Assembly (NCBI RefSeq): GCF_026151205.1
Contig: NC_087078.1
Span: forward strand, 8,572,675-8,636,674
DNA: 64,000 nt
Origin: Bolinopsis microptera
Lineage: Eukaryota; Ctenophora; Tentaculata; Lobata; Bolinopsidae
Reading direction: 5' to 3'
Shown here piece by piece: positions 1 to 64,000 of the stretch; the stretch's first letter is position 1, and each line of letters opens with the position of its first letter. A program made the translations under genes and the position numbers. Below the pieces are notes generated by a model, which was given only the letters and a program-made list of their open reading frames with translations, did no database searches and had not been told where the DNA came from.

Positions 1-2257
1 TTTAAACGTTTTACAGTATGAAGTTTAGGCAGATGGATGAATGTTATCCAAAAAGAACAGCCTCGCCAGACTTTTGAAACACCCTGTGTGTTCCTGAACT
101 GTAAACCTCAAAAATATTTAAACATTTAATCCAATTTTCCACTTAAGATAAGATTGTGCGAGCCAACCAGTGTCTCAGAATACAATTAAGTTTAGGAATT
201 CAACGCACACGACCAACAAAATATCAAGTTATCATCACAAAGACCAAACATTCGCAGTTTATCACTGCAGCATATCACTATATTTTAAAACATGAAGAAT
301 TGGAAAGATCTAGAACTTTGTGAATGGCAATTTGTAGAGATTGCAGCAGCTGGCGGAAACCACTAAGATGCATTACATGCGAAGATTTCATTCAACAAAA
401 CACTAGACATGATTCGATCTAGATCCACAGCGTGAACAGTGCAGTGTAGTGTAGTGTAGAATATACATTTTATTGGGGGCACATTTCACAAACACTGTTC
501 AAACAACCTCTTATAATATCACTAACATGTTGCCAGAACCACCTCCAATTACACAACAGAGCACAACAGAAGTACCCTGAGGAGGAAGAATGTATAATAG
601 ACATTTAAAACCAGAAGTAACAGTTCCCAATCAGCAGAGTACAGACGTGCAGGCATTATATTACACAAAATACGGGGTGGTACAATTAACAATACTATAT
701 AATATTATACGATATATAATGACATGATAGAAGTTGCGAAAGTTCTAGAACCAGATAGAATGCAGAAGAAATGTAATCCTTCTCGCTCTTCCCACAGACA
801 GTCATACATCTAACTGGATTACTTGTTTGTTTGTTTTTATTTATAGAACCTAAGAACCCGTACCCAATCTTGTATTGAAAAATGACTAAACTCAATTCTG
901 TGTGAAACGGGTGGTACCTCTAATTGGATTACTTAATAAGAGATCGGATGTGAAGATAAGTGTTCGCTGTTAAGTGTTCATTGTTCACCTCGCACGCTGG
1001 TTGGATTTACTCCTCATCTATAACCTCAGCTGCAGTGCGTAAACACTACTTGTTTTAAAACCTCAGTAATGTGAAGAATTCGGCACGTCAAGGTAAACAA
1101 AGAAAACAGTGGAACGTGAACTCTATTTTTGTAAAGTCTAAGACGTAGGCATATTTATATATGTAATAATTTTTGCGGTTATTACACAAGAAAAAAAATG
1201 CAGTTTGGTGTATAAAATATGTAATACTATTATTATATACATCTTTAAAGTTTAGAAATTGATATTGTATTTAAGTGCACTTGATAGAATCAAAAATTGT
1301 TACTTACTTATAAATCGTTTCATACATCGTTAAATTATATCATTATAATGCTGTGCGTCTGAAAAATCAAAAAGAAATAAATCGGTGAGTTGAGTTAAAA
1401 TTACTTTATACATTTATTTACATTTAAACTTCAAATATTTAAGTTGTTTTAGTGATCAAATATTGTGATTATTAGAAAACGTGCAAGTTTATTTATAAGT
1501 GCATGTGTTATTTGCTAATGTCTTTAAGATCATTTCATTATTATATTATATAATATACATAGATTAGAATGTGATAACTGAACATATTTATTATTTATTC
1601 ACAAGAAATTAATTAAATCAAGTGAGTAGTCAAAATAATTTAATCAGGGTATAGCGCGAGTTTAGAATAATTATATAATATATCATAATAACTTTCTGAT
1701 GAAAAATTGGGGAGTTACATGCAATTTTATACATGTATGAATCAGGCACTGCCATAATCTGAAAATTAAAAAGTTGTAAAATCTGTGTAATAAAGTTTTA
1801 AAGCACTACCAAAGTTTGCAGATGAAAATAGATTAATCTTTTTATTTAATAAATTTCCATCTGCCAATAGCAGTCATCTTCCTTGAGTCAGTTCATGTCA
1901 TCTAATCGGTCCTATGAACGTAGCAGCCGTCATAGTAAAGAGCGTATAAAGTAGCGACAGCAAATATCTCGTTGTTTCGGAAGCTTGCGGAGGAGCAAGT
2001 GTCGTGCTGGTGACTCCAGAGACACCTGCTGACCACTCTGATATCCTGCCCACTCACCTGAACACAAGGGTCTACAGTTTTTCACAAAATTATAACATTT
2101 TAAACATGCTCTGCTGCATTTTTGGTGCTCTTGTGATCTTTATTATATAATATGGATTTAACCGGGACAAATGAAATTTTATGACATTGAATTCGGGTTA
2201 GTCACAACTTTTCACTTGAATAAGGAACACATATAAAGTCAGTGGATAATTGCCTTA
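1..2257. other. No recognisable gene; AT-rich spacer with a duplicated flank
   Basis: I see no coding exon, RNA gene or transposon terminus here. The part from about 1580 to 1870 resembles two stretches further on (about 7320-7420 and 7650-7790). All share an oligo run reading ATAATTTAATC, then a GGAGTTACATGCAAT-like block, then AAATTTCCA. Because the later stretches sit just downstream of acetyltransferase genes, this part may be the old 3' flank of a lost copy. That last step is inference. Confidence 0.45.
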
Positions 2258-3760
2258 TACAGGGTGGCCCATAAGTGACTACCCACACGCAACCTCTTAA
2301 TAACTCACGTAATTCGTCTCCAAATTGCACCAAAATTTGAGAGATTATAGATATGGGTCAAACTTAGATTTCCTGAAAGTTTCGTAAGCCACGCCCAATT
2401 ACAGTGGGCGTGGCGTGACACTCCCTCTTTTTCACTATTGTCTTCATAAAATGAGAACGCTTTAAGCTAAGAACTCAAAATTTTTTGCACACATTTGGCT
2501 TGATAATTGAAAACTTTTCTCAAAGTTTCAAGTTCATTGGTTAAAATATGGCTAAGTTATGACCATTTCAAAACTCATCGGATACGTGATCCGAGCACTC
2601 AGTCAGTGATCTCGTCACTTGGTTAATGGCCTGTTTGGCTCACATGCACCGCTTGATTGGTTGCAGCCTGCTTATGGGCCGGCCTTTACAGCTGACAGCA
2701 CCTAAAACGCTATCACACGAATTTATGGTGGTGTCACCATTTCAGGGCTTGTTAGCCCTGCTAGTCACAGGTTCCTTACAATCAATAAAAAGGAATGAAC
2801 CATGAATCATCGAAAATGGTTCACTATCCTCCCTTTACTGCAGAACAACGATTGTTCGTCTACCTGAAGAAAGAAAATGGGGAGTTCTACCCTCAGATTA
2901 AACGACAATTTCAGATGAAATTCAACCGACCACCCCCTTGCCGGAAAAGCTGCTTTGACATTCATCACAAGATCAAGTTTACGTTTTCTGCACACGATCG
3001 GCGAAGAGTCGGCAGAAGACGAACTGCGAGGACTGTAGAAACCATCACGATGGTTGTTGGTGACGTGATGGACACACCTAAGATTGGCACCCGGAAACGA
3101 GCTCCTGCCTTAGACATCAGCAGAACAACCCTTCAGGGAATCCTAAAGCAAGACCTTTCTAACCGGGCAAACCGAATCACAAAGAAACACAAACTTTTGA
3201 ACGCTTGTCGGAGTGTGAAGAAGCGGTGCCTCAAGGTGATTGCAGCTGGGGGACGACAATTTATTGATTTATCCTAAAAATTTGTGTTTTCCTTTATAGC
3301 AAAGTCATCATCGGTATCCAATCAAAGCCTAATGAACCTCATTAATACACGCTAACGCCTTACTCTTGATCAGATTGGGTGACGAGATCACTAATTGAGT
3401 GCAAATATCACTGACTGAGTGCTCGGATCACATATCCGATGGATTTTAAAATGGTCATAACTCAGCCATATTTTAACCAAGGAACTTGACACTTTTGGAA
3501 AACGTTTTCAATTATCAAGCCAAATGTGTGCAAAAAATTTTGAGTTCTTAGCTTAAAGCGTTCTCATTTTATGAAGACAATAGTGAAAAAGAGGGAGTGT
3601 CACGCCACGCCCACTGTAATTGGGCGTGGCTTACGAAACTTTCAGGAAATCTAAGTTTGACCCATACCTATAATCTCTGAAATTTTGGTGCAATTTGGAG
3701 ACGAATTACGTGAGTTATTAAGAGGTTGCGTGTGGGTAGTCACTTATGGGCCACCCTGTA
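2258..3760. mobile_element. Tc1/mariner-like (IS630 superfamily) transposon with long TIRs
   Basis: The element runs from CAGGGTGGCC at 2260 to GGCCACCCTG at 3758 and is bounded by TA on both sides, the usual Tc1/mariner target site. The terminal inverted repeats are long, about 350 bp each (2260-2610 and 3410-3758), and nearly identical. They enclose a single damaged transposase fragment. The terminal CAGGGTGGCCCA type is common in invertebrate mariner-like elements. At 1.5 kb it is a full-size element, but the transposase lacks its catalytic half, so it is probably not autonomous. Confidence 0.85.
2795..3277 (+). pseudogene. Truncated mariner-like transposase, DNA-binding half only
   Basis: A 160-residue frame starts at an ATG inside the transposon. 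The order of features fits the N-terminal HTH region called DUF4817 in transposable-element proteins: FTAEQR near the start, a run of basic residues RRRVGRRRTART around residues 70-81, then DISRTTLQGILKQDL around 107-121 as a second helix-turn-helix. In intact relatives a DDE/D catalytic domain follows. Here the frame stops after FIDLS at residue 160 and no DDE region lies before the right TIR. The family call rests on motif memory, not a search. Confidence 0.6.
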
Positions 3761-4361
3761 TTATAAACCAATCAATTAATTAACTAATTAGTAATTAACG
3801 AATTACCTGACCGATGGTTACCCAGCAGACGAGCTTGTACCTTTCAATGTCCCTGATATCCCTTCTAACCTCATCCTTAATAACATCTGACATTGTGTTA
3901 CTCAGAGATTTACAAATGTCGTGGTCGTACCTAGGTGGATCTGTTAGGCTGTTAGAAGGGGGGCTACAAAACCAAGTTAATGAGTAGCTAAGAGGATACA
4001 CAACTTTAAATAGTAAATAAATTCTTGTATTTATACCACGCTTCAATATTGAAAACATTCCCCAACAAGATATATATTCAAGTCATTTGAGCATGACTAG
4101 CTTTAAGATAATGCATCTTTAAATGCTTAATGATGTTATTTTTAACTTTTTAAATAATCTCTTGTAATGAAATATCGAAGAAAATTGCCATTTCATAATC
4201 ATCGATTATCATTAGACTATTAAATTATTAGTGATAATAATTGGACTAATTGAATCATTAGAATGTTCAATTAAGATTACAAAACATGCAATTTGATACC
4301 AGCAACAGTAAATCGTGGTTTGGTTCGGCAATGAATTCTCAATGCGGTCGTTTCCTTGCAA

Positions 4362-5748
4362 GGGGTTCACCCTGATTTGTTTTGTGAAACTTGGTTTCGA
4401 GATACCAGTTGACCAACAAACTAGGACCAGTGACCGAACTTTTGAGGGGGTCCCGGACCCCAACAGCCAAACAGTGCCCGCGGGGCAACCACGCCCATAT
4501 TTGGTCCAAATTAGGCCCAATTTAGCCAAATACCCTGAACATGCCCAAAACCATGCTTTGGGGTGCTCTACTTGTAGCTACTAGTCTCCTGAACACACAT
4601 ATTAAGTTTTATCAAAATTGGATAAAAATTGGCCGAGTTATGGGATAAAAACCATATGCCCATATTTGGGCATACGCACCAAATTTGATCGATTTTGGCC
4701 CATATGCATAAATTGGTCAAATATCAATATTTTTGAATGAAACCAACTTTATATGGAAGGTAAGCCTATACTACACATTCTCTATGATTATCAGCTCAAT
4801 ATCTACCTAACTGTGGATTCTGTGTTCAAATAACCGCAAAAATGAGCAAAATTGCCCATATCTCAGTTCGCGACATTTGCAAAACTGACTTCGCTCAAAA
4901 CAATAGAACTCAATAGGGTTTCAATATTTTTTCATGAAATTTTCAGAATCAACGTAGAATTGTCTCATGACTTTAAGTTTTGGGACAGAATTTTGAGTTA
5001 GGCCTTTAAAAAAATTTGGCCGCCAAATTCCAAAATTTGCACTGCTAAATTTAGAATTTGACCGCCAAATTTTTTTAAGGGCCTAACTCGAAATTCTGTC
5101 CCAAAACTTAAGGCTTTAAGGTCATGAGACAATTCTACGTTGATTCTGAAAATTTCATGAAAAAATATTGAAACCCTATTGAGTTCTATTGTTTTGAGCG
5201 AAGTCAGTTTTGCAAATATCGCGAACTGAGATACCTATGGGCAATTTTGCTCATTTTTTGCGATTATTTGAATACAGAATCCACAGTTAGGTAGATATTG
5301 AGCTGATAATCATAGAGAATGTGTAGTATAGGCTTACCTTCCCTATTAAGTTGGTTTCATTCAAAAATATTGATATTTGACCAATTTATGGACCAAAATC
5401 GATCAGATTTGGTGCGTATGCCCAAATATGGGCATATGGTTTTTATCCCATAACTCGGCCAATTTTTATCCAATTTTGATAAAACTTAATATGTGTGTTC
5501 AGGAGACTAGTAGCTACAAGTAGAGCACCCCAAAGCATGGTTTTGGTCATGTTCAGGGTATTTGGCTAAATTGGGCCTAATTTGGACCAAATATGGGCGT
5601 GGTTGCCCCGCGGGCACTGTTTGGCTGTTGGGGTCCGGGACCCCCTCAAAAGTTCGGTCACCGGTCCTAGTTTGTTGGTCAACTGGTATCTCGAAACCAA
5701 GTTTCACAAAAAAATCAGGGTGAACCCCCCCCCCCCCCCCCCCCCCCT
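4362..5748. repeat. 1.4-kb foldback (near-perfect inverted repeat) ending in a poly-C tract
   Basis: The arm starting GGGGTTCACCCTGA at about 4362 is repeated in inverse to about 5728, with a centre near 5040 around an AT-rich spacer. The arms are roughly 670 bp each with few differences, for example one TTTGTTTTGTG/CACAAAAAAA indel. The right end runs into 24 consecutive C residues (5725-5748). No target-site duplication is clear. A diverged relative of the arm sequence (GGCCGAGTTATGGG, ATTTTTGAATGAA) recurs at 51.4-51.75 kb, so this is a family. The short open frames in both arms mirror each other and are not genes. Confidence 0.85.
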
Positions 5749-6123
5749 TAAATAACTGATAATTAACTAATATTATTATGCTGCAGTTGAGAATTACTTC
5801 ATATTTGTGAGCCTTGAGTCAAGGATGATTTGTATCTTTTTACTGACAGCTGAACTGGGGAACTTAACAATTGGCACAGTTCTATAGGAATTCTCCTGAA
5901 AATTTAAAATACTATTAGCACCAATAAATTATAATTCACATCAGTGGGAAAAGAATTTCAAAGAGACGCAGAAGCCTGAAGAACTTTGATGACCAATCGT
6001 TATAATACCAATGATGTCATGATAAGAATCGAACAAGACAAGCCTTCTACAGCCACAATTTTAAAATTCTATAACTGAAACTAAAACTAAATTCTGAAAC
6101 TAGTCCTATTAAATCGAGAAGTT

Positions 6124-6356
6124 TCATTGTTTATCGTTCGTACTCACCATCTCATGTCTTGGTTTCATAGCAAGGGAGCGCTTAAAACTGTTAATAGAAC
6201 TTCCAGTATCACTCATCATGGATCTGGACATCCTTCTCGCCATGTTCGGGATCTGATGTCCGTGTCCATCGTTCTCTGCTATTCCTACTAGAGAGGTTTT
6301 ACGACGTGGTGGCTCTCCGGTCATGGAAACCATGGACCTTCTTCCTTGCAACATTG
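6124..6356 (-). CDS. Possible terminal exon of an unidentified gene
   Basis: On the minus strand, a pyrimidine-rich stretch ending CTAG at 6358-6357 is a fair splice acceptor. It is followed by an open frame of 77 codons to TGA at 6126-6124. The peptide is basic and serine-rich, with two likely basophilic-kinase sites (RRKTS and RRMSRS), and looks like the C-terminal cytoplasmic tail of a signalling or membrane protein. I could not find the preceding exon. If the gene is real, its intron must extend past the minisatellite at 6.4 kb and perhaps past the acetyltransferase array. It could also be a chance frame. Confidence 0.35.
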
Positions 6357-6369
6357 CTAGAGAAGTGGA

Positions 6370-6500
6370 GGTGTTACAACGGTGTTACAGTAATGCAACA
6401 GTAATGTTACAGTGGTGTTACGGTAATGTTACAGTGGTGTTACAGTGGTGTTACGGTAATGTTACAGTGGTGTTACAGTAATGCTACAGTGGTGTTATCA
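6370..6500. repeat. 12-bp minisatellite, GTGTTACAGTGG / AATGTTACAGTG type
   Basis: About ten tandem 12-bp units read GGTGTTACAGT or AATGTTACGGT with single-base changes. It lies immediately upstream (on the minus strand) of the putative acceptor at 6357. Confidence 0.9.
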
Positions 6501-6779
6501 GGTATGTAGGACAAGACAATTTCAACTTCCGCATAAACTTAGTGTTATTTGAGGTAAACATTTGATTGCATTGCCACAATAAGTTCCAGGAAAACTGTTG
6601 CTGATTACTCACCAAGATAGTTAGGCTTAACAAACTGGGCCCTTTTTAATAATTTTTAAGCTCTTTTAGATTTAAAGGTTAAGATGTTGAAAGGAGACGA
6701 AATGGTGGATTGGAAAAAACTGAAAAAATTATTTTAAATTAAAATTTAAAAACACAATGTATGAAAATAAAAATAATTA

Positions 6780-7600
6780 TGTAATAGAAAATAACGTCAA
6801 CCAAAGTCAACATTCTGTTACCTTAATCACATTAAAGTTCGTAATCAACTACTGTTATTAATTTTGAATATCAAAAAATAAACTTTATATAAAGCTCTTA
6901 ACATTAAACATTATACCAACTACCGTCACAAATTTGAATAAATCAAAACATTTTGAACCCTTTAAAAAAGATGCACCTGCCAAAGCTCATGGTGCCCTGG
7001 TTGTGATAGGAGTCTCGAATTTTCCATTGGAATACAAAGTAATAGAAAATACCGTCAATCAAAGTCAACATTCCTTAGTCACATTAATCACATTAAAGTT
7101 CGTAATTAACTACTGTCATAAATTTTGAATATCAAAAATGAACATTGTCATTAAATGTAATTTCCCTTGATTTTTAATCCTTTTTTTTCCTCTTTTTCTT
7201 TGTTCATAACATAAAACCTAAATTTGCTTTGATACCGCTTTTCATTAAGAAATCCTTTTGTCGCATGTGAAAACTGACAAGTGTCATTCAACTAAACATA
7301 CTTAATACTTATTTACAAGACATTAATCAAGTAAAAATAATTTAATCGGGATGAAATAGCAAGTTTAGAATAATCATATGATTTGTAATAACCTACTGTT
7401 ATAAAATTGAGGAGTTATGTATGCAATTTTATACAATTCTAAATATTAAACATACCTACTACCGTTACAAATTTGAATGTATCAAAACATTTTCCCTATT
7501 TATAAAATTTGTCAAAGCCCATTGTGTACTGGTTGTGTTATAGAAAATACCATCAATCAAATTTTTGTTATAAATTTTTAATATCAAAAAATGAATATTA
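6780..7600. repeat. Dispersed direct repeats downstream of the GNAT array
   Basis: A roughly 100-bp block with the landmarks AATAGAAAATA, CACATTAAAGTTC, AACTACTGTTA and TTTTGAATATC occurs at about 6780-6880, 7040-7145, 7535-7600 (partial) and again at 9420-9500. The copies are in the same orientation and diverged. They may mark past tandem duplications of the acetyltransferase unit or may be a local satellite. Confidence 0.65.
7243..7292 (-). pseudogene. Relic of a GNAT gene 3' end
   Basis: The stretch TTTTCATTAAGAAATCC, then TGTCGCATGTGAAAA and CTGACAAGTG, matches base for base, with gaps, the end of the intact acetyltransferase at 7858. Only about 50 bp of coding similarity is left, so this is a decayed tail of another array member. 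The evidence is similarity within the window only. Confidence 0.6.
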
Positions 7601-7857
7601 AATGTACGTAATTTCCCCAATTTTTTTTTCTTTTTTCCCTCTTTTATTTCTTCTTTCATAAGAAATAATTTAATCGAGTTATAGCACGTTAAGGAGTTAC
7701 ATGCAATATTATACATTCATGAATCATGCAAAGCTAAAAATTTTGCAGGTAAAAATAAATCAATCATTATTTAACAAATTTCCACCAAATAAAAGGGACA
7801 CTTAATTTTTCTCTTTTATTTTCTTCTTTCATAACACAAAACTTATAATATCGCTTT

Positions 7858-8571
7858 TCATTCTGTAATCTTTTTGTGGCACGAGAAGAATGACAAGTGT
7901 TCACGAGTGTCATTCAAATAAAGATTTCCATCTTTGTCCAAGAATTGATCATAGAATACCTCATTTCGGACTGTGTAATTTAATTTATCACGGAAAATTT
8001 TACCTGAGTACAATCCAGAGACAAAACTTACTGTGTAGTCACATCCTTTCTCTCTTCCAACTGATTCGCCTTGCTTTACCAATTCAGTTCCAATACCTTT
8101 ACCTCGTGCCTCCTTTGCAGTACAAACAAGAACGTCACAGAGTATTTTCTGGCAACCAAACTCATCAAACATGGGCCACACATCATAGTTGACCTGACAG
8201 TACAGTGCGGGTATAACTTCACATGACTTTTGGAGGACTGGTTTTCCTAATAGCCAAGCTATTCTACCTAAACTGGGAATGAAACTCGCAAAGGCAAAAT
8301 CATATAACCATCTGAACCAAGAGCCTCTATCAATGATTTCTGTAAGCCTTACGCCAATGATTTTTCCATACGAGTCTGTTGCCATTACACAAGATCCTCC
8401 CTTTATAGCATCACTGAAACAGCTGTCTAAGTAAGTGCTTTGCTCGATGCCTATTGACCTAAATATTGGGTCATCTGTGAAGAAGTGTTGGCCAACAAGT
8501 GTGCAAACCTCCGCTGTTCTGTCTGGAGTTATGATGCTGAACTGAATTCCAGCCTCAGCAAAGACAGACAT
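7858..8571 (-). CDS. Arylalkylamine N-acetyltransferase-like GNAT, intact
   Basis: This single-exon gene has 237 codons and starts at the ATG at 8571. The same start is shared by the plus-strand paralogue at 35690. The protein has the GNAT layout: an N-terminal strand and helix with ITPDRTAEV (residues 14-22) and FFTDDPIFRSIG (30-41), as in insect and invertebrate aaNAT/dopamine N-acetyltransferase-like proteins, then CVMAT (61-65) and IIGVRLTE (71-78). The acetyl-CoA pyrophosphate loop RGKGIG (156-161) fits Q/R-x-x-G-x-G/A. It probably moves acetyl from acetyl-CoA to an amine in the cytosol. The substrate cannot be read from the sequence. It is part of a minus-strand array. Confidence 0.85.
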   Translation of the reverse strand: MSVFAEAGIQFSIITPDRTAEVCTLVGQHFFTDDPIFRSIGIEQSTYLDSCFSDAIKGGSCVMATDSYGKIIGVRLTEIIDRGSWFRWLYDFAFASFIPSLGRIAWLLGKPVLQKSCEVIPALYCQVNYDVWPMFDEFGCQKILCDVLVCTAKEARGKGIGTELVKQGESVGREKGCDYTVSFVSGLYSGKIFRDKLNYTVRNEVFYDQFLDKDGNLYLNDTREHLSFFSCHKKITE

Positions 8572-8935
8572 CAGTATATTCTGAGGGGTAAGAACAAATT
8601 TGTTGCAGTTCTATAGATCTTGGAAAGGTCCTAAAACAAGTCAATCCTGTACTACGAATTACAGGTCATTGTGCATAAATGACAAGACTAGAAATTACCA
8701 GATTACAAACCAGACAATTGCATTTAGTCACCCACAGAAATAAAACAACTCTGGTTAATAATCTTGAAACATCGCTCAATAAAGTCCGATTGATCGTAAT
8801 GTAACAAATCCTTGTCTACTCGATCTAATATAATTAAGTTGAGTAAATAAATGAATAAATAAAATCAAGTTTTCTATACAATATTAATAGCATAATTATG
8901 TAATTTAAGAGTAATCACAACTCAGTGAGTTAGTA

Positions 8936-9012
8936 GTCACATCCTTTCTCTCTTCCGACTGATTCACCAGTCACCTTGCTTTACCAATTCAGTTCCAAGA
9001 CCTTTAACTTAC
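8936..9012 (-). pseudogene. GNAT fragment, acetyl-CoA-binding segment only
   Basis: About 75 bp match the CoA-loop region of the neighbouring genes (landmarks TCACATCCTTTCTCTCTTCC and CCAATTCAGTTCCAAGACC on the plus strand), with a short duplicated CACCAGTCACC interruption. Similarity ends on both sides. It is a relic of a further array copy or a partial gene conversion. Confidence 0.75.
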
Positions 9013-9871
9013 TTTGCTCAAACTCTGCTCTAACTTTAATTAGAAAAACGCTATATAATTGTATTTCTCCAGCCACCATGAAAGCATGACAGGATAAAGT
9101 ATGCAGTAAAATATGCTGTGTTGTATTTTTATGAAAAATAGCTTGTAAAGCTTTTGACCCTGCCTTATGTTATTACGGTAATTTAAAATCATGACTAGGT
9201 TATTATTTGTGCAAATTATCTAGATATTGATTATATGGATTCATTTAGCTGTTATAATTCAGAAACACCATTGTAAATGTTTTCCTGAACACCTAAAAGA
9301 GCCCCTTTTCCATATTTTGTAAGTTCAATTTTAAATTAAAAGGGTAAGATGTTGAAAGAAGACGAAATGATGGATCGAAAGTAACTGAAATTTTCTTAAT
9401 TTGTATATTGAAATACAATGCAATAGAAAATACCTTATATCACATTAAAGTTCTTAAAAAACTACTGTTACAAATTTTGAATATCGTAAAATTAACACTA
9501 AAGTTCTAAACGTAAAACCATTACAAATTTGAATATCATAACAATTAACATAAACTTTAATATAATAGATTAATACCGTCTGAAACATGCATGCTGTCAA
9601 CCAAACTTTTAATTACAACAGACTTGAATAGGTCATTTAAAATACATATAATATGATGCAGTTAGTAAATTTGTTTGTAAAATAGTAACCTCACAACATG
9701 TTCCAACATCGACACTTTGCATTGCTGTCATGGGATTTACTGAACATTTTTGCATTTCAACCCATATCAGATCAAGCTGAAATCCATCATTAGAAAAATA
9801 CAATTATTCATCATTTGCGCTTTATTCTAGTGGCAAAAATATAGCTAACATCCTTCATCTCCACTGATACT

Positions 9872-10663
9872 TTACAACCTAATATTTTTACATAGTACTC
9901 TAGCCGTTGCATCCTCATCCACATCTTTTAGATAAAGGCCACCGTTTTCATCCCTAAAATCATAAAGCACAACAACACTCCTCAACGTGTATCCACAATC
10001 ACGCAATATACTTTGAGTGTGACTATCAGTAGTCACACACAAAGCTAAATCACACTCATGCTCCCTAGCTGCTATTTCTCCATGTCTCACCAACTCAGTT
10101 CCTAGACCAATAAAAGGTGATTCCTTGGAGGTGCAGATAAGGATATCACCAGCTACCACCTGACAGTCCTGTCCATCAAACAAACCCCACACAGTGTAAC
10201 CAAGCAGTTTAAGCAGCTTGGTATTGACTTCACGAGCCTTAGCTGCAGCGCTCCAATCAAACATGGCCCCCACAGAAACGCTACTTTCAACCTTCTTTAT
10301 CCAATCTCCCCTTCTGTAGATGCTCGCCAAATGTACTCCAATCACATCTCCGTGTTTATTAGTGGCCATTACACAGATCCCCTCTCTTATACAGATCTCA
10401 ACAGTGCTGTTGAAAACTTTGTCCTCTGTAACACCATGTGATTTTGTGATAAGGTCGTAGGGTAGAAAGTTTGTGTTCAAGAATTGGATGATAAGCTCAG
10501 TATGCTCCTGTTCGATCCGAATAAACTTAATCCCAGCAGATGCAAAAATGTTATCAGTTATTTTGTGGAGAATATTTTCTGTTTTTTCACGAATTCCATC
10601 TCCAAAATGATGTTTTTGACTAATTTCTTCACAACCACTACTACTGCTGCTTTGTTTCTCCAT
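9872..10663 (-). CDS. Diverged GNAT-family acetyltransferase, intact
   Basis: This is a 263-codon single-exon frame from the ATG at 10663. The first 40 residues are an extra serine-rich and charged leader not present in the paralogues; the shared fold begins at FASAGIKFIRI (residues 40-50). Family landmarks remain: CVMAT (97-101), DVIGVHLA (106-113), ILICTSKE (174-181), GLGTELVRHGE (186-196), GGLYLKDV near the C-terminus. The CoA loop reads PFIGLG (183-188), so the usual Gln/Arg at its first position is replaced by proline. That may weaken CoA binding or mark a changed function. It shares strand and array position with the other copies but is clearly an older branch. Confidence 0.8.
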   Translation of the reverse strand: MEKQSSSSSGCEEISQKHHFGDGIREKTENILHKITDNIFASAGIKFIRIEQEHTELIIQFLNTNFLPYDLITKSHGVTEDKVFNSTVEICIREGICVMATNKHGDVIGVHLASIYRRGDWIKKVESSVSVGAMFDWSAAAKAREVNTKLLKLLGYTVWGLFDGQDCQVVAGDILICTSKESPFIGLGTELVRHGEIAAREHECDLALCVTTDSHTQSILRDCGYTLRSVVVLYDFRDENGGLYLKDVDEDATARVLCKNIRL

Positions 10664-11036
10664 TGTCGAATTATGCTAAAAGAAGGACAAAATACTACCA
10701 AACCAAACAAAACTTTAAGAATATTGCATATTTATATTCAAGTTGTGAAGCAGTAAGCAACTCACTTAAGTAGACAAACATCAAATGTAAGCATACAAAT
10801 GGTAAACATACAACCACTGAATATTCCCGATTTGAATCCAGATAATTCAGGATCAAAGTACAAGGTCGGATCGATGTTGTGAGATTACGATATTATTAGA
10901 TTTTGGTGAGTATTTAGTAATGGCCCAATCAATCTGACAACGTTAATTTGCTTTGTTTCTGCAGTCAGATAATTAAAAATGAGGAACTCGACCATTTTAG
11001 GGCAGCTTGTTTGAACGAGCAATAAATAAAATAGAG

Positions 11037-12307
11037 TACGGGTATTTGCCTCACAGAATGGCCAAAAAAAAGGAAGGTCTCTCAAAGTCACAAAACACAC
11101 TTTATTCCAGTTTTTATCTCATAAGAAGCTAAGTTGACACTCATATTTTTCTTCCCGGGGGTTCATTTAATCTCATAACCATTTTTTCTTTGAGAAAAAT
11201 TGGCCGGAAAATCTTCCTCGAAAAAAACATGCCTCACAGAATGGCCAAATCTGAATTTCTATAATTTTGTTGATGGAGATACTTTTTAAATTTCTATCAC
11301 CACACGTTCTTAGAAAACCTATTAAGGAATGGGGTAATAACCTAAAACTCACGAAAAAACTGAGCTGTGAAAAATTATTTTACAAAAAAGAAAAAATGCC
11401 TGACAAAATGGCAAAAAAAAAAAAAACGAGAAAATTTTATTTTTCTAAAACCTTTGGCTCTTGTTTCAGGCATGCTGCTGGTATTAATATGCCTTGTTAA
11501 CACCCCCATATAGGCGAAATTTCTTAGAACTGAATAAAAAGGGCATAATTTCCTACACCAAAAATGGCCATTTTGTGTGGCGTAGTTCATATTCCCTGAT
11601 TTCATGATTCATAACCTTCATTCGGCTGTAAAAACACTCCATCTGGGGTGTTATTGTATAATAAATAGCTTGTGAATACTTTAGACTTATGGTTTCATTG
11701 AATAAAAGGAGTTTTAAATTTTGGCCATTTTGTGAGGCATATTTTGGCCATTTTGTGAGGCGTTTAGCCATTTTAACATTTTGTTTCTTCCTAAATTGAA
11801 AAATGTTCGTTTTGTTTGATGAATACTATTCTTTAAACAGATCTTCTGTCATACTGGTGCCAGAAGTTCTCACCAAAATGCAAACTTAGTTCAAAAATTT
11901 GAAAACAAATTTTGTGAGGCATATTTTGGCCATTTTGTGAGGCGTGTAGCCATTTTAGCATTTTTTTCTTCCTATATTGAACAATGTTCGTTTTTTTTGA
12001 TGAATACTATTCTTTGAACATCTTCTGTCATACTGGTGCCAGAAGTTCTCACCAAAATGTAAACTTAGTTCAAAAATTTGAAAACAAATTTTTCAGTGCT
12101 CAAAATTTCTACATAAACAGTCATATTTATGCCAGAAAATGTGGTCCTAGTTAATGATTTCACCACAGGAAGTGTTGCCAGAAGACTTTTGTTTCATATA
12201 ATGGTATCCACAAAACCTACCAGTCTTTTATAAAAAATTAGTTACAAAAACATTTACAAATTTGGCCATTCTGTGAGGCTAGCCATTCTGTGAGGCATTT
12301 ACCCGTA
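11037..12307. mobile_element. TIR DNA transposon with many internal copies of a GCCTCACARAATGGCC motif
   Basis: The ends are TACGGGTATTTGCCTCACAG at 11037 and its inverse ending TTACCCGTA at 12307. The outer TA can be read as a TA target site. A motif of about 16 bp, GCCTCACAGAATGGCC or its inverse GGCCATTTTGTGAGGC, occurs about ten times: direct near 11049 and 11231, partial near 11398, and inverse near 11565, 11722, 11744, 11930, 12262 and 12280, among others. There is no transposase; the open frames inside are short and repeat-derived. It is a non-autonomous element whose repeated motif probably binds the transposase, which is inference. Confidence 0.75.
11695..12090. repeat. Tandem duplication of about 195 bp inside the TIR element
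   Basis: The block containing TTGGCCATTTTGTGAGGCG, ATGAATACTATTCTTT and CTGGTGCCAGAAGTTCTCAC appears twice in direct orientation, first at about 11720-11905 and then at about 11930-12090, with small indels. It multiplies the motif copies in the right half of the element. Confidence 0.85.
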
Positions 12308-12573
12308 GTCTAACTGTCAACTAATAAAGTAACATGTGGTAAAGGTAACTTAAAAACTGAAGGAATAATCAATTTGTTTGAATACGATTAAAAATAGTTA
12401 ATTCAAATTATAGCATTATGTCACATACAAACTTAATTACATTTATGTATTTTGTTTTTCTTAATAGAACTTTTTTATAGCACACATTATTATAAATCTA
12501 ATCTTGGTTCTAATAATAAATCATCTACATAATAACCTTTAATTGGGTAATATAATCACTTTCAAATTTCCTT

Positions 12574-13286
12574 TCATTCTGCAATCTTTTTGTGGCACGT
12601 GAAAATTGACAAGTGTTCACGAGTGTCATTCAAATAAAGATTTCCATCTTTGTCCAAAAATTGATCATAAAATAACTCCTGACGAACAGTGTAATTACAC
12701 TTTTCACGGAAAACTTTACCAGAGTACATTCCAGTGACCATGTTTACTGAGTAGTCACATCCTTTCTCTCTTCCAACTGATTCACCTTGCTTTACCAATT
12801 CTGTTCCAAGACCTTTAACTCGAGCATCTTTTGCAGTTGTAACAAGAACGTCATAGAGTATTTTCTGGCAACCAAACTCATCAAACATGGGCCACACATT
12901 ATAATTTAATTCAATGGCCAGGGCATAAAAAACTTCACATGTCTTTTGAAGGACTGGTTTTCCTAATAGCCAAGCTATTCTGCCTAGACTTGGTAAGATA
13001 TTCTTCAAGGCCTTATCAAACATCCATCTGAACCAAGAACCTCTATCAATGACTTCTGTAAGCCTTACACCAATGATTTTTCCATACGAGTTTGTTGCCA
13101 TTACACAAGATCCCCCTTTATTACATCACCGATAAAGCTGTCTGTGATACTGTTTTGCTCGATGCCTATTGACCTAAATACTGGTTCATCTGTAAAGAAG
13201 TTTTCGGCAACAATTGTGCAAACTTCTGCTGTTCTGTCAGGAGTTATTACACTGAACTGAATTCCAGCCTCAGCAAAGACAGCCAT
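12574..13286 (-). pseudogene. GNAT-like acetyltransferase with a one-base frameshift
   Basis: The copy starts at an ATG at 13286 with the family N-terminus (MAVFAEAGIQ) and keeps close identity to the copy at 7858 through its end at 12574. Near 13117 a G run that should hold six G residues (by comparison with the paralogue codons for Lys-Gly-Gly-Ser) holds five, so the first part ends after 61 residues and the rest continues in another frame for about 175 residues. All later motifs, including RVKGLG, are intact. It may be a recent pseudogene, or the missing base may be a homopolymer sequencing error in an active gene. Confidence 0.85.
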
Positions 13287-13499
13287 CAGAATAGTTCAGT
13301 TTACTAATTTCCAATCTGGCCAATGTCATGTAAATATCACTGCTATCCTGTAATAAATGCTCATTTAGATAAACATTATATTAAAGGAGAGATTAAATGA
13401 GTGTTTTGGAATTGCTGAAATGCTAATGTGACTTTTTGCTAATGGGGAGGGTGAGATGGTCTGTGGAAATAGTAATTTTGCTGACATAAGAAGTAATTG

Positions 13500-13745
13500 T
13501 TCTTTCTATCTATACAAATAATCTCAAGATGTGTGTTTGTTTGTTCATTCGTGTGTAACTTCCGAGCGGCTTATTCAAGAAAACGGTTTGAGTTATGTGA
13601 CTGGTTTTTTCAGTATAGTTTCGACAAAACTCTGACCAAGCCAAATGATTAAGGATTTTTAAATTGGTCGGTGGTAAGTGGTTAAATTGATCATTTTGTG
13701 ACCCAAATGTGGTATTAAAGTGTCTCAGGCACTCTCCCACTCTCA
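13500..13745 (+). mobile_element. Helitron-like 5' end fragment
   Basis: The segment TCTATACAAATAAT, then TGTGTTTGTTTGTTC, GTGTAACTTCCGAGCGG and ACTGGTTTTTTCAGTATAG is clearly homologous to the beginning of the element at 37.2 kb (ATTTCCGAACGG, ACTGGGTTTTTCGGTATAG). Such starts, with a TGT-rich run followed by a TCCGAACGG block, are typical of Helentron-type rolling-circle elements. No 3' hairpin is visible here, so this copy is truncated. Confidence 0.5.
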
Positions 13746-14371
13746 ATACAATATATGACGTATACTTTTCATAATATGTATGGTACAATTAAGATTTTTT
13801 GGACCAAAAACATACAGTACATATGTCATATATTATATCCGAATAAACTTGATTTAAAATTAAATGATACAAGTATGCTAGCAGCTAGTGTGCTTGTATT
13901 TAATCAATATACACTGTTAAATGGGTCTGACCACACCCAGGTTAGAACTACTAGTAACATAGTGTCAAATGAAGTTACAGGGTTTTGAATGGTGTCATAT
14001 GACATGATGATTGATGAGCAATGGTCTGATCAGGTTGATAATCGTTGAATTATTAGCTATTATTATATACTTTTAAATTGAACATGATCTGAGGAGAGAA
14101 CACTGAATCAAGCAATACGGTATTTAGATGGGTAAATTAAATTGCTTAAATGAAACCGAATACAACTGGTCTATCTAACTGATTACATAAAAAAAATCTC
14201 TATAATCTAAAAACGGCCTAGTATTTACATTGCATAGGTTAGTGCATCATATTATGTATATAAATTTATATTAATGTAAGTATGGAAATAATATCATGTA
14301 CGTTATAATCTTTAATTGGTACTAAAATCACCTTTAATTTCACTCCAATTCTAATTCTTATTCCAAAATAA

Positions 14372-15079
14372 TCAATCTGATAATGTTTTGTAGCACGAAA
14401 AGACTGACAAGTGTTCACGAGTGTCATTCAAATAAAGATTCCCATCTTTGTCAATAAATCAAGCATAAAATACCTCATTACGGACTGTGTAATTACACTT
14501 TTCGCGGAAAACTTTACCAGAGTATAATCCAGTGACTATGTTAACTGAGAAGTCACATCCTTTCTCTCTTCCAACTGATTCGGCTTGCTTTACCAATTCA
14601 GTTCCAAGACCTTTAACTCGTGCCTCCTTTGCAGTACAGAGACCCACATCACTGAGTATTTTCTGGCAACCGAACTCATTAAACAAAGGCCACACATCAT
14701 ACTTGAGCTCAGTCATTAAGGCATCAAAAACTTCGCATGCTTTTTGAAGGACTGGCTTATTTAATACTTTAGCTATTCTAGCTAAACTGGGCAGAAACCG
14801 TGTTAGGGATCTATCTATAAACTTCTTGAACCAAGAGTCCCTATCAACGATTTCTGTAAGCCTTACACCAATTATTTGTCCGGAGGAGTCAGTTGCCATA
14901 ACACAAGATCCACCCTTAATTGCATCACTAAAAAAACTGTCCATGAAACTGTTCTGCTTAATACCAATTGACCTTAAAAGTGGCTCATCTGGAAAAAAGT
15001 TTATGGCCATAAGTTGTAAAACTTCCTCAGTTTGGTCAGGAGTTATTACACTGAACTGTATCCCAGCCTCGGCAAAGAC
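14372..15079 (-). pseudogene. GNAT-like acetyltransferase disabled at start and near the end
   Basis: Similarity to the intact paralogues runs from VFAEAGIQ at 15079 to CYKTLSD and TGA at 14372. The normal ATG is gone: the codons before VFAEAG lie in a TATATATATA run, and the only ATG there is out of frame. Near the 3' end the codon that is CGA in the paralogue at 35690 is TGA here (around 14459), cutting off the last 28 residues, including GNLYLNDTREHLS. The rest of the frame is open for some 210 codons and keeps RVKGLG. It is probably a young pseudogene, unless a start upstream is used. Confidence 0.85.
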
Positions 15080-15428
15080 ACATATATATATATATATGTA
15101 TAGTTTAATTTGCATATCCAATCTGTTAATTAACATGCATATCAATGTACATTCCTGTAACATAATTTTGTTCAAAAAAGAAAATATTCAAACAATATAC
15201 ACATGATAAATTGTTTCAAACAGTATACACATATATACACATAATATAGCAATGACCCTATATAAAAAATTCTGTAAAAATGGTACAAATTTAAAAACTG
15301 AGGTAAAAATAAAACCCTTTGTAATAATATATATAAAATCCACTTGTAATAATATAAAAAAAATCCACTAAATCACATCACAACAAAAAGCAGTTTAGAC
15401 CCCCATCCAACAAGCACTCCATGACCTT

Positions 15429-15743
15429 TCAGGGTTTAAGAGTGTTGATCAGGTTACGGTCCAAATCACTTATTGCCATGGGTGGAAGGGTTCTGGTACC
15501 TCTGTACCCCCTGATAGAGATTATACAGGTTCTGAGTAGATCAAAACGCAGTCTGCGTCTGACAAATGACATCACATCACAATACCGTTGGCCTTTCTTT
15601 AGGCTGATCTTTTCAGCGAGATGTTTTAGGAACTGTGAAGCATCAGTTGCCATTCCTCCTGTAGTACTGAACACCAGTGGCGTGAAGGTAGCCTTCCTGT
15701 AACATAATGCTCTTTTAGATAAATATAAGATCGGATCACACAA
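15429..15743 (-). pseudogene. C-terminal fragment of a retroelement protein
   Basis: A frame of about 104 codons contains RKATFTPLVFSTTGGMAT, followed by FLKHLAEKIS, a Tyr/Val pair and ISIRGYRG. From memory, this order (a TPLVFST-GGM block, a LAE helix and a final C-IRGSR block) occurs at the end of repeated reverse-transcriptase proteins in marine invertebrate and fish genomes. No RT core remains upstream on the minus strand, so it is only a 3' scrap. The lineage is not assigned. Confidence 0.45.
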
Positions 15744-15759
15744 TACTTGTCTCTATGAA

Positions 15760-17699
15760 CCTTGTTATATTTTAGGGAGGGGCACTAAAAGGGGAGGATA
15801 TTTGATCTTTTGGCAGAGCCTCTTCTCATTTGAGCCTCAATCACGTTTCCGATCATACGGAGGGGTTGCCAGAGGAGACATAACAATGATGTGTAATTTC
15901 ACATAAATCCAATGGAATTTGAGCGTGCTGTATCATTTTTGCGCAGACGGCACAAGTTCAAACCACCAGACAAGTTCAAATACCACCATTCCAATCTTCA
16001 AGCAGCCAGCTCGATTTAGCACAGAGAAGCTGTGAGTAGCCTCATTGAGTGCGCGGTGCGGCACAGTAACGCATTGCGCTACAAATGTTTTACTAGCCTG
16101 TCACGTGAGCAAAACGGTTTTTTGCCCATAACTCTCCAGGGAAGCATTTTCAATTTTACCTCAATTCACGACGCGATGTCAATCCTTCGCATCTCGCCGA
16201 TCTGCATACGGTGGTTGCGAGAAAATACGCGGCGCGACCCAGTAGTGCATCGCGCTACAAATTTTTACCCTACGTCATGATGGAGTGATTCGTAATAAGC
16301 GTCCAAAAATACACCGATTATGATCAATTTCATACCCAAAGGGCCTTTTCACTAAAATTAATTTTCTTAAAATTTGGGCGAGTGATTTAGTAAAAGTGCA
16401 AATCACTGGGCCTGGGGAAATAACTTTAGTTTCACAAAACAAAAACGTTGCTGAACGTTTCCTGAGTTCCCTCAATAATACGAATTAAATTTTGTCATAC
16501 TGACAACCGAGACAGAAACAACCATAAAAAATATTGGAGGACTTTGCCGTTTCGACGCGCCGCGCAAATTATTATTCTTACTTTGCATCGAAGTAAAAAT
16601 GATAATTACCTGGGACCGATCTCAGGCTATCATGTTCATAAACATAAAGATTAGGTGGAATGACAGGCTGAGCGCCGCCCAGTAAAAATGATAGCTGACT
16701 AGATCGTTGCTTTGTTAATTCGCAAGGGTTGACAGCGTCAATCAAAGAAAAATTGTATCTAATTTGCTAGTTTATTATTTACTCCTCTCCCCAATACGTA
16801 ATATATATATCCTCAATACGAGAAGCTCGAAAAGAGCGCCGCGCATTGAGATTTAAAGGATACATTAAATGTATATTTGTTTGTTGTATTTATTTAAAGT
16901 AAAGTGAAGTTTTAAAATTAAAAATGAATCATTAAAAGCCATCGAGCATATAATGTATTAATAAACCGTGTCATTTTGTTTCACTAAAATTTGTTTCACT
17001 ACTGTGCCGCTATTTGCTTACTAAATTATAAAATATCACCCCGATATGTTATCAACACATTATATGGTTTGGCACAGTTGAACGTAGTTGTAATTTTTAC
17101 TTTCTTTTATTGATAATTGTTTTAGAGCCGTTATTTCGAAATTTTTTACAGTACACTCCAATTTTTAAGGTATAGCACCATTTTGCAGCAGGGTAAAAGT
17201 CTTTCTTACACATTTAGATGTTATTTAACAACATATGCTTTCAATTTATATCATCAGTCGGATCATGTGCAGTGGTTTCTCTAATATTAGCTATGGTTCT
17301 CCAGAATGAGTTTATTGTTTTTTCAGTCAAAACTCTTCCATGAACTTTATGATTTGGCCTATGTTTCTGCCACTGATTTAATTAGAATTCTTCAAAAGCC
17401 TATGGAGCTACTGTTGTGTTTGCTTAAACATTTTTGTTTATTACTGTTTCGCCGTTTTATTTCTCTAAAGTTAGTACAGAATGTTCAGAATCTGAAATCG
17501 AATTGACCACCAATATTTTAAGCCTAACCATATGGGTGCAAATAGGTTCAAAAAACCAAATCTGAAAATCCCAAAACCGAAACTTCAACATCACTTTTTA
17601 TAACTTGAGAAAGAGAAAAGACAATTTTATTATTTATCACCATTTTATAACACAATCAATCAATAAATATGTACATCCGAGTAATTAATATCCAATTTT
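15760..17699. other. No gene seen; repeat-like spacer
   Basis: There is a GC-richer patch with GCGCGAC and CGCGCC words (15.95-16.6 kb), but no convincing exon. The doublet TTTGTTTCACTAAAA / TTTGTTTCACTA at about 16975-17003 is repeated at 32497-32525, each time followed by a CGCTA-like word, suggesting two copies of an unnamed repeat. Confidence 0.4.
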
Positions 17700-17739
17700 A
17701 AACTAATTACAACACTACAAATCTATTACATTTATTGAG
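17700..17739. repeat. 40-bp direct repeat, left copy
   Basis: Starting AAACTAATTACAACAC and ending TTTATTGAG, this 40-bp stretch is identical to 25958-25997. The pair brackets the PHD-finger LINE composite and is best read as a long target-site duplication. Confidence 0.85.
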
Positions 17740-17936
17740 TGTTCAGGAATGGTATGTTACAACTCCCCTCGAAGGGGCGTACTAAGCTAAGGGTCATCTA
17801 CACTCTATTAGGGTCATCTACACTTTACTAGGGTCATCAACTCTGAAGTCCTAATCCCCTCCAAAACAAAACACTTAACGGGAGCCGACCCCAAGTCGGA
17901 TCTATTTGGTCAGTATTACTTATATTTGATTTGAGA

Positions 17937-20102
17937 ATGACGACAAATACTAGGAAGAATTCAGGTACTCCTAAAACATCTAATAGCTTGTCTCGCAACA
18001 TTTTAGCTGAATCTACAGTGGACAATGAAGATCAGGAAAACAGGAAACATAGGGACAAGAAGGAATGTCCATGTCAACGCTCTTTTAACGGTAAAGTTTA
18101 CCTCATTGACTGTTCTAAGTGTCATCAAGAGTGGCATGTGGACTGCCTGTCTATGAAGGGTATAACGAGGTCAGCTATCAACTCCATGGTAGAATGGCTG
18201 TGCCCATACTGCTTCGTGGCACCAGTATCAACACTGAAGAAACTGAGAGGTGAATTTTGTTACAGCTGCAGGAACACAAGGGCTTTGCAACAGGCCAACT
18301 CAGATTTTGAAGCATCTACAGCTGTTAAGAATCTTGAAACTGTCAGTGCACTCGTGGCATCAGCAAGCTCAGCAGGCTCAGCTCTTGAAAAATTTGACTT
18401 CGAACAGTTCTCTAGGAACCTTGACACTCTCTCCCAGTTCGACGTTCACCTTCAACACCTGCTTCTTAAAGAGAACTCCCTTAATGGGCTAAATAATGAA
18501 ATAAAGCTTCATGACAAATCATTAGAATCAATCAATACTAATATTGCCGAACTTCAGAAGGACCTGAAACTTCTGTCATCCAGACCATCTACAGAACCAT
18601 CCTCACCCTCAGCTTCATCTGAGCAGTTTCTGAAGGACATCTCTGAACAGCTCACTGTTCTCTGTGCCAATGAGCACACTGCAGCTGCAGGCATAAGTGA
18701 ATTGAAACAATCCTTAGACTCATTACAGCCATTGCACAATCCTGGCCCCTGCATTCCTCCCACCCCATTGCATCCAGGACCTCCTACTCAGCACCTTCGT
18801 TCTCCAGTCCCTACAGTCCCTGTGCAGCTACCCAATCATGAGCAGAAACCTGTGGAAATGTTCAAAGATGACTACATTGATCAGCAAACAGCAAATGATT
18901 TAGGAGAACTTTTTGTTAAGGACAGCAGTCACTTCAAAGTTGAGAACGACCGCTCCTGCCTAACATATGGGGAAAGGTATGATTACCCAGGTTCGAAGTC
19001 ATCTGAAAAGCCACAGGCAATACCATCGGTTCTCAAGGAACTCATTGACAAAATCAATAATGAGTTCTGCCAGGGTGATCTACCTCAGATCAACAGCTGC
19101 TTAGTAAATCGGTTTGAAGGAATAGACAGCAAGCTGCCTAGACACTCTGATGACGAGGCTACCATCCATCCAGAGTCTAAAATATTCACTGTCTCACTTG
19201 GTTCTGCATGTCAGGTTTCTTTCTCTGACTCTCACACAGGCACTGATAAGCACAAGCAGCAATGTGACCCACGGTCCTTGTATGTTATGACACGTCATAG
19301 CCAAGCACTGTTCGACCATCGTATTGATGCAGGTGATATAGAAGGGCTACGTTACAGCATCACACTTAGATCCGTGAATTCGTTGAACAGAAATGCCACA
19401 TGCATCATCGGGGATTCAAACACTGGAGGCTTGAAATTTGGTACTGATCCTGCTAAGTCATTCGGCAAGTGGTTACCTGGCAAACGCATCTTCGCTCCGG
19501 TCATTGATAATATAGATCCTTATGTCACGTTGGGGTATAGAAACTGTGTAATATTGTGCGGGGTCAACGACCTCAAAAACGAAGACGTCAAGAACCAACA
19601 TGACATTGAAATTATTTATAATGCATTAGCTTCAAAGATTGCACAGATACAATCTGTCAATCCGTGTATACATGTTTTTGTTTGTCCAGCAATTCCCTCT
19701 AAACGTGCTGACTTAAATAGAAAACTTATATATTTTAACAGTTTGATTCGACATAGGCTGCTCCCGTCCAATTTTGGTGTCAGTTATGTGGATGGATTTG
19801 ATGAGTTCTGTGATAGAGATGGTCTACTTGACCGCTCTCTCTCTCGCGACCTCAACAAACACCAAAAACCAGACTTCCTTCACCTCAACTGGAGGGGACT
19901 AGCAAAGTTAGGTCAATTTATTCGTAACACTGTTCTTCTCAGGATTAACGGTGGTATCGACAAAAGGAAGAGGAGGTCCACAAAGGTAGACGGTAGATCC
20001 TTCAGGGATGTGACTGCTGGAAGAGAAACTGGTCCTGTTGTTCCTGCTGCTGCTAGTCAGGGTCACGCGGATGGCTACCAACCACATGACTCCCCTCATT
20101 AA
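17937..20102 (+). CDS. LINE ORF1: PHD finger plus SGNH/GDSL-type esterase domain
   Basis: The frame is open for 721 residues from the ATG at 17937. Near residues 42-90 a PHD-type zinc finger is visible (CPCQ, DCSKCHQEWHVDC, WLCPYC). A low-complexity Ser/Pro-rich middle follows. The last 230 residues have an SGNH hydrolase shape: the GDSNTGG block near residue 490, VILCGVNDL, VFVCPAIPSKRADLN, and a closing DFLHLNWRGLAKLG with the catalytic-type Asp and His. PHD and esterase ORF1 proteins are known from CR1-like LINEs, where they are thought to aid RNP formation or membrane/lipid contact. ORF2 starts inside its last 32 bp. Confidence 0.85.
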   Translation: MTTNTRKNSGTPKTSNSLSRNILAESTVDNEDQENRKHRDKKECPCQRSFNGKVYLIDCSKCHQEWHVDCLSMKGITRSAINSMVEWLCPYCFVAPVSTLKKLRGEFCYSCRNTRALQQANSDFEASTAVKNLETVSALVASASSAGSALEKFDFEQFSRNLDTLSQFDVHLQHLLLKENSLNGLNNEIKLHDKSLESINTNIAELQKDLKLLSSRPSTEPSSPSASSEQFLKDISEQLTVLCANEHTAAAGISELKQSLDSLQPLHNPGPCIPPTPLHPGPPTQHLRSPVPTVPVQLPNHEQKPVEMFKDDYIDQQTANDLGELFVKDSSHFKVENDRSCLTYGERYDYPGSKSSEKPQAIPSVLKELIDKINNEFCQGDLPQINSCLVNRFEGIDSKLPRHSDDEATIHPESKIFTVSLGSACQVSFSDSHTGTDKHKQQCDPRSLYVMTRHSQALFDHRIDAGDIEGLRYSITLRSVNSLNRNATCIIGDSNTGGLKFGTDPAKSFGKWLPGKRIFAPVIDNIDPYVTLGYRNCVILCGVNDLKNEDVKNQHDIEIIYNALASKIAQIQSVNPCIHVFVCPAIPSKRADLNRKLIYFNSLIRHRLLPSNFGVSYVDGFDEFCDRDGLLDRSLSRDLNKHQKPDFLHLNWRGLAKLGQFIRNTVLLRINGGIDKRKRRSTKVDGRSFRDVTAGRETGPVVPAAASQGHADGYQPHDSPH

Positions 20103-20928
20103 GGAGGTATGTCTTGTCTGTTCTAAGAACATAGTCATCGGCCAAACAATAGTTGAATGTTTCCACTGTGACTGCATAATGCACCATAAATGCTATCGCA
20201 AATCCAATACAAATAGCCAATCCAATGAGTTTTACTGTACTCGTTGTATCCATTTAGACAAGGTTAAATACAACCCATTTAAACTACTCACTGACAATGA
20301 CAACGACGACAACAACCTAGACGAATACACAACCAAAATCTCGAATACTTTAAATAATTGTAACTCATACACTGCATCTGACCTTACCAATATTCTCTGC
20401 AACCAAGTAAAGAAACAATCATCTATTCTCTTTCAAAATATTGATGGAAATAAATCAAATTTTGACAACCTTGCCATTGAAACCTGTAGGTACAAAACAA
20501 AATTCTCCGTAATAGGCCTAGCTGAAACCAACACTGGGAAAGAATTAAGCAACCTATTTCAGCTCGACGGTTATAATAGTTACTATCAGGACACAGCACC
20601 TAACAAACAAAAGGGCACTGGAGTAGCCCTTTATGTTGACGATAGATTAAATGCTACAGTAATTGAAAATATATCACAAGTCACAGAACATCTAGAAATA
20701 CTTGTCTTATCATTAAGTAACGAAGATCAACCTGTTAATGTAGGTGTTTTGTATCGTCCACCAAGTGGCTGTATTTCCCAAGCTCTAGTTGAACTTTCTA
20801 ACCTTCTTGATCACATGCCGAAGTTTAGTTATCTAGCTGGAGACTTTAATATCGATCTTCATGATAAAGATACAAAAATGTACAAAAATATGAAGAAATA
20901 TTGTTCAGTAAAGGATTTTGTCCGTTAA
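20071..20928 (+). pseudogene. LINE ORF2 start: PHD-like finger and truncated AP endonuclease
   Basis: From the ATG at 20071, overlapping ORF1, the frame encodes a zinc finger (CLVCSK, ECFHCDCIMHHKCY, YCTRC) and then an exonuclease-endonuclease-phosphatase domain: LFQNIDGN, VIGLAETNTG (catalytic Glu), GTGVALYVDD, VGVLYRPPSG and YLAGDFNIDL (catalytic Asp-Phe-Asn). The frame breaks at 20928, before the expected closing SDH motif, and the sequence changes character. The endonuclease is therefore incomplete. Its natural continuation may be the RT at 23338, separated by a foreign block. Confidence 0.8.
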
Positions 20929-21485
20929 AGGATGAGGGGACCTTAGAATTTACTTCCAAATATTCGTGTTTAAGTCCTGTGAAAGTGTGTAGAATCAAAA
21001 AATACGCCGGACTGTGAAATCGATAATTCGTGCAATATCACGCCGCGCTCCTATTGGCTGATAGCAATTTTGGGCTGTGACGTCACTTATGTGTTAAGAC
21101 CAACGTGCGCGCGCACCCTTTTATTTGCTCGCTAACTAAACCACAAACTGCTATTTTGTTTTGACTTGTTTGAAACCCGATATGGACACAATTAAAAAGA
21201 ATGTATGATGTAGTAGAAGACATTTTACTAGCTGGCCCTTGGCGCCTCTAGTCCTATCTGAGTACGCACGTGCGGTTTGACACTGCGCGTGTACCGGCCT
21301 TTAGTTGTACACTCATTTATAATTTACCGTTTTAGTTTGCTGTGACTTGAGTGTAAAGCGTAACGAATGTGGATGTGTTCGTCTGCTATGCTTGGTATAA
21401 ATATAATATTGCTTGGTGTAATAGTTGCAAATCTTGCTTACGTTATAAGTAGTGTCACATAGTGAGTTAGAACTTAAAAGCTTGG
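20929..21485. other. Non-coding block between endonuclease and RT pieces
   Basis: No open frame is convincing. The sequence is GC-richer than its surroundings and holds CCTATTGGCTGATAG (a CCAAT-type box) and TGTGACGTCACTTA (a CRE-like site) near 21050-21090. It could be the 5' untranslated or promoter part of another retroelement, or unrelated DNA. Confidence 0.35.
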
Positions 21486-21491
21486 TGCTTA

Positions 21492-22952
21492 GTGCTTGTC
21501 AATCTGAGCCTTAATACAGGTGTTGTACCAACCCTTTGTAAAAAAGCTAGAGTAACTCCCATCCATAAGGCAGGAATGAAAGATGATCCTAATAATTACA
21601 GGCCAATATCCATCCTTCCACTTGTAGGAAAACTTATAGAATACTTTGTCGGCAAGCAACTCACTGATTACATGGAAGAGAACAAACTTTTCATCCGGCA
21701 TCAATATGGCTTTCGGAAAAATCACTCCACAACTTATCTGATGTACGATCTGATGGACGAAATATATATGAGTAAATCTAAGTCTTATAAACCAGGAATC
21801 ATCTTTCTTGATCTTAAGAAGGCCTTTGACACAGTGAATCATGAAATATTGCTTCAAAAATTGGCATATTATGGAATTGGTGGCATTGCTTTAACCTGGT
21901 TTAAGAACTTCTTATCTTGTAGATATCAATGCACTAGGATCAATGGCAATCTAAGCTCATTTTTAGAAGTTCTGAGTGGTGTACCACAAGGAAGCATCAT
22001 TGGGCCTATATTATTTAGTATCTTCATAAATGACATCATTTATGCCTGTAACCTATCTAAGCCCTTTCTATTTGCAGATGATGGTGCACTATTCTTTGAT
22101 CAAACCTGCAGAAGCACATTTATAAACATGAAAATAGAACTTATGACAATCTTTAAATGGCTCAGTGTTAATAAATTATCACTCAATGAAAAGAAGACTG
22201 AATTCCTATTGTTTGATTCTGTTGACCAACATGATGAAATAACCATTGATTGTAATGAGGTAACTTTCACAATCAAGGAGTGCAAAGAGACAAAATATCT
22301 TGGCCTCATTCTAGATAGTAAATTAAACTTCAAAAGCCATGTAGATTATATCATTAGGAAGGTCATGAAGAGAATTGGTGCCATGTATAGAAGTAAAGCA
22401 CTGCTACCCATTAAATATAGGAAAATGTTTGCCAATGCACTCATGTTGCCACAATTCGATTATTTAGACACGATCTATTGTAGAGCTGGCAAGACAAAAC
22501 TTGCTGAACTTGACACTCTGTACAAAAAGGTAGCCAAAATAGCTCTCAACGTTCCAAAAACAGAGAGCAGCCTTAATGTCTATAGAGACATGAAATGGTT
22601 ACCACTCCATCTTAGACGACAACTCCATCTGTCAAATTATATGTTTAGAATCATCCATGACAATTGTCCTACAAACTTTATGAACAAATTTAGTTACATA
22701 TCAGGAGGTAGTAGGAGCGGCGAAAGCTGCAACCTTTATGTCAATAGATCAACATCACATAAAAACTTTCAATACTTGGGGGCAAAATGTTGGAATAATG
22801 TTCCAACAGATCTACGAAATCTGCCCGATGTTAAAAGCTTTAGTGATTCGTATAAGAAACAGCTACTATCATCTATAACAACAGACCCTAATTATACCGT
22901 CGACAATTCATATGACAAATTTTACACTGCAATCATAGTCGCCGATAACTAA
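21492..22952 (+). pseudogene. 5'-truncated LINE reverse transcriptase (CR1/L2-like)
   Basis: The frame is open for about 486 codons with no start ATG at its beginning; it enters directly at LVNLSLNTGVVP, inside the RT fold. RT motifs follow in order: ARVTPIHKAG, NYRPISILP, GFRKNHSTT, FLDLKKAFDTVNH (first catalytic Asp), LSGVPQGSIIGPILF, FLFADDGALF (FADD active site), KTEFLLF and ETKYLGLILD. The C-terminal part ends with the usual WNNVPTDLR-NLPDVKSF. The upstream endonuclease is missing, as expected for a 5'-truncated copy. Confidence 0.8.
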
Positions 22953-23337
22953 GTAACTTCTAATTCTTTTAAATCTGAGGCATATATAATTGATGTATCG
23001 AAAAGATATTCCCTTTTTTACCACCTTACCATTCTGATTGATTTTGCACATGACTGACATGTTTTAACTGGAGAAGGGGTTCCCACAGTGGTAGTTTTAT
23101 AAACCACTTTTAATTTATTGACCTATTATACTTAGTGGTAGTTTTATAGACCACATTTAATTTATTAACTTATCATACTTAGTATTTTTTTTTGGTGACT
23201 GTATCACCCAGTTTTAACATTTGATAATTGTACAGTTTATTGACGACACATTGACTGAATGTTATTTTATATTCTAATTTATATTCTAGATATTTTATTT
23301 ATTTTACAACAGACGACAACTTCCTGTTTTTTCTTCT

Positions 23338-25456
23338 ATATTAGTTACTCCCGGTCTCATTTGCTCAATTAATGATCAGCATAAACTGTACGAAAATTGG
23401 GTTGAGATAAGAAATAGAAAATGTAAACTCGGGGAAACTGATAACAAGGGCGGGATTTGCCAGTGCCCTGAATGCTCACTAAAACGTAGTCGCTACCTTA
23501 TCTACAAAGAATACAGAAAAGTCCTAAAGAAAACACGTCAAACAGTGAAAACAGATTACTTCTCTGGTAAATTTGCAGAAAATAGCGGGAATAGTAAAAA
23601 GACCTGGGAACTAATTAATAGTATAAGAGGAAAACGGCGGCGTGAAATAAAGCCGCTGTTCACCATAGACAACGTTAAGATAACGAACAGGAGGATCATA
23701 GCAAACGAATTCAATAAGTATTTCGTATCATTGGCCTCTGACCTAAATACTGCTTACAATGAACTTGGTCAAATGAACATAAACAATCTACCTAGTTTCT
23801 ATGACTATTTACCGCTCTCAAACACCTCCAGCATTTACATGCATGACTGCACAACAGACGAGGTTAGCAAAATCATATCTGAACTTAAGAACGGTAAGGC
23901 AAGTGATATTCCTATTCATGTTGTAAAACAGTCCTCAAAAATAGTCACTCCTCTACTTACTGTACTGTACAATGAATGTATGAAAGATGGCATATTCCCT
24001 GATGACCTTAAGATTGGAAGGATTAGTCCAATTTACAAGAAAGATAACCAGGAACTCCTTGAAAATTATAGACCTGTGTCGACACTTGCAGTATTTGGTA
24101 AAATATTTGAAAAAATTATATTCAACAGATTATATAGCTTCTTTCATTCACAGAATTCCTTGTATGAAAACCAGTACGGATTCCGTAAAAATCATTCGAC
24201 TAGTTATGCTTTAAATTACTCAGTTAACCACATAGAATCACGTCTCAAGAAAAAACAACACGTACTTGGAATATTTATTGATCTTAGCAAAGCTTTTGAT
24301 ACAATCTCACATGAAAAGTTACTGCATAAGTTAGAAAATTATGGGATCCGTGGAAATGCAAACAACCTTATAGCAAGTTACCTGTCGAATAGATACCAGT
24401 ATGTCTCAGTATTAGGTGAAGACTCTGAGAAACTGCCCGTTGTCTACGGAGTGCCCCAAGGGTCCTGTTTAGGTCCCCTGCTGTTTATCATCTACATAAA
24501 TGACATCCGAAACTCATCAATTATAGGAACGTTTATACTATTTGCCGATGACACTAACATATTTATTGAAGAAACATGTGTCAGAGGACTGTACGAAAAG
24601 GGAAATGAAGTTTTAGCATCTGTTTATAAGTATATGAAACTAAACTTATTACATATTAACATTAAGAAATGCTGTTTTATCCACTTTAGACCGTCACGTG
24701 CCAAAGAGGAAGTAGAAAATGACGAGAACATATTAACTTTGAACAATGTTGTCATTAAAAAAGTCCAAGAAGCTAAATTTCTAGGTGTCATTATCGATGA
24801 TCAACTTAATTGGAAAACTCACACACGGTCACTTAACTCAAAACTTAAATGTGAAGTAGGTAAGTTATGCAGAATACGACACATTGTCCCTAAACAGTAT
24901 TATAAGGATTTATACCATACTTTATTCGAATCACATTTGGGACAACCGACTCGAACCTCTCTTTAAAACACAGAAAAAGTGTATAAGAATTCTATTTGGG
25001 GATAAAGAAGCTTACTTAGAAAAATTTAGAACTTGTGCCCGGACACGACCATTTGGTGAGCAAAGACTAGGTGTGGACTTTTACAAAAAAGAACACTCTA
25101 AGCCCTTGTTTAAGAATCAGAAATTGTTAACTGTTCACAACCTGTATAAGTACACTTGTCTCTTAGAACTATTCAAAATTAATAAGTTAGAGGAACCATT
25201 ATCACTGTACTCATCATTTAACAGGTCACCACGACGAGAGGATTATTTCATCACATCACAACCATCCTCACAATTCATCTACCAATCATCCTACATGTGG
25301 AACAGCTGTCGACAAACATCAAGTAAGATAAGTTTTAATACTCCGACAAACGGGTTTAAGAATACATTGAAAATTGCTTTACAAGAATTGCAATTCAAGC
25401 ATGATACACTTGATTGGTGTGAGCTTAATTTTGCCACGAATAAGCTCAAGTTTTGA
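23338..25456 (+). pseudogene. LINE linker plus reverse transcriptase, C-terminal frameshift
   Basis: Protein similarity starts at about 23341 (LVTPGLICSIN, then the C-x-C CQCPEC cluster and SGNSKKTWELIN), the linker usually found between endonuclease and RT. The RT core is complete: IGRISPIYKKDN, NYRPVSTLAVFGKIFE, GFRKNHSTSY, FIDLSKAFDTISH, YGVPQGSCLGPLLF, LFADDTNIF and AKFLGVIIDDQL. Around 24930 the frame shifts, and the rest (WDNRLEPLFKTQKKCIRILFG to 25456) is in another frame, so a small indel removed part of the usual SHL-YG-WG segment. The linker suits ORF2 of the PHD-finger LINE at 17.9 kb. Confidence 0.75.
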
Positions 25457-25957
25457 TTAATGTGAGTTACTAAAATAACCACTTATCTTTCCTCATACAT
25501 GCAACCACTGCACTCCAACTAAACACATTATTTACCACAGTCCACACACCATACTCCACAGATGATATATTTATATATACACACAAACACACTAGTACCG
25601 AAGAATTGCACTGTAAAACATGCTCACGATACACTCAAAATTAGAAATATTCGGCTTGTATATGAAACTTAGCGACTTACACTCAGTGTACACCCAGTGT
25701 TAACCAGTATTACACACTAGTAAATTCTATGTAACGCGCGAAAACAATAATTCTGTAGCGTTTTCATTTGTCATTGTCACATCTCACGTCGACGGGATTA
25801 AACGCGCGCGCGTAACAACTTATCTTACTGCTAACTCAGCGACTAAACACACAACGACTTTGACAATTGACAGATGACTAAACAATTGTGAGTTATGACG
25901 GACTTAACTGAATGGGTCAACTACTGAAACTATATTGTTTACTATCTTTTTTTTTTA

Positions 25958-25997
25958 AAACTAATTACAACACTACAAATCTATTACATTTATTGAG
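25958..25997. repeat. 40-bp direct repeat, right copy
   Basis: It is identical to 17700-17739. It follows a T10 run at the end of the LINE composite and directly precedes the 5' region of the next LINE. Confidence 0.85.
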
Positions 25998-26071
25998 GAC
26001 CCCGAACTCAATTTTGATTCTCTACTGACTCTGCTGATTTGCACTGTTTCACTTTGTAAAAGAAGTGCGCA

Positions 26072-27469
26072 ATGATCGGAGAAGGTGGTGTTGATGATGA
26101 GGGTAACAGGTCCTCAATCTCGTTACAGGATGTTACGCCAAAGAATGACGGGAATGTTAGCGAAGATATGTTATCCCCGCAACGTTTCACACCTTTCCTG
26201 AACTCATCCACATCCTCTGAAAGTACTCAACAGCGACAAGGTAACACTCTTCAATACCAGTTTGCCTACATCAAAGACGGCACTTGTAACACCTGTAATG
26301 ATGCTCAAGCCAATGACACTGCTCTTACCTGCTTTTTGTGTAAATCGTCATTTCATGCTGTTTGTCGAGATGCTGATAAAGATAGGATTAATACTGATGT
26401 AATCTGTCCTCGCACTTTCTTCAAAGCATATTCCGACAGAAACGCAACCAAGGGTGTTAACAGTTCCAGATTTGGGACTTTTACGTTTGTGTGTAATGTC
26501 TGCAAGACACACTCTGAACAGAACTCCGCAGTCAGTGCCGAAAGTAAAGTCGACCTGATTGACAGGCGAGTAGATAATCTGACCCAATCTATGGAGGACA
26601 TGAAGGGTTTACTTATGAAAGTTGTGAATATGAAAACATCTCCGGACATAACTGACATTTCTTCTCCTTCATCTCCAGCACCAGTTGCCCCTTCATATCG
26701 CTCTGTATTAATCATGTCCAGCAAAACACCAGAAAATCAAGATCAAGATCGCAAAGATGTTGACAAAATCATCAAAGACAACGCCATTCATGCTGACAAA
26801 CGGTATGTCAACAAGAAAGGGGAAATTGTGGTTGTGTGTCCGACAACGGCTGACAGGGAAAATCTTGTCAAGAAGGTATCCCAGCAACTTCCAGAAATAA
26901 AAACGCACCAGCCACCAGAACGTTTGCCCACAATCTCTGTTGCTAACCTTGCTGATAATTATTCTGAAGAAGATCTAGAAGACCTGCTCCTTCAAGCTCA
27001 CCCCAACATTAAGGCATTAAAATCCCAGGGTGAAACATTTTCCGTACTAAAAGTTAAACCTCAGATCAAAAACAGCAGCAAGCATCAAGCTACTATACGA
27101 GTTAGTAACAATATTAGGAAAATCATAGAACAACAGGGAGATCGGCTATACATCAGTTCGTTTAGTTGCAAAGTTTATGATCAATTTCATGTAAAACGAT
27201 GCAACAAATGCCAAGGTTTTGGACACTACAGGTCAGAGTGTGAATCAGAAAAAGCTATTTGTGGTTATTGTTCCAAGAATCATACGTCAGAAGATTGTCC
27301 AGAAAAGAAAACTAATAGTCCTATCCCATGCTGCATTAACTGCTCTAAGGGCAAGTATCGGGATGAAAGAAACACACACACAGCATTTGATAGGACATGT
27401 CCAGCTTATGTTGCTGAACAGCAGCATCTCCGCAAAACTATCAATTACTACAGTTCAAAAAACTTGTAA
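26072..27469 (+). CDS. LINE ORF1: zinc finger, RRM-like middle, CCHC knuckles
   Basis: The ATG at 26072 opens 465 codons. Residues 70-150 hold a PHD-like cysteine cluster (CNTCNDA, CFLCKSSFHAVC, FVCNVCKTH), different in spacing from the finger at 17.9 kb. A middle part (VSVANLADNYSEEDL-type segment near residue 290) looks like the RNA-binding fold of LINE ORF1p. The C-terminal part carries CCHC knuckles: CNKCQGFGHYRSEC, CGYCSKNHTSEDC and a third cysteine group with ...CCINC. Such proteins coat LINE RNA in the cytoplasm and accompany it to the nucleus. ORF2 follows at once in another frame. Confidence 0.85.
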   Translation: MIGEGGVDDEGNRSSISLQDVTPKNDGNVSEDMLSPQRFTPFLNSSTSSESTQQRQGNTLQYQFAYIKDGTCNTCNDAQANDTALTCFLCKSSFHAVCRDADKDRINTDVICPRTFFKAYSDRNATKGVNSSRFGTFTFVCNVCKTHSEQNSAVSAESKVDLIDRRVDNLTQSMEDMKGLLMKVVNMKTSPDITDISSPSSPAPVAPSYRSVLIMSSKTPENQDQDRKDVDKIIKDNAIHADKRYVNKKGEIVVVCPTTADRENLVKKVSQQLPEIKTHQPPERLPTISVANLADNYSEEDLEDLLLQAHPNIKALKSQGETFSVLKVKPQIKNSSKHQATIRVSNNIRKIIEQQGDRLYISSFSCKVYDQFHVKRCNKCQGFGHYRSECESEKAICGYCSKNHTSEDCPEKKTNSPIPCCINCSKGKYRDERNTHTAFDRTCPAYVAEQQHLRKTINYYSSKNL

Positions 27470-27519
27470 GCAGTGGTCTGAAATCCTCTCCGACAGAGAT
27501 TCTTGGCTGTTGCTGGAAT

Positions 27520-30372
27520 GTGAGATCTCTCAATAATAAGATTCAACCAATCATGGAATCTATAATCGACCAAAGAATCTCTGTCCTTTTTGTCACTGAG
27601 ACTTGGCTCACCAGCATGAAGAATGATGTTACTGCTACCATCAAGTCTTACGGCTATAACTTGATTCACTACATCAGGAAAGACTCCGCTAAATGCAGAG
27701 GCGGAGGAGTTGGAATTATTTACAATTCAAGTGATTTGAACATTACTCCTGTGTTTGATAAGTGTGGAGATACGTTTGAAGCAGTTTTAGGCAAATTTCG
27801 GGACTCATCGGGTGATACTGTCCTCTGTGCTTGTGTTTACCGACCAGGGTCATTGACTGATGTATTTTTTGAAGATTTGGATGAGTTTATTGGGAACATA
27901 TTCATGAAATACAAGAAGTTTTTAATCTGTGGTGATCTTAATATTCATTTGGATGAACATAAATCAAGAAACACGGCCAAACTGACTGAAGTATTGGCCA
28001 GCTATGGACTGCATCAATACGTGAGAGATCCAACTCACAACAAAGGACATATTCTGGATGTTGTAATCTCCTCCCATCAGATAGTCAATCCAAAGAGTGT
28101 CACAGTAGACTCGCACACCTCGGAAATGTTCCCAAACTGTGACCATTTCCCGGTTACTTTTAGCCTCACAAAAACAGTTGCAAGCAATCTCAACAAGAAA
28201 AAAGTTATCACATTCAGAAATGTCAAAGAAATTGACAAAAATTGTTTTGCGGATAATCTTGCTGAGGAATTGGTTACTGTAATGGATCCTGAGGGTCTAT
28301 CACAAGCTGAAATGCCGTCATTTGAAAGCCGCATCAGCCTATACAACTCTAAGTGCCTAACTGTGCTGAATAACCATGCTCCTCTCCTCACAAAGGAAAT
28401 CAAAGAACGTAAGTCTGCCCCTTGGTTCGATGGTGAATATAAAGCACTTAGAAGCCAAAGAAGAAAAGCCGAGACAAAGTGGAAAATCTCCGGATCTTTA
28501 ACTGACAAGACACACTATGAATCAATCAGAGAGCAGTGCACAGAACTCTCAGACAGGAAGAAACATGAGTTTTTCAAAGTCGAATTCATAAAGCATTCCT
28601 ATTCTTCTAAGAGTCTTTTTAGATTTGTGGACACCTTTCTTGATCGGGATAAAAGCATTGTGTTGCCTTCGTCGGAGTCTCTCAAGGACACAGTCGAAAA
28701 CTTTAACGTATATTTCCAGGAGAAAATAAAGGCAATACGTAATAACTTTGATCATGTGGAGTCTGACGATCAAACGCCCTCTTACTGCGGAGAAAAACTA
28801 GCTGAGTTCTCTCCAACTACTATAGAAGAACTAGAAGAGATAATCAAGGCATCTGAGATCAAGTCTTCTTCAATCGACCCTCTACCTGCAAACATCTTTA
28901 AAGAAAACCTTGAGGTTCTACTACCTGTCTTAGTTGACATAGTAAATGCTTCATTATCTTCTGGTAGTATTGATGGCGCTAAACTAGCTCATATCACACC
29001 CCTGATCAAGGGCCAGGGATTAGATAGTGATAATCTCAAGAATTACAGACCAATATCTAACCTCAGTTTTGTAGGCAAGTTGATAGAAAGAGTAGTGCTC
29101 AGGCGTCTAAATGAACATCTAGAAAACAACAACCTGAACATCCCACAGCAGTCTGGATACAAATCAAAACACAGCACCGAGACTCTGCTTGTGAGAGTTG
29201 TTAACGATCTGCTCATTGCATCTACAGAAAGCAAGGCAACTGTTGTTCTTCTCCTAGATCTCAGTGCAGCTTTTGATACAGTTGACCACTGCAAACTACT
29301 GAACATCCTCAGAAATGAGTTGGGAATAACAGGGACAGCTTGGAAATGGTTCAGCAGCTTCCTCACAGGTAGATGTCAAACGATTAAAGTTGGAAATGAG
29401 GAATCTTATGAGATAGTGATTAAGTTTGGAGTCCCACAGGGCTCTGTGCTGGGTCCGGTCCTGTTCAACATCTACATTCGCTCTTTGTACTCAGCAGCAC
29501 ATGATTTGAACTTCTCCATCCAGGGTTACGCCGACGATCATCAGCTGTATAAAAGTTTCAAGCCAAACGAGGAGCCCACCGTCCTTATCAACGATGTTCC
29601 CAAATGTTTCCAAGAAATTAATGACTGGATGAAAAAACATTATCTACAGCTCAATGCAGGAAAAACTGAGATTCTTGTTTTTGGGACACCGCTTGTTCTC
29701 CAGCAGCTGTCTATAGGGGGCGTGTTTGTTAACTCTGAGACGTGTGTCAGGCTGTCACCTGTTGCAAAGAACCTCGGATTTCGTCTCGACTCTCAACTAA
29801 ACTTTGGTGAGCAAATCAAGCAACTTAAAACATCGTGTTTTCTGAAACTAAGAGACCTTGCTAAGATGAAAACATTCCTCACAACCAAACAGATGGGAAC
29901 ACTGACTCAAGCAATTGTAATCTCATCGCTTGACTACTGCAATGCGCTTTACTATGGTTGTAGTCAAGCCTCAATTGCGCAGCTGCAGAACATTCAGAAC
30001 CGAGCATGCCGTCTGGTTTTTGGATTAAAGAAGAGAGACTCAGTCGAGGAGAAGCTCAAATCCCTTCATTGGCTCAAGGTGAAGGAAAGGATTGAGTTTA
30101 AGTTATGTTTACTGATTTTCAAAGCAGTCAATGGTGTTGCTCCTGCATATCTGTGTGATCTAGTAACATTTGTTAGTTCGAGTAGCAGAAGAACTTCCTC
30201 CTTACACCTACCTGTCGGATCTGCAAGATCGCACCCAAGAGCGTTTCAGACTGTTGCTCCGAAAATCTGGAACCAACTACCAATTGAAATTAAGACTTGT
30301 TCTGATGTTGATCTGTTCAAAACATTATTAAAAACTTACCTGTTTAAGAAAAGTTATGGCTTGAGCGATTAA
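27520..30372 (+). CDS. LINE ORF2: AP endonuclease and reverse transcriptase
   Basis: The frame stays open upstream of 27520 (CCWNVRSLNNK is in frame and is the true beginning of the endonuclease fold), so translation starts earlier, overlapping the end of ORF1; the exact start is unresolved. Endonuclease motifs: FVTETWLT, GGGVGIIYN, CACVYRPG, LICGDLNIHLD and NCDHFPVTFSL. RT motifs: HITPLIKG, NYRPISNLSFVGKLIE, SGYKSKHSTET, LLDLSAAFDTVDH, FGVPQGSVLGPVLF, GYADDHQLY (YADD), KTEILVFG and AKNLGFRLD. It ends with PKIWNQLPIEIKTC-SDVDLFK, the usual C-terminal block. About 965 residues in all; no internal stop. Confidence 0.9.
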   Translation: MRSLNNKIQPIMESIIDQRISVLFVTETWLTSMKNDVTATIKSYGYNLIHYIRKDSAKCRGGGVGIIYNSSDLNITPVFDKCGDTFEAVLGKFRDSSGDTVLCACVYRPGSLTDVFFEDLDEFIGNIFMKYKKFLICGDLNIHLDEHKSRNTAKLTEVLASYGLHQYVRDPTHNKGHILDVVISSHQIVNPKSVTVDSHTSEMFPNCDHFPVTFSLTKTVASNLNKKKVITFRNVKEIDKNCFADNLAEELVTVMDPEGLSQAEMPSFESRISLYNSKCLTVLNNHAPLLTKEIKERKSAPWFDGEYKALRSQRRKAETKWKISGSLTDKTHYESIREQCTELSDRKKHEFFKVEFIKHSYSSKSLFRFVDTFLDRDKSIVLPSSESLKDTVENFNVYFQEKIKAIRNNFDHVESDDQTPSYCGEKLAEFSPTTIEELEEIIKASEIKSSSIDPLPANIFKENLEVLLPVLVDIVNASLSSGSIDGAKLAHITPLIKGQGLDSDNLKNYRPISNLSFVGKLIERVVLRRLNEHLENNNLNIPQQSGYKSKHSTETLLVRVVNDLLIASTESKATVVLLLDLSAAFDTVDHCKLLNILRNELGITGTAWKWFSSFLTGRCQTIKVGNEESYEIVIKFGVPQGSVLGPVLFNIYIRSLYSAAHDLNFSIQGYADDHQLYKSFKPNEEPTVLINDVPKCFQEINDWMKKHYLQLNAGKTEILVFGTPLVLQQLSIGGVFVNSETCVRLSPVAKNLGFRLDSQLNFGEQIKQLKTSCFLKLRDLAKMKTFLTTKQMGTLTQAIVISSLDYCNALYYGCSQASIAQLQNIQNRACRLVFGLKKRDSVEEKLKSLHWLKVKERIEFKLCLLIFKAVNGVAPAYLCDLVTFVSSSSRRTSSLHLPVGSARSHPRAFQTVAPKIWNQLPIEIKTCSDVDLFKTLLKTYLFKKSYGLSD

Positions 30373-30651
30373 TTGACAATATAACTTTATTTTATTTGCT
30401 TAAACTGTTTAGGATGCAACCTAATGTCATGATCTTTTTGAACTTATTAGCATTTAGACTGTTAGCTCGCTTCATAAGCATGTCACCTTCGTTCCAAAAC
30501 TGTTTATGTCCTATGCATACACTCCTTGATAGTTAATAGTTATCTTGATCTAGTATCTTTGTTTCACACAATAGAGCATAAGTTTTGTGGTTTATCCACT
30601 GGGCTTAGAGTTTGTGTTTAAGCTACCAAATTTTATTATTATTATTATTAT

Positions 30652-31117
30652 CTTATTCATTATACTGGACATGAGATGACGAAGTATCTTAAGCAGCACT
30701 TTATACCCCCACTTAGAACTTGATAAGTCACGAACAATAGAATCATCAAAAACCAATACAATAAAACATCTTGATCAATAAATGCCTAGCAGCACCAGAC
30801 AGCAGCCGGGTACCTTTTTCGACTCCGTGGAGTCCCTGATGGACTTTTGTTTACTTTTGTTAATAATCGGACCAACCTTTCTTTCTCGAAACATGTATCC
30901 TATTGTATTTCATTATAGTATTAAGATGTGAAGATATACTAGATATTACAACGAAATAGAGGTATACCAAATTGGCCCTTGATATGAACTATAACCGTGT
31001 TGATGGTTTTAAATTTTGTATGTTGTAAGCACTTTAGTTTGTGAAGCGTTTACTCCTCCCCCTCAGCAAGACAGCTAGATTATAGATTAATGATAATAAT
31101 TGTCAAATGTCGTTATA
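30652..31117. other. No gene seen
   Basis: AT-rich spacer. A short perfect inverted repeat (ACTCCGTGGAGT) lies near 30822 but I attach no function to it. Confidence 0.5.
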
Positions 31118-31889
31118 TACAGGGTGGGCCAAAAGTCAGTACCCATACGTTGGCCTTAATAGCTCAGTCACTGAGTGCCCAATTGAAATAATTCTTTCTG
31201 GTATGACTTACTACCACCACTGGTTCGAGGAATTTGTCAAATCGAAAAATATTCGTGTTCATTTAAACAAAATTAAGGTTCATTTTCGCATTTATTTGAT
31301 AGTTTGGATAGTCGGATCGAGCCAAATTTTATTGAAAAGTGTTTGGCAATTCGAATTACGTTTGTCCTGAAAAAATGAGAGCTGTAGCTTTTTAGATCAC
31401 CGAGATACGAAGCATAACGAATTTATTCATTACGTGTGATCAGGTGATTGGCTTACCTAATCACGTGATAAGGTCACCCCGTTAACCAACCCATTAAACA
31501 TTATGGGAATCGTTAAGGCTGCCCAATTAAGGTGTCTTGTCACGGTGTCACATAATCACCCAGTCAATTTTGTTAACGAGATACACAAAATGCTTGATAA
31601 CTTCGTCATTTCAAATCCGTTTCACATCATTTCATCAGATCAGATGCAACATTTAATAATCTACCGTCTCTGAAAAAAATTAGGCGTCCAGCATGTTCAG
31701 AGAGAACAATATAGGTGTTTTAATATTGAATGGGCGTGGTCTAAAATATTCGAATTTTCAAATTTTGGCGACGGAATCCTCGAACAAGTAGGTACAGTAT
31801 ACCATCTGCAAAGCAACAACTCTCAAATATAAAACACAGCGGAGATATAAGACCCAACGTATGGGTACTGACTTTTGGCCCACCCTGTA
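31118..31889. mobile_element. Tc1/mariner-type MITE
   Basis: The element is 768 bp from CAGGGTGGGCCAAAAGTC at 31120 to its inverse ending at 31887, with TA on both sides. TIRs are about 35-40 bp (inner end ACCCATACGTTGG / CCAACGTATGGGT). The family differs from the element at 2260 inside the TIR, but the same CAGGGTGG start implies a related transposase. No open frame of note. Confidence 0.85.
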
Positions 31890-32640
31890 TTATATAACAG
31901 TTATAAATGTTCAATAGTTGTAGAGCGAATTCAAGAGTAGTGGTCCATAGGGGTCCGAAAAAGCTGTACAGGCACTTGGGTCCTTATCCTTGTCACTAAT
32001 CTCAATTGGATTCGGTTTACACAAAGCATGAACATTTAGACGTGCACATTGACACGATATTTATTAGAAAGCAAAAAGTATAAAATAATACGTGCGTGCG
32101 CGGCTTGAGCCGCGCCGCATAAGAACGGATGCGTGCAGGGGCTGGAGTACGCTTGTATGTAAATTAATGAAATGTTGCATTGTAAATATTTAGAATTGAC
32201 GATATATTTTGATCTAAAAGTAAATTTTACAAAGCTGGCTTTGGATTTAGGTAAGATTATAATTTATTTTTTTTAAAAAACCACGGATAATTTTAAATTT
32301 ATTTCTATTTGTCGTATAATCATAAACAATTTAATCATGTTTTTAAGAATGCGCGGCTTTGGCGGCCAGTTATTGACTTATACATTAAATTGAATTTTAA
32401 ATAGAAATGTGAATATATTAAAATTTAAAACTTTCAAAACGGAGGCTTATAAATATTATTATATTATGATTGTAAAATAAAGGATAAAATTTTAAATTTG
32501 TTTCACTAAAATTTGTTTCACTATTTTGGCGCTAAATAGTAGCATGCTATCATAAATTGACCTTAGAGCAAGAAATGCGTATGCTCGCAGCTAGCTGGTA
32601 CATAATCAATAATTGAAGTAGATGTGACCACACCGTCACG
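31890..32640. other. No gene seen; one shared repeat core
   Basis: GC-rich words (GCGCGGCTTGAGCCGCGCC near 32100) stand out in AT-rich sequence. The doublet at 32497-32525 matches that at 16975-17003. Confidence 0.4.
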
Positions 32641-32720
32641 ATCTCATTAGCACAGTTGGTAAAATGACCCAGGTGATGTGAAAGCATTTTGGAGCCCTGG
32701 TTGATTGCTTGGAGTGACAA
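32641..32720 (+). repeat. Possible tRNA-derived SINE head
   Basis: TTAGCACAGTTGGTAAAA at about 32647 resembles a tRNA A box (TAGCTCAGTTGGTAGA). About 47 bp downstream CCTGGTTGATTGC stands where a B box (GGTTCGAATCC) would be, but fits poorly. It could be a decayed tRNA gene or SINE, or chance. Confidence 0.3.
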
Positions 32721-33007
32721 CGGGTCCAACTTGTAGCATATTCAAAATCTAATATAATAAGTACTAAAACGATATTCCAGTTATGTATATAATTTTAATG
32801 TTATTATATTGTCATGACAGTTAAGTTTCAGCTGCTTGTAATACACTATATAAATGTTAAATTTGCTTGCTATACATTTTTACATATCACACATGTGCTC
32901 GCAATAATACCAAATACACTATAATACCAAATACACCCTCTTACTAGCTATATTGAAAAAAAGAAAACTCTTTTAAAGAGCATGCATTGTTGTTTTTTTT
33001 GTTTTTT

Positions 33008-34513
33008 TTTGGTTTGAGTAAACTGGATATTTGCCACAGAAAGCATCTGAGGCAAATCATCAGAATGACTTACCCTAATATAATCAAAAACGACACCCTT
33101 TACAAGAGATGTGAAGTGGTTCCACTCAGTGAGCGTGTTGCATGTGCAAGATGGAGGATGCTCGGACATGTCCTTCGCAGTGATAACAACTCACCTGCAC
33201 AGCTTGCATTACACTTTGCAGTAGAGTCAGAGTACTAAAAAGGGTAGAGTATAGTAGGCAGACACCAGTCGAACTTGCTTAGGACTATTAAATTTGATTT
33301 AGGTAGTAGGAACATTCCATTTGTAAATACAGACGATTTGTACAATTTAAGACTTTTAGCCTCTGATAGAGTCGGATGGAAGAAGTTGTTATAGCTTGTG
33401 TATCAGTATTTCTTTTTTTTCTGGCTACTTATCAGATCTTTAAGATGTTCATTTAAATGTTTTATTTTTGATTTGAACAAAGTTATATAATACATTTTTT
33501 TTGGTGCAGCACCTACTGACTTGACTCGAAAGAGCAAGCGACTCAATAATACCAAAGAGTCCTACTGAGGCTTGGATGTTTGCGCCACTATCCCGGTAAT
33601 GCAGAGATACATCTGGTACTATTGTAAGAGCAATGGCAGTTGAGTGGGGGCGCCCCTCCGAAGATTGACTACCATAGATCCTGTGTGACTATGAAAAGAG
33701 ACTGATCTCGCCCCATTGACATACTCCTTAGTTTATTACCAAAGGTGGTGCTGGGCAGATCGCTGGTGTGTTGATGAGGTTCAGAAAAAGATGGTGTGAG
33801 GTGTGTCTGGTGGAGTTGCATGTGAATGCGTGAGTTGCTTGTCACGTGATCGTGAATAGGATAGATAAAGCTTTGCACGTGCGAGAGAAGAGTGTAGCTT
33901 TGGATACAAGACTTTCTCGGCGCCCTACGCCGAGTGATGCCTTATCGTGTTCAGGTTAAGCTGTCCCATTGATCTTGTTAAGTCATGGTCCGGTTGTCCG
34001 GTTTAGGGCTATCTACTAAGCCGATTAGCTGGCCTCTATCCTAAGATAGGTATATTGGAAGTCGTGAAAAGCCCACGGCAGCATGTTGCAGGTATAGGTT
34101 CTCTAGAGGAGCTGTCCATATACCGCATAAAGAGTATAGAAGTAAGATTCTTTTATTGACACTAATGCTGCCTCGCGAGGTGCAATGCGGACAGACATAA
34201 GCCCTGGAAGAACCAGCAAAACCTGACAAGGATTCTCACCCTGTGCATGCATGTGCATGCATTGCTTGTTGGCTTGCCAGGGCTAGCGTGACAAATGAAA
34301 TTGTTCTAGAAATTGGTGAAGCACTCATTTGGGGTGAACAATAGAAATAAACATCTTTTGAGGAGCTAGAACGCTGCACATGTTTTGTTGTTCTCTCCTT
34401 TAACGTGTATCAGAGTTTTATGAGCAACTGATCGAATGATTGTTACAGCTGTACAAAGTGGTGTGCTTGCTATGCGTTATTGCTCACACCAAATCAAATC
34501 AAATCAAATCAAA
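33008..34513 (+). mobile_element. LINE 3' end: RT C-terminal remnant, 3' UTR and (AAATC)n tail
   Basis: From about 33008 the sequence encodes, with stops and shifts, LRQIIRMTYPN, then CARWRMLGHVLR, AQLALHFAVE, and in another frame LLASDRVGWKKLL ending near 33395. This is the C-terminal arrangement of R1/Jockey-like LINE ORF2 proteins. A long 3' UTR follows, including TTTCTCGGCGCCCTACGCCG near 33912, a word common before LINE 3' ends. Four to five AAATC units at 34489-34513 form the tail. It is a 5'-truncated, decayed copy. Confidence 0.75.
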
Positions 34514-35689
34514 ATATAATGACACAAACATCATCACACATCATCAAAAATATATCTATTAAAGTTTAGAAAATTATCTTAAATCTATTGGCCTAGACAA
34601 CCAAGTTAAAATGAATCTAATTTACATACTTTCCACTACTATATAAGTTGACAAAGCGTTTTTTAGCAACATGAGGATTACACACAAGATATTCATTGTG
34701 CTTCTCTTTATTAGTAGCATAATTTAATCCCTCAATCTTTCCTAATACTTCGTCCGAAACATACCAAAAATGACTATCATTTACAGATCCGTTTAAAATA
34801 GTCTCTTTATTGAGTAACTTGTTAAACGTTTATCTTTTATCAGCATGATTTCGCAATTGTCAAATTATCCCTCCCATCAGGAACTTGACCTGTAAAAAAA
34901 TTTGCCAATTTTGTGTGATCAGCAATCATTAACCTTGTGTGAATTTGTAAGTATTGTAATATGAACAAATTGTCTGATACAATCAATAAGCTAAGCTGAA
35001 ATAATAAAACAAATATTTTAATAAAACAAATATTTATTTTTACGGCACAATCAAACAATATCAATAATAAATAAATCAGGGGAGGTTTGAAGAGGTTTCA
35101 AGTGCCGAAGGCCACTGCTTATCTTTAGGATTTGAGAGTGACCTGTGCTTGAAACCCCCTCAACCATCCACTACGTCAATATACTAATTACAGTATACAA
35201 ATATAGAAAAATATAATAATCTTAAATTACTTATTGGTTTAGTTTGGTGACAAAGGAGAGCCCAGTTGAGTTTTAGTTTAGCTTTAGGTTTTGAATCACA
35301 GTTTAAAAGGTTAGCCACAGTTTAAAAGGTTAGCCAATGTTTATGGTTGTATGCTTCAATACAATAAATGCGCTCTGGGTTTCCATCTTTTGATAGATTT
35401 GCTTTGATTAATAAATTTAAGAATAATTATTGTCTGACGTTGAGTCTACAAATTTAAGCTTTAAACTTTTGAAGCTCCGATATCTAATCATGAAAAGGAA
35501 AAAGTGATGATCCCTTACTGAACTTATTTAGTTACAATAAGTGGGATTGGTTTTGATTACATTATGCTTAATTAAAATTAAAGCAGAGTAAGTATTCTAT
35601 AAATTTACATTATGTTTCAGGATTACACTTTCATGTACCTGTCACTAGAAAGATGAAATAAGTGAACTGAAGTATTATACTAATTACTG
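34514..35689. other. No gene seen
   Basis: AT-rich DNA upstream of the plus-strand acetyltransferase gene. Two adjacent copies of AGTTTAAAAGGTTAGCCA near 35300-35335 form a small tandem duplication. Nothing else is supported. Confidence 0.45.
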
Positions 35690-36397
35690 ATGTCTGTCTT
35701 TGCTGAGGCTGGGATCCAGTTCAGTGTAATAACTCCAGACAGAACTGAGGAAGTTTTACAACTTATGGCCATAAACTTTTTTCCAGATGAGCCACTTTTA
35801 AGGTCAATCGGTATTACGCGGAACAGTTTTATGGATAGTTTGATTGGTGAAGCAATAAATGGAGGGTCTTGTGTAATGGCAACCGACTCCTCTGGAAAAA
35901 TAATTGGTGTGAGACTTACAGAAATTTATGATAAAGATGATGGGTTCAAGAAGAATTTTGAAAGATTATTAATGTGCTGTCTTCCCTGTATGGGTAGAAT
36001 AGCTAAGATATTAAGGAAACCAGTCCTTCGAAAGTCGTGTAAAGTTTTTGATGCCTTACTTAGTGAGCTCGACTATGATGTGTGGACTTTGTTTGATGAG
36101 TTTGGTTGCCAGAAAATACTCTGTGATGTTTGTGTTTGTACTTCAAAAGATGCTCGAGTTAAAGGTCTTGGAACTGAATTGGTAAAGCAAGGCGAATCAG
36201 TTGGAAGAGAAAAAGGATGTGACTACTCAGTAAATTTGGTTACTGGATTGTACTCAGGTAAAATTTTCCGTGAGAAACTAAATTACACAGTCCGAAATGA
36301 GGTATTTTATGCTCGATTTATTGACAAAGATGGGAATCTTTATTTGAATGACACTCGTGAACACTTGTCAGTCTTTTCGTGCCATAAAAGGATTTGA
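35690..36397 (+). CDS. Arylalkylamine N-acetyltransferase-like GNAT, intact, plus strand
   Basis: The single-exon gene has 235 codons from the ATG at 35690. It is closest in text to the disabled copy at 14.4-15.1 kb (VLQLMAINFFPDEPLLRSIG is shared). GNAT features are complete: ITPDRTEEV, CVMATDSSGKIIGVRL, VCVCTSKDARVKGLG with R-V-K-G-L-G as the CoA loop, and the C-terminal DKDGNLYLNDTREHLSVF. It lies 20 kb from the minus-strand array and in opposite orientation, so it moved or the region between was inverted or filled with LINEs. The substrate is unknown. Confidence 0.85.
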   Translation: MSVFAEAGIQFSVITPDRTEEVLQLMAINFFPDEPLLRSIGITRNSFMDSLIGEAINGGSCVMATDSSGKIIGVRLTEIYDKDDGFKKNFERLLMCCLPCMGRIAKILRKPVLRKSCKVFDALLSELDYDVWTLFDEFGCQKILCDVCVCTSKDARVKGLGTELVKQGESVGREKGCDYSVNLVTGLYSGKIFREKLNYTVRNEVFYARFIDKDGNLYLNDTREHLSVFSCHKRI

Positions 36398-37196
36398 ACA
36401 GTTTAAAAAGAAATCTGAATATTATTTTATTCGCCATTAAATATTGTGTGTTCATTGACTTACTTAAATTTGTATTGATACAGTTTAAATTAACCATCTA
36501 CTAAATGTGTATAATATAAATAAACAATTTCTTATGATTTTATGCAATTAGATTCAGTTTTATGTTATCTATACAACCAAATCTGTGACCTTTTAAACAT
36601 ACGATTGTACTTTTGATTTCATTAACTATCCTGTTTTTGGCAATAACATCCCTAAGACTTAGTGGTGCAGAATTTTGATTTGCCAGTTAATTATATTTCA
36701 TCTTTTTAATAATAGCTAGAACGGTTTTAAAAAAAATTGTAGAAGTTTCAAACGGACAAGACAAAACTTACTGCTAAATGCATAAGCAAATTGAAAGTAT
36801 TTTGAAGTTTGGGAAAAGTTTGGAGTTAAAATCAGATCAAGTTCACTGTTTGTATTCTAATATTTAGCTATAAAATTTCTTGATATTTGCTTTTTCTAAA
36901 AATATTTAATTTTTAGTTAGAAGATGGACTATTCAGGGTGAATGTGTTGTTAATGGGCCCCAATCCTCACCAACCACCTTATATTGTATGAAGGTTTCTT
37001 TTCCAATATATAGTTCCTTACAGTAACCAGTGTGTAGTTATTAAGCTATCAGAAAAATCCTACCAGGACTTTTCCGAAGACGCATCCCCAGGAGTTTTTC
37101 AAAGTTATCTACACAAACTGTTCAAACCTGGACATATTTTATTGACTTTCGGTAAAAATGTGTTTTAAAAGACTTCTGGAAAAATTGAGATTATCA
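36398..37196. other. No gene seen
   Basis: AT-rich sequence downstream of the GNAT gene, with no recognisable exon or element terminus. Confidence 0.45.
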
Positions 37197-37631
37197 ACTT
37201 AATAACACCAGAATGTCTGTGTGTCTGTGTGTCTGTGTGTAATTTCCGAACGGTTATACAAAAAAACGGTAATAGTTACGGGACTGGGTTTTTCGGTATA
37301 GTGCCGAAAAAACTCTGATGAAGCCCATAAGCAAATTTTTAAAAAATCGGCCGTTGGTAAGTGGTTTAATTGATGATTTTGTTCCAGAAATGTGACATAA
37401 ATGGATGGGAGAGAGAACGAGGAGGATAACATGTACCGTAATTAGTTTAGCCCCACGTAATACTATAAGCTTAAAGCTCACTCTTGCGGCCGCTTTGTTT
37501 CAACTGTAGGGAGTTTTCATACTTTCATAAGACAGCATTATGCGTGATATCAAATATATAATGCGGTTGTATACTTTTACATTGCAACTGTGACAGTAAA
37601 GTCCCGGCCGAAGGCACGGGTTACACTAGTG
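37197..37631 (+). mobile_element. Non-autonomous Helitron-like (Helentron-type) element
   Basis: The 5' part has a TGTCTGTGTGTCTGTGTG run followed by ATTTCCGAACGG. The 3' part has a short hairpin, CCCGGCCGAAGGCACGGG at 37603-37620, followed by TTACACTAGT. A CCCG...CGGG hairpin about 10 nt before a CTAGT-type end is the hallmark of Helitron/Helentron 3' termini. There are no TIRs. Size is about 435 bp and it encodes nothing. A truncated relative lies at 13.5 kb. Confidence 0.7.
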
Positions 37632-37810
37632 TTTATATATAGGCGGTGGTTTGATCTGATTTTGTCTCAAGAGTTCGTTGGTAGATTCAGAACGCGGTTG
37701 TAAACCACTTATTATCAAGCATAGTTAATGTTTTAGGTGTCAAATAATCGGTTTTAAAAGTTTTATATTTCAATAATTTATGCACTTTTGTAGGAATGAA
37801 CTGAAATAGA

Positions 37811-38280
37811 ATGGTAGCATCCAGCACTGTAAACGAAGAATCAGGGATCGGAATAGTTGATGAAATAGTAAAGAAGTGGGATGTCAATGAGTGCTGGCTT
37901 TATTGTATAGACTTCTTGGAGAAAACGGAGTCTCAACTACAATTCAGGTTTGTTGAACTTTCATTTTTATCATTTCAGCAGTTTGATTAAACCGGTAGCA
38001 CAGATTCAGTCTCTGTAGTTACTAGTTGAGTTATGTAACTGGCAATTGAAATCTTATTTTCAGAGTCAAATGGAGCATCCCTACACGACGGAAGCCAATC
38101 CCATCTGCCACTGCAGCTGTTTACTTCACTATTGACACCAGCAAGAAAGACGCTGATTTATTCTACGTATTAGAAGCCCAGCGACTCATCCATACGCCTG
38201 GAAAATCAGTTTTCAGGGAGAAGTGGTTAAAAGACATTATTACCACTAAAACAATGATGATGGATGACGTTACATTTTGA
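37811..38280 (+). CDS. Small two-exon gene of unknown function
   Basis: Exon 1 is 37811-37947 (ATG start, donor GTTTGT) and exon 2 is 38064-38280 (acceptor TTATTTTCAG, stop TGA). Phases agree and the joined protein has 117 residues. It contains WLYCIDFLEK, then VKWSIPTRRKPIPSA, a tract AAVYFTIDTSKKDADLFYV and FREKWLKDII near the end. Codon usage and splice sites look real, but I do not recognise the family. It sits head-to-tail 400 bp before the C11orf65-like gene and 2 kb before RSPH9, so a ciliary role is possible but unproven. Confidence 0.65.
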
Positions 38281-38679
38281 GCTACCAATATTTAGATGCA
38301 TAGAATCATTATTTAACTTCATAAGATGTGATGGCAAAACCGAAAATAATTGGGGTTAAATTTGCAGTAATATGAAGTCTATTCTTCGCCCAATATTATT
38401 AACTAAAGCTCAAGTGCAAATATCGTAAATTTTAACCCTTTTCGTACGGAATTAAAGATCTAATTTGTACTTGAAATTTGTATTATAATGATAATTGCCT
38501 ATGATGAATTAGGCATAAGATTTTATGCGAGCTGTTCATTATTGTAAGTTGATGAGACCAAGCCCCAAAACTAATATATAAGGGCTTTCGTGGAAATAAC
38601 ATAGATTTATTAATTAAAATTAGCGATTAAGATTGAGTGAGAACATCTCCACTTCTCCAGACACAATAAAACTACACTA

Positions 38680-39729
38680 ATGAATGAGAAGGAATTGTTA
38701 TTTTCTAATACTCTAATTACTTCTCCCAAGATGGATGATGAAGACGATTACAACTCACAGATAACTGATGATACCCAGTACAATATCCAGCGGCAACACT
38801 CCGTCCGCGCCATCGAGCGTGCCTGGTGTTCCTTCCGGGACCGGCGCATGTTTAAAGTTCTGAAACGTTCCATTTGTAGTGCAGAGAACTCGGTTACAAA
38901 CGAGGTGCTGAAAAAGTTGAACCCTAATGAAGCATCTGTTCTTAACGATCCTACAATCAGTGCTAAAGTGAGATTTCGTTTTGGAGGAGAGGAATTTCCT
39001 CCAACAGTCATGTTTAAAGTGTTTGTACGTGTTGGAAGCTCTACTTCCAAATATATCAGTGGCAAGAAAATGATACGAGCTGACTCAGAGGCAGCGAGGG
39101 ATGCTCTGAAACTGATGGGAAATCGTAAGTACTATGATCAGTTAATAAAAGATGCGTCTCAAAAGTCAGCGATAACTGACGACTTTGATGTGGCTACACT
39201 CAGAGACTACATGATGTTGCAAGCTCACGAAGATGAAATGCCTTCTTATCTTGGTGGAAGACACAACCAGTGGCGGGAGCTTACTCTGGAGAATTTGTCC
39301 CGGAAAGACGTTCTTTATGATGTTGTTGATTACATCAACAATGGAAAGCGATCAGACCGAATCCGTGAAATATACCCCTCACTTCCCATCAGAATAATGC
39401 CCTTTTCTCAGCCAGCCCAAAATGACTGTCTCAAACGTTTGTTGGAGTACAAACAGAAAAGAGCAACCGGATCCCAGTCAGCCAGACAATCTCAGCAAGC
39501 GCGGCGACGTGTAGCGAAGATGCGCAAAATGTACGCTGGCCAGGAAGATTTCTCTACCGGTAACGGTAACACAACGTTTTACACGAAGGAGGAATCAGGG
39601 CCGAGTTATTTCCCTGAGTTGAACGTGACAATGTCCGATGAAGAGGAGTGGGAAAATGAGGCGAGTCAGTTGTATCAGTGGAGTCAGGAACTCAGTTTTA
39701 ATGAGCATGAACTGGACTATGCTTACTAG
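38680..39729 (+). CDS. C11orf65/CXorf58-like protein
   Basis: A single exon of 349 residues starts at the ATG at 38680. Residues 41-57 (VRAIERAWCSFRDRRMF) form an IQ-like helix. The next part, NEVLKKLNPNEASVLND followed by VRFRFGGEEFPPTVMFKVF, is the conserved core that I associate with the vertebrate C11orf65 (MFI) and CXorf58 proteins, including the R-F-R-G-G--FPP block. Later blocks GRHNQWRELTLENL and EEEWENEASQLYQWSQELSFN match the same family's tail in style. The family is poorly understood. One human member has been linked to mitochondrial fission, and CXorf58-like genes are often found in ciliated species. Confidence 0.7.
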   Translation: MNEKELLFSNTLITSPKMDDEDDYNSQITDDTQYNIQRQHSVRAIERAWCSFRDRRMFKVLKRSICSAENSVTNEVLKKLNPNEASVLNDPTISAKVRFRFGGEEFPPTVMFKVFVRVGSSTSKYISGKKMIRADSEAARDALKLMGNRKYYDQLIKDASQKSAITDDFDVATLRDYMMLQAHEDEMPSYLGGRHNQWRELTLENLSRKDVLYDVVDYINNGKRSDRIREIYPSLPIRIMPFSQPAQNDCLKRLLEYKQKRATGSQSARQSQQARRRVAKMRKMYAGQEDFSTGNGNTTFYTKEESGPSYFPELNVTMSDEEEWENEASQLYQWSQELSFNEHELDYAY

Positions 39730-40320
39730 CATTTGAGGTATGCTTACTAGTCTAGTAGGGCAAAGTGTGAATCATTGAGAGTTTACGTTTTGACAGCATG
39801 GCATTGGTAAGGGGATAATTATTCAAAATTCCAGAGGTATAATACGTGGAGCGATAGGACAGCTGAAGCGTGGCATTCCTTAAACCCCTATCAGAATTCA
39901 GTTTGTTTCTTCAACGTTTTAATTTGCATGTGTTTTAATAATATAGCTCTACCTAAAGACGATTTTTAGCTATTTCATTGTTGAAAGGATTTTCAAACCG
40001 ATACACAAACAATGGAAATCGTTGCGAAAACATTTTGTGTTTCTGAAAATTGAATATTATTTGTGAATTGTGTTTTTGATTGTAAATTTATCTTGTATTT
40101 TCCTTTAAAAATTACGACCATTGATTTTAGTGTTCAATTATTTTTGTCAATCCTTTCCTAGTAGCATTAATTTCTCTTGACTAATTCATATATTCATTGA
40201 CTTCAGATTATGTCTGATGACTCTACATTTTAAATAGACATATTCCATCAGTGAAACTCAAAATCGTTGTCTCGTTGTTAGTAAACCGTGTTATCATATT
40301 ATCTTATCAGAAAAGTAGCC

Positions 40321-43300
40321 ATGAATAGCGAAGGACTGACACTCTCCATTGAGTACCTTGCCAGTACTGGCATCCTACTGAGCACCGAACAAAAGGCAGC
40401 ACTTCAGACATCCCTTGTTATGCTGCAAAATGCTCAGAAATTCCACGAGGTGCACTTCTGGGGTAAGATTGTTGGAATCAAGGAATCGTACTTCATTGCA
40501 TCCGGAATCGGAAAGGGAAACGAACTCCAGGACCGAAAATTCCTGTACAGGTAATTGATTTAAATCTTGATTTTTTCAGTCAGTCTTACCAGTCGAGCTT
40601 ATAGGATTTACTGATTCTGAAAGGATTTTCATAAGTTTTGAGATCTTTTTGTCTTTTGCGTTAATAGTTTAATACTCCCTATTATATTTTTGATTTCAGT
40701 CTGGACTGCATGAAGTGGTGCTTGCTACCAATCCTGGCTGACTCTCGAGCCCAAATGTGTCGCAGTCTCAGTGGCCGTTTCATCGGTGACCCGACTTATG
40801 AGTACGAATATATTGATGTCAAGGTTGTCGGAGAAGGTGAAGAAGCAGAAGAAGAAACCAATACTGTGAGTGAACTTTGAAGAAGCCTTTTTAGTGAAGT
40901 ATCTTGCCTGTCAATCCTTGTTGTGTTACGTTATCGACCGTTAATCAATTTGGTTACTGTGATAATTCCTATTCGTGGAGCGCGCTGAAACTCGTAATCA
41001 TAAAAAGTTTTTGCATACAACATTTGCGCTTGCTTTCCATAGCAACGGTCGCTAAGGACCAGCAAATATTGCGCCGCGCACTCATTCAGAATTATTGTTC
41101 AGAATTAATATTCATAATTATTAATAGATAGGGCACTTAATGATAATGAGGCAGTTAACCTTGAAACATGTGGATTCCGAGAAGGGCATTGGTGTTCATG
41201 ATTCCCCTGAACTAAATTGAAACCTCCAACGTAATAGAATATATAATGACGCTTGTCAGAAACTTGGTGTCGTTAGTCATTAGTAAATGGACGTTTTGAT
41301 TCCGGTCATAAATGCCATAGAGCTTTAGTCCGAAATTAATTTTATAATTGCTCTATCATTTGGCGTCCGACCACCATTTCTATGTCAAATAAACTCGAGA
41401 GTCTCCAGAAACAAGCCATAACATGGATCCAATCTGAAGACGATATTAGTTACTCAACAGAATTATATACAAACCAGAAAATTAGACAGGTAGATACTGC
41501 CACTTTCCTTAAAGTCTTCTCTCAAAAATTCTTTTACAATCTTATGCATGCCTCCTTACAAGAGTATTTCTCTACTTATCAAGGTGGTTCCCGGCTACCG
41601 TTTTGTTACCTTGAAAGCTATTCAATTGTTTAATCTCCATCTAACCTATAGATGCAGTCAACCTTCTGGTTTTGAAAATAATGGTTCTTACCGAAATAAA
41701 TTCTCTAGAACTTTTTTTCTCTACAGGGCACAACCACTTTGGAGCATCTTACCTTTAAAAACTAGGCCCATCGGTTCTTTGGGTGCTCTTACATCTTCCC
41801 TGATAAACATCTTTGGAAATCTGTAGACCAAGATGAACGTGGTTTAAGCTGTAATAATGTGTTCACATTTTGTTTCTGTATGTATTTTCTTCATATAATA
41901 TTCATCATATATTTCATCAAAATTGCCATTTCCCGGAGTCCGGATTGCAAAGCTTCACGACGCGACATAGCGAACTTATTTCATCTATCTTCCCAGGTTT
42001 TGGTAAAAGAAGAAGACAGATTGGCAGCAGTCATCGATGAGATCGACAGAGAAGTCCACATTGTGCCACGAGGTTCTTACGTGAAAACTGCTACCAGCAA
42101 AATCGTTTCAAACCGCAGTTTCGAGGGATTGAACAATCTAGACTGCAAGAAACTTTCCTCTTACTTCCATTTCAGAAATACACCTAACACAGACAAGATC
42201 AAACTTCTAGCCAAGGTTACTAAATTTTAATAGGATATTGTTGAATATCCTAAATAGGCTACCATCGTCAAATCTTCAAATGTGAATAATCTAGCTTTCT
42301 CAAATTTAGCGCACAGTTACTTGGATTCTACTGTTTAAATTGCCTTCATTATAATCAATGCTAATCTACTGACCTCTTTCAGGCAACTCTAGACCAAAGC
42401 ATAGATTTTCTGGAGCACATTGAACACGATCTGCCGAAAGGTTGCTGGGCACTTCACCCCGAGAGAGGAGGTGGTCTCATCATCCTCAAAAGTCTTCTGT
42501 GGCTCGGGTGAGTGAACCTCAGAAAATTTAGATGTCTACCTCGATTCTGCACTAGACATCTACATTGCTCATGATCGGACTGACCTGAAGAAACAAATGA
42601 TGGGGGCTGACCATAATCATATTAAAGTATATTAAAGTATATCCCCGCCCTCAAATCGGGAAAAAACCTACATTTTAATATACTTTGATATACTCTAATA
42701 TACCCAAAATTAGTATAGCTATATTTGACCAAAACCCATAATCATGGGTAGAGTGTACCGCTGCCAGTGTCTCTCTTTTCCAAACAAAAGGAAATGATAT
42801 TAATTTGAGAAACCGTCCGCTAATGCAAATTGATACCGAGAATGAAATCGGTCGCTCGCTTTTCCCATTTAATAAGCTTTATTACAATTCGTAAGCCGTG
42901 AATGAATGGGAAAAGCGAGCGACCGATTTCATTCTCGGTATCAATTTGCATTAGCGGACGGTTTCTCAAATTAATATCATTTCCTTTTGTTTGGAAAAGA
43001 GAGACACTGGCAGCGGTACACTCAACCCATGATTATGGGTTTTGGTCAAATATCATCTCTTTTTGATTATAATGTCAAGATAATTTACACAGTCGAAACT
43101 TCATTAATAAGGGGGTAATTTCAACGATTTCGAAATTTTACCTTTGAAAACATTTCCTTGTGTTCAGGTAGGTATATCTGTCGATAACAGACTGGATATG
43201 GCACTTTTTACTCATTCAAGTTGGCATTTAATTCATATATAATGCCATTTAAATATCGTGGGAAAGCAGAATATATTCGAAATCACGAATGAGCAAAATT

Positions 43301-45263
43301 CTCACCTTTCGCACGTGCAAACTTTGAGTGGACGTTGCGTGCGCATACAATGATAAATCACCGTAAATTTTTGCATAGCAGTATTTTATATATAGTTTAA
43401 TAAGCATGCAAAGTTTCAGAAGATTTCATATAGAACTTGGATCACAACGGGACTCCAAAGTTGATAAAAATGGTGAAAACAGCAATTTTCAGTAATTTTA
43501 GCAATTTTCTATCAATTTGGGCGTGTCCCCACGTGTGCAACTTTTCGATTTTCAACTTTAAAACTAGCCTATAACACAATTTAGACCTTTAAAAAGCACA
43601 ATTGAGCTCCACAACCCAACAGATGGCCCAACACCAGAGAATACTAATTCACAACTTTTGTGTTTTTATAAAATTATTCTCAAAAAAGCACTTACTTCAA
43701 TAGCGAATATCTTTATGAAGGAGCAAAGTAAGAAACTTTTCCGGTAGATTTTCAGAATGCTTGAACAATTATCTAAGACAAAAATGTCCTCAGATTTTGA
43801 ATAAAATTACTCCTTAATGGTTTAAAATCGATTTGAAAAGTTATTATTTTGTCAAAAATCAAGTTTTAAAAACACTTAATTTGATGACGTCATCAAGTGA
43901 TGATGATGAAGATAAATTATTTTTTGATATAATTCAAACTAAAGTATAAACAATTATCTTTAAAACCTGTGGTTCGAAATGACTTTATCTTTTATACTTT
44001 TGAATCTACGGACACTTAAATGTAGGCTATAATTGACTGCAAAAGCGTCTATACATCATATATAACCCATTAGGGACGACGAGTTTTAAAGTTTGCCGAT
44101 TTTGATGCCGTTTAACACACTAGGTCACTTTACAGCAAAAATGAGATATCCAAAAAAGCTAATCTGTATCTCGTTTACTTTAAAAGATACAGCTATGGTC
44201 GCATACGACCCACTCGTCCGGGTCGCAAACGACCCATCACGGTTTTTCGGCTTTAACTTCTGAAACAAAGACGTTAGGATAAAATAAAATTAAAAGCATA
44301 AGTTAAAAACATATGGTCAATACTGTGTGACTCTAACTTTTTAAAAATAAAGAATTTGGGTCATTAACGACCCACTCGGCTCACTTGCTTATTACTACAT
44401 ATGTCCATGTAACTTCTTGAATTCGGCCTAAAGCATGACATCATAAGTTGAAAAGCGCCTCTCAGCAAGTGATAATCATCATAAACTGCGAAAAATCGGT
44501 TAAATGGGTCATTAGCGACCCACTAAGACCACAAAATTGATTAATTAAATATAATGTTGTCAAACTTTCACAAATATTAGTATAAAAACATGTTATATCT
44601 TGGTCATTACTCCTGTACGTTGATTTAAATTTTAAAATCGATCAACTGGGTCAATAACGACCCACTCGGAAGTTGAACCACGACATTAATTATCAGTATC
44701 ATGTTGTTCTACCATCAATAAAGACACTCGTAGGTCTTAATTCCACGCAAACCACGGGTGGCTGACTACTAGCCCTTCTGAGATCTGGAGTCTCACGGTA
44801 ATCTGCAGATCACGTCACCCAATGACTGACGAATAATGGGCAGAATTGGATTGATAGGTAGGTGAGTTTATCAGCTGTTAGTACACGACCGTAATGTCGT
44901 GAGACAGCAAACAACATGCCTATCTTTTCCCGATTCCTAGAACGTCCAAGAAGAACTATACAACTGATGGATTCAGATTTCAGATGGCTGCATCTACTCT
45001 CTTCGCAGCTCCCTTTCTTTACTTCTTAGGGGCCGTTCATATATTACGTAATCACTTATTGGACAATTTTTACGCCCCCCCCCCCACCACATAGCTATTA
45101 TGTCAAAATTACACAAGCTTAATCATTTGGAAACTCCCCTCCCTCTCGGCCGATTACGTAATACTTGTTTTCGTTTTGAAAGCTGCCTCGTTTTTGCGGG
45201 GTTTGTTACCCAAAACGAGGTAGTTGTCTGAGAGATTGCAGGTTGCAGCACCACCAGCCAAAT

Positions 45264-45296
<33 letters not shown>

Positions 45297-48200
45297 CTTT
45301 TTCCTTGTCCTTCTTCACAGAGCTGTAGATGTAGCCATCTGAATGCAGCAGTTGTTTAGTTATTCTCGTACTTTCTAGGAATGAAAAAAAACATATTGGC
45401 ATGTTGGATTAGAATATGCAATTTGACCACTCGTCTTTCAGTATTTACCCAAGGTTACATGATATCTCGTATACTTCGTTCAGGGGATTTTCCTTGAGTG
45501 ACATGATCTGATCACCGTGGGACCCTGGGTCTCAAGCGGTGGGTTGTAGCAGGTCGTTTACCAAGATTCGAAATTGACGAAAAAGGTAACAGAATCTAAT
45601 AAGCAACAACAACAGCATGGCTATTACCTAGCAAGTTAGGAACGAGGGCCGATTCCTTTTCTTTTGCGGCACGGCCACGGTCCTTTCGGTACAGATTTCC
45701 ACGCACCATAGTATTATATATTATTGGATCAGGAACTCAGACTTTGAGCAATGGTGCTGTTTTGGTTTATTCTGGCAGGAGCGATGGAGTACGGAGAGAA
45801 GGAGTTGGTGTTGTTCTTTCCAAAAAGATGAAGAATACTCTCATATCATACACCCCTGTATCAGGACGGGTTATGACTGCCCGTTTACATAGCAAACACA
45901 TCAACATTAGTGTTACAGTTGTGTATGCTCCAACTGAGGATGCAGAAATCAGTTTAAAAGACTCATTCTACAAGGAATTGAATGATGTTCAATCGGGACT
46001 ACCTGCTCATGATATAAAAATAGTTTTAGGAGATTTTAATGCTCGTGTTGGAAGGGATACTGATGCTCACCCTGGTGTTATAGGAAAACACTCATATCAC
46101 ACAGAATCAAATGATAACGGAAAACGGATGCTAGATTTCTGTACTATGCACCAGCTGACGATTGGAGGCACACTCTTTGAACACAAGGATATCCACAAGA
46201 CAACATGGAGATCCCCAAATGGTAACACCGTCACTCAAATTGACCATATGTGTATTTCGACGAGATGGAGCCATTCTTTGCTTGATGTCAGGAGCATGAG
46301 AGGAGCAGATATAAATACTACTCACTATCTGGTTAGAGGATATGTATCTATTAAACTTAAGTGTCCTCAGAAAAGAAAGAAGCGTGTAAGACAGCCTGTT
46401 TTAGAGCACCTGCGTGATAGATCTAAGAGCCAGGAATATAGTAACAGAATAGCTGAAGAGTACTATAACAACGATCAGGAGCATGAAAACTCTCCTTTAG
46501 AAGAACAGTGGCAAAATTTAAGAGATATAATAACTGATGTTTCATTTGAAGTTCTGGGTGAAAGGGGCCGGAAAAAGAGAACAGAACATCTCTCAAGGGA
46601 TACTAAGAATCTCCTAAAAGAACGAGGGGAGATTAAAAAGAAACCCAGTACTGCTGAGAACCGTGCTAAGTACTCGCGGATTAACGGTCTTGTTAGGCAG
46701 AACTGTAAAAGAGATGATAATGCTTGGGCTGTTAGAATAGCTGAGGAATTAGAAGATGCTGCCAAGCAGGGTCAACAAAGAGATGTTTGGCAGAAAATAA
46801 AATCCCTAACAAACAAGAGGGTAAACAGATCTGCGGCAGTGCGGGATAAGAATGGGACGCTTATATCAGATCCCGAAGCTCAATCACATCGCTGGGCCGA
46901 ATATTTTGAAGAACTCTTGACGCCAGCAGCAAATGCAGCTATATTGGATCAGGATGAAAAGTTACTTTCTTTTGAATACCTTAGTAATGATGATGAACCA
47001 CCGTCCTTGTTTGAAATTGAGGAAGCTATCAAGAAGTTGAAGAACTACAAGAGTGCTGGAATTGATGAAATTTCAAATGAGCAGTTAAAGTACGGTTCTC
47101 CTGGACTTCTGCCTTGGTTAAAGGATATTTTTGAAACTGTGTGGAAAAGTGAGGATATTCCTAATGATTGGAGAAAAGGAATAATCACCATCATCCCAAA
47201 GAAAGGGGACCTCACATATTGCAACAATAACAGAGGTATAACTTTACGCTCAACTATATCAAAGTTATTCCAAATTGTGTTGTTAAAAAGACTGAGTAAT
47301 GGGCTTGAAAAATTACTCAGAGAGAATCAGTGTGGTTTCAGGAGAAACCGTTCTTGTATAGATCAGCTGTACTCACTTCATTGTATAATACACAATTGTA
47401 TAGAATTCAACGTCCCTTTGTACATAAACTTTATTGATTTTAAAGCTGCTTTTGATTCAATCAATCGTGACTTTATTTGGAAAGCTTTTGAACATTATGG
47501 TCTTCCGACAAAATATATCAATGTTTTCAAAGCGTTCTTTAGAGCAACTGAAAGTGCAGTTCGTGTCAATGGAGAATTGACAAGATGGTTTGATGTCGAT
47601 TCGGGGACTGGACAAGGTGATGTGCAAGGGCCCCCTATTTTTAATCTTGTACTTAACTGGGGATTAGAACTTGCAGAGAAGTTTAAGAATATATCCCGTG
47701 GTTTTACACTTCAGTACAGACAAAGTTCCAGACAACCGGAAAAATGTGTCATTGATCTTGACTATGCTGATGACATCGCAGGAATGGATGACACTGTTGA
47801 AGGACTGCAAGAAACTACGGACAATATTGCGAAATACTGTGGACTTGGGGGTTTAAAGATGAACGCAAAGAAAACAGAGATCATGGTCATTGGGAAAGAT
47901 ACATCGCAGCACCCACTCCCAGAGAATAGGACCATAGATATAACTGTCGATGGAAACTCTGCAAAGCAGGTCACTCAATTCACCTATTTGGGTGCCAAAA
48001 TTACATCAGATGGCAAGATTGATAAAGAAATAAGTGTCAGGATTGGAAAAGCAACCGGAGCTTTTAAGGGGGCCGGGGGGGGTCTTCATCAAAATTCTCT
48101 CGAAATTGATTTTATAGTTGTTTCTGATAGAGGGAAGTGATATCTATCAGCTGCTTTTGGTCCCATGGAAAAATATTGTTCCTAGCCGAAATTATCGCTG

Positions 48201-51200
48201 GTCAAAGGTCAGCGCTCATGGGTAATTGTATTGCGCGAGCGATTTTCAATCGCGCGTCCTGAAAATCGAGTCTAAAAATCTATCTTCTCCTACATATTTT
48301 GAGCAATCACCCTAAAACTTTCAGGATATGTTCTAGGGATCATTTAGAAGAGAAGTATCGAGCCGAATTTTGAGATAGGCCTCAGAAAATTTTTAAATCG
48401 ATTTTGAAAATCTTGGACCTGGAAAAATCGTCAAAAAATGAGGTCCAAGATTTTCAAAATCGAATAAAAAATTTTCTGAGGCCTATCTCAAAATTCGGCT
48501 CGATACTTCTCTTCTAAATGATCCTTAGAACATATCCTGAAAGTTTCAGGGTGATTGCTCAAAAAATGTAGGAGAAGATAGATTTTTAGACTCGATTTTC
48601 AGGACGCGCGATTGAAAATCGCTCGCGCAATACAATTACACATGAGCGCTGACCTTTGACCAGCGATAATTTCGGCTAGGAACAATATTTTTCCATGAGA
48701 CCAAAAGCAGCTGATAGATATTACTCCCCTCTATCAGAAACAACTATAAAATCAATTTCGAGAGAATTTTGATGAAGACCCCCCCCGGCCCCCTTAACCA
48801 ACTCAACAACATTTGGAAGAATAAGAACATAAGCATTAACAACAAAGTGCGAATCTACATCGCAGCTGTTCTTACCATTCTGACCTATGGATGTGAGATA
48901 TGGAACACGACTCAAGTGCAGACAAGAAGATTGGAGTCTTTTCATCAGTACTGCTTAAGAAGAATCCTGAGAGTGAGGTGGTTCCATCGAGTAAGTAATG
49001 AGGATGTTTTAAGAAGGGCATCAATAACTGCCCTTGCTGACATAATAACAACAAAACGGCTGCGTTGGTTTGGACATGTCAGTAGAATGCCTGAAGATCG
49101 GTTGCCCAACTATTTACTTGAATGGAAACCCAAGCATGGGAAGAGATCAAGAGGCAGGCCTAGGAAGAGCTTAAATGATGTATTCATTGAGGATGCTGAG
49201 CAGAGATTGGATCGTAATGGACTCACGATTGATTGTATGAGAAGATTAGCTGCAGACCGAAAGGGATGGAGAAATGTTACCCGCCGAAGTTGTATAATAC
49301 AAAGTAATGACGCAGTCGACGCAGACTAATCCTTTTGGATGGAGATCTCGCCATGTAACATGTATGTATAGTATTATAGTCAGGACGCAACTCCAGGCAT
49401 ATGCAGTAGTGTTATTCTCGCAGCTCTTTGATGAGTGATGACGGCCCTTCAGTTGGCCCTGGATCTCAGAAGGGCTAGTAGTCAGCCACCCGTGGTTTGC
49501 GTGGAATTAGGACCTACGAGTGTCTTTCTTGATGGTGGAACAGCATGATACTGATAATAATTGATGAGGTGGTTCAACTTCCGAGTGGGTCGTTATTGAC
49601 CCAGTTGATCGATTTTAAAAGTTAAATCAACGTACAGGAGTAATGACCAAGATATAACATGTTTTTATACTAATATTTGTAAAAGTTTGACAACATTATA
49701 TTTAATTAATCAATTTTGTGGTCCTAGTGGGTCGCTAATGACCCATTTAACCGATTTTTCGCAGTTTATGATGATTATCACTTGCTGAGAGGCGATTTTG
49801 AACTTATGATGTCATGCTTTAGGCTGAATTCAAGAAGTTACATGGACATATGTAGTAATAAGCAAGTGAGCCGAGTGGGTCGTTAATGACCCAAATTCTT
49901 TATTTTTAAAAGGTTAGAGTTACACAGTATTGACCATATGTTTTTAACTTATGCTACAGTTTTTATTTTATCCTAACGTCTTTGTTTCAGAAGTTAAAGC
50001 CGAAAAACCGCGATGGGTCGTTTGCGACCCGGACGAGTGGGTCGTATGCGACCGCAGTTAGTAAACAGCTTCTAGCTCTGTTTGTGAACATCTGATTATC
50101 ACGGGCTTTTCATATGTCTCAAGGAAATCGTTGCCCGCAACTATTTTGTCCTCAACAAAATAAGCCTACATAAAGTTTTAATGTCCCAATCAAGGCAAGA
50201 AGTAAAGTGAAATATTTTCCAATTATGACGACTAATTAGCCTAATTATTTAGTTGTTAGTAATTAATTGGGTCTCGACTGGAAAGTCAATAATGTAGCCC
50301 AATAAATTTTGAGCATATGTGCGAAAGATTCGTTGCGTTTAGTATTATGGTTTGTCCTCTATAGCCTCTAGAAAAGGTGGGTCGTAAACGACCCTATCGT
50401 CCCTAATGGGACGATATATATATATATACTTCACGACAATCTGTTGTAAAACAGGGGTTCCAGAAAACCCACTTCCCGATACTCCTGAAACATGAAATTT
50501 TTTTACAGTCGATTTGGACAAGGTCTAGACGCCCTGCAAAGTTTCAGATCTCTAACTCAATTTTAACATGGTTTTTAAGGCACCTGAATATGGCGATTTT
50601 GGGTTTTTTACCTAATTTCGTATAACATGCTGGCGCGTATATAACATGCACATAACTATTTCTTATTCCTGTCATCTTTAACATTGAATTAGAATGTTTT
50701 GAACTTAAATATACCTGCTGAACTACTTTCGATGAGTCTTAAGGGGGCCGGGGGGTCTTCATCAAAATTCTCTCGAAATTGACTTTGTAGTTGTTTCTGA
50801 TGGAGGGGAGTGATATCTATCAGCTGTTTTTGGTCCCATGGAAAAATATTGTTCCTAGCCGAAAATATTGCCGGTCAAAGGTCAGCGCTTATGTGTAATT
50901 GTATTGTGCGAGCGATTTTCAATCGCGCGCCCTGAAAATCGAGTCTAAAAATCTATCTTCTCCTACATTTTTCTCTTCTAAATGGTCCTTAGAACATATC
51001 CTGAAAGTTTCAGGGTGATTGCTCAAAAAATGTAGGAGAAGATAGATTTTTAGACTCGATTTTCAGGGCGCGCGATTGAAAATCGCTCGCACAATACAAT
51101 TACACATAAGCGCTGACCTTTGACCGGCAATATTTTCGGCTAGGAACAATATTTTTCCATGGGACCAAAAACAGCTGATAGATATCACTCCCCTCCATCA

Positions 51201-52219
51201 GAAACAACTACAAAACTTCAATTTCGAGAGAATTTTGATGAAGACCCCCCCCCCCGGCCCCCTTAATGCCTGGAAAACAATAAAGGGGATATACTAGTAT
51301 AGGGGGTAAATAGTATTGTGAATATAAGGGCGACGGTAATGCTTGCCAGCATTGTGATTCTACATTTAGATTTGCAAGATAGGCCTGTTTTTGGAGTAGT
51401 ACATGAATTTACATCCAGTTTGGTCAAAAAATGGCTGAGTTATGAGCTTAAAACCATATTTTGGCATATGCACCAAATTTGAAAGCTTTTGCCCAAAATT
51501 CCATAAAATTTCAACATTTTTGAATGAACTAACTTTATGCGAAAGATATAGCTCAATAATCAATATCTGTTGAATAGTGGATACTAAGTAAAAATACCTT
51601 CATGAACAAAATTACACATATTATCTCGGTTCGGGATACTAGCCAAAATAACTTCATTAAAATTGAAATAATTTTCGCATGAAATTTTCGGAATCGATTG
51701 ATAATTGCATTTCAAACTTATTGTGGACAGCTATTTTTGATTTAGGCCTCCGAAAAGATAGGGATATAGGTATATTAAAATATATAATATTCAAGTATAT
51801 CCCGCCCCTAAATCGGGAAAACCTATATATTTTAATATCCTTTAATATGGTCAGCCCCCCCCCGGCCCCCCCGGCCCCCCCCCCCCAATGATGTATTTTA
51901 GTTGCGATTGAATATTGTACACTAGGCCTTCTAAATATTAATCAGATCTTGATAGTGTGTCCATAACAGTTCCAGTTTTACAAAATCTCCAAACTTTTCT
52001 CCTTTACCCACCAATACCTAGTGTGGATAAGATAAAATAACCAAGTGCTAAGTGCTAACCTATTAAAGTTAACGGATATGAACCAAGTATGAAGAATATA
52101 AATTCTAAAACCAAAAATGTTTCAGATACTCCTTCTACCACGTCCCAGGAACAAAGAAGTTTGGCAGTGCTTACTTCGGAACGGGCGAAAAGAACATTGA
52201 TCTCCCCTTCATGCTGTAA
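40321..52219 (+). CDS. RSPH9: Radial spoke head protein 9 (RSPH9), five exons
   Basis: Coding exons are 40321-40550, 40700-40865, 41997-42215, 42383-42507 and 52126-52219. All introns are GT-AG and phases agree. The product has 277 residues, close to the 276 of human RSPH9. Family blocks are visible in every exon: VHFWGKIVGI, GRFIGDPTYEYEY, VIDEIDREVHIVPRG, NRSFEGLNNLDCKKLSSYFHF, FLEHIEHDLPKGCW and, in the last exon, YFGTGEKNIDLPFML at the C-terminus. RSPH9 belongs to the head of the axonemal radial spoke and is needed for planar beating of 9+2 cilia and flagella. Introns 1 and 3 are about 150-170 bp, whereas intron 4 is 9,618 bp because of nested transposons. Confidence 0.95.
41365..41826 (+). 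pseudogene. Degraded LINE ORF2 C-terminus in RSPH9 intron 2
   Basis: In two frames the segment encodes NKLESLQKQAITWI, typical of the region after the LINE thumb domain, and later SRTFFLYRAQPLWSILPL followed by SLGALTSSLINIF, the usual SFFYRA--LWN-LP ending. Frameshifts separate the blocks. It is on the same strand as the host gene and adds about 460 bp to intron 2. Confidence 0.65.
42721..43053. repeat. 333-bp near-perfect hairpin
   Basis: The arms start ATATTTGACCAAAACCCATA and meet near 42885 around AATAAGCTTTATTACAATTC. About 150 bp of each arm pair with very few mismatches (GTAGAG against CTCAAC near the outer end). It has no coding content. It would form a long hairpin in the RSPH9 pre-mRNA. 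Confidence 0.9.
43054..44065. other. Intronic sequence with no recognised element
   Basis: I see no exon, terminal repeat or LINE motif in this stretch of RSPH9 intron 4. Confidence 0.4.
45029..45296. repeat. GGGGCCGTTCATATATTACGTAA repeat end and 33-nt poly-G run
   Basis: TAGGGGCCGTTCATATATTA, with ACGTAA after it, is a terminal word met in many animal DNA-transposon families. A GATTACGTAATAC word near 45151 may be the other half of a small element. The G run covers 45264-45296. I assign no superfamily. Confidence 0.4.
45735..49329 (+). pseudogene. 5'-truncated LINE ORF2 split by a TTAA-flanked MITE
   Basis: The first part (about 45735-48067) enters inside the endonuclease fold at YSGRSDGVRREGVG and has no ATG at its head. 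It continues with VYAPTED, VLGDFNARVGRD and the RT motifs IITIIPKKGD, NNRGITLRSTISKLF, QCGFRRNRSC, FIDFKAAFDSINR, GTGQGDVQGPPIF, DLDYADDIAGM and FTYLGAKITSDG. At 48068 a MITE interrupts it. At 48798 the same protein resumes (NQLNNIWKNKNI, YGCEIWNTTQVQ, RLRWFGHVSRMPEDRLP, GRPRK) to a stop at 49329. The MITE's TTAA duplication is the only change: the frame is otherwise continuous over the junction. Products of this kind resemble the 'craniofacial development protein 2-like' LINE group. Confidence 0.85.
48064..48797. mobile_element. TTAA-flanked foldback MITE, copy 1
   Basis: TTAA at 48064-48067 and 48794-48797 brackets a 726-bp element. It starts GGGGGCCGGGGGGGGTCTTC and ends with the inverse. 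The two arms, about 355 bp each, pair nearly perfectly around 48430. TTAA duplication is characteristic of the piggyBac and Kolobok superfamilies; no transposase is present. It disrupts the LINE ORF. Confidence 0.9.
50739..51266. mobile_element. TTAA-flanked foldback MITE, copy 2
   Basis: TTAA at 50739-50742 and 51263-51266 encloses a 520-bp copy of the same family (ends GGGGGCCGGGGGGTCTTC). The inner part of the left arm is deleted: the left side stops near CTACATTTTTCTC, whereas the right side still has the full stretch. It lies outside the LINE but still within RSPH9 intron 4. Confidence 0.9.
51366..51790. repeat. Diverged relative of the 4.4-5.7 kb foldback family
   Basis: Landmarks shared with the arms at 4.6-5.0 kb, in the same order, are GGCTGAGTTATG, GCACCAAATTTGA, ATTTTTGAATGAA, CATGAAATTTTCGGAATCGA and TTAGGCC. 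Only one arm is present here. Confidence 0.6.
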
Positions 52220-52767
52220 AGCAACTATTAGAACTCTTTTTGATAACTTCAAAGCTGGACTTTCAGCTCCGGACAGACTCAGTTCGTTGAAAAGCAAGTT
52301 AAATGGGGCATGATATTTTCTTGTATTTTGTATATAATAGGCTGCATTGCTCGATGAAACGCCTTTGAAATTTGTAGCGCTTATAGTGATGAATTTGCCC
52401 AAACTTGTAAATATTTTCAATGTAATATTTGTAAAACATTCAACAAAAATAGTGTTTCTTTTTCAACTTGTATAAAAGTCTTAATAAATAATAAACATTA
52501 GAAAATATCATATCAAAAAAAATTTCCAGCAGAAATCTTTCTTCAAAACATTTCATATCTTCTGTAACTTAAAAAAGTGGACGCGTTTAAAAATGTATGT
52601 AAGGTCTTTAAGCTCCAATCTGTAAGATTGAAGATAGTGAATCACGATTGGATTACAAAAATGTAAGAATGTGTATGTAAGGTTTCAGCTTAGTTTTGAA
52701 AGAAATCACAATTGCATTACAAAACTTTTAACAAGACTTCACTTGGTAGAGAAGTAGAACAGAGATG

Positions 52768-55700
52768 CTACAAACTATCCATCAAAATCGACCCATTAAC
52801 TTTTCCTGACTCTTCTTCATTTAGCCCCTTCATGGTATTTGTAAAAATAATTTGATCAGTTGGATCACTGGATAATATGATGTCTTTACTGCAGTTGTAA
52901 TCAGATTCAATATTCTTGTTTTTGAATTTGATATTTTCAGGTTCAATATCCTTGTTTTTGAATTTGATATTTTCAGGTTCAATATCCTTGTTTTTGGATT
53001 TGATATTCTCAGTTTCTGAACCTTTCTTCTTAACCAGAACCTGCTCGTCGTCCAGCGCAACATATGCCCCGTCTTGGGAACCCTCACTTGGGATCACATC
53101 GGAATAACACGGAATAATAGAACTCTCTTCCGTTATCACATCACTGCTGATATCGTTTCTATGAGCGGGCCCAATCCCATTTGGAACACATACAACGTCA
53201 GATTTTTCAGTGGTTTCAGATTGCGTGACTACATCTGACCCTTCTGTCAATATTTCTGATTTCTCAGTCAATTTTTCTGGCTCCTCCGTCAATTTTTCTG
53301 GCTCCTCCATAAATATTTCTGACTTTTCACTTAATACATCACACTCTTCCCTTAATACATCACACTCTTCCCTTTCAATATTGAGCACGCACTCTTCCCC
53401 TACAGGAACAATCACCGTCCGGTTAGTACACTTTCGTTTAACCCGCCTGGTTTCCTTGCCAGCAACTGGTAAATTCGTAGTCGAACATCTAACACGACCC
53501 ATACTTGGGGATCCGACAGAAGCTGTAGACTTAATCCTCCCCACGGAGGAGAATTCAGACGTTGCCCTTGGTAGTTTACAAGCTTTTGCGTTTGACCGGG
53601 TGTTCATAACCGTCATTCTACTCTCAATCTGATGAAACGTTGGTTTAGTGTCGAGTATGACGGTAGATTGGCCAAAGTCCTTTTCAATTTGCAGTCCTCG
53701 AATGCGGAATATGACTTGTTGGAGGACCAACTGGAGTTTTTTGTTTCCGCAAACATAAACCATGGGATTTACTGCATTGTTCGTCATTAGTAGGGCTTTC
53801 TGCCACAGTAGAACTTGCCTGGGAGAGTGGGAATTACTGGTTATGTGGCTTAATACAGTACCTCATATATTACAAATGTGTCTGAACTCTAAAGTTCAAC
53901 TTTAGCATAATATTGTGATCATGGATCACGATAAAATAGAAAATGTTAGAACAGACAAGATGGTTTCATATCTTCACTAGCTCTTTTAACTGTTTTACTA
54001 CTCCCAAATTATCTACTAACCTTGGTAGAGTGTCCTCGCCCCCAATCAAGAAAGCAACAGTAGTAACACAGAAGAACATACTCCAACAAATAACATATGC
54101 AATAACCACGAGGAGAACTACTACCACTGATTTTAGTATCTTGTCGTTTGCTCGTTTTACCTAGCGGAACATGGGAATATAAGGGTTGCTGTGTTGGATC
54201 GTTGGTGAGTGACTTTTGAGTAGTCATCAATTTTAGTAAGGAAACTGATCAAAGTTTTAACTCGGCATTCAAAAACTATTTTCAATTTGTAATGCAATGC
54301 ATTCAATATCACATCCGCACAGTGCATAATACAATTAATATAAATAAATATATAGTGAAATATTGAAAATATTGGAAGTTACCATTCTTCCTTATTTATG
54401 ATGCGTATTTTGAATGCAGAAAGCAAAATGAGGTGGTCTTTCGACCGCCAACTTCAATGAAAACATTATTCACATACAATATGCTGTTCTGAGTATTCCA
54501 GTTCATTCAGTACACGTAACTTTAAGCACAGCTTATAGTTTATGCTGCTTACTTTCAATAATGCATTGCCTACTAGCGTCTAGCACTTTTTAGCCTTAAA
54601 GACAACCAGTGAATACCAGACTTAGGAATCATTAACATATTATAAGTGCGTCCAAATAATATAATATAATATTACGTTTTGCCAATTATTAACTCCTCCG
54701 TAACCCACACCTGTAGAAATTACACTAGCAGTAAATGCTTAAAGCTACCCCGTATATTGACCTTATTGTAATTACGCTCACTTTAACGTAATATTACGTG
54801 ATGTTGCGTAATAATAATAATATGGTAATGGTCCCTATCTGGTTAAACACTGGTTCTTATCAATGATTGGTTTAATGCAACTGTGGCATTCTTTACATTT
54901 AAACATACCGTAAAAAGTTTGTACTTTTTGCCTTTGCCCTTCAAGGAAGGTCTAACTGGTCTATCCTATATCATAACTTTTAACAATTACAATAGAAAAT
55001 AAAATGAGACATATGAATAATATTTTATAGAATGTGTGTTGGATGAAATACACACAACAACAGCATTCAACAAAAACAGCATAAAATAAAAAGGCTGCCA
55101 ATTCACTCGAGCCTCAGCTAAAATCAATCAAAACGTGTAAAAACATTTCCTTGTGTTTGAAATTTGACTGACCTGAGTGTTTTTATCCAAAACAGATATT
55201 GATTTGTTCCTCATTCTGCGCATGAAACGCAAGATGTAGACACTCATACTGATTATTACACAGAGGGGGATGATAACAAATAGTGTCGTGCAGCTCATTA
55301 TGAATATCTTCTCTTTTAGTAGATCGGGGTAAAACTGAAATTTAACGATTTTAGATAACAACATCGGTATGAAGTATGTACTATAAAGTATACACAAAAA
55401 CAACATTATGAAGTTATCAAAGTTTGTATCAATAAAACCTCGCTTTTCATCACTAAAATTTTTGGGAACTAAGATAAATGAACTAGTAAGGTATTATCGA
55501 CTGTAAAATAGAGTAACATCTTATAAAATAACATATCTTAAATTTGATCCTTCGAACAGCTGTTGAGCAATGAAACGCAAACATAATCTTAGCAAAAATA
55601 AAATAACATAAAATGCAAAACACTAACCCGATAAGTGCAAGTCCCCCTCTCAGGACTGAACATGTAATTGCCCATATTAAAGAAGACTCCCATAGGTGCG

Positions 55701-57884
55701 ATAAGTCCCAGGATATAAAGTGGGGGTAACACCAGGAATATCTTCCTCGCATTTCCCATTGAGAGGAAGGGGTTCCGAATCATTGCTACCTGAAATAGGA
55801 TTATTGTTGTGAAATAGGATTATTGTTGTAATATATTTTCACTTTTTTGACACAATAACTGTGTTAGGTCCAATCTTGTTTATTCTGTATATAGATGACC
55901 AACTGGACACGTTATTAACTGCCCTTGGAAAGGTCTTTGCTGATGACACGAAGCTTATAAGCAAAATTACTGATTTAGTAGCAAGGTGTTTGCTTCAAGA
56001 AGATCTGTTTAATGTCATCAAATGGGCCCTGCAAAATAACATGCAGCTAAACGAAACCAAATTTGAAGTTATCAACTACAAGCTGAATAAATCCCTGCTA
56101 TTGAGAGAACTTCCCTTCTCCAACGAAGACTACAGCTACAGCTCAACAAACGGGGAAATTATCGAACCAACGCAAACAGTCAGAGACCTTGGAGTACTCC
56201 TCTCAAATGACTGCTCATGGACGCCCCATATCCATCAGATGCTGAAAACTGCTAAGAAAATGGCATCGTGGGTTTTCAGTGTCTTCAGTGACAGATCACA
56301 TTTCCTGATGCTCACCCTTTTCAAAACAATGGTGAGGAGCAGGCTAGAATACTGTTGCCCGGTCTGGAACCCCAGCAAAATCACCGATATAGAAGCAATC
56401 GAAAATGTTCAGAGGAACTACACTCGCCGTATCATAGGTTGTCAGCAATTGGACTATTGGGACCGTCTTAAGAAGCTGAACCTGCTCTCCCTGCAGAGGC
56501 GGAGAGAGCGATACATCCTGATCCATACATGGAAGATGGCAAACGACCTTGCTCCAAATGACATCAACATGGTATTCAAGGAAAACGCTCGACATGGCAT
56601 AAAAGCCATAGTCCCACCACTGAACAACAAATCGCAACGATCAGTGGCCACTCATTACGAGAATTCCTTTGGAGTGAATGCAGCGAGACTATGGAACCTC
56701 CTCCCACGACAAGTGAACATTTTAACTGCTCTAGGACCCTTCAAGGTATTACTTGCTCGATTTTTGGAGACGTTTCCCGATACCCCGCCAACCAAAGGAT
56801 ACACCGCCATCACCAACAACTCACTCCTGGAATGGAATCTACAGAAAGATCTGAACCAGGAATGAATGGAGGACGTACTAGTTACTGTTGTCCAGAAGCA
56901 ATCCCTGCCAAACCAACCTAAAGTACCTAAAGTAAGTATAACAAGGTTTCTATATTTCTATATAGGAAAACCGGAAGCTATACCGACCGGATTAAGGCTA
57001 GTAATTGTTACAAAATGTGATCACCAACAACAAAATTGGTCAGCAGATTTGACTAACCTTGGTAAGAACGAGTGCCATTACAAGAAGGGTTGAACAGAGA
57101 GGACAGTAGATCTCGAATATACCCAACACTATACAGTACTGAGGAGAATAAGTGTTACTACATGGGCCTATGTTGTGTTGTATACATTTGACTGTTGAGA
57201 AGTGAAATTCTGCTTTACTATACGTGTTTAAAAGTGTTACAAAATACCAACTAAAATTACAAATTAATAAAATACCTACTTAAAGTTCCTACTACAAGTA
57301 TGCAATAAAGTTCCGATATTCCCCGACTAACCGTAGCATTGAAAGGGAAGTACCCCTTGCTAAGCAGCAGTATAAAGTTAGGGTACAGGATCAGGCCACC
57401 CAGCAGATCGTTAAAAGCCAGTACTCTTATCAGGAGTATTGTCATGGCGTCGTGTGATCGGGCGCGCACTTTCATGGTGGCGTAGATTATGAAGATGTTG
57501 CCTGGGAGGTATGTCTTGATAAACCTCAGCTAAAAGTTAGTGTTACTTTGCGGACAGATTAAAATTAGTTTTCATAATTTATAAATATATATAATATATA
57601 CATAAACATTATATAAAATAAAGTATTAAGTGGTAAAAATATTATATAAACTAAAGTAGCCTATTGTTAGTTAATTCATAATTGAAAGCGACTACTTGGT
57701 AAAATGTAATATTTACCGATAAATTGCTGTATACAATTTTACTTAGTTTATTTATTATAAAATAGAACGTACCGAAGGTAGCGAGGAACATTAGTATACT
57801 GTAATACCCCACAGATAACACCTCTTCAACTATCGGGTAGTCTATACTTTTGTTTAGGGACTCAGCCACCACAAACTGGGTCAT
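52768..57884 (-). CDS. Rhodopsin-type (class A) GPCR, seven coding exons
   Basis: Exons on the minus strand: 57884-57773, 57501-57332, 57138-57058, 55789-55628, 55334-55173, 54160-54021 and 53818-52768. Every junction is GT-AG and phases match, giving 625 residues. Landmarks: Asn39 of TM1 (FGNIFIIY), Asp69 of TM2 (LAFNDLLGG), Cys96 at the start of TM3, Cys172 in loop 2 (partner for a disulphide), the proline of TM5 (IIPLCVII), CW at 254-255 of TM6, and NPMVY (293-297) of TM7. Two motifs depart from canon: the DRY position reads TKV (120-122) and CWxP reads CWSM. The C-terminal tail is about 325 residues, acidic and with 12-residue repeats (ENIKFKNKDIEP). It is a plasma-membrane receptor of unknown ligand. 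Intron 3 contains a LINE fragment. Confidence 0.85.
52910..53015 (-). repeat. 36-bp in-frame tandem repeat in the GPCR tail
   Basis: Three units of 36 bp encode ENIK-KNKDIEP-type dodecapeptides. Being a multiple of three, the array leaves the frame intact. Confidence 0.9.
55791..55830. repeat. Tandem duplication at the GPCR intron 3 acceptor
   Basis: A 19-bp unit (TGAAATAGGATTATTGTTG) occurs twice back to back, directly next to exon 4. On the gene strand this repeats the pyrimidine-rich stretch TCCTATTTCA; only the copy next to the exon ends in CAG. Confidence 0.9.
55855..56865 (+). pseudogene. 5'-truncated LINE RT in GPCR intron 3, antisense to the receptor
   Basis: The frame enters RT domain 5 at VLGPILFILYIDD with no start signal before it, includes FADDTKLI (active site), NETKFEVINY, VRDLGVLLSND and the thumb/C-terminal part RSRLEYCCPVWNP, LLSLQRRRERY and NAARLWNLLP, and ends at 56865. 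About 335 codons are open, so the insertion is recent. It begins only 65 bp from receptor exon 4. The family looks CR1/L2-like. Confidence 0.85.
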
Positions 57885-59061
57885 TGTATTGCTAGGTGAG
57901 CGTTACTAGGTGACGGTTACTATGGAGACGGGTGTCTAGGTGATGGGAGTTCTGTGGGAGGGAGAACTCATCATGTCATGGTTTGTAGCTAAATGAGAAG
58001 TGGGGTTATTTGGGGAAGACTGAAGAGTGATAATATCTAAAATTAATGACATCCTGGAAAATAGCATCCTGTCGCCTTTTAACAGGCCAAAACTTTTCAA
58101 ATAACAATTTCTGGACGGACGAGAGTTTTTAAATAGCATGTAAATGTTGATAGGTGAACTAAAGGCTCAGAAAATATTTTAAACAGTTAATCAATAATCA
58201 TACTCTTAAGCGACGGAAAATTAAACGATAATATCCGACACAATAAATCAAACTAGAACAGCACTGTGCCCGGATGTTATCTTATCAAGATAAACGCTCA
58301 TACCAGGTCAGCCGCTGTTACTGTTAGATTTTGTTAACAGTCTCGAGCAGATACAACAAGATCTGGAGAAGTAAAACCAAAATTAAATAACTGCAGCTTT
58401 CCTCAATGTAGCACAGGTCATAACAGATAACCAAAGTGTTATGTGTTAATTGCCGATTGCTCTAATTATTCAACAGACAGCTGAACGATGCAGATGTCTG
58501 AACAAAAATTAACGGTAATAACTGACACAATAATCAAAATTAACAACGGTATTTGCAGCAGAGTAATCAAAATGACATGGTAACTGCCAACTGGATGTTA
58601 TCGAGCAATTATAAACGGTTATTACAAGTAATTACAAATTGTAAATAATTGCTCTTAATAGAAGATAATTTGTTGCACTAATTCACGTCTGGTAATGGTA
58701 GAAACTAGACAATGGCATTGTAACGTCTGCATTACAAAATTTGGCGTGGATAAACCGGCAAACTATTCAAAACAGTCAAATCAACGCAAAACAAAGAAAT
58801 ATAAAAAACACAAAGAGTAGAATTTATTTGGAATTTTTTGATGTCTTACAGCGTCAGATGATGTAACCATCTCAATAATTCGATACATTAAGAGAAATAT
58901 ACATTGCTTTCTTACAAGTGCAACCGAAACTCAATTTCAGTCCTGAGCTCTAAACTCAACTACGTAAACACATACCAACCAGGAATGACCGGGTTATATC
59001 GCTAAACGGGATTAGGGAAGTTGTTGATCAGTTTAACATAGATCCGGCAGAATGTTCTAGC
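57885..59061. other. No gene seen upstream of the GPCR
   Basis: This would hold the receptor's 5' region. I see no additional coding exon and no clear promoter element. Confidence 0.45.
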
Positions 59062-62000
59062 AGATAAGTGTAGGGCCTGTCGTGATATCATGGATCGCTT
59101 AGGTTCCACCAGGATCTGGTAGTCCTCATAATTCTGCGGCCTCTATGTTTCGTCATCTCGCACAACTCTTTAAGAATCTTGTGGATTTGGCATGTGAAAA
59201 TTTGCAGCCTTCCAGACATTGATTGGGTTAACGAGGTGCCGTACGTCACCTCAAGATCGGGTGACAGGGGGCTGACCAGGCCAGAACCCAATTGATTGGG
59301 TCTTAGGTCACGTGATTATGAGCCTGAGGTCACGTGACTATGACGTCACCAGACCTTCCTCTCCGTTTCCCGCTCATTGGACCAGGTGAGCTTGCATGCA
59401 TGTGAATGTGGGTGTAAGTATAGCTGTACGGTAGTTTATACCTAATTAAACCCCTATAGAAACCGAAAATTTATTTTCTGGCAGAAAGCTAGAAATCTAC
59501 CAAAATATCGTCATTGTTTTAAATTTATTTTGATGACCATTCCTGACCTAAAATCGCACGAGAAATCGATTAAACTTGGTTTCAGAACTCAACAATGCTT
59601 CCTTATGTCTTAAAATCCATGTTTTATCAATACAATCAACATCTCGATCATGTAGTTAAACTTATTACTTAACGGATTCAAGTATAGTTACGCGGTAGAC
59701 AAACTAAAACAAAATTGTAAGTTTATAACCTACCAGGACCTGCGCCGAGTTAAACTCGTCGAAGGTTATATTTGGAACAAATATTTTACGAGTATCACCC
59801 GTTAAATAAACTTATATGTATAAAAACCTCGTGTTATGTGGCAGTTGTATTGCAATTTGTGCAATTTCAGTTGGGCAGCTTTTTTTAAGTGTCTGTTATT
59901 TCAATTTTCGTAATTAATCTGGAAGTATTATCGGCATCTTTTCACACATATATGACTACTAGCACATACACAGTGGCCAATAAGCTGTACACAGCAGGGT
60001 TTCAGCGTAATAATTGATCTTTTAGAATGTTCTAGTTTGAGTGTAGAATAGCCATTAGAGCTGACTGTAAGATTAGGTAGGATTAGTGTATAGCTTTTGG
60101 ATGGTTTTGCGGAGTAAGACACGCGTTAGTAGGGTGCATTAGTTAACAATATGTGGCCAATTGCAACAGCTTATTCTACTGATAGAATATATCGACCAAT
60201 GGCAGCAGTTTTAATCAAGATTACGCTAAAAAGGCTGCTAAATGACGCAAGAAATGCAAGCATTATTTTAATCGTTACATTTTCAATTCGTTACAATTTT
60301 CCATTCAAAAATGAAGTTTTCCTCCCTTATTGGAGAGCCACTTGAGTTACCTCAAACGATTCCTTCGACTAGGAGAGTGCTTCAATTATTACTTCTTAGC
60401 AGTGACCAGCAACCGAAGGTACAGATTAACAGAATTCTGACCTTGGTGGCTGAGGAACTTGTTCAATTTTATGCTGAATCTTAACAGTAAAGCCAACATC
60501 TTCAAGTATGTAGTTTCAATTTCCCTTGTAAATATTGTCGCTGAATATATGATCAAGCTATTAGATATATTATTACTTGCAACTTTACACGTGAATTTTT
60601 TATTCTTTTTGTTACAATTCGTTCGATATCCGTAGATTAAGACAGAAGTTGAGGGAGCAAGTGTGAGTATAGAACACGTATCAGCAAATTACGGACTTTG
60701 TTTGTTTATGATGTAACACTTATTTCGGAGGTTTTTATTCATTCATCTTTTACTTTTAGAAAACTGAAGAAACTTCATGCAACCATGAAGAAGATCCGTA
60801 ATTGTAAAGTCAACAATACACCGTACGCCGACTTCCAGGATGAATTGAACAAAAGATTCTCGGTCCTTGGGAAGTTTTCTGACCCGAGGTTTGTAATTCT
60901 CACTCCCATTCAGCGGTATATAGGAATAATGATTATGTAATATGTCGGGATGTATGCAAGGTGCAATAACTTGTTTAATGCAGACAATCGACTGTCTGTA
61001 AAGTACAAAATACACTACATGCTGCACACACATTGTTATAATGTACTAGTACAACTAAAACGATGAACATGGTGCAGGGTGTGTAGTGTGTAATGTGTAG
61101 TTTACTATGTACTGTACAGACAGGCGATCGTCTACATTATAAGCGACACAAATATTATATAGGTTTGTTTACTTTTCCTGTACATGGGGTTTATTATTCA
61201 CACTTGCCAACTATACCCCACTGTGTACACCTCGATTAGTTCCATATTTGGCTCCCACGTTCCATTGGTTTCCCTTGGCCTTGGTCGTGATCTTCAGAGA
61301 TTTTCTATACTTTATTTACTGTAAGGATTCTAACAAGTAAGGTAATATAATACTCCTTTTTACACTGAATTCATTGCTGCAATTTGAGATATATACATTT
61401 CAGCGAAGCAGTGGAATCCCAGCAAGGCAGTGGGATCGTAGCAGAGGAATCCCGGTTGACGACAGAAGACCTCCAGCCTGTCGTTATAAGTACAAATGAA
61501 GAACGGTAGGTAGCCTATGATCAGCAATCCCGTTACATTTCAGAGAATTCCGTGCAACGGTTTTCCGAGGCTCCCTGACACCGTTCTCGCAACAATGAGC
61601 GAGGACAGGAAACATTTATACAGACTCTGTATATCCTGCATGGACGGTACGAATGTTATGACATAAAATCATATTCATAATCACAATTACAATAAACATT
61701 TATATTTTTGAGGGACCTGTGATTGAAATTCAGTCTTTCTTTAACTTCTAAAGAATTTTTTCGTTTCATTAGGATACGCTGATCCAGCATCTACTAGTAA
61801 CAAGATAGGGCCGTTGTGCCACGCGAGGTGGCTGACGATGGCCTCGAGAATACTCCGCTATCACATGTCCACCCCCGAACCTAGCCACCAGCATAAGATC
61901 GAGGTGCTGGCTAGGTACATAATAGAAGTGTACTACAGGGTAATTGAATTTGAACTTCAACAATATATTAAGAACCTTGACATTAAAGTCTTTATTTGTG

Positions 62001-63421
62001 AGGAATTATATTGATATGCTAAACTTCTAAAAATCTTCATTTCTTACTTGAATATTTACTATTAAAAATGCTTTGTTTTTCTGTACTTCTGGTTATCTAT
62101 ATATTATTATAGTTAAAGATGCATTAATGATTATGATATAAGTGGCTCTTATGTCAACCTGTGGTAAGAAGGTGGTAGGGGAGGATAGGAAGTCTGGGCA
62201 ACAAATTGCTGTCGCAGAGCACAGACAGCAAACGAAAAAGCAGAAGAAGTGAAGGTACAATAAATCAGATATACTGTATTTCCTAAGTGGCTCACAGGCA
62301 GGAGCTCAACCATTATTTCTTGTATTGTCACAAAAAACGTCTGTAGCTTAACTTAATTTCAGATCACATCAATCATTATAATGGATTATAAATAATGCTA
62401 AACATTAGCCATATTAACTAAAGAGTATTATGTAGGCTTTTAACAACCATATAATGCTTTATATCCCACACCCAAGTAACGGAAATGCAATTGATTTTAA
62501 CCTGTCGACAATATTTCAGAAAAGATTCCCGCAAGCAAGCATGTTCCTTCGTTCTGCTCTGATCTCTACTCTGTTACTAACTGATGATGGACTTTGATAC
62601 GATTCGTTGATATGATTTTTTAAAGTATTGTATACAGCTTGCACTTAACCATATGGTTCAGACAAAAGGACAATTAAACTGGTGTTTTGTCTTTAACGGA
62701 TGATACTCGTAAAATATTACCTTCGACAAGTTTAACTCGGCGCACGTCCTGGCAGGTTATAAACCTAATTTTGTTTTAGTTTGTCTACCGCGTAACTATA
62801 CTTGAATCCGTTAAGTAATAAGTTTAACTACATGATCGAGATGTTGATTGTATTGATAAAACATGGATTTTAAGACATAAGGAAGCATTGTTGAGTTCTG
62901 AAACCAAGTTTAATCGATTTCTCGTGCGATTTTAGGTCAGGAATGGTCATCAAAATAAATTTAAAACAATGACGATATTTTGGTAAATTTCTAGCTTTCT
63001 GCCAGAAAATAAATTTTCGGTTTCTATAGGGGTTTAATTAGGTATAAACTACAGTACAGCTATACTTACACCCACATTCACATGCATGCAAGCTCACCTG
63101 GTCCAATGAGCGGGAAACGGAGAGGAAGGTCTGGTGACGTCATAGTCACGTGACCTCAGGCTCATAATCACGTGACCTAAGACCCAATCAATTGGGTTCT
63201 GGCCTGGTCAGCCCCCTGTCACCCGATCTTGAGGTGACGTACGACACCTCGTTAACCCAATCAATGTCTGGAAGGCTGCAAATTTTCACATGCCAAATCC
63301 ACAAGATTCTTAAAGAGTTGTGCGAGATGACGAAACATAGAGGCCGCAGAATTATGAGGACTACCAGATCCTGGTGGAACCTAAGCGATCCATGATATCA
63401 CGACAGGCCCTAAGATAAGTG
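59062..63421. mobile_element. 4.3-kb DNA transposon with long TIRs and a 9-bp target-site duplication
   Basis: The element runs from TAGGGCCTGTCGTGATATCA at 59071 to its inverse ending at 63412. Both flanks are AGATAAGTG (59062-59070 and 63413-63421), a perfect 9-bp duplication. The TIRs are about 730-780 bp (to about 59850 and from about 62690) and almost identical. Target duplications of 9 bp suggest Mutator-like elements, or less often Merlin. The interior has spliced coding pieces of a transposase-like gene (see separate entry), not an obvious MULE transposase. Both arms keep a mirrored 67-residue open frame that is probably fortuitous. Confidence 0.85.
60311..61939 (+). pseudogene. Decayed, intron-containing transposase-like gene inside the 59-63 kb element
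   Basis: Pieces with good splice sites are 60311-60484 (MKFSSLIGEPLELP then STRRVLQLLLL), 60760-60888 (KLKKLHATMKKI, to donor GTTTGT), 61404-61505, 61544-61646 (IPCNGFPRLPD, SEDRKHLYRLC) and 61773-61939 (GPLCHARWLTMASRILRYH, IEVLARYIIEVYYR). The last two join in frame. The first has a stop after 58 codons with the expected reading continuing in another frame, and the third has an in-frame stop. I recall the order LP-TR-VL, then DRKHLY, then G-L-HARWLT-A-RILR-Y-ST as a family of repeated, unnamed proteins in arthropods and cnidarians. The catalytic C-terminal part after VYYR is not visible. Confidence 0.5.
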
Positions 63422-64000
63422 TCATTTGTGTGAGATCATGTCGGCTTATGATAGCGGTATTTCACTGTTTATATTAAAAGATTGGGGTTCTAGTAAATCA
63501 TGATCACATTAGGAAAGCATAGAAAATGTAGACACAGAATAATTTTTTAATTGTCATAATGAAAAATATTAGCACCCGAATTATGAAAAATTTGTCACTT
63601 CGAATCGGGTTGTTTTCATTTGAAATAGCAATATTTAACAACACTTTGATAAAATACGAGCTGACTAACCGAGTTAGAAAATTGATACCTGTAAACTTCA
63701 AAAGAAGGCTATTTCACCCAAAATATCTGAGGGTACGTGATAAAACACTCGTGAGCGTATCAAGAACGGAATGGTATGAAGGTGATAATGATTGTTAATT
63801 TATTTGACGCGTCGTGCTTCATACTTGGAGGTGTAAAATAATCACGAAATTAAGACGGGTTAACAGTCGATAGATATCAAAGAAACACAAAATCTGTCTG
63901 CTCTCACAATCAATATACCCATCACTTACACGAGATCAAAATGGTAGTATTATAATGTATGTGATAGAAAGCGCACCTGAAACTCGCTGTAAATAAGGTA
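63422..64000. other. Right end of window, no firm gene
   Basis: A plus-strand frame at 63559-63798 encodes a basic peptide (RVRKLIPVNFKRRLFHPKYL, then TEWYEGDNDC). It may be an exon, but I found no matching acceptor pair or family. The region is otherwise AT-rich spacer. Confidence 0.3.

Follow-up and report, generated by a model that had tools for sequence, protein, structure and literature searches.

The window analysed here is a stretch of 64,000 nucleotides from the ctenophore Bolinopsis microptera (contig NC_087078.1, positions 8,572,675 to 8,636,674 of the forward strand), and its positions 59071–63412 are occupied by a DNA transposon of 4342 bp with near-perfect inverted ends, enclosed by a 9-bp duplication. 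Both copies of the target site duplication AGATAAGTG are read directly, at 59062–59070 on the left and 63413–63421 on the right, and are identical, as an earlier note on this DNA had claimed. The left terminal inverted repeat (59071–59716, plus strand), which begins TAGGGCCTGTCGTGATATC, and the right terminal inverted repeat (62767–63412, minus strand) are each 646 nt long, with 3 mismatches within the outer 570 bp. A gapped and weaker inverted similarity extends for approximately 90 bp beyond these arms, on the left side to about 59806, and the two parts together agree with the near-identical repeats of approximately 0.75 kb that the note had described. A tandem pair of 22-bp subterminal repeats (59297–59340, plus strand), each containing the palindrome TCACGTGA, is mirrored at 63140–63183 and is a possible protein-binding site.

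The interior of the element carries pieces of a spliced, transposase-like gene on the plus strand. The DRKHLY exon (61544–61646) and the HARWLT exon (61773–61939, with an ARW motif inside), both singled out in the earlier note, have AG/GT borders and match a profile of the protein family discussed below with E values of 4e-9 and 1e-17 respectively. This profile was built from composites of family B, of lineage C and of single loci, with zero rows from family A, to which the window element belongs; an iterated profile that includes family-A rows gives smaller E values for both exons. A third exon remnant, additional to those noted before, lies at 62142–62249 (plus strand; VALMSTCGKK...KQKK). 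It is weak when taken alone (E 0.018 against the profile without family A), but matches locus L018 with a blastp-short E value of 7.7e-5, has 98% DNA identity over 109 bp to two other family-A copies, L050 and L051, and is the end of the same protein as the DRKHLY and HARWLT exons. The window copy is also internally deleted, a feature likewise additional to the earlier description. The deletion junction lies at 62139–62142, where L050 (4969 bp) and L051 (4297 bp) have about 950 additional bp separating the HARWLT exon from the last one, and to this extra portion belong a further exon and the QAVER part of the last exon. The ER motif directly before the last-exon remnant is gone from the window copy, in which profile and alignment searches also found no exon for either of the two proposed catalytic aspartates. 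Since the proposed catalytic residues are missing, the deletion at about 62140 having removed the glutamate and no aspartate exon having been found, we regard the window copy as non-autonomous.

Further copies were sought throughout the genome (264.65 Mb in 232 contigs), the earlier note having suggested a search for elements with the same ends and 9-bp duplications. The left arm of the window element has at least 41 matches, with 40 of 2312 first-look candidates scored. Thirteen further copies in which both arms are visible were excised, making 14 with the window element and 16 with L050 and L051, which were found through an exon; single arms are left out of this set. All 16 copies examined have an identical terminal 21 bp, start with TAGGG and are flanked by a perfect 9-bp duplication, and because these features are shared by every copy, the duplication in the window is not a product of chance. 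The duplications themselves are 16 different sequences with no strong consensus. L011 and L012 are equal in length but differ in their duplications, and are therefore separate insertions of one shortened type. The last exon is kept at least partly in 12 of the 16 copies (L001, L002, L004, L006, L008–L012, L050, L051 and the window copy), in 11 of which it matches the profile without family A at E values from 1e-15 to 1e-6, the window remnant being the twelfth; it was not found by the iterated profile in L003, L005, L007 and L013. A middle exon that is absent from the window copy is present, in the right order, in L002, L050 and L051. The extra length of L001 and L002 looks to consist mainly of inserted ORFs that by eye resemble non-LTR retrotransposons.

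A second family of elements, B, has ends of a different sequence, TAGTGTGGTTGG, and its inverted repeats, which contain a (CTGT)n tract, are at least about 2.5 kb long; its arms have no significant similarity to those of family A (best E 0.23). Each of the 11 family-B elements examined starts with TAGTG and is flanked by a perfect duplication, which is 9 bp long in seven elements and 8 bp in four. The 9-bp duplication of the copy on C1, an element of 11,134 bp, is less certain than the others in that it sits within a tandem repeat. The homologous exon is located about centrally in ten of the 11 elements, the exception being a 5.7-kb copy on C8. This set of 11 omits three less similar pairs of ends (C4:2505154/2530288, C1:13326245/13332316 and C13:13429365/13451574), as well as other or single ends.

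These exons belong to a multi-copy protein family. For the HARWLT exon, the genome contains 34 matches (42–100% identity), and for a longer query taken from locus L017 there are 109, so that the exons do not derive from a single-copy parent gene, a source which the earlier note had considered; when the fetched loci were searched with an iterated profile, 128 segments matched, a count to which the profile's uptake of its own matches contributes. At least three protein lineages can be distinguished, namely A (the window copy, L050, L051 and L014), B, and C (L016, L017, L019, L021 and L022), while L018, L055 and L056 are single loci outside them. Around the five lineage-C genes, no inverted repeats were recognised within the 7–10 kb read. 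The blocks of all three lineages follow the same order as in a 531-aa spliced model, D...D...CxxH...ARW...ER, and the composites are exon joins predicted from genomic sequence. In the first block, (F/Y)FDG(K/R) would provide the first aspartate and is followed by LG(F/M); the second aspartate would be that of G-x-D-x-T, followed by C-x-LH-x-x-EL. Thereafter come ARW(L/I)T...RILR or RVLR, then N-x-(Y/F/W)-(F/M)-(A/G)-HP(E/H), and the proposed glutamate in (S/A)(V/C)E(R/H), which in family A reads NNNQAVER. ARW is invariant in the seven A3 rows, and the DRKHLY block has its counterpart in lineage C as LSWDQKVLYR. A first MAFFT alignment of 72 rows misplaced many exon fragments, and we kept the 26 rows that were in place, the other 46 being dropped for their placement and not their content. 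An AlphaFold model of L017, for which introns were read through and the 26 rows included 25 exon fragments, was of too low confidence (mean pLDDT 44.9, pTM 0.26) to reveal the RNase H fold with an all-helical insert that is characteristic of hAT, and was rejected.

Searches of collections of known sequences returned nothing that matches this lineage. No Pfam family was matched at E values up to 10 by three composites and seven A3 members, PF05699, PF18758 and the P-type models included. Transposase_21, with an E value of 0.099 for a short piece, and Rrn6_K-rich (E 0.0034) and CoV_RPol_N (E 0.082), for pieces of L017, were below the Pfam cut-off and were taken as chance. Matches to PDB sequences were at chance level only, viral contigs and prokaryotic genomes contained no relative of the protein, and the titles and abstract openings searched in the literature describe neither hAT-like elements with 9-bp duplications nor the protein family itself. 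The earlier note had described such proteins as unnamed repeated proteins, in agreement with the occurrence of similar proteins in arthropods and cnidarians, and the family may therefore already stand in Repbase under some name.

Comparison of profiles, which the earlier note had recommended, places the family nearest to hAT, so that 'unassigned', the term of the note for the gene, is no longer the best description. The yardstick was a single sequence of one hAT type, an ORF of the same genome (L071, a protein of the PF05699/PF14291 type) which matches PF05699 at an E value of 3.7e-10. With hhalign, the family profile aligned to L071 over 79 columns containing the LGF...D...CxxH block (score 46.1, P 2.7e-5, probability 74.5%); the highest score among 31 decoys, namely 30 shuffled versions of L071 and one reversed, was 25.5 (26.0 when a different row was placed first), and ORFs of LINE and LTR elements used as controls scored 17.0 at most. 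The LGF...D...CxxH block alone, chosen after the whole match had been seen, scored 44.1 (P 2.5e-7) against a maximum of 19.3 in 100 shuffles. The second aspartate and CxxH are 29 residues apart in family B, L018 and L017, as they are in L071, and from the same aspartate to the glutamate of the ER motif there are 346, 338 and 325 residues respectively, compared to 356 in L071. The resemblance extends to the general layout, in which an RW motif and a long insert precede an ER motif, and to the element ends, which begin with TAG and are compatible with the YARNG ends of hAT elements.

Other observations speak against a place within hAT. The C-terminal ER region is in register with hAT but its similarity is not significant (score 8.4, compared to column-shuffled decoys of up to 13.7), and the dimerisation region represented by PF05699 was not matched in the scanned proteins at E values up to 10. 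Duplications made by hAT elements are usually 8 bp long, whereas family A has 9 bp in 16 of 16 copies and family B has 8 bp in only four of 11. The inverted ends, at 0.65 kb in family A and at least about 2.5 kb in family B, and the many introns are further differences. Many hAT members possess an N-terminal BED zinc finger; in the part of the N-terminus that could be assembled here, three ORFs presumed to be N-terminal (two from family B, one from L018) had no Pfam match. Because the dimerisation domain and the characteristic duplication length are not found, we call the lineage hAT-related and do not consider it a member of hAT.

We therefore favour, with a probability of about 0.78, the reading that positions 59062–63421 of the window hold a cut-and-paste element which is internally deleted and non-autonomous, and that autonomous members of its family would encode a DDE transposase with several exons, from a lineage deeply related to hAT. 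The lineage itself is best read as deeply diverged, hAT-related and Mutator-like in anatomy. Cut-and-paste transposition, carried out by a DDE enzyme, is recognised by the features seen here, namely long inverted ends, a terminal TAG that does not vary, short duplications on either side and dispersed copies. The constant position of the protein and its motifs suggest that it is the transposase of these elements, and the proposal in the earlier note that the orphan proteins might play this part gains support from their location inside the inverted repeats of two families with unlike ends, and from the collinear pieces D...D...CxxH...ARW...ER. The enzyme would bind the inverted ends, cut at both, and join the cut ends to a staggered cut in the target; the lengths of the duplications indicate that the staggered cuts would be 9 bp apart, or 8 or 9 bp in family B. 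Its metal ligands would be the aspartates of (F/Y)FDG(K/R) and G-x-D-x-T and the glutamate of (S/A)(V/C)E(R/H), and the window copy would have been mobilised by enzyme supplied from another copy. An orphan family of multi-copy proteins thus acquires a probable role, and an element structure with defined ends and duplications, which would allow its members to be annotated as transposases.

It is conceivable, and we put this tentatively at somewhat below even odds, that these elements form a eukaryotic DNA transposon superfamily of their own, with hAT as its sister group, which joins a hAT-like core to a Mutator-like anatomy and has stayed outside family libraries because its gene is split into many small exons. 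If so, the mixture of 8- and 9-bp duplications in family B would point to an enzyme lineage without a strictly fixed stagger. The occurrence of both lengths within one family makes the control of stagger length a testable question.

The elements could otherwise be Mutator-like (MULEs) with a very diverged transposase, which we consider improbable. Long inverted ends with 9-bp duplications are typical MULE anatomy, shared by the 0.65-kb ends and duplications of family A, and the genome contains 88 matches to the Pfam MULE model PF10551. The family proteins scanned, however, did not match PF10551, nor did the family align with three MULE ORFs of the same genome (L075, L076 and L077), which scored 13.3–17.9 with hhalign compared to 44–46 for hAT; as the hAT ORF L071 did not align with these three ORFs either, the method is blind at the distance between hAT and MULE, and the result marks hAT as the nearer of the two without showing MULE to be unrelated. 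The interval of 325–346 residues from the second aspartate to the proposed glutamate is also far above the distance in MULEs, which is roughly 100 residues. The absence of a typical Mutator transposase, which the earlier note had remarked upon in the interior of the window copy, is borne out in these comparisons, and standard MULE transposases, the finding of which in other copies would have spoken against the orphan protein, were seen neither by Pfam match nor by alignment. An element cannot be taken for Mutator on the strength of long inverted ends and 9-bp duplications alone. The CxxH signature is a further likeness to MULE; according to a passage in PMC10045372, C/DxxH is common to MULE, hAT, P, Kolobok and Dada.

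The family could also belong to Academ, to Kolobok or Dada, or to some further DDE superfamily beyond those compared, which is about as improbable. In its favour, passages in the same source attribute duplications of 9 or 10 bp to AcademH, which fits the 9 bp of our elements, and the C/DxxH signature to Kolobok and Dada as well. On the other hand, AcademH is stated there to encode a helicase (PMC10045372), whereas the family-B copy on C1 has, after removal of microsatellite ORFs, 23 ORFs of at least 75 aa that include the transposase exons but by eye no helicase or other obvious second enzyme; five of the 23 were scanned against Pfam with nothing over the cut-off. The block matched in hAT also argues against an unrelated superfamily. 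Zisupton/KDZ elements, to which a passage in PMC12730594 assigns 8-bp duplications, resemble the four family-B elements with duplications of that length, but differ in that the family proteins lack any Pfam match at E values up to 10, PF18758 included. Neither PF18758 nor PF21787 gave a match in this genome or in the control genomes.

Finally, it is highly improbable that the HARWLT exons are a captured fragment of a host or foreign gene carried by an element whose mobility has another source, as is the case in Pack-MULEs, since capture would not explain a protein found inside two families with unlike ends (in ten of 11 elements in family B), and the last exon is at least partly present in 12 of 16 family-A copies and the middle exon correctly ordered in three, even if L014 (in two pieces) and L015 contain a homologous stretch of 545 bp, exons and introns included, that is about 95% identical to the window copy, with no family-A end within the approximately 10 kb read around them. 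What the DRKHLY and HARWLT exons represent is the remainder of a spliced, transposase-like gene and not a captured host gene. Pieces of the element may also spread by other routes, as L014 and L015 suggest.

Two loci in the host genome, L014 (G000:C6:15695500-15705400) and L015 (G000:C6:15739500-15749400), are approximately 95% identical to the window copy of the transposon over 545 bp of its transposase exons and introns, and the ends that define its element family (family A) are absent from both in the roughly 10 kb read. L015 also contains a canonical hAT C-terminal fragment, adjoining a repetitive stretch. Outside family A, the HARWLT exon (window 61773-61939) finds its best match at L018 (G000:C12:14946300-14956200), where the exons are open and include the E block and both of the proposed D blocks of the putative catalytic site; no inverted ends were recognised there in about 10 kb, and the locus could either have been domesticated as a gene or be an old element. 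A further multi-copy group, made up of L061 and some twelve loci like it (for example, G000:C1:5919282 and C13:3002612), matches a query derived from L017, a member of the third lineage of the protein (lineage C), at 50–54% identity and in the second-D region of that query only (query positions of about 17–72); the group may represent a separate non-autonomous family that arose from lineage C.

Each arm of the window copy carries a tandem pair of 22-bp repeats, at window 59297-59340 and 63140-63183, containing the palindrome TCACGTGA, and these subterminal pairs may be where the transposase or a host factor binds.

In family B, the second element family, with different ends and a homologous transposase exon, every inverted repeat (L020, L025 and L026) has within it a long (CTGT)n tract, as well as a repeated segment that reads RNVIVFG..GSEIYRE.IDTVS.IFQNIGQKPKIVEAC.IA. 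This segment has no Pfam match over the cut-off; it looks like a captured piece of ORF1 from a non-LTR retrotransposon.
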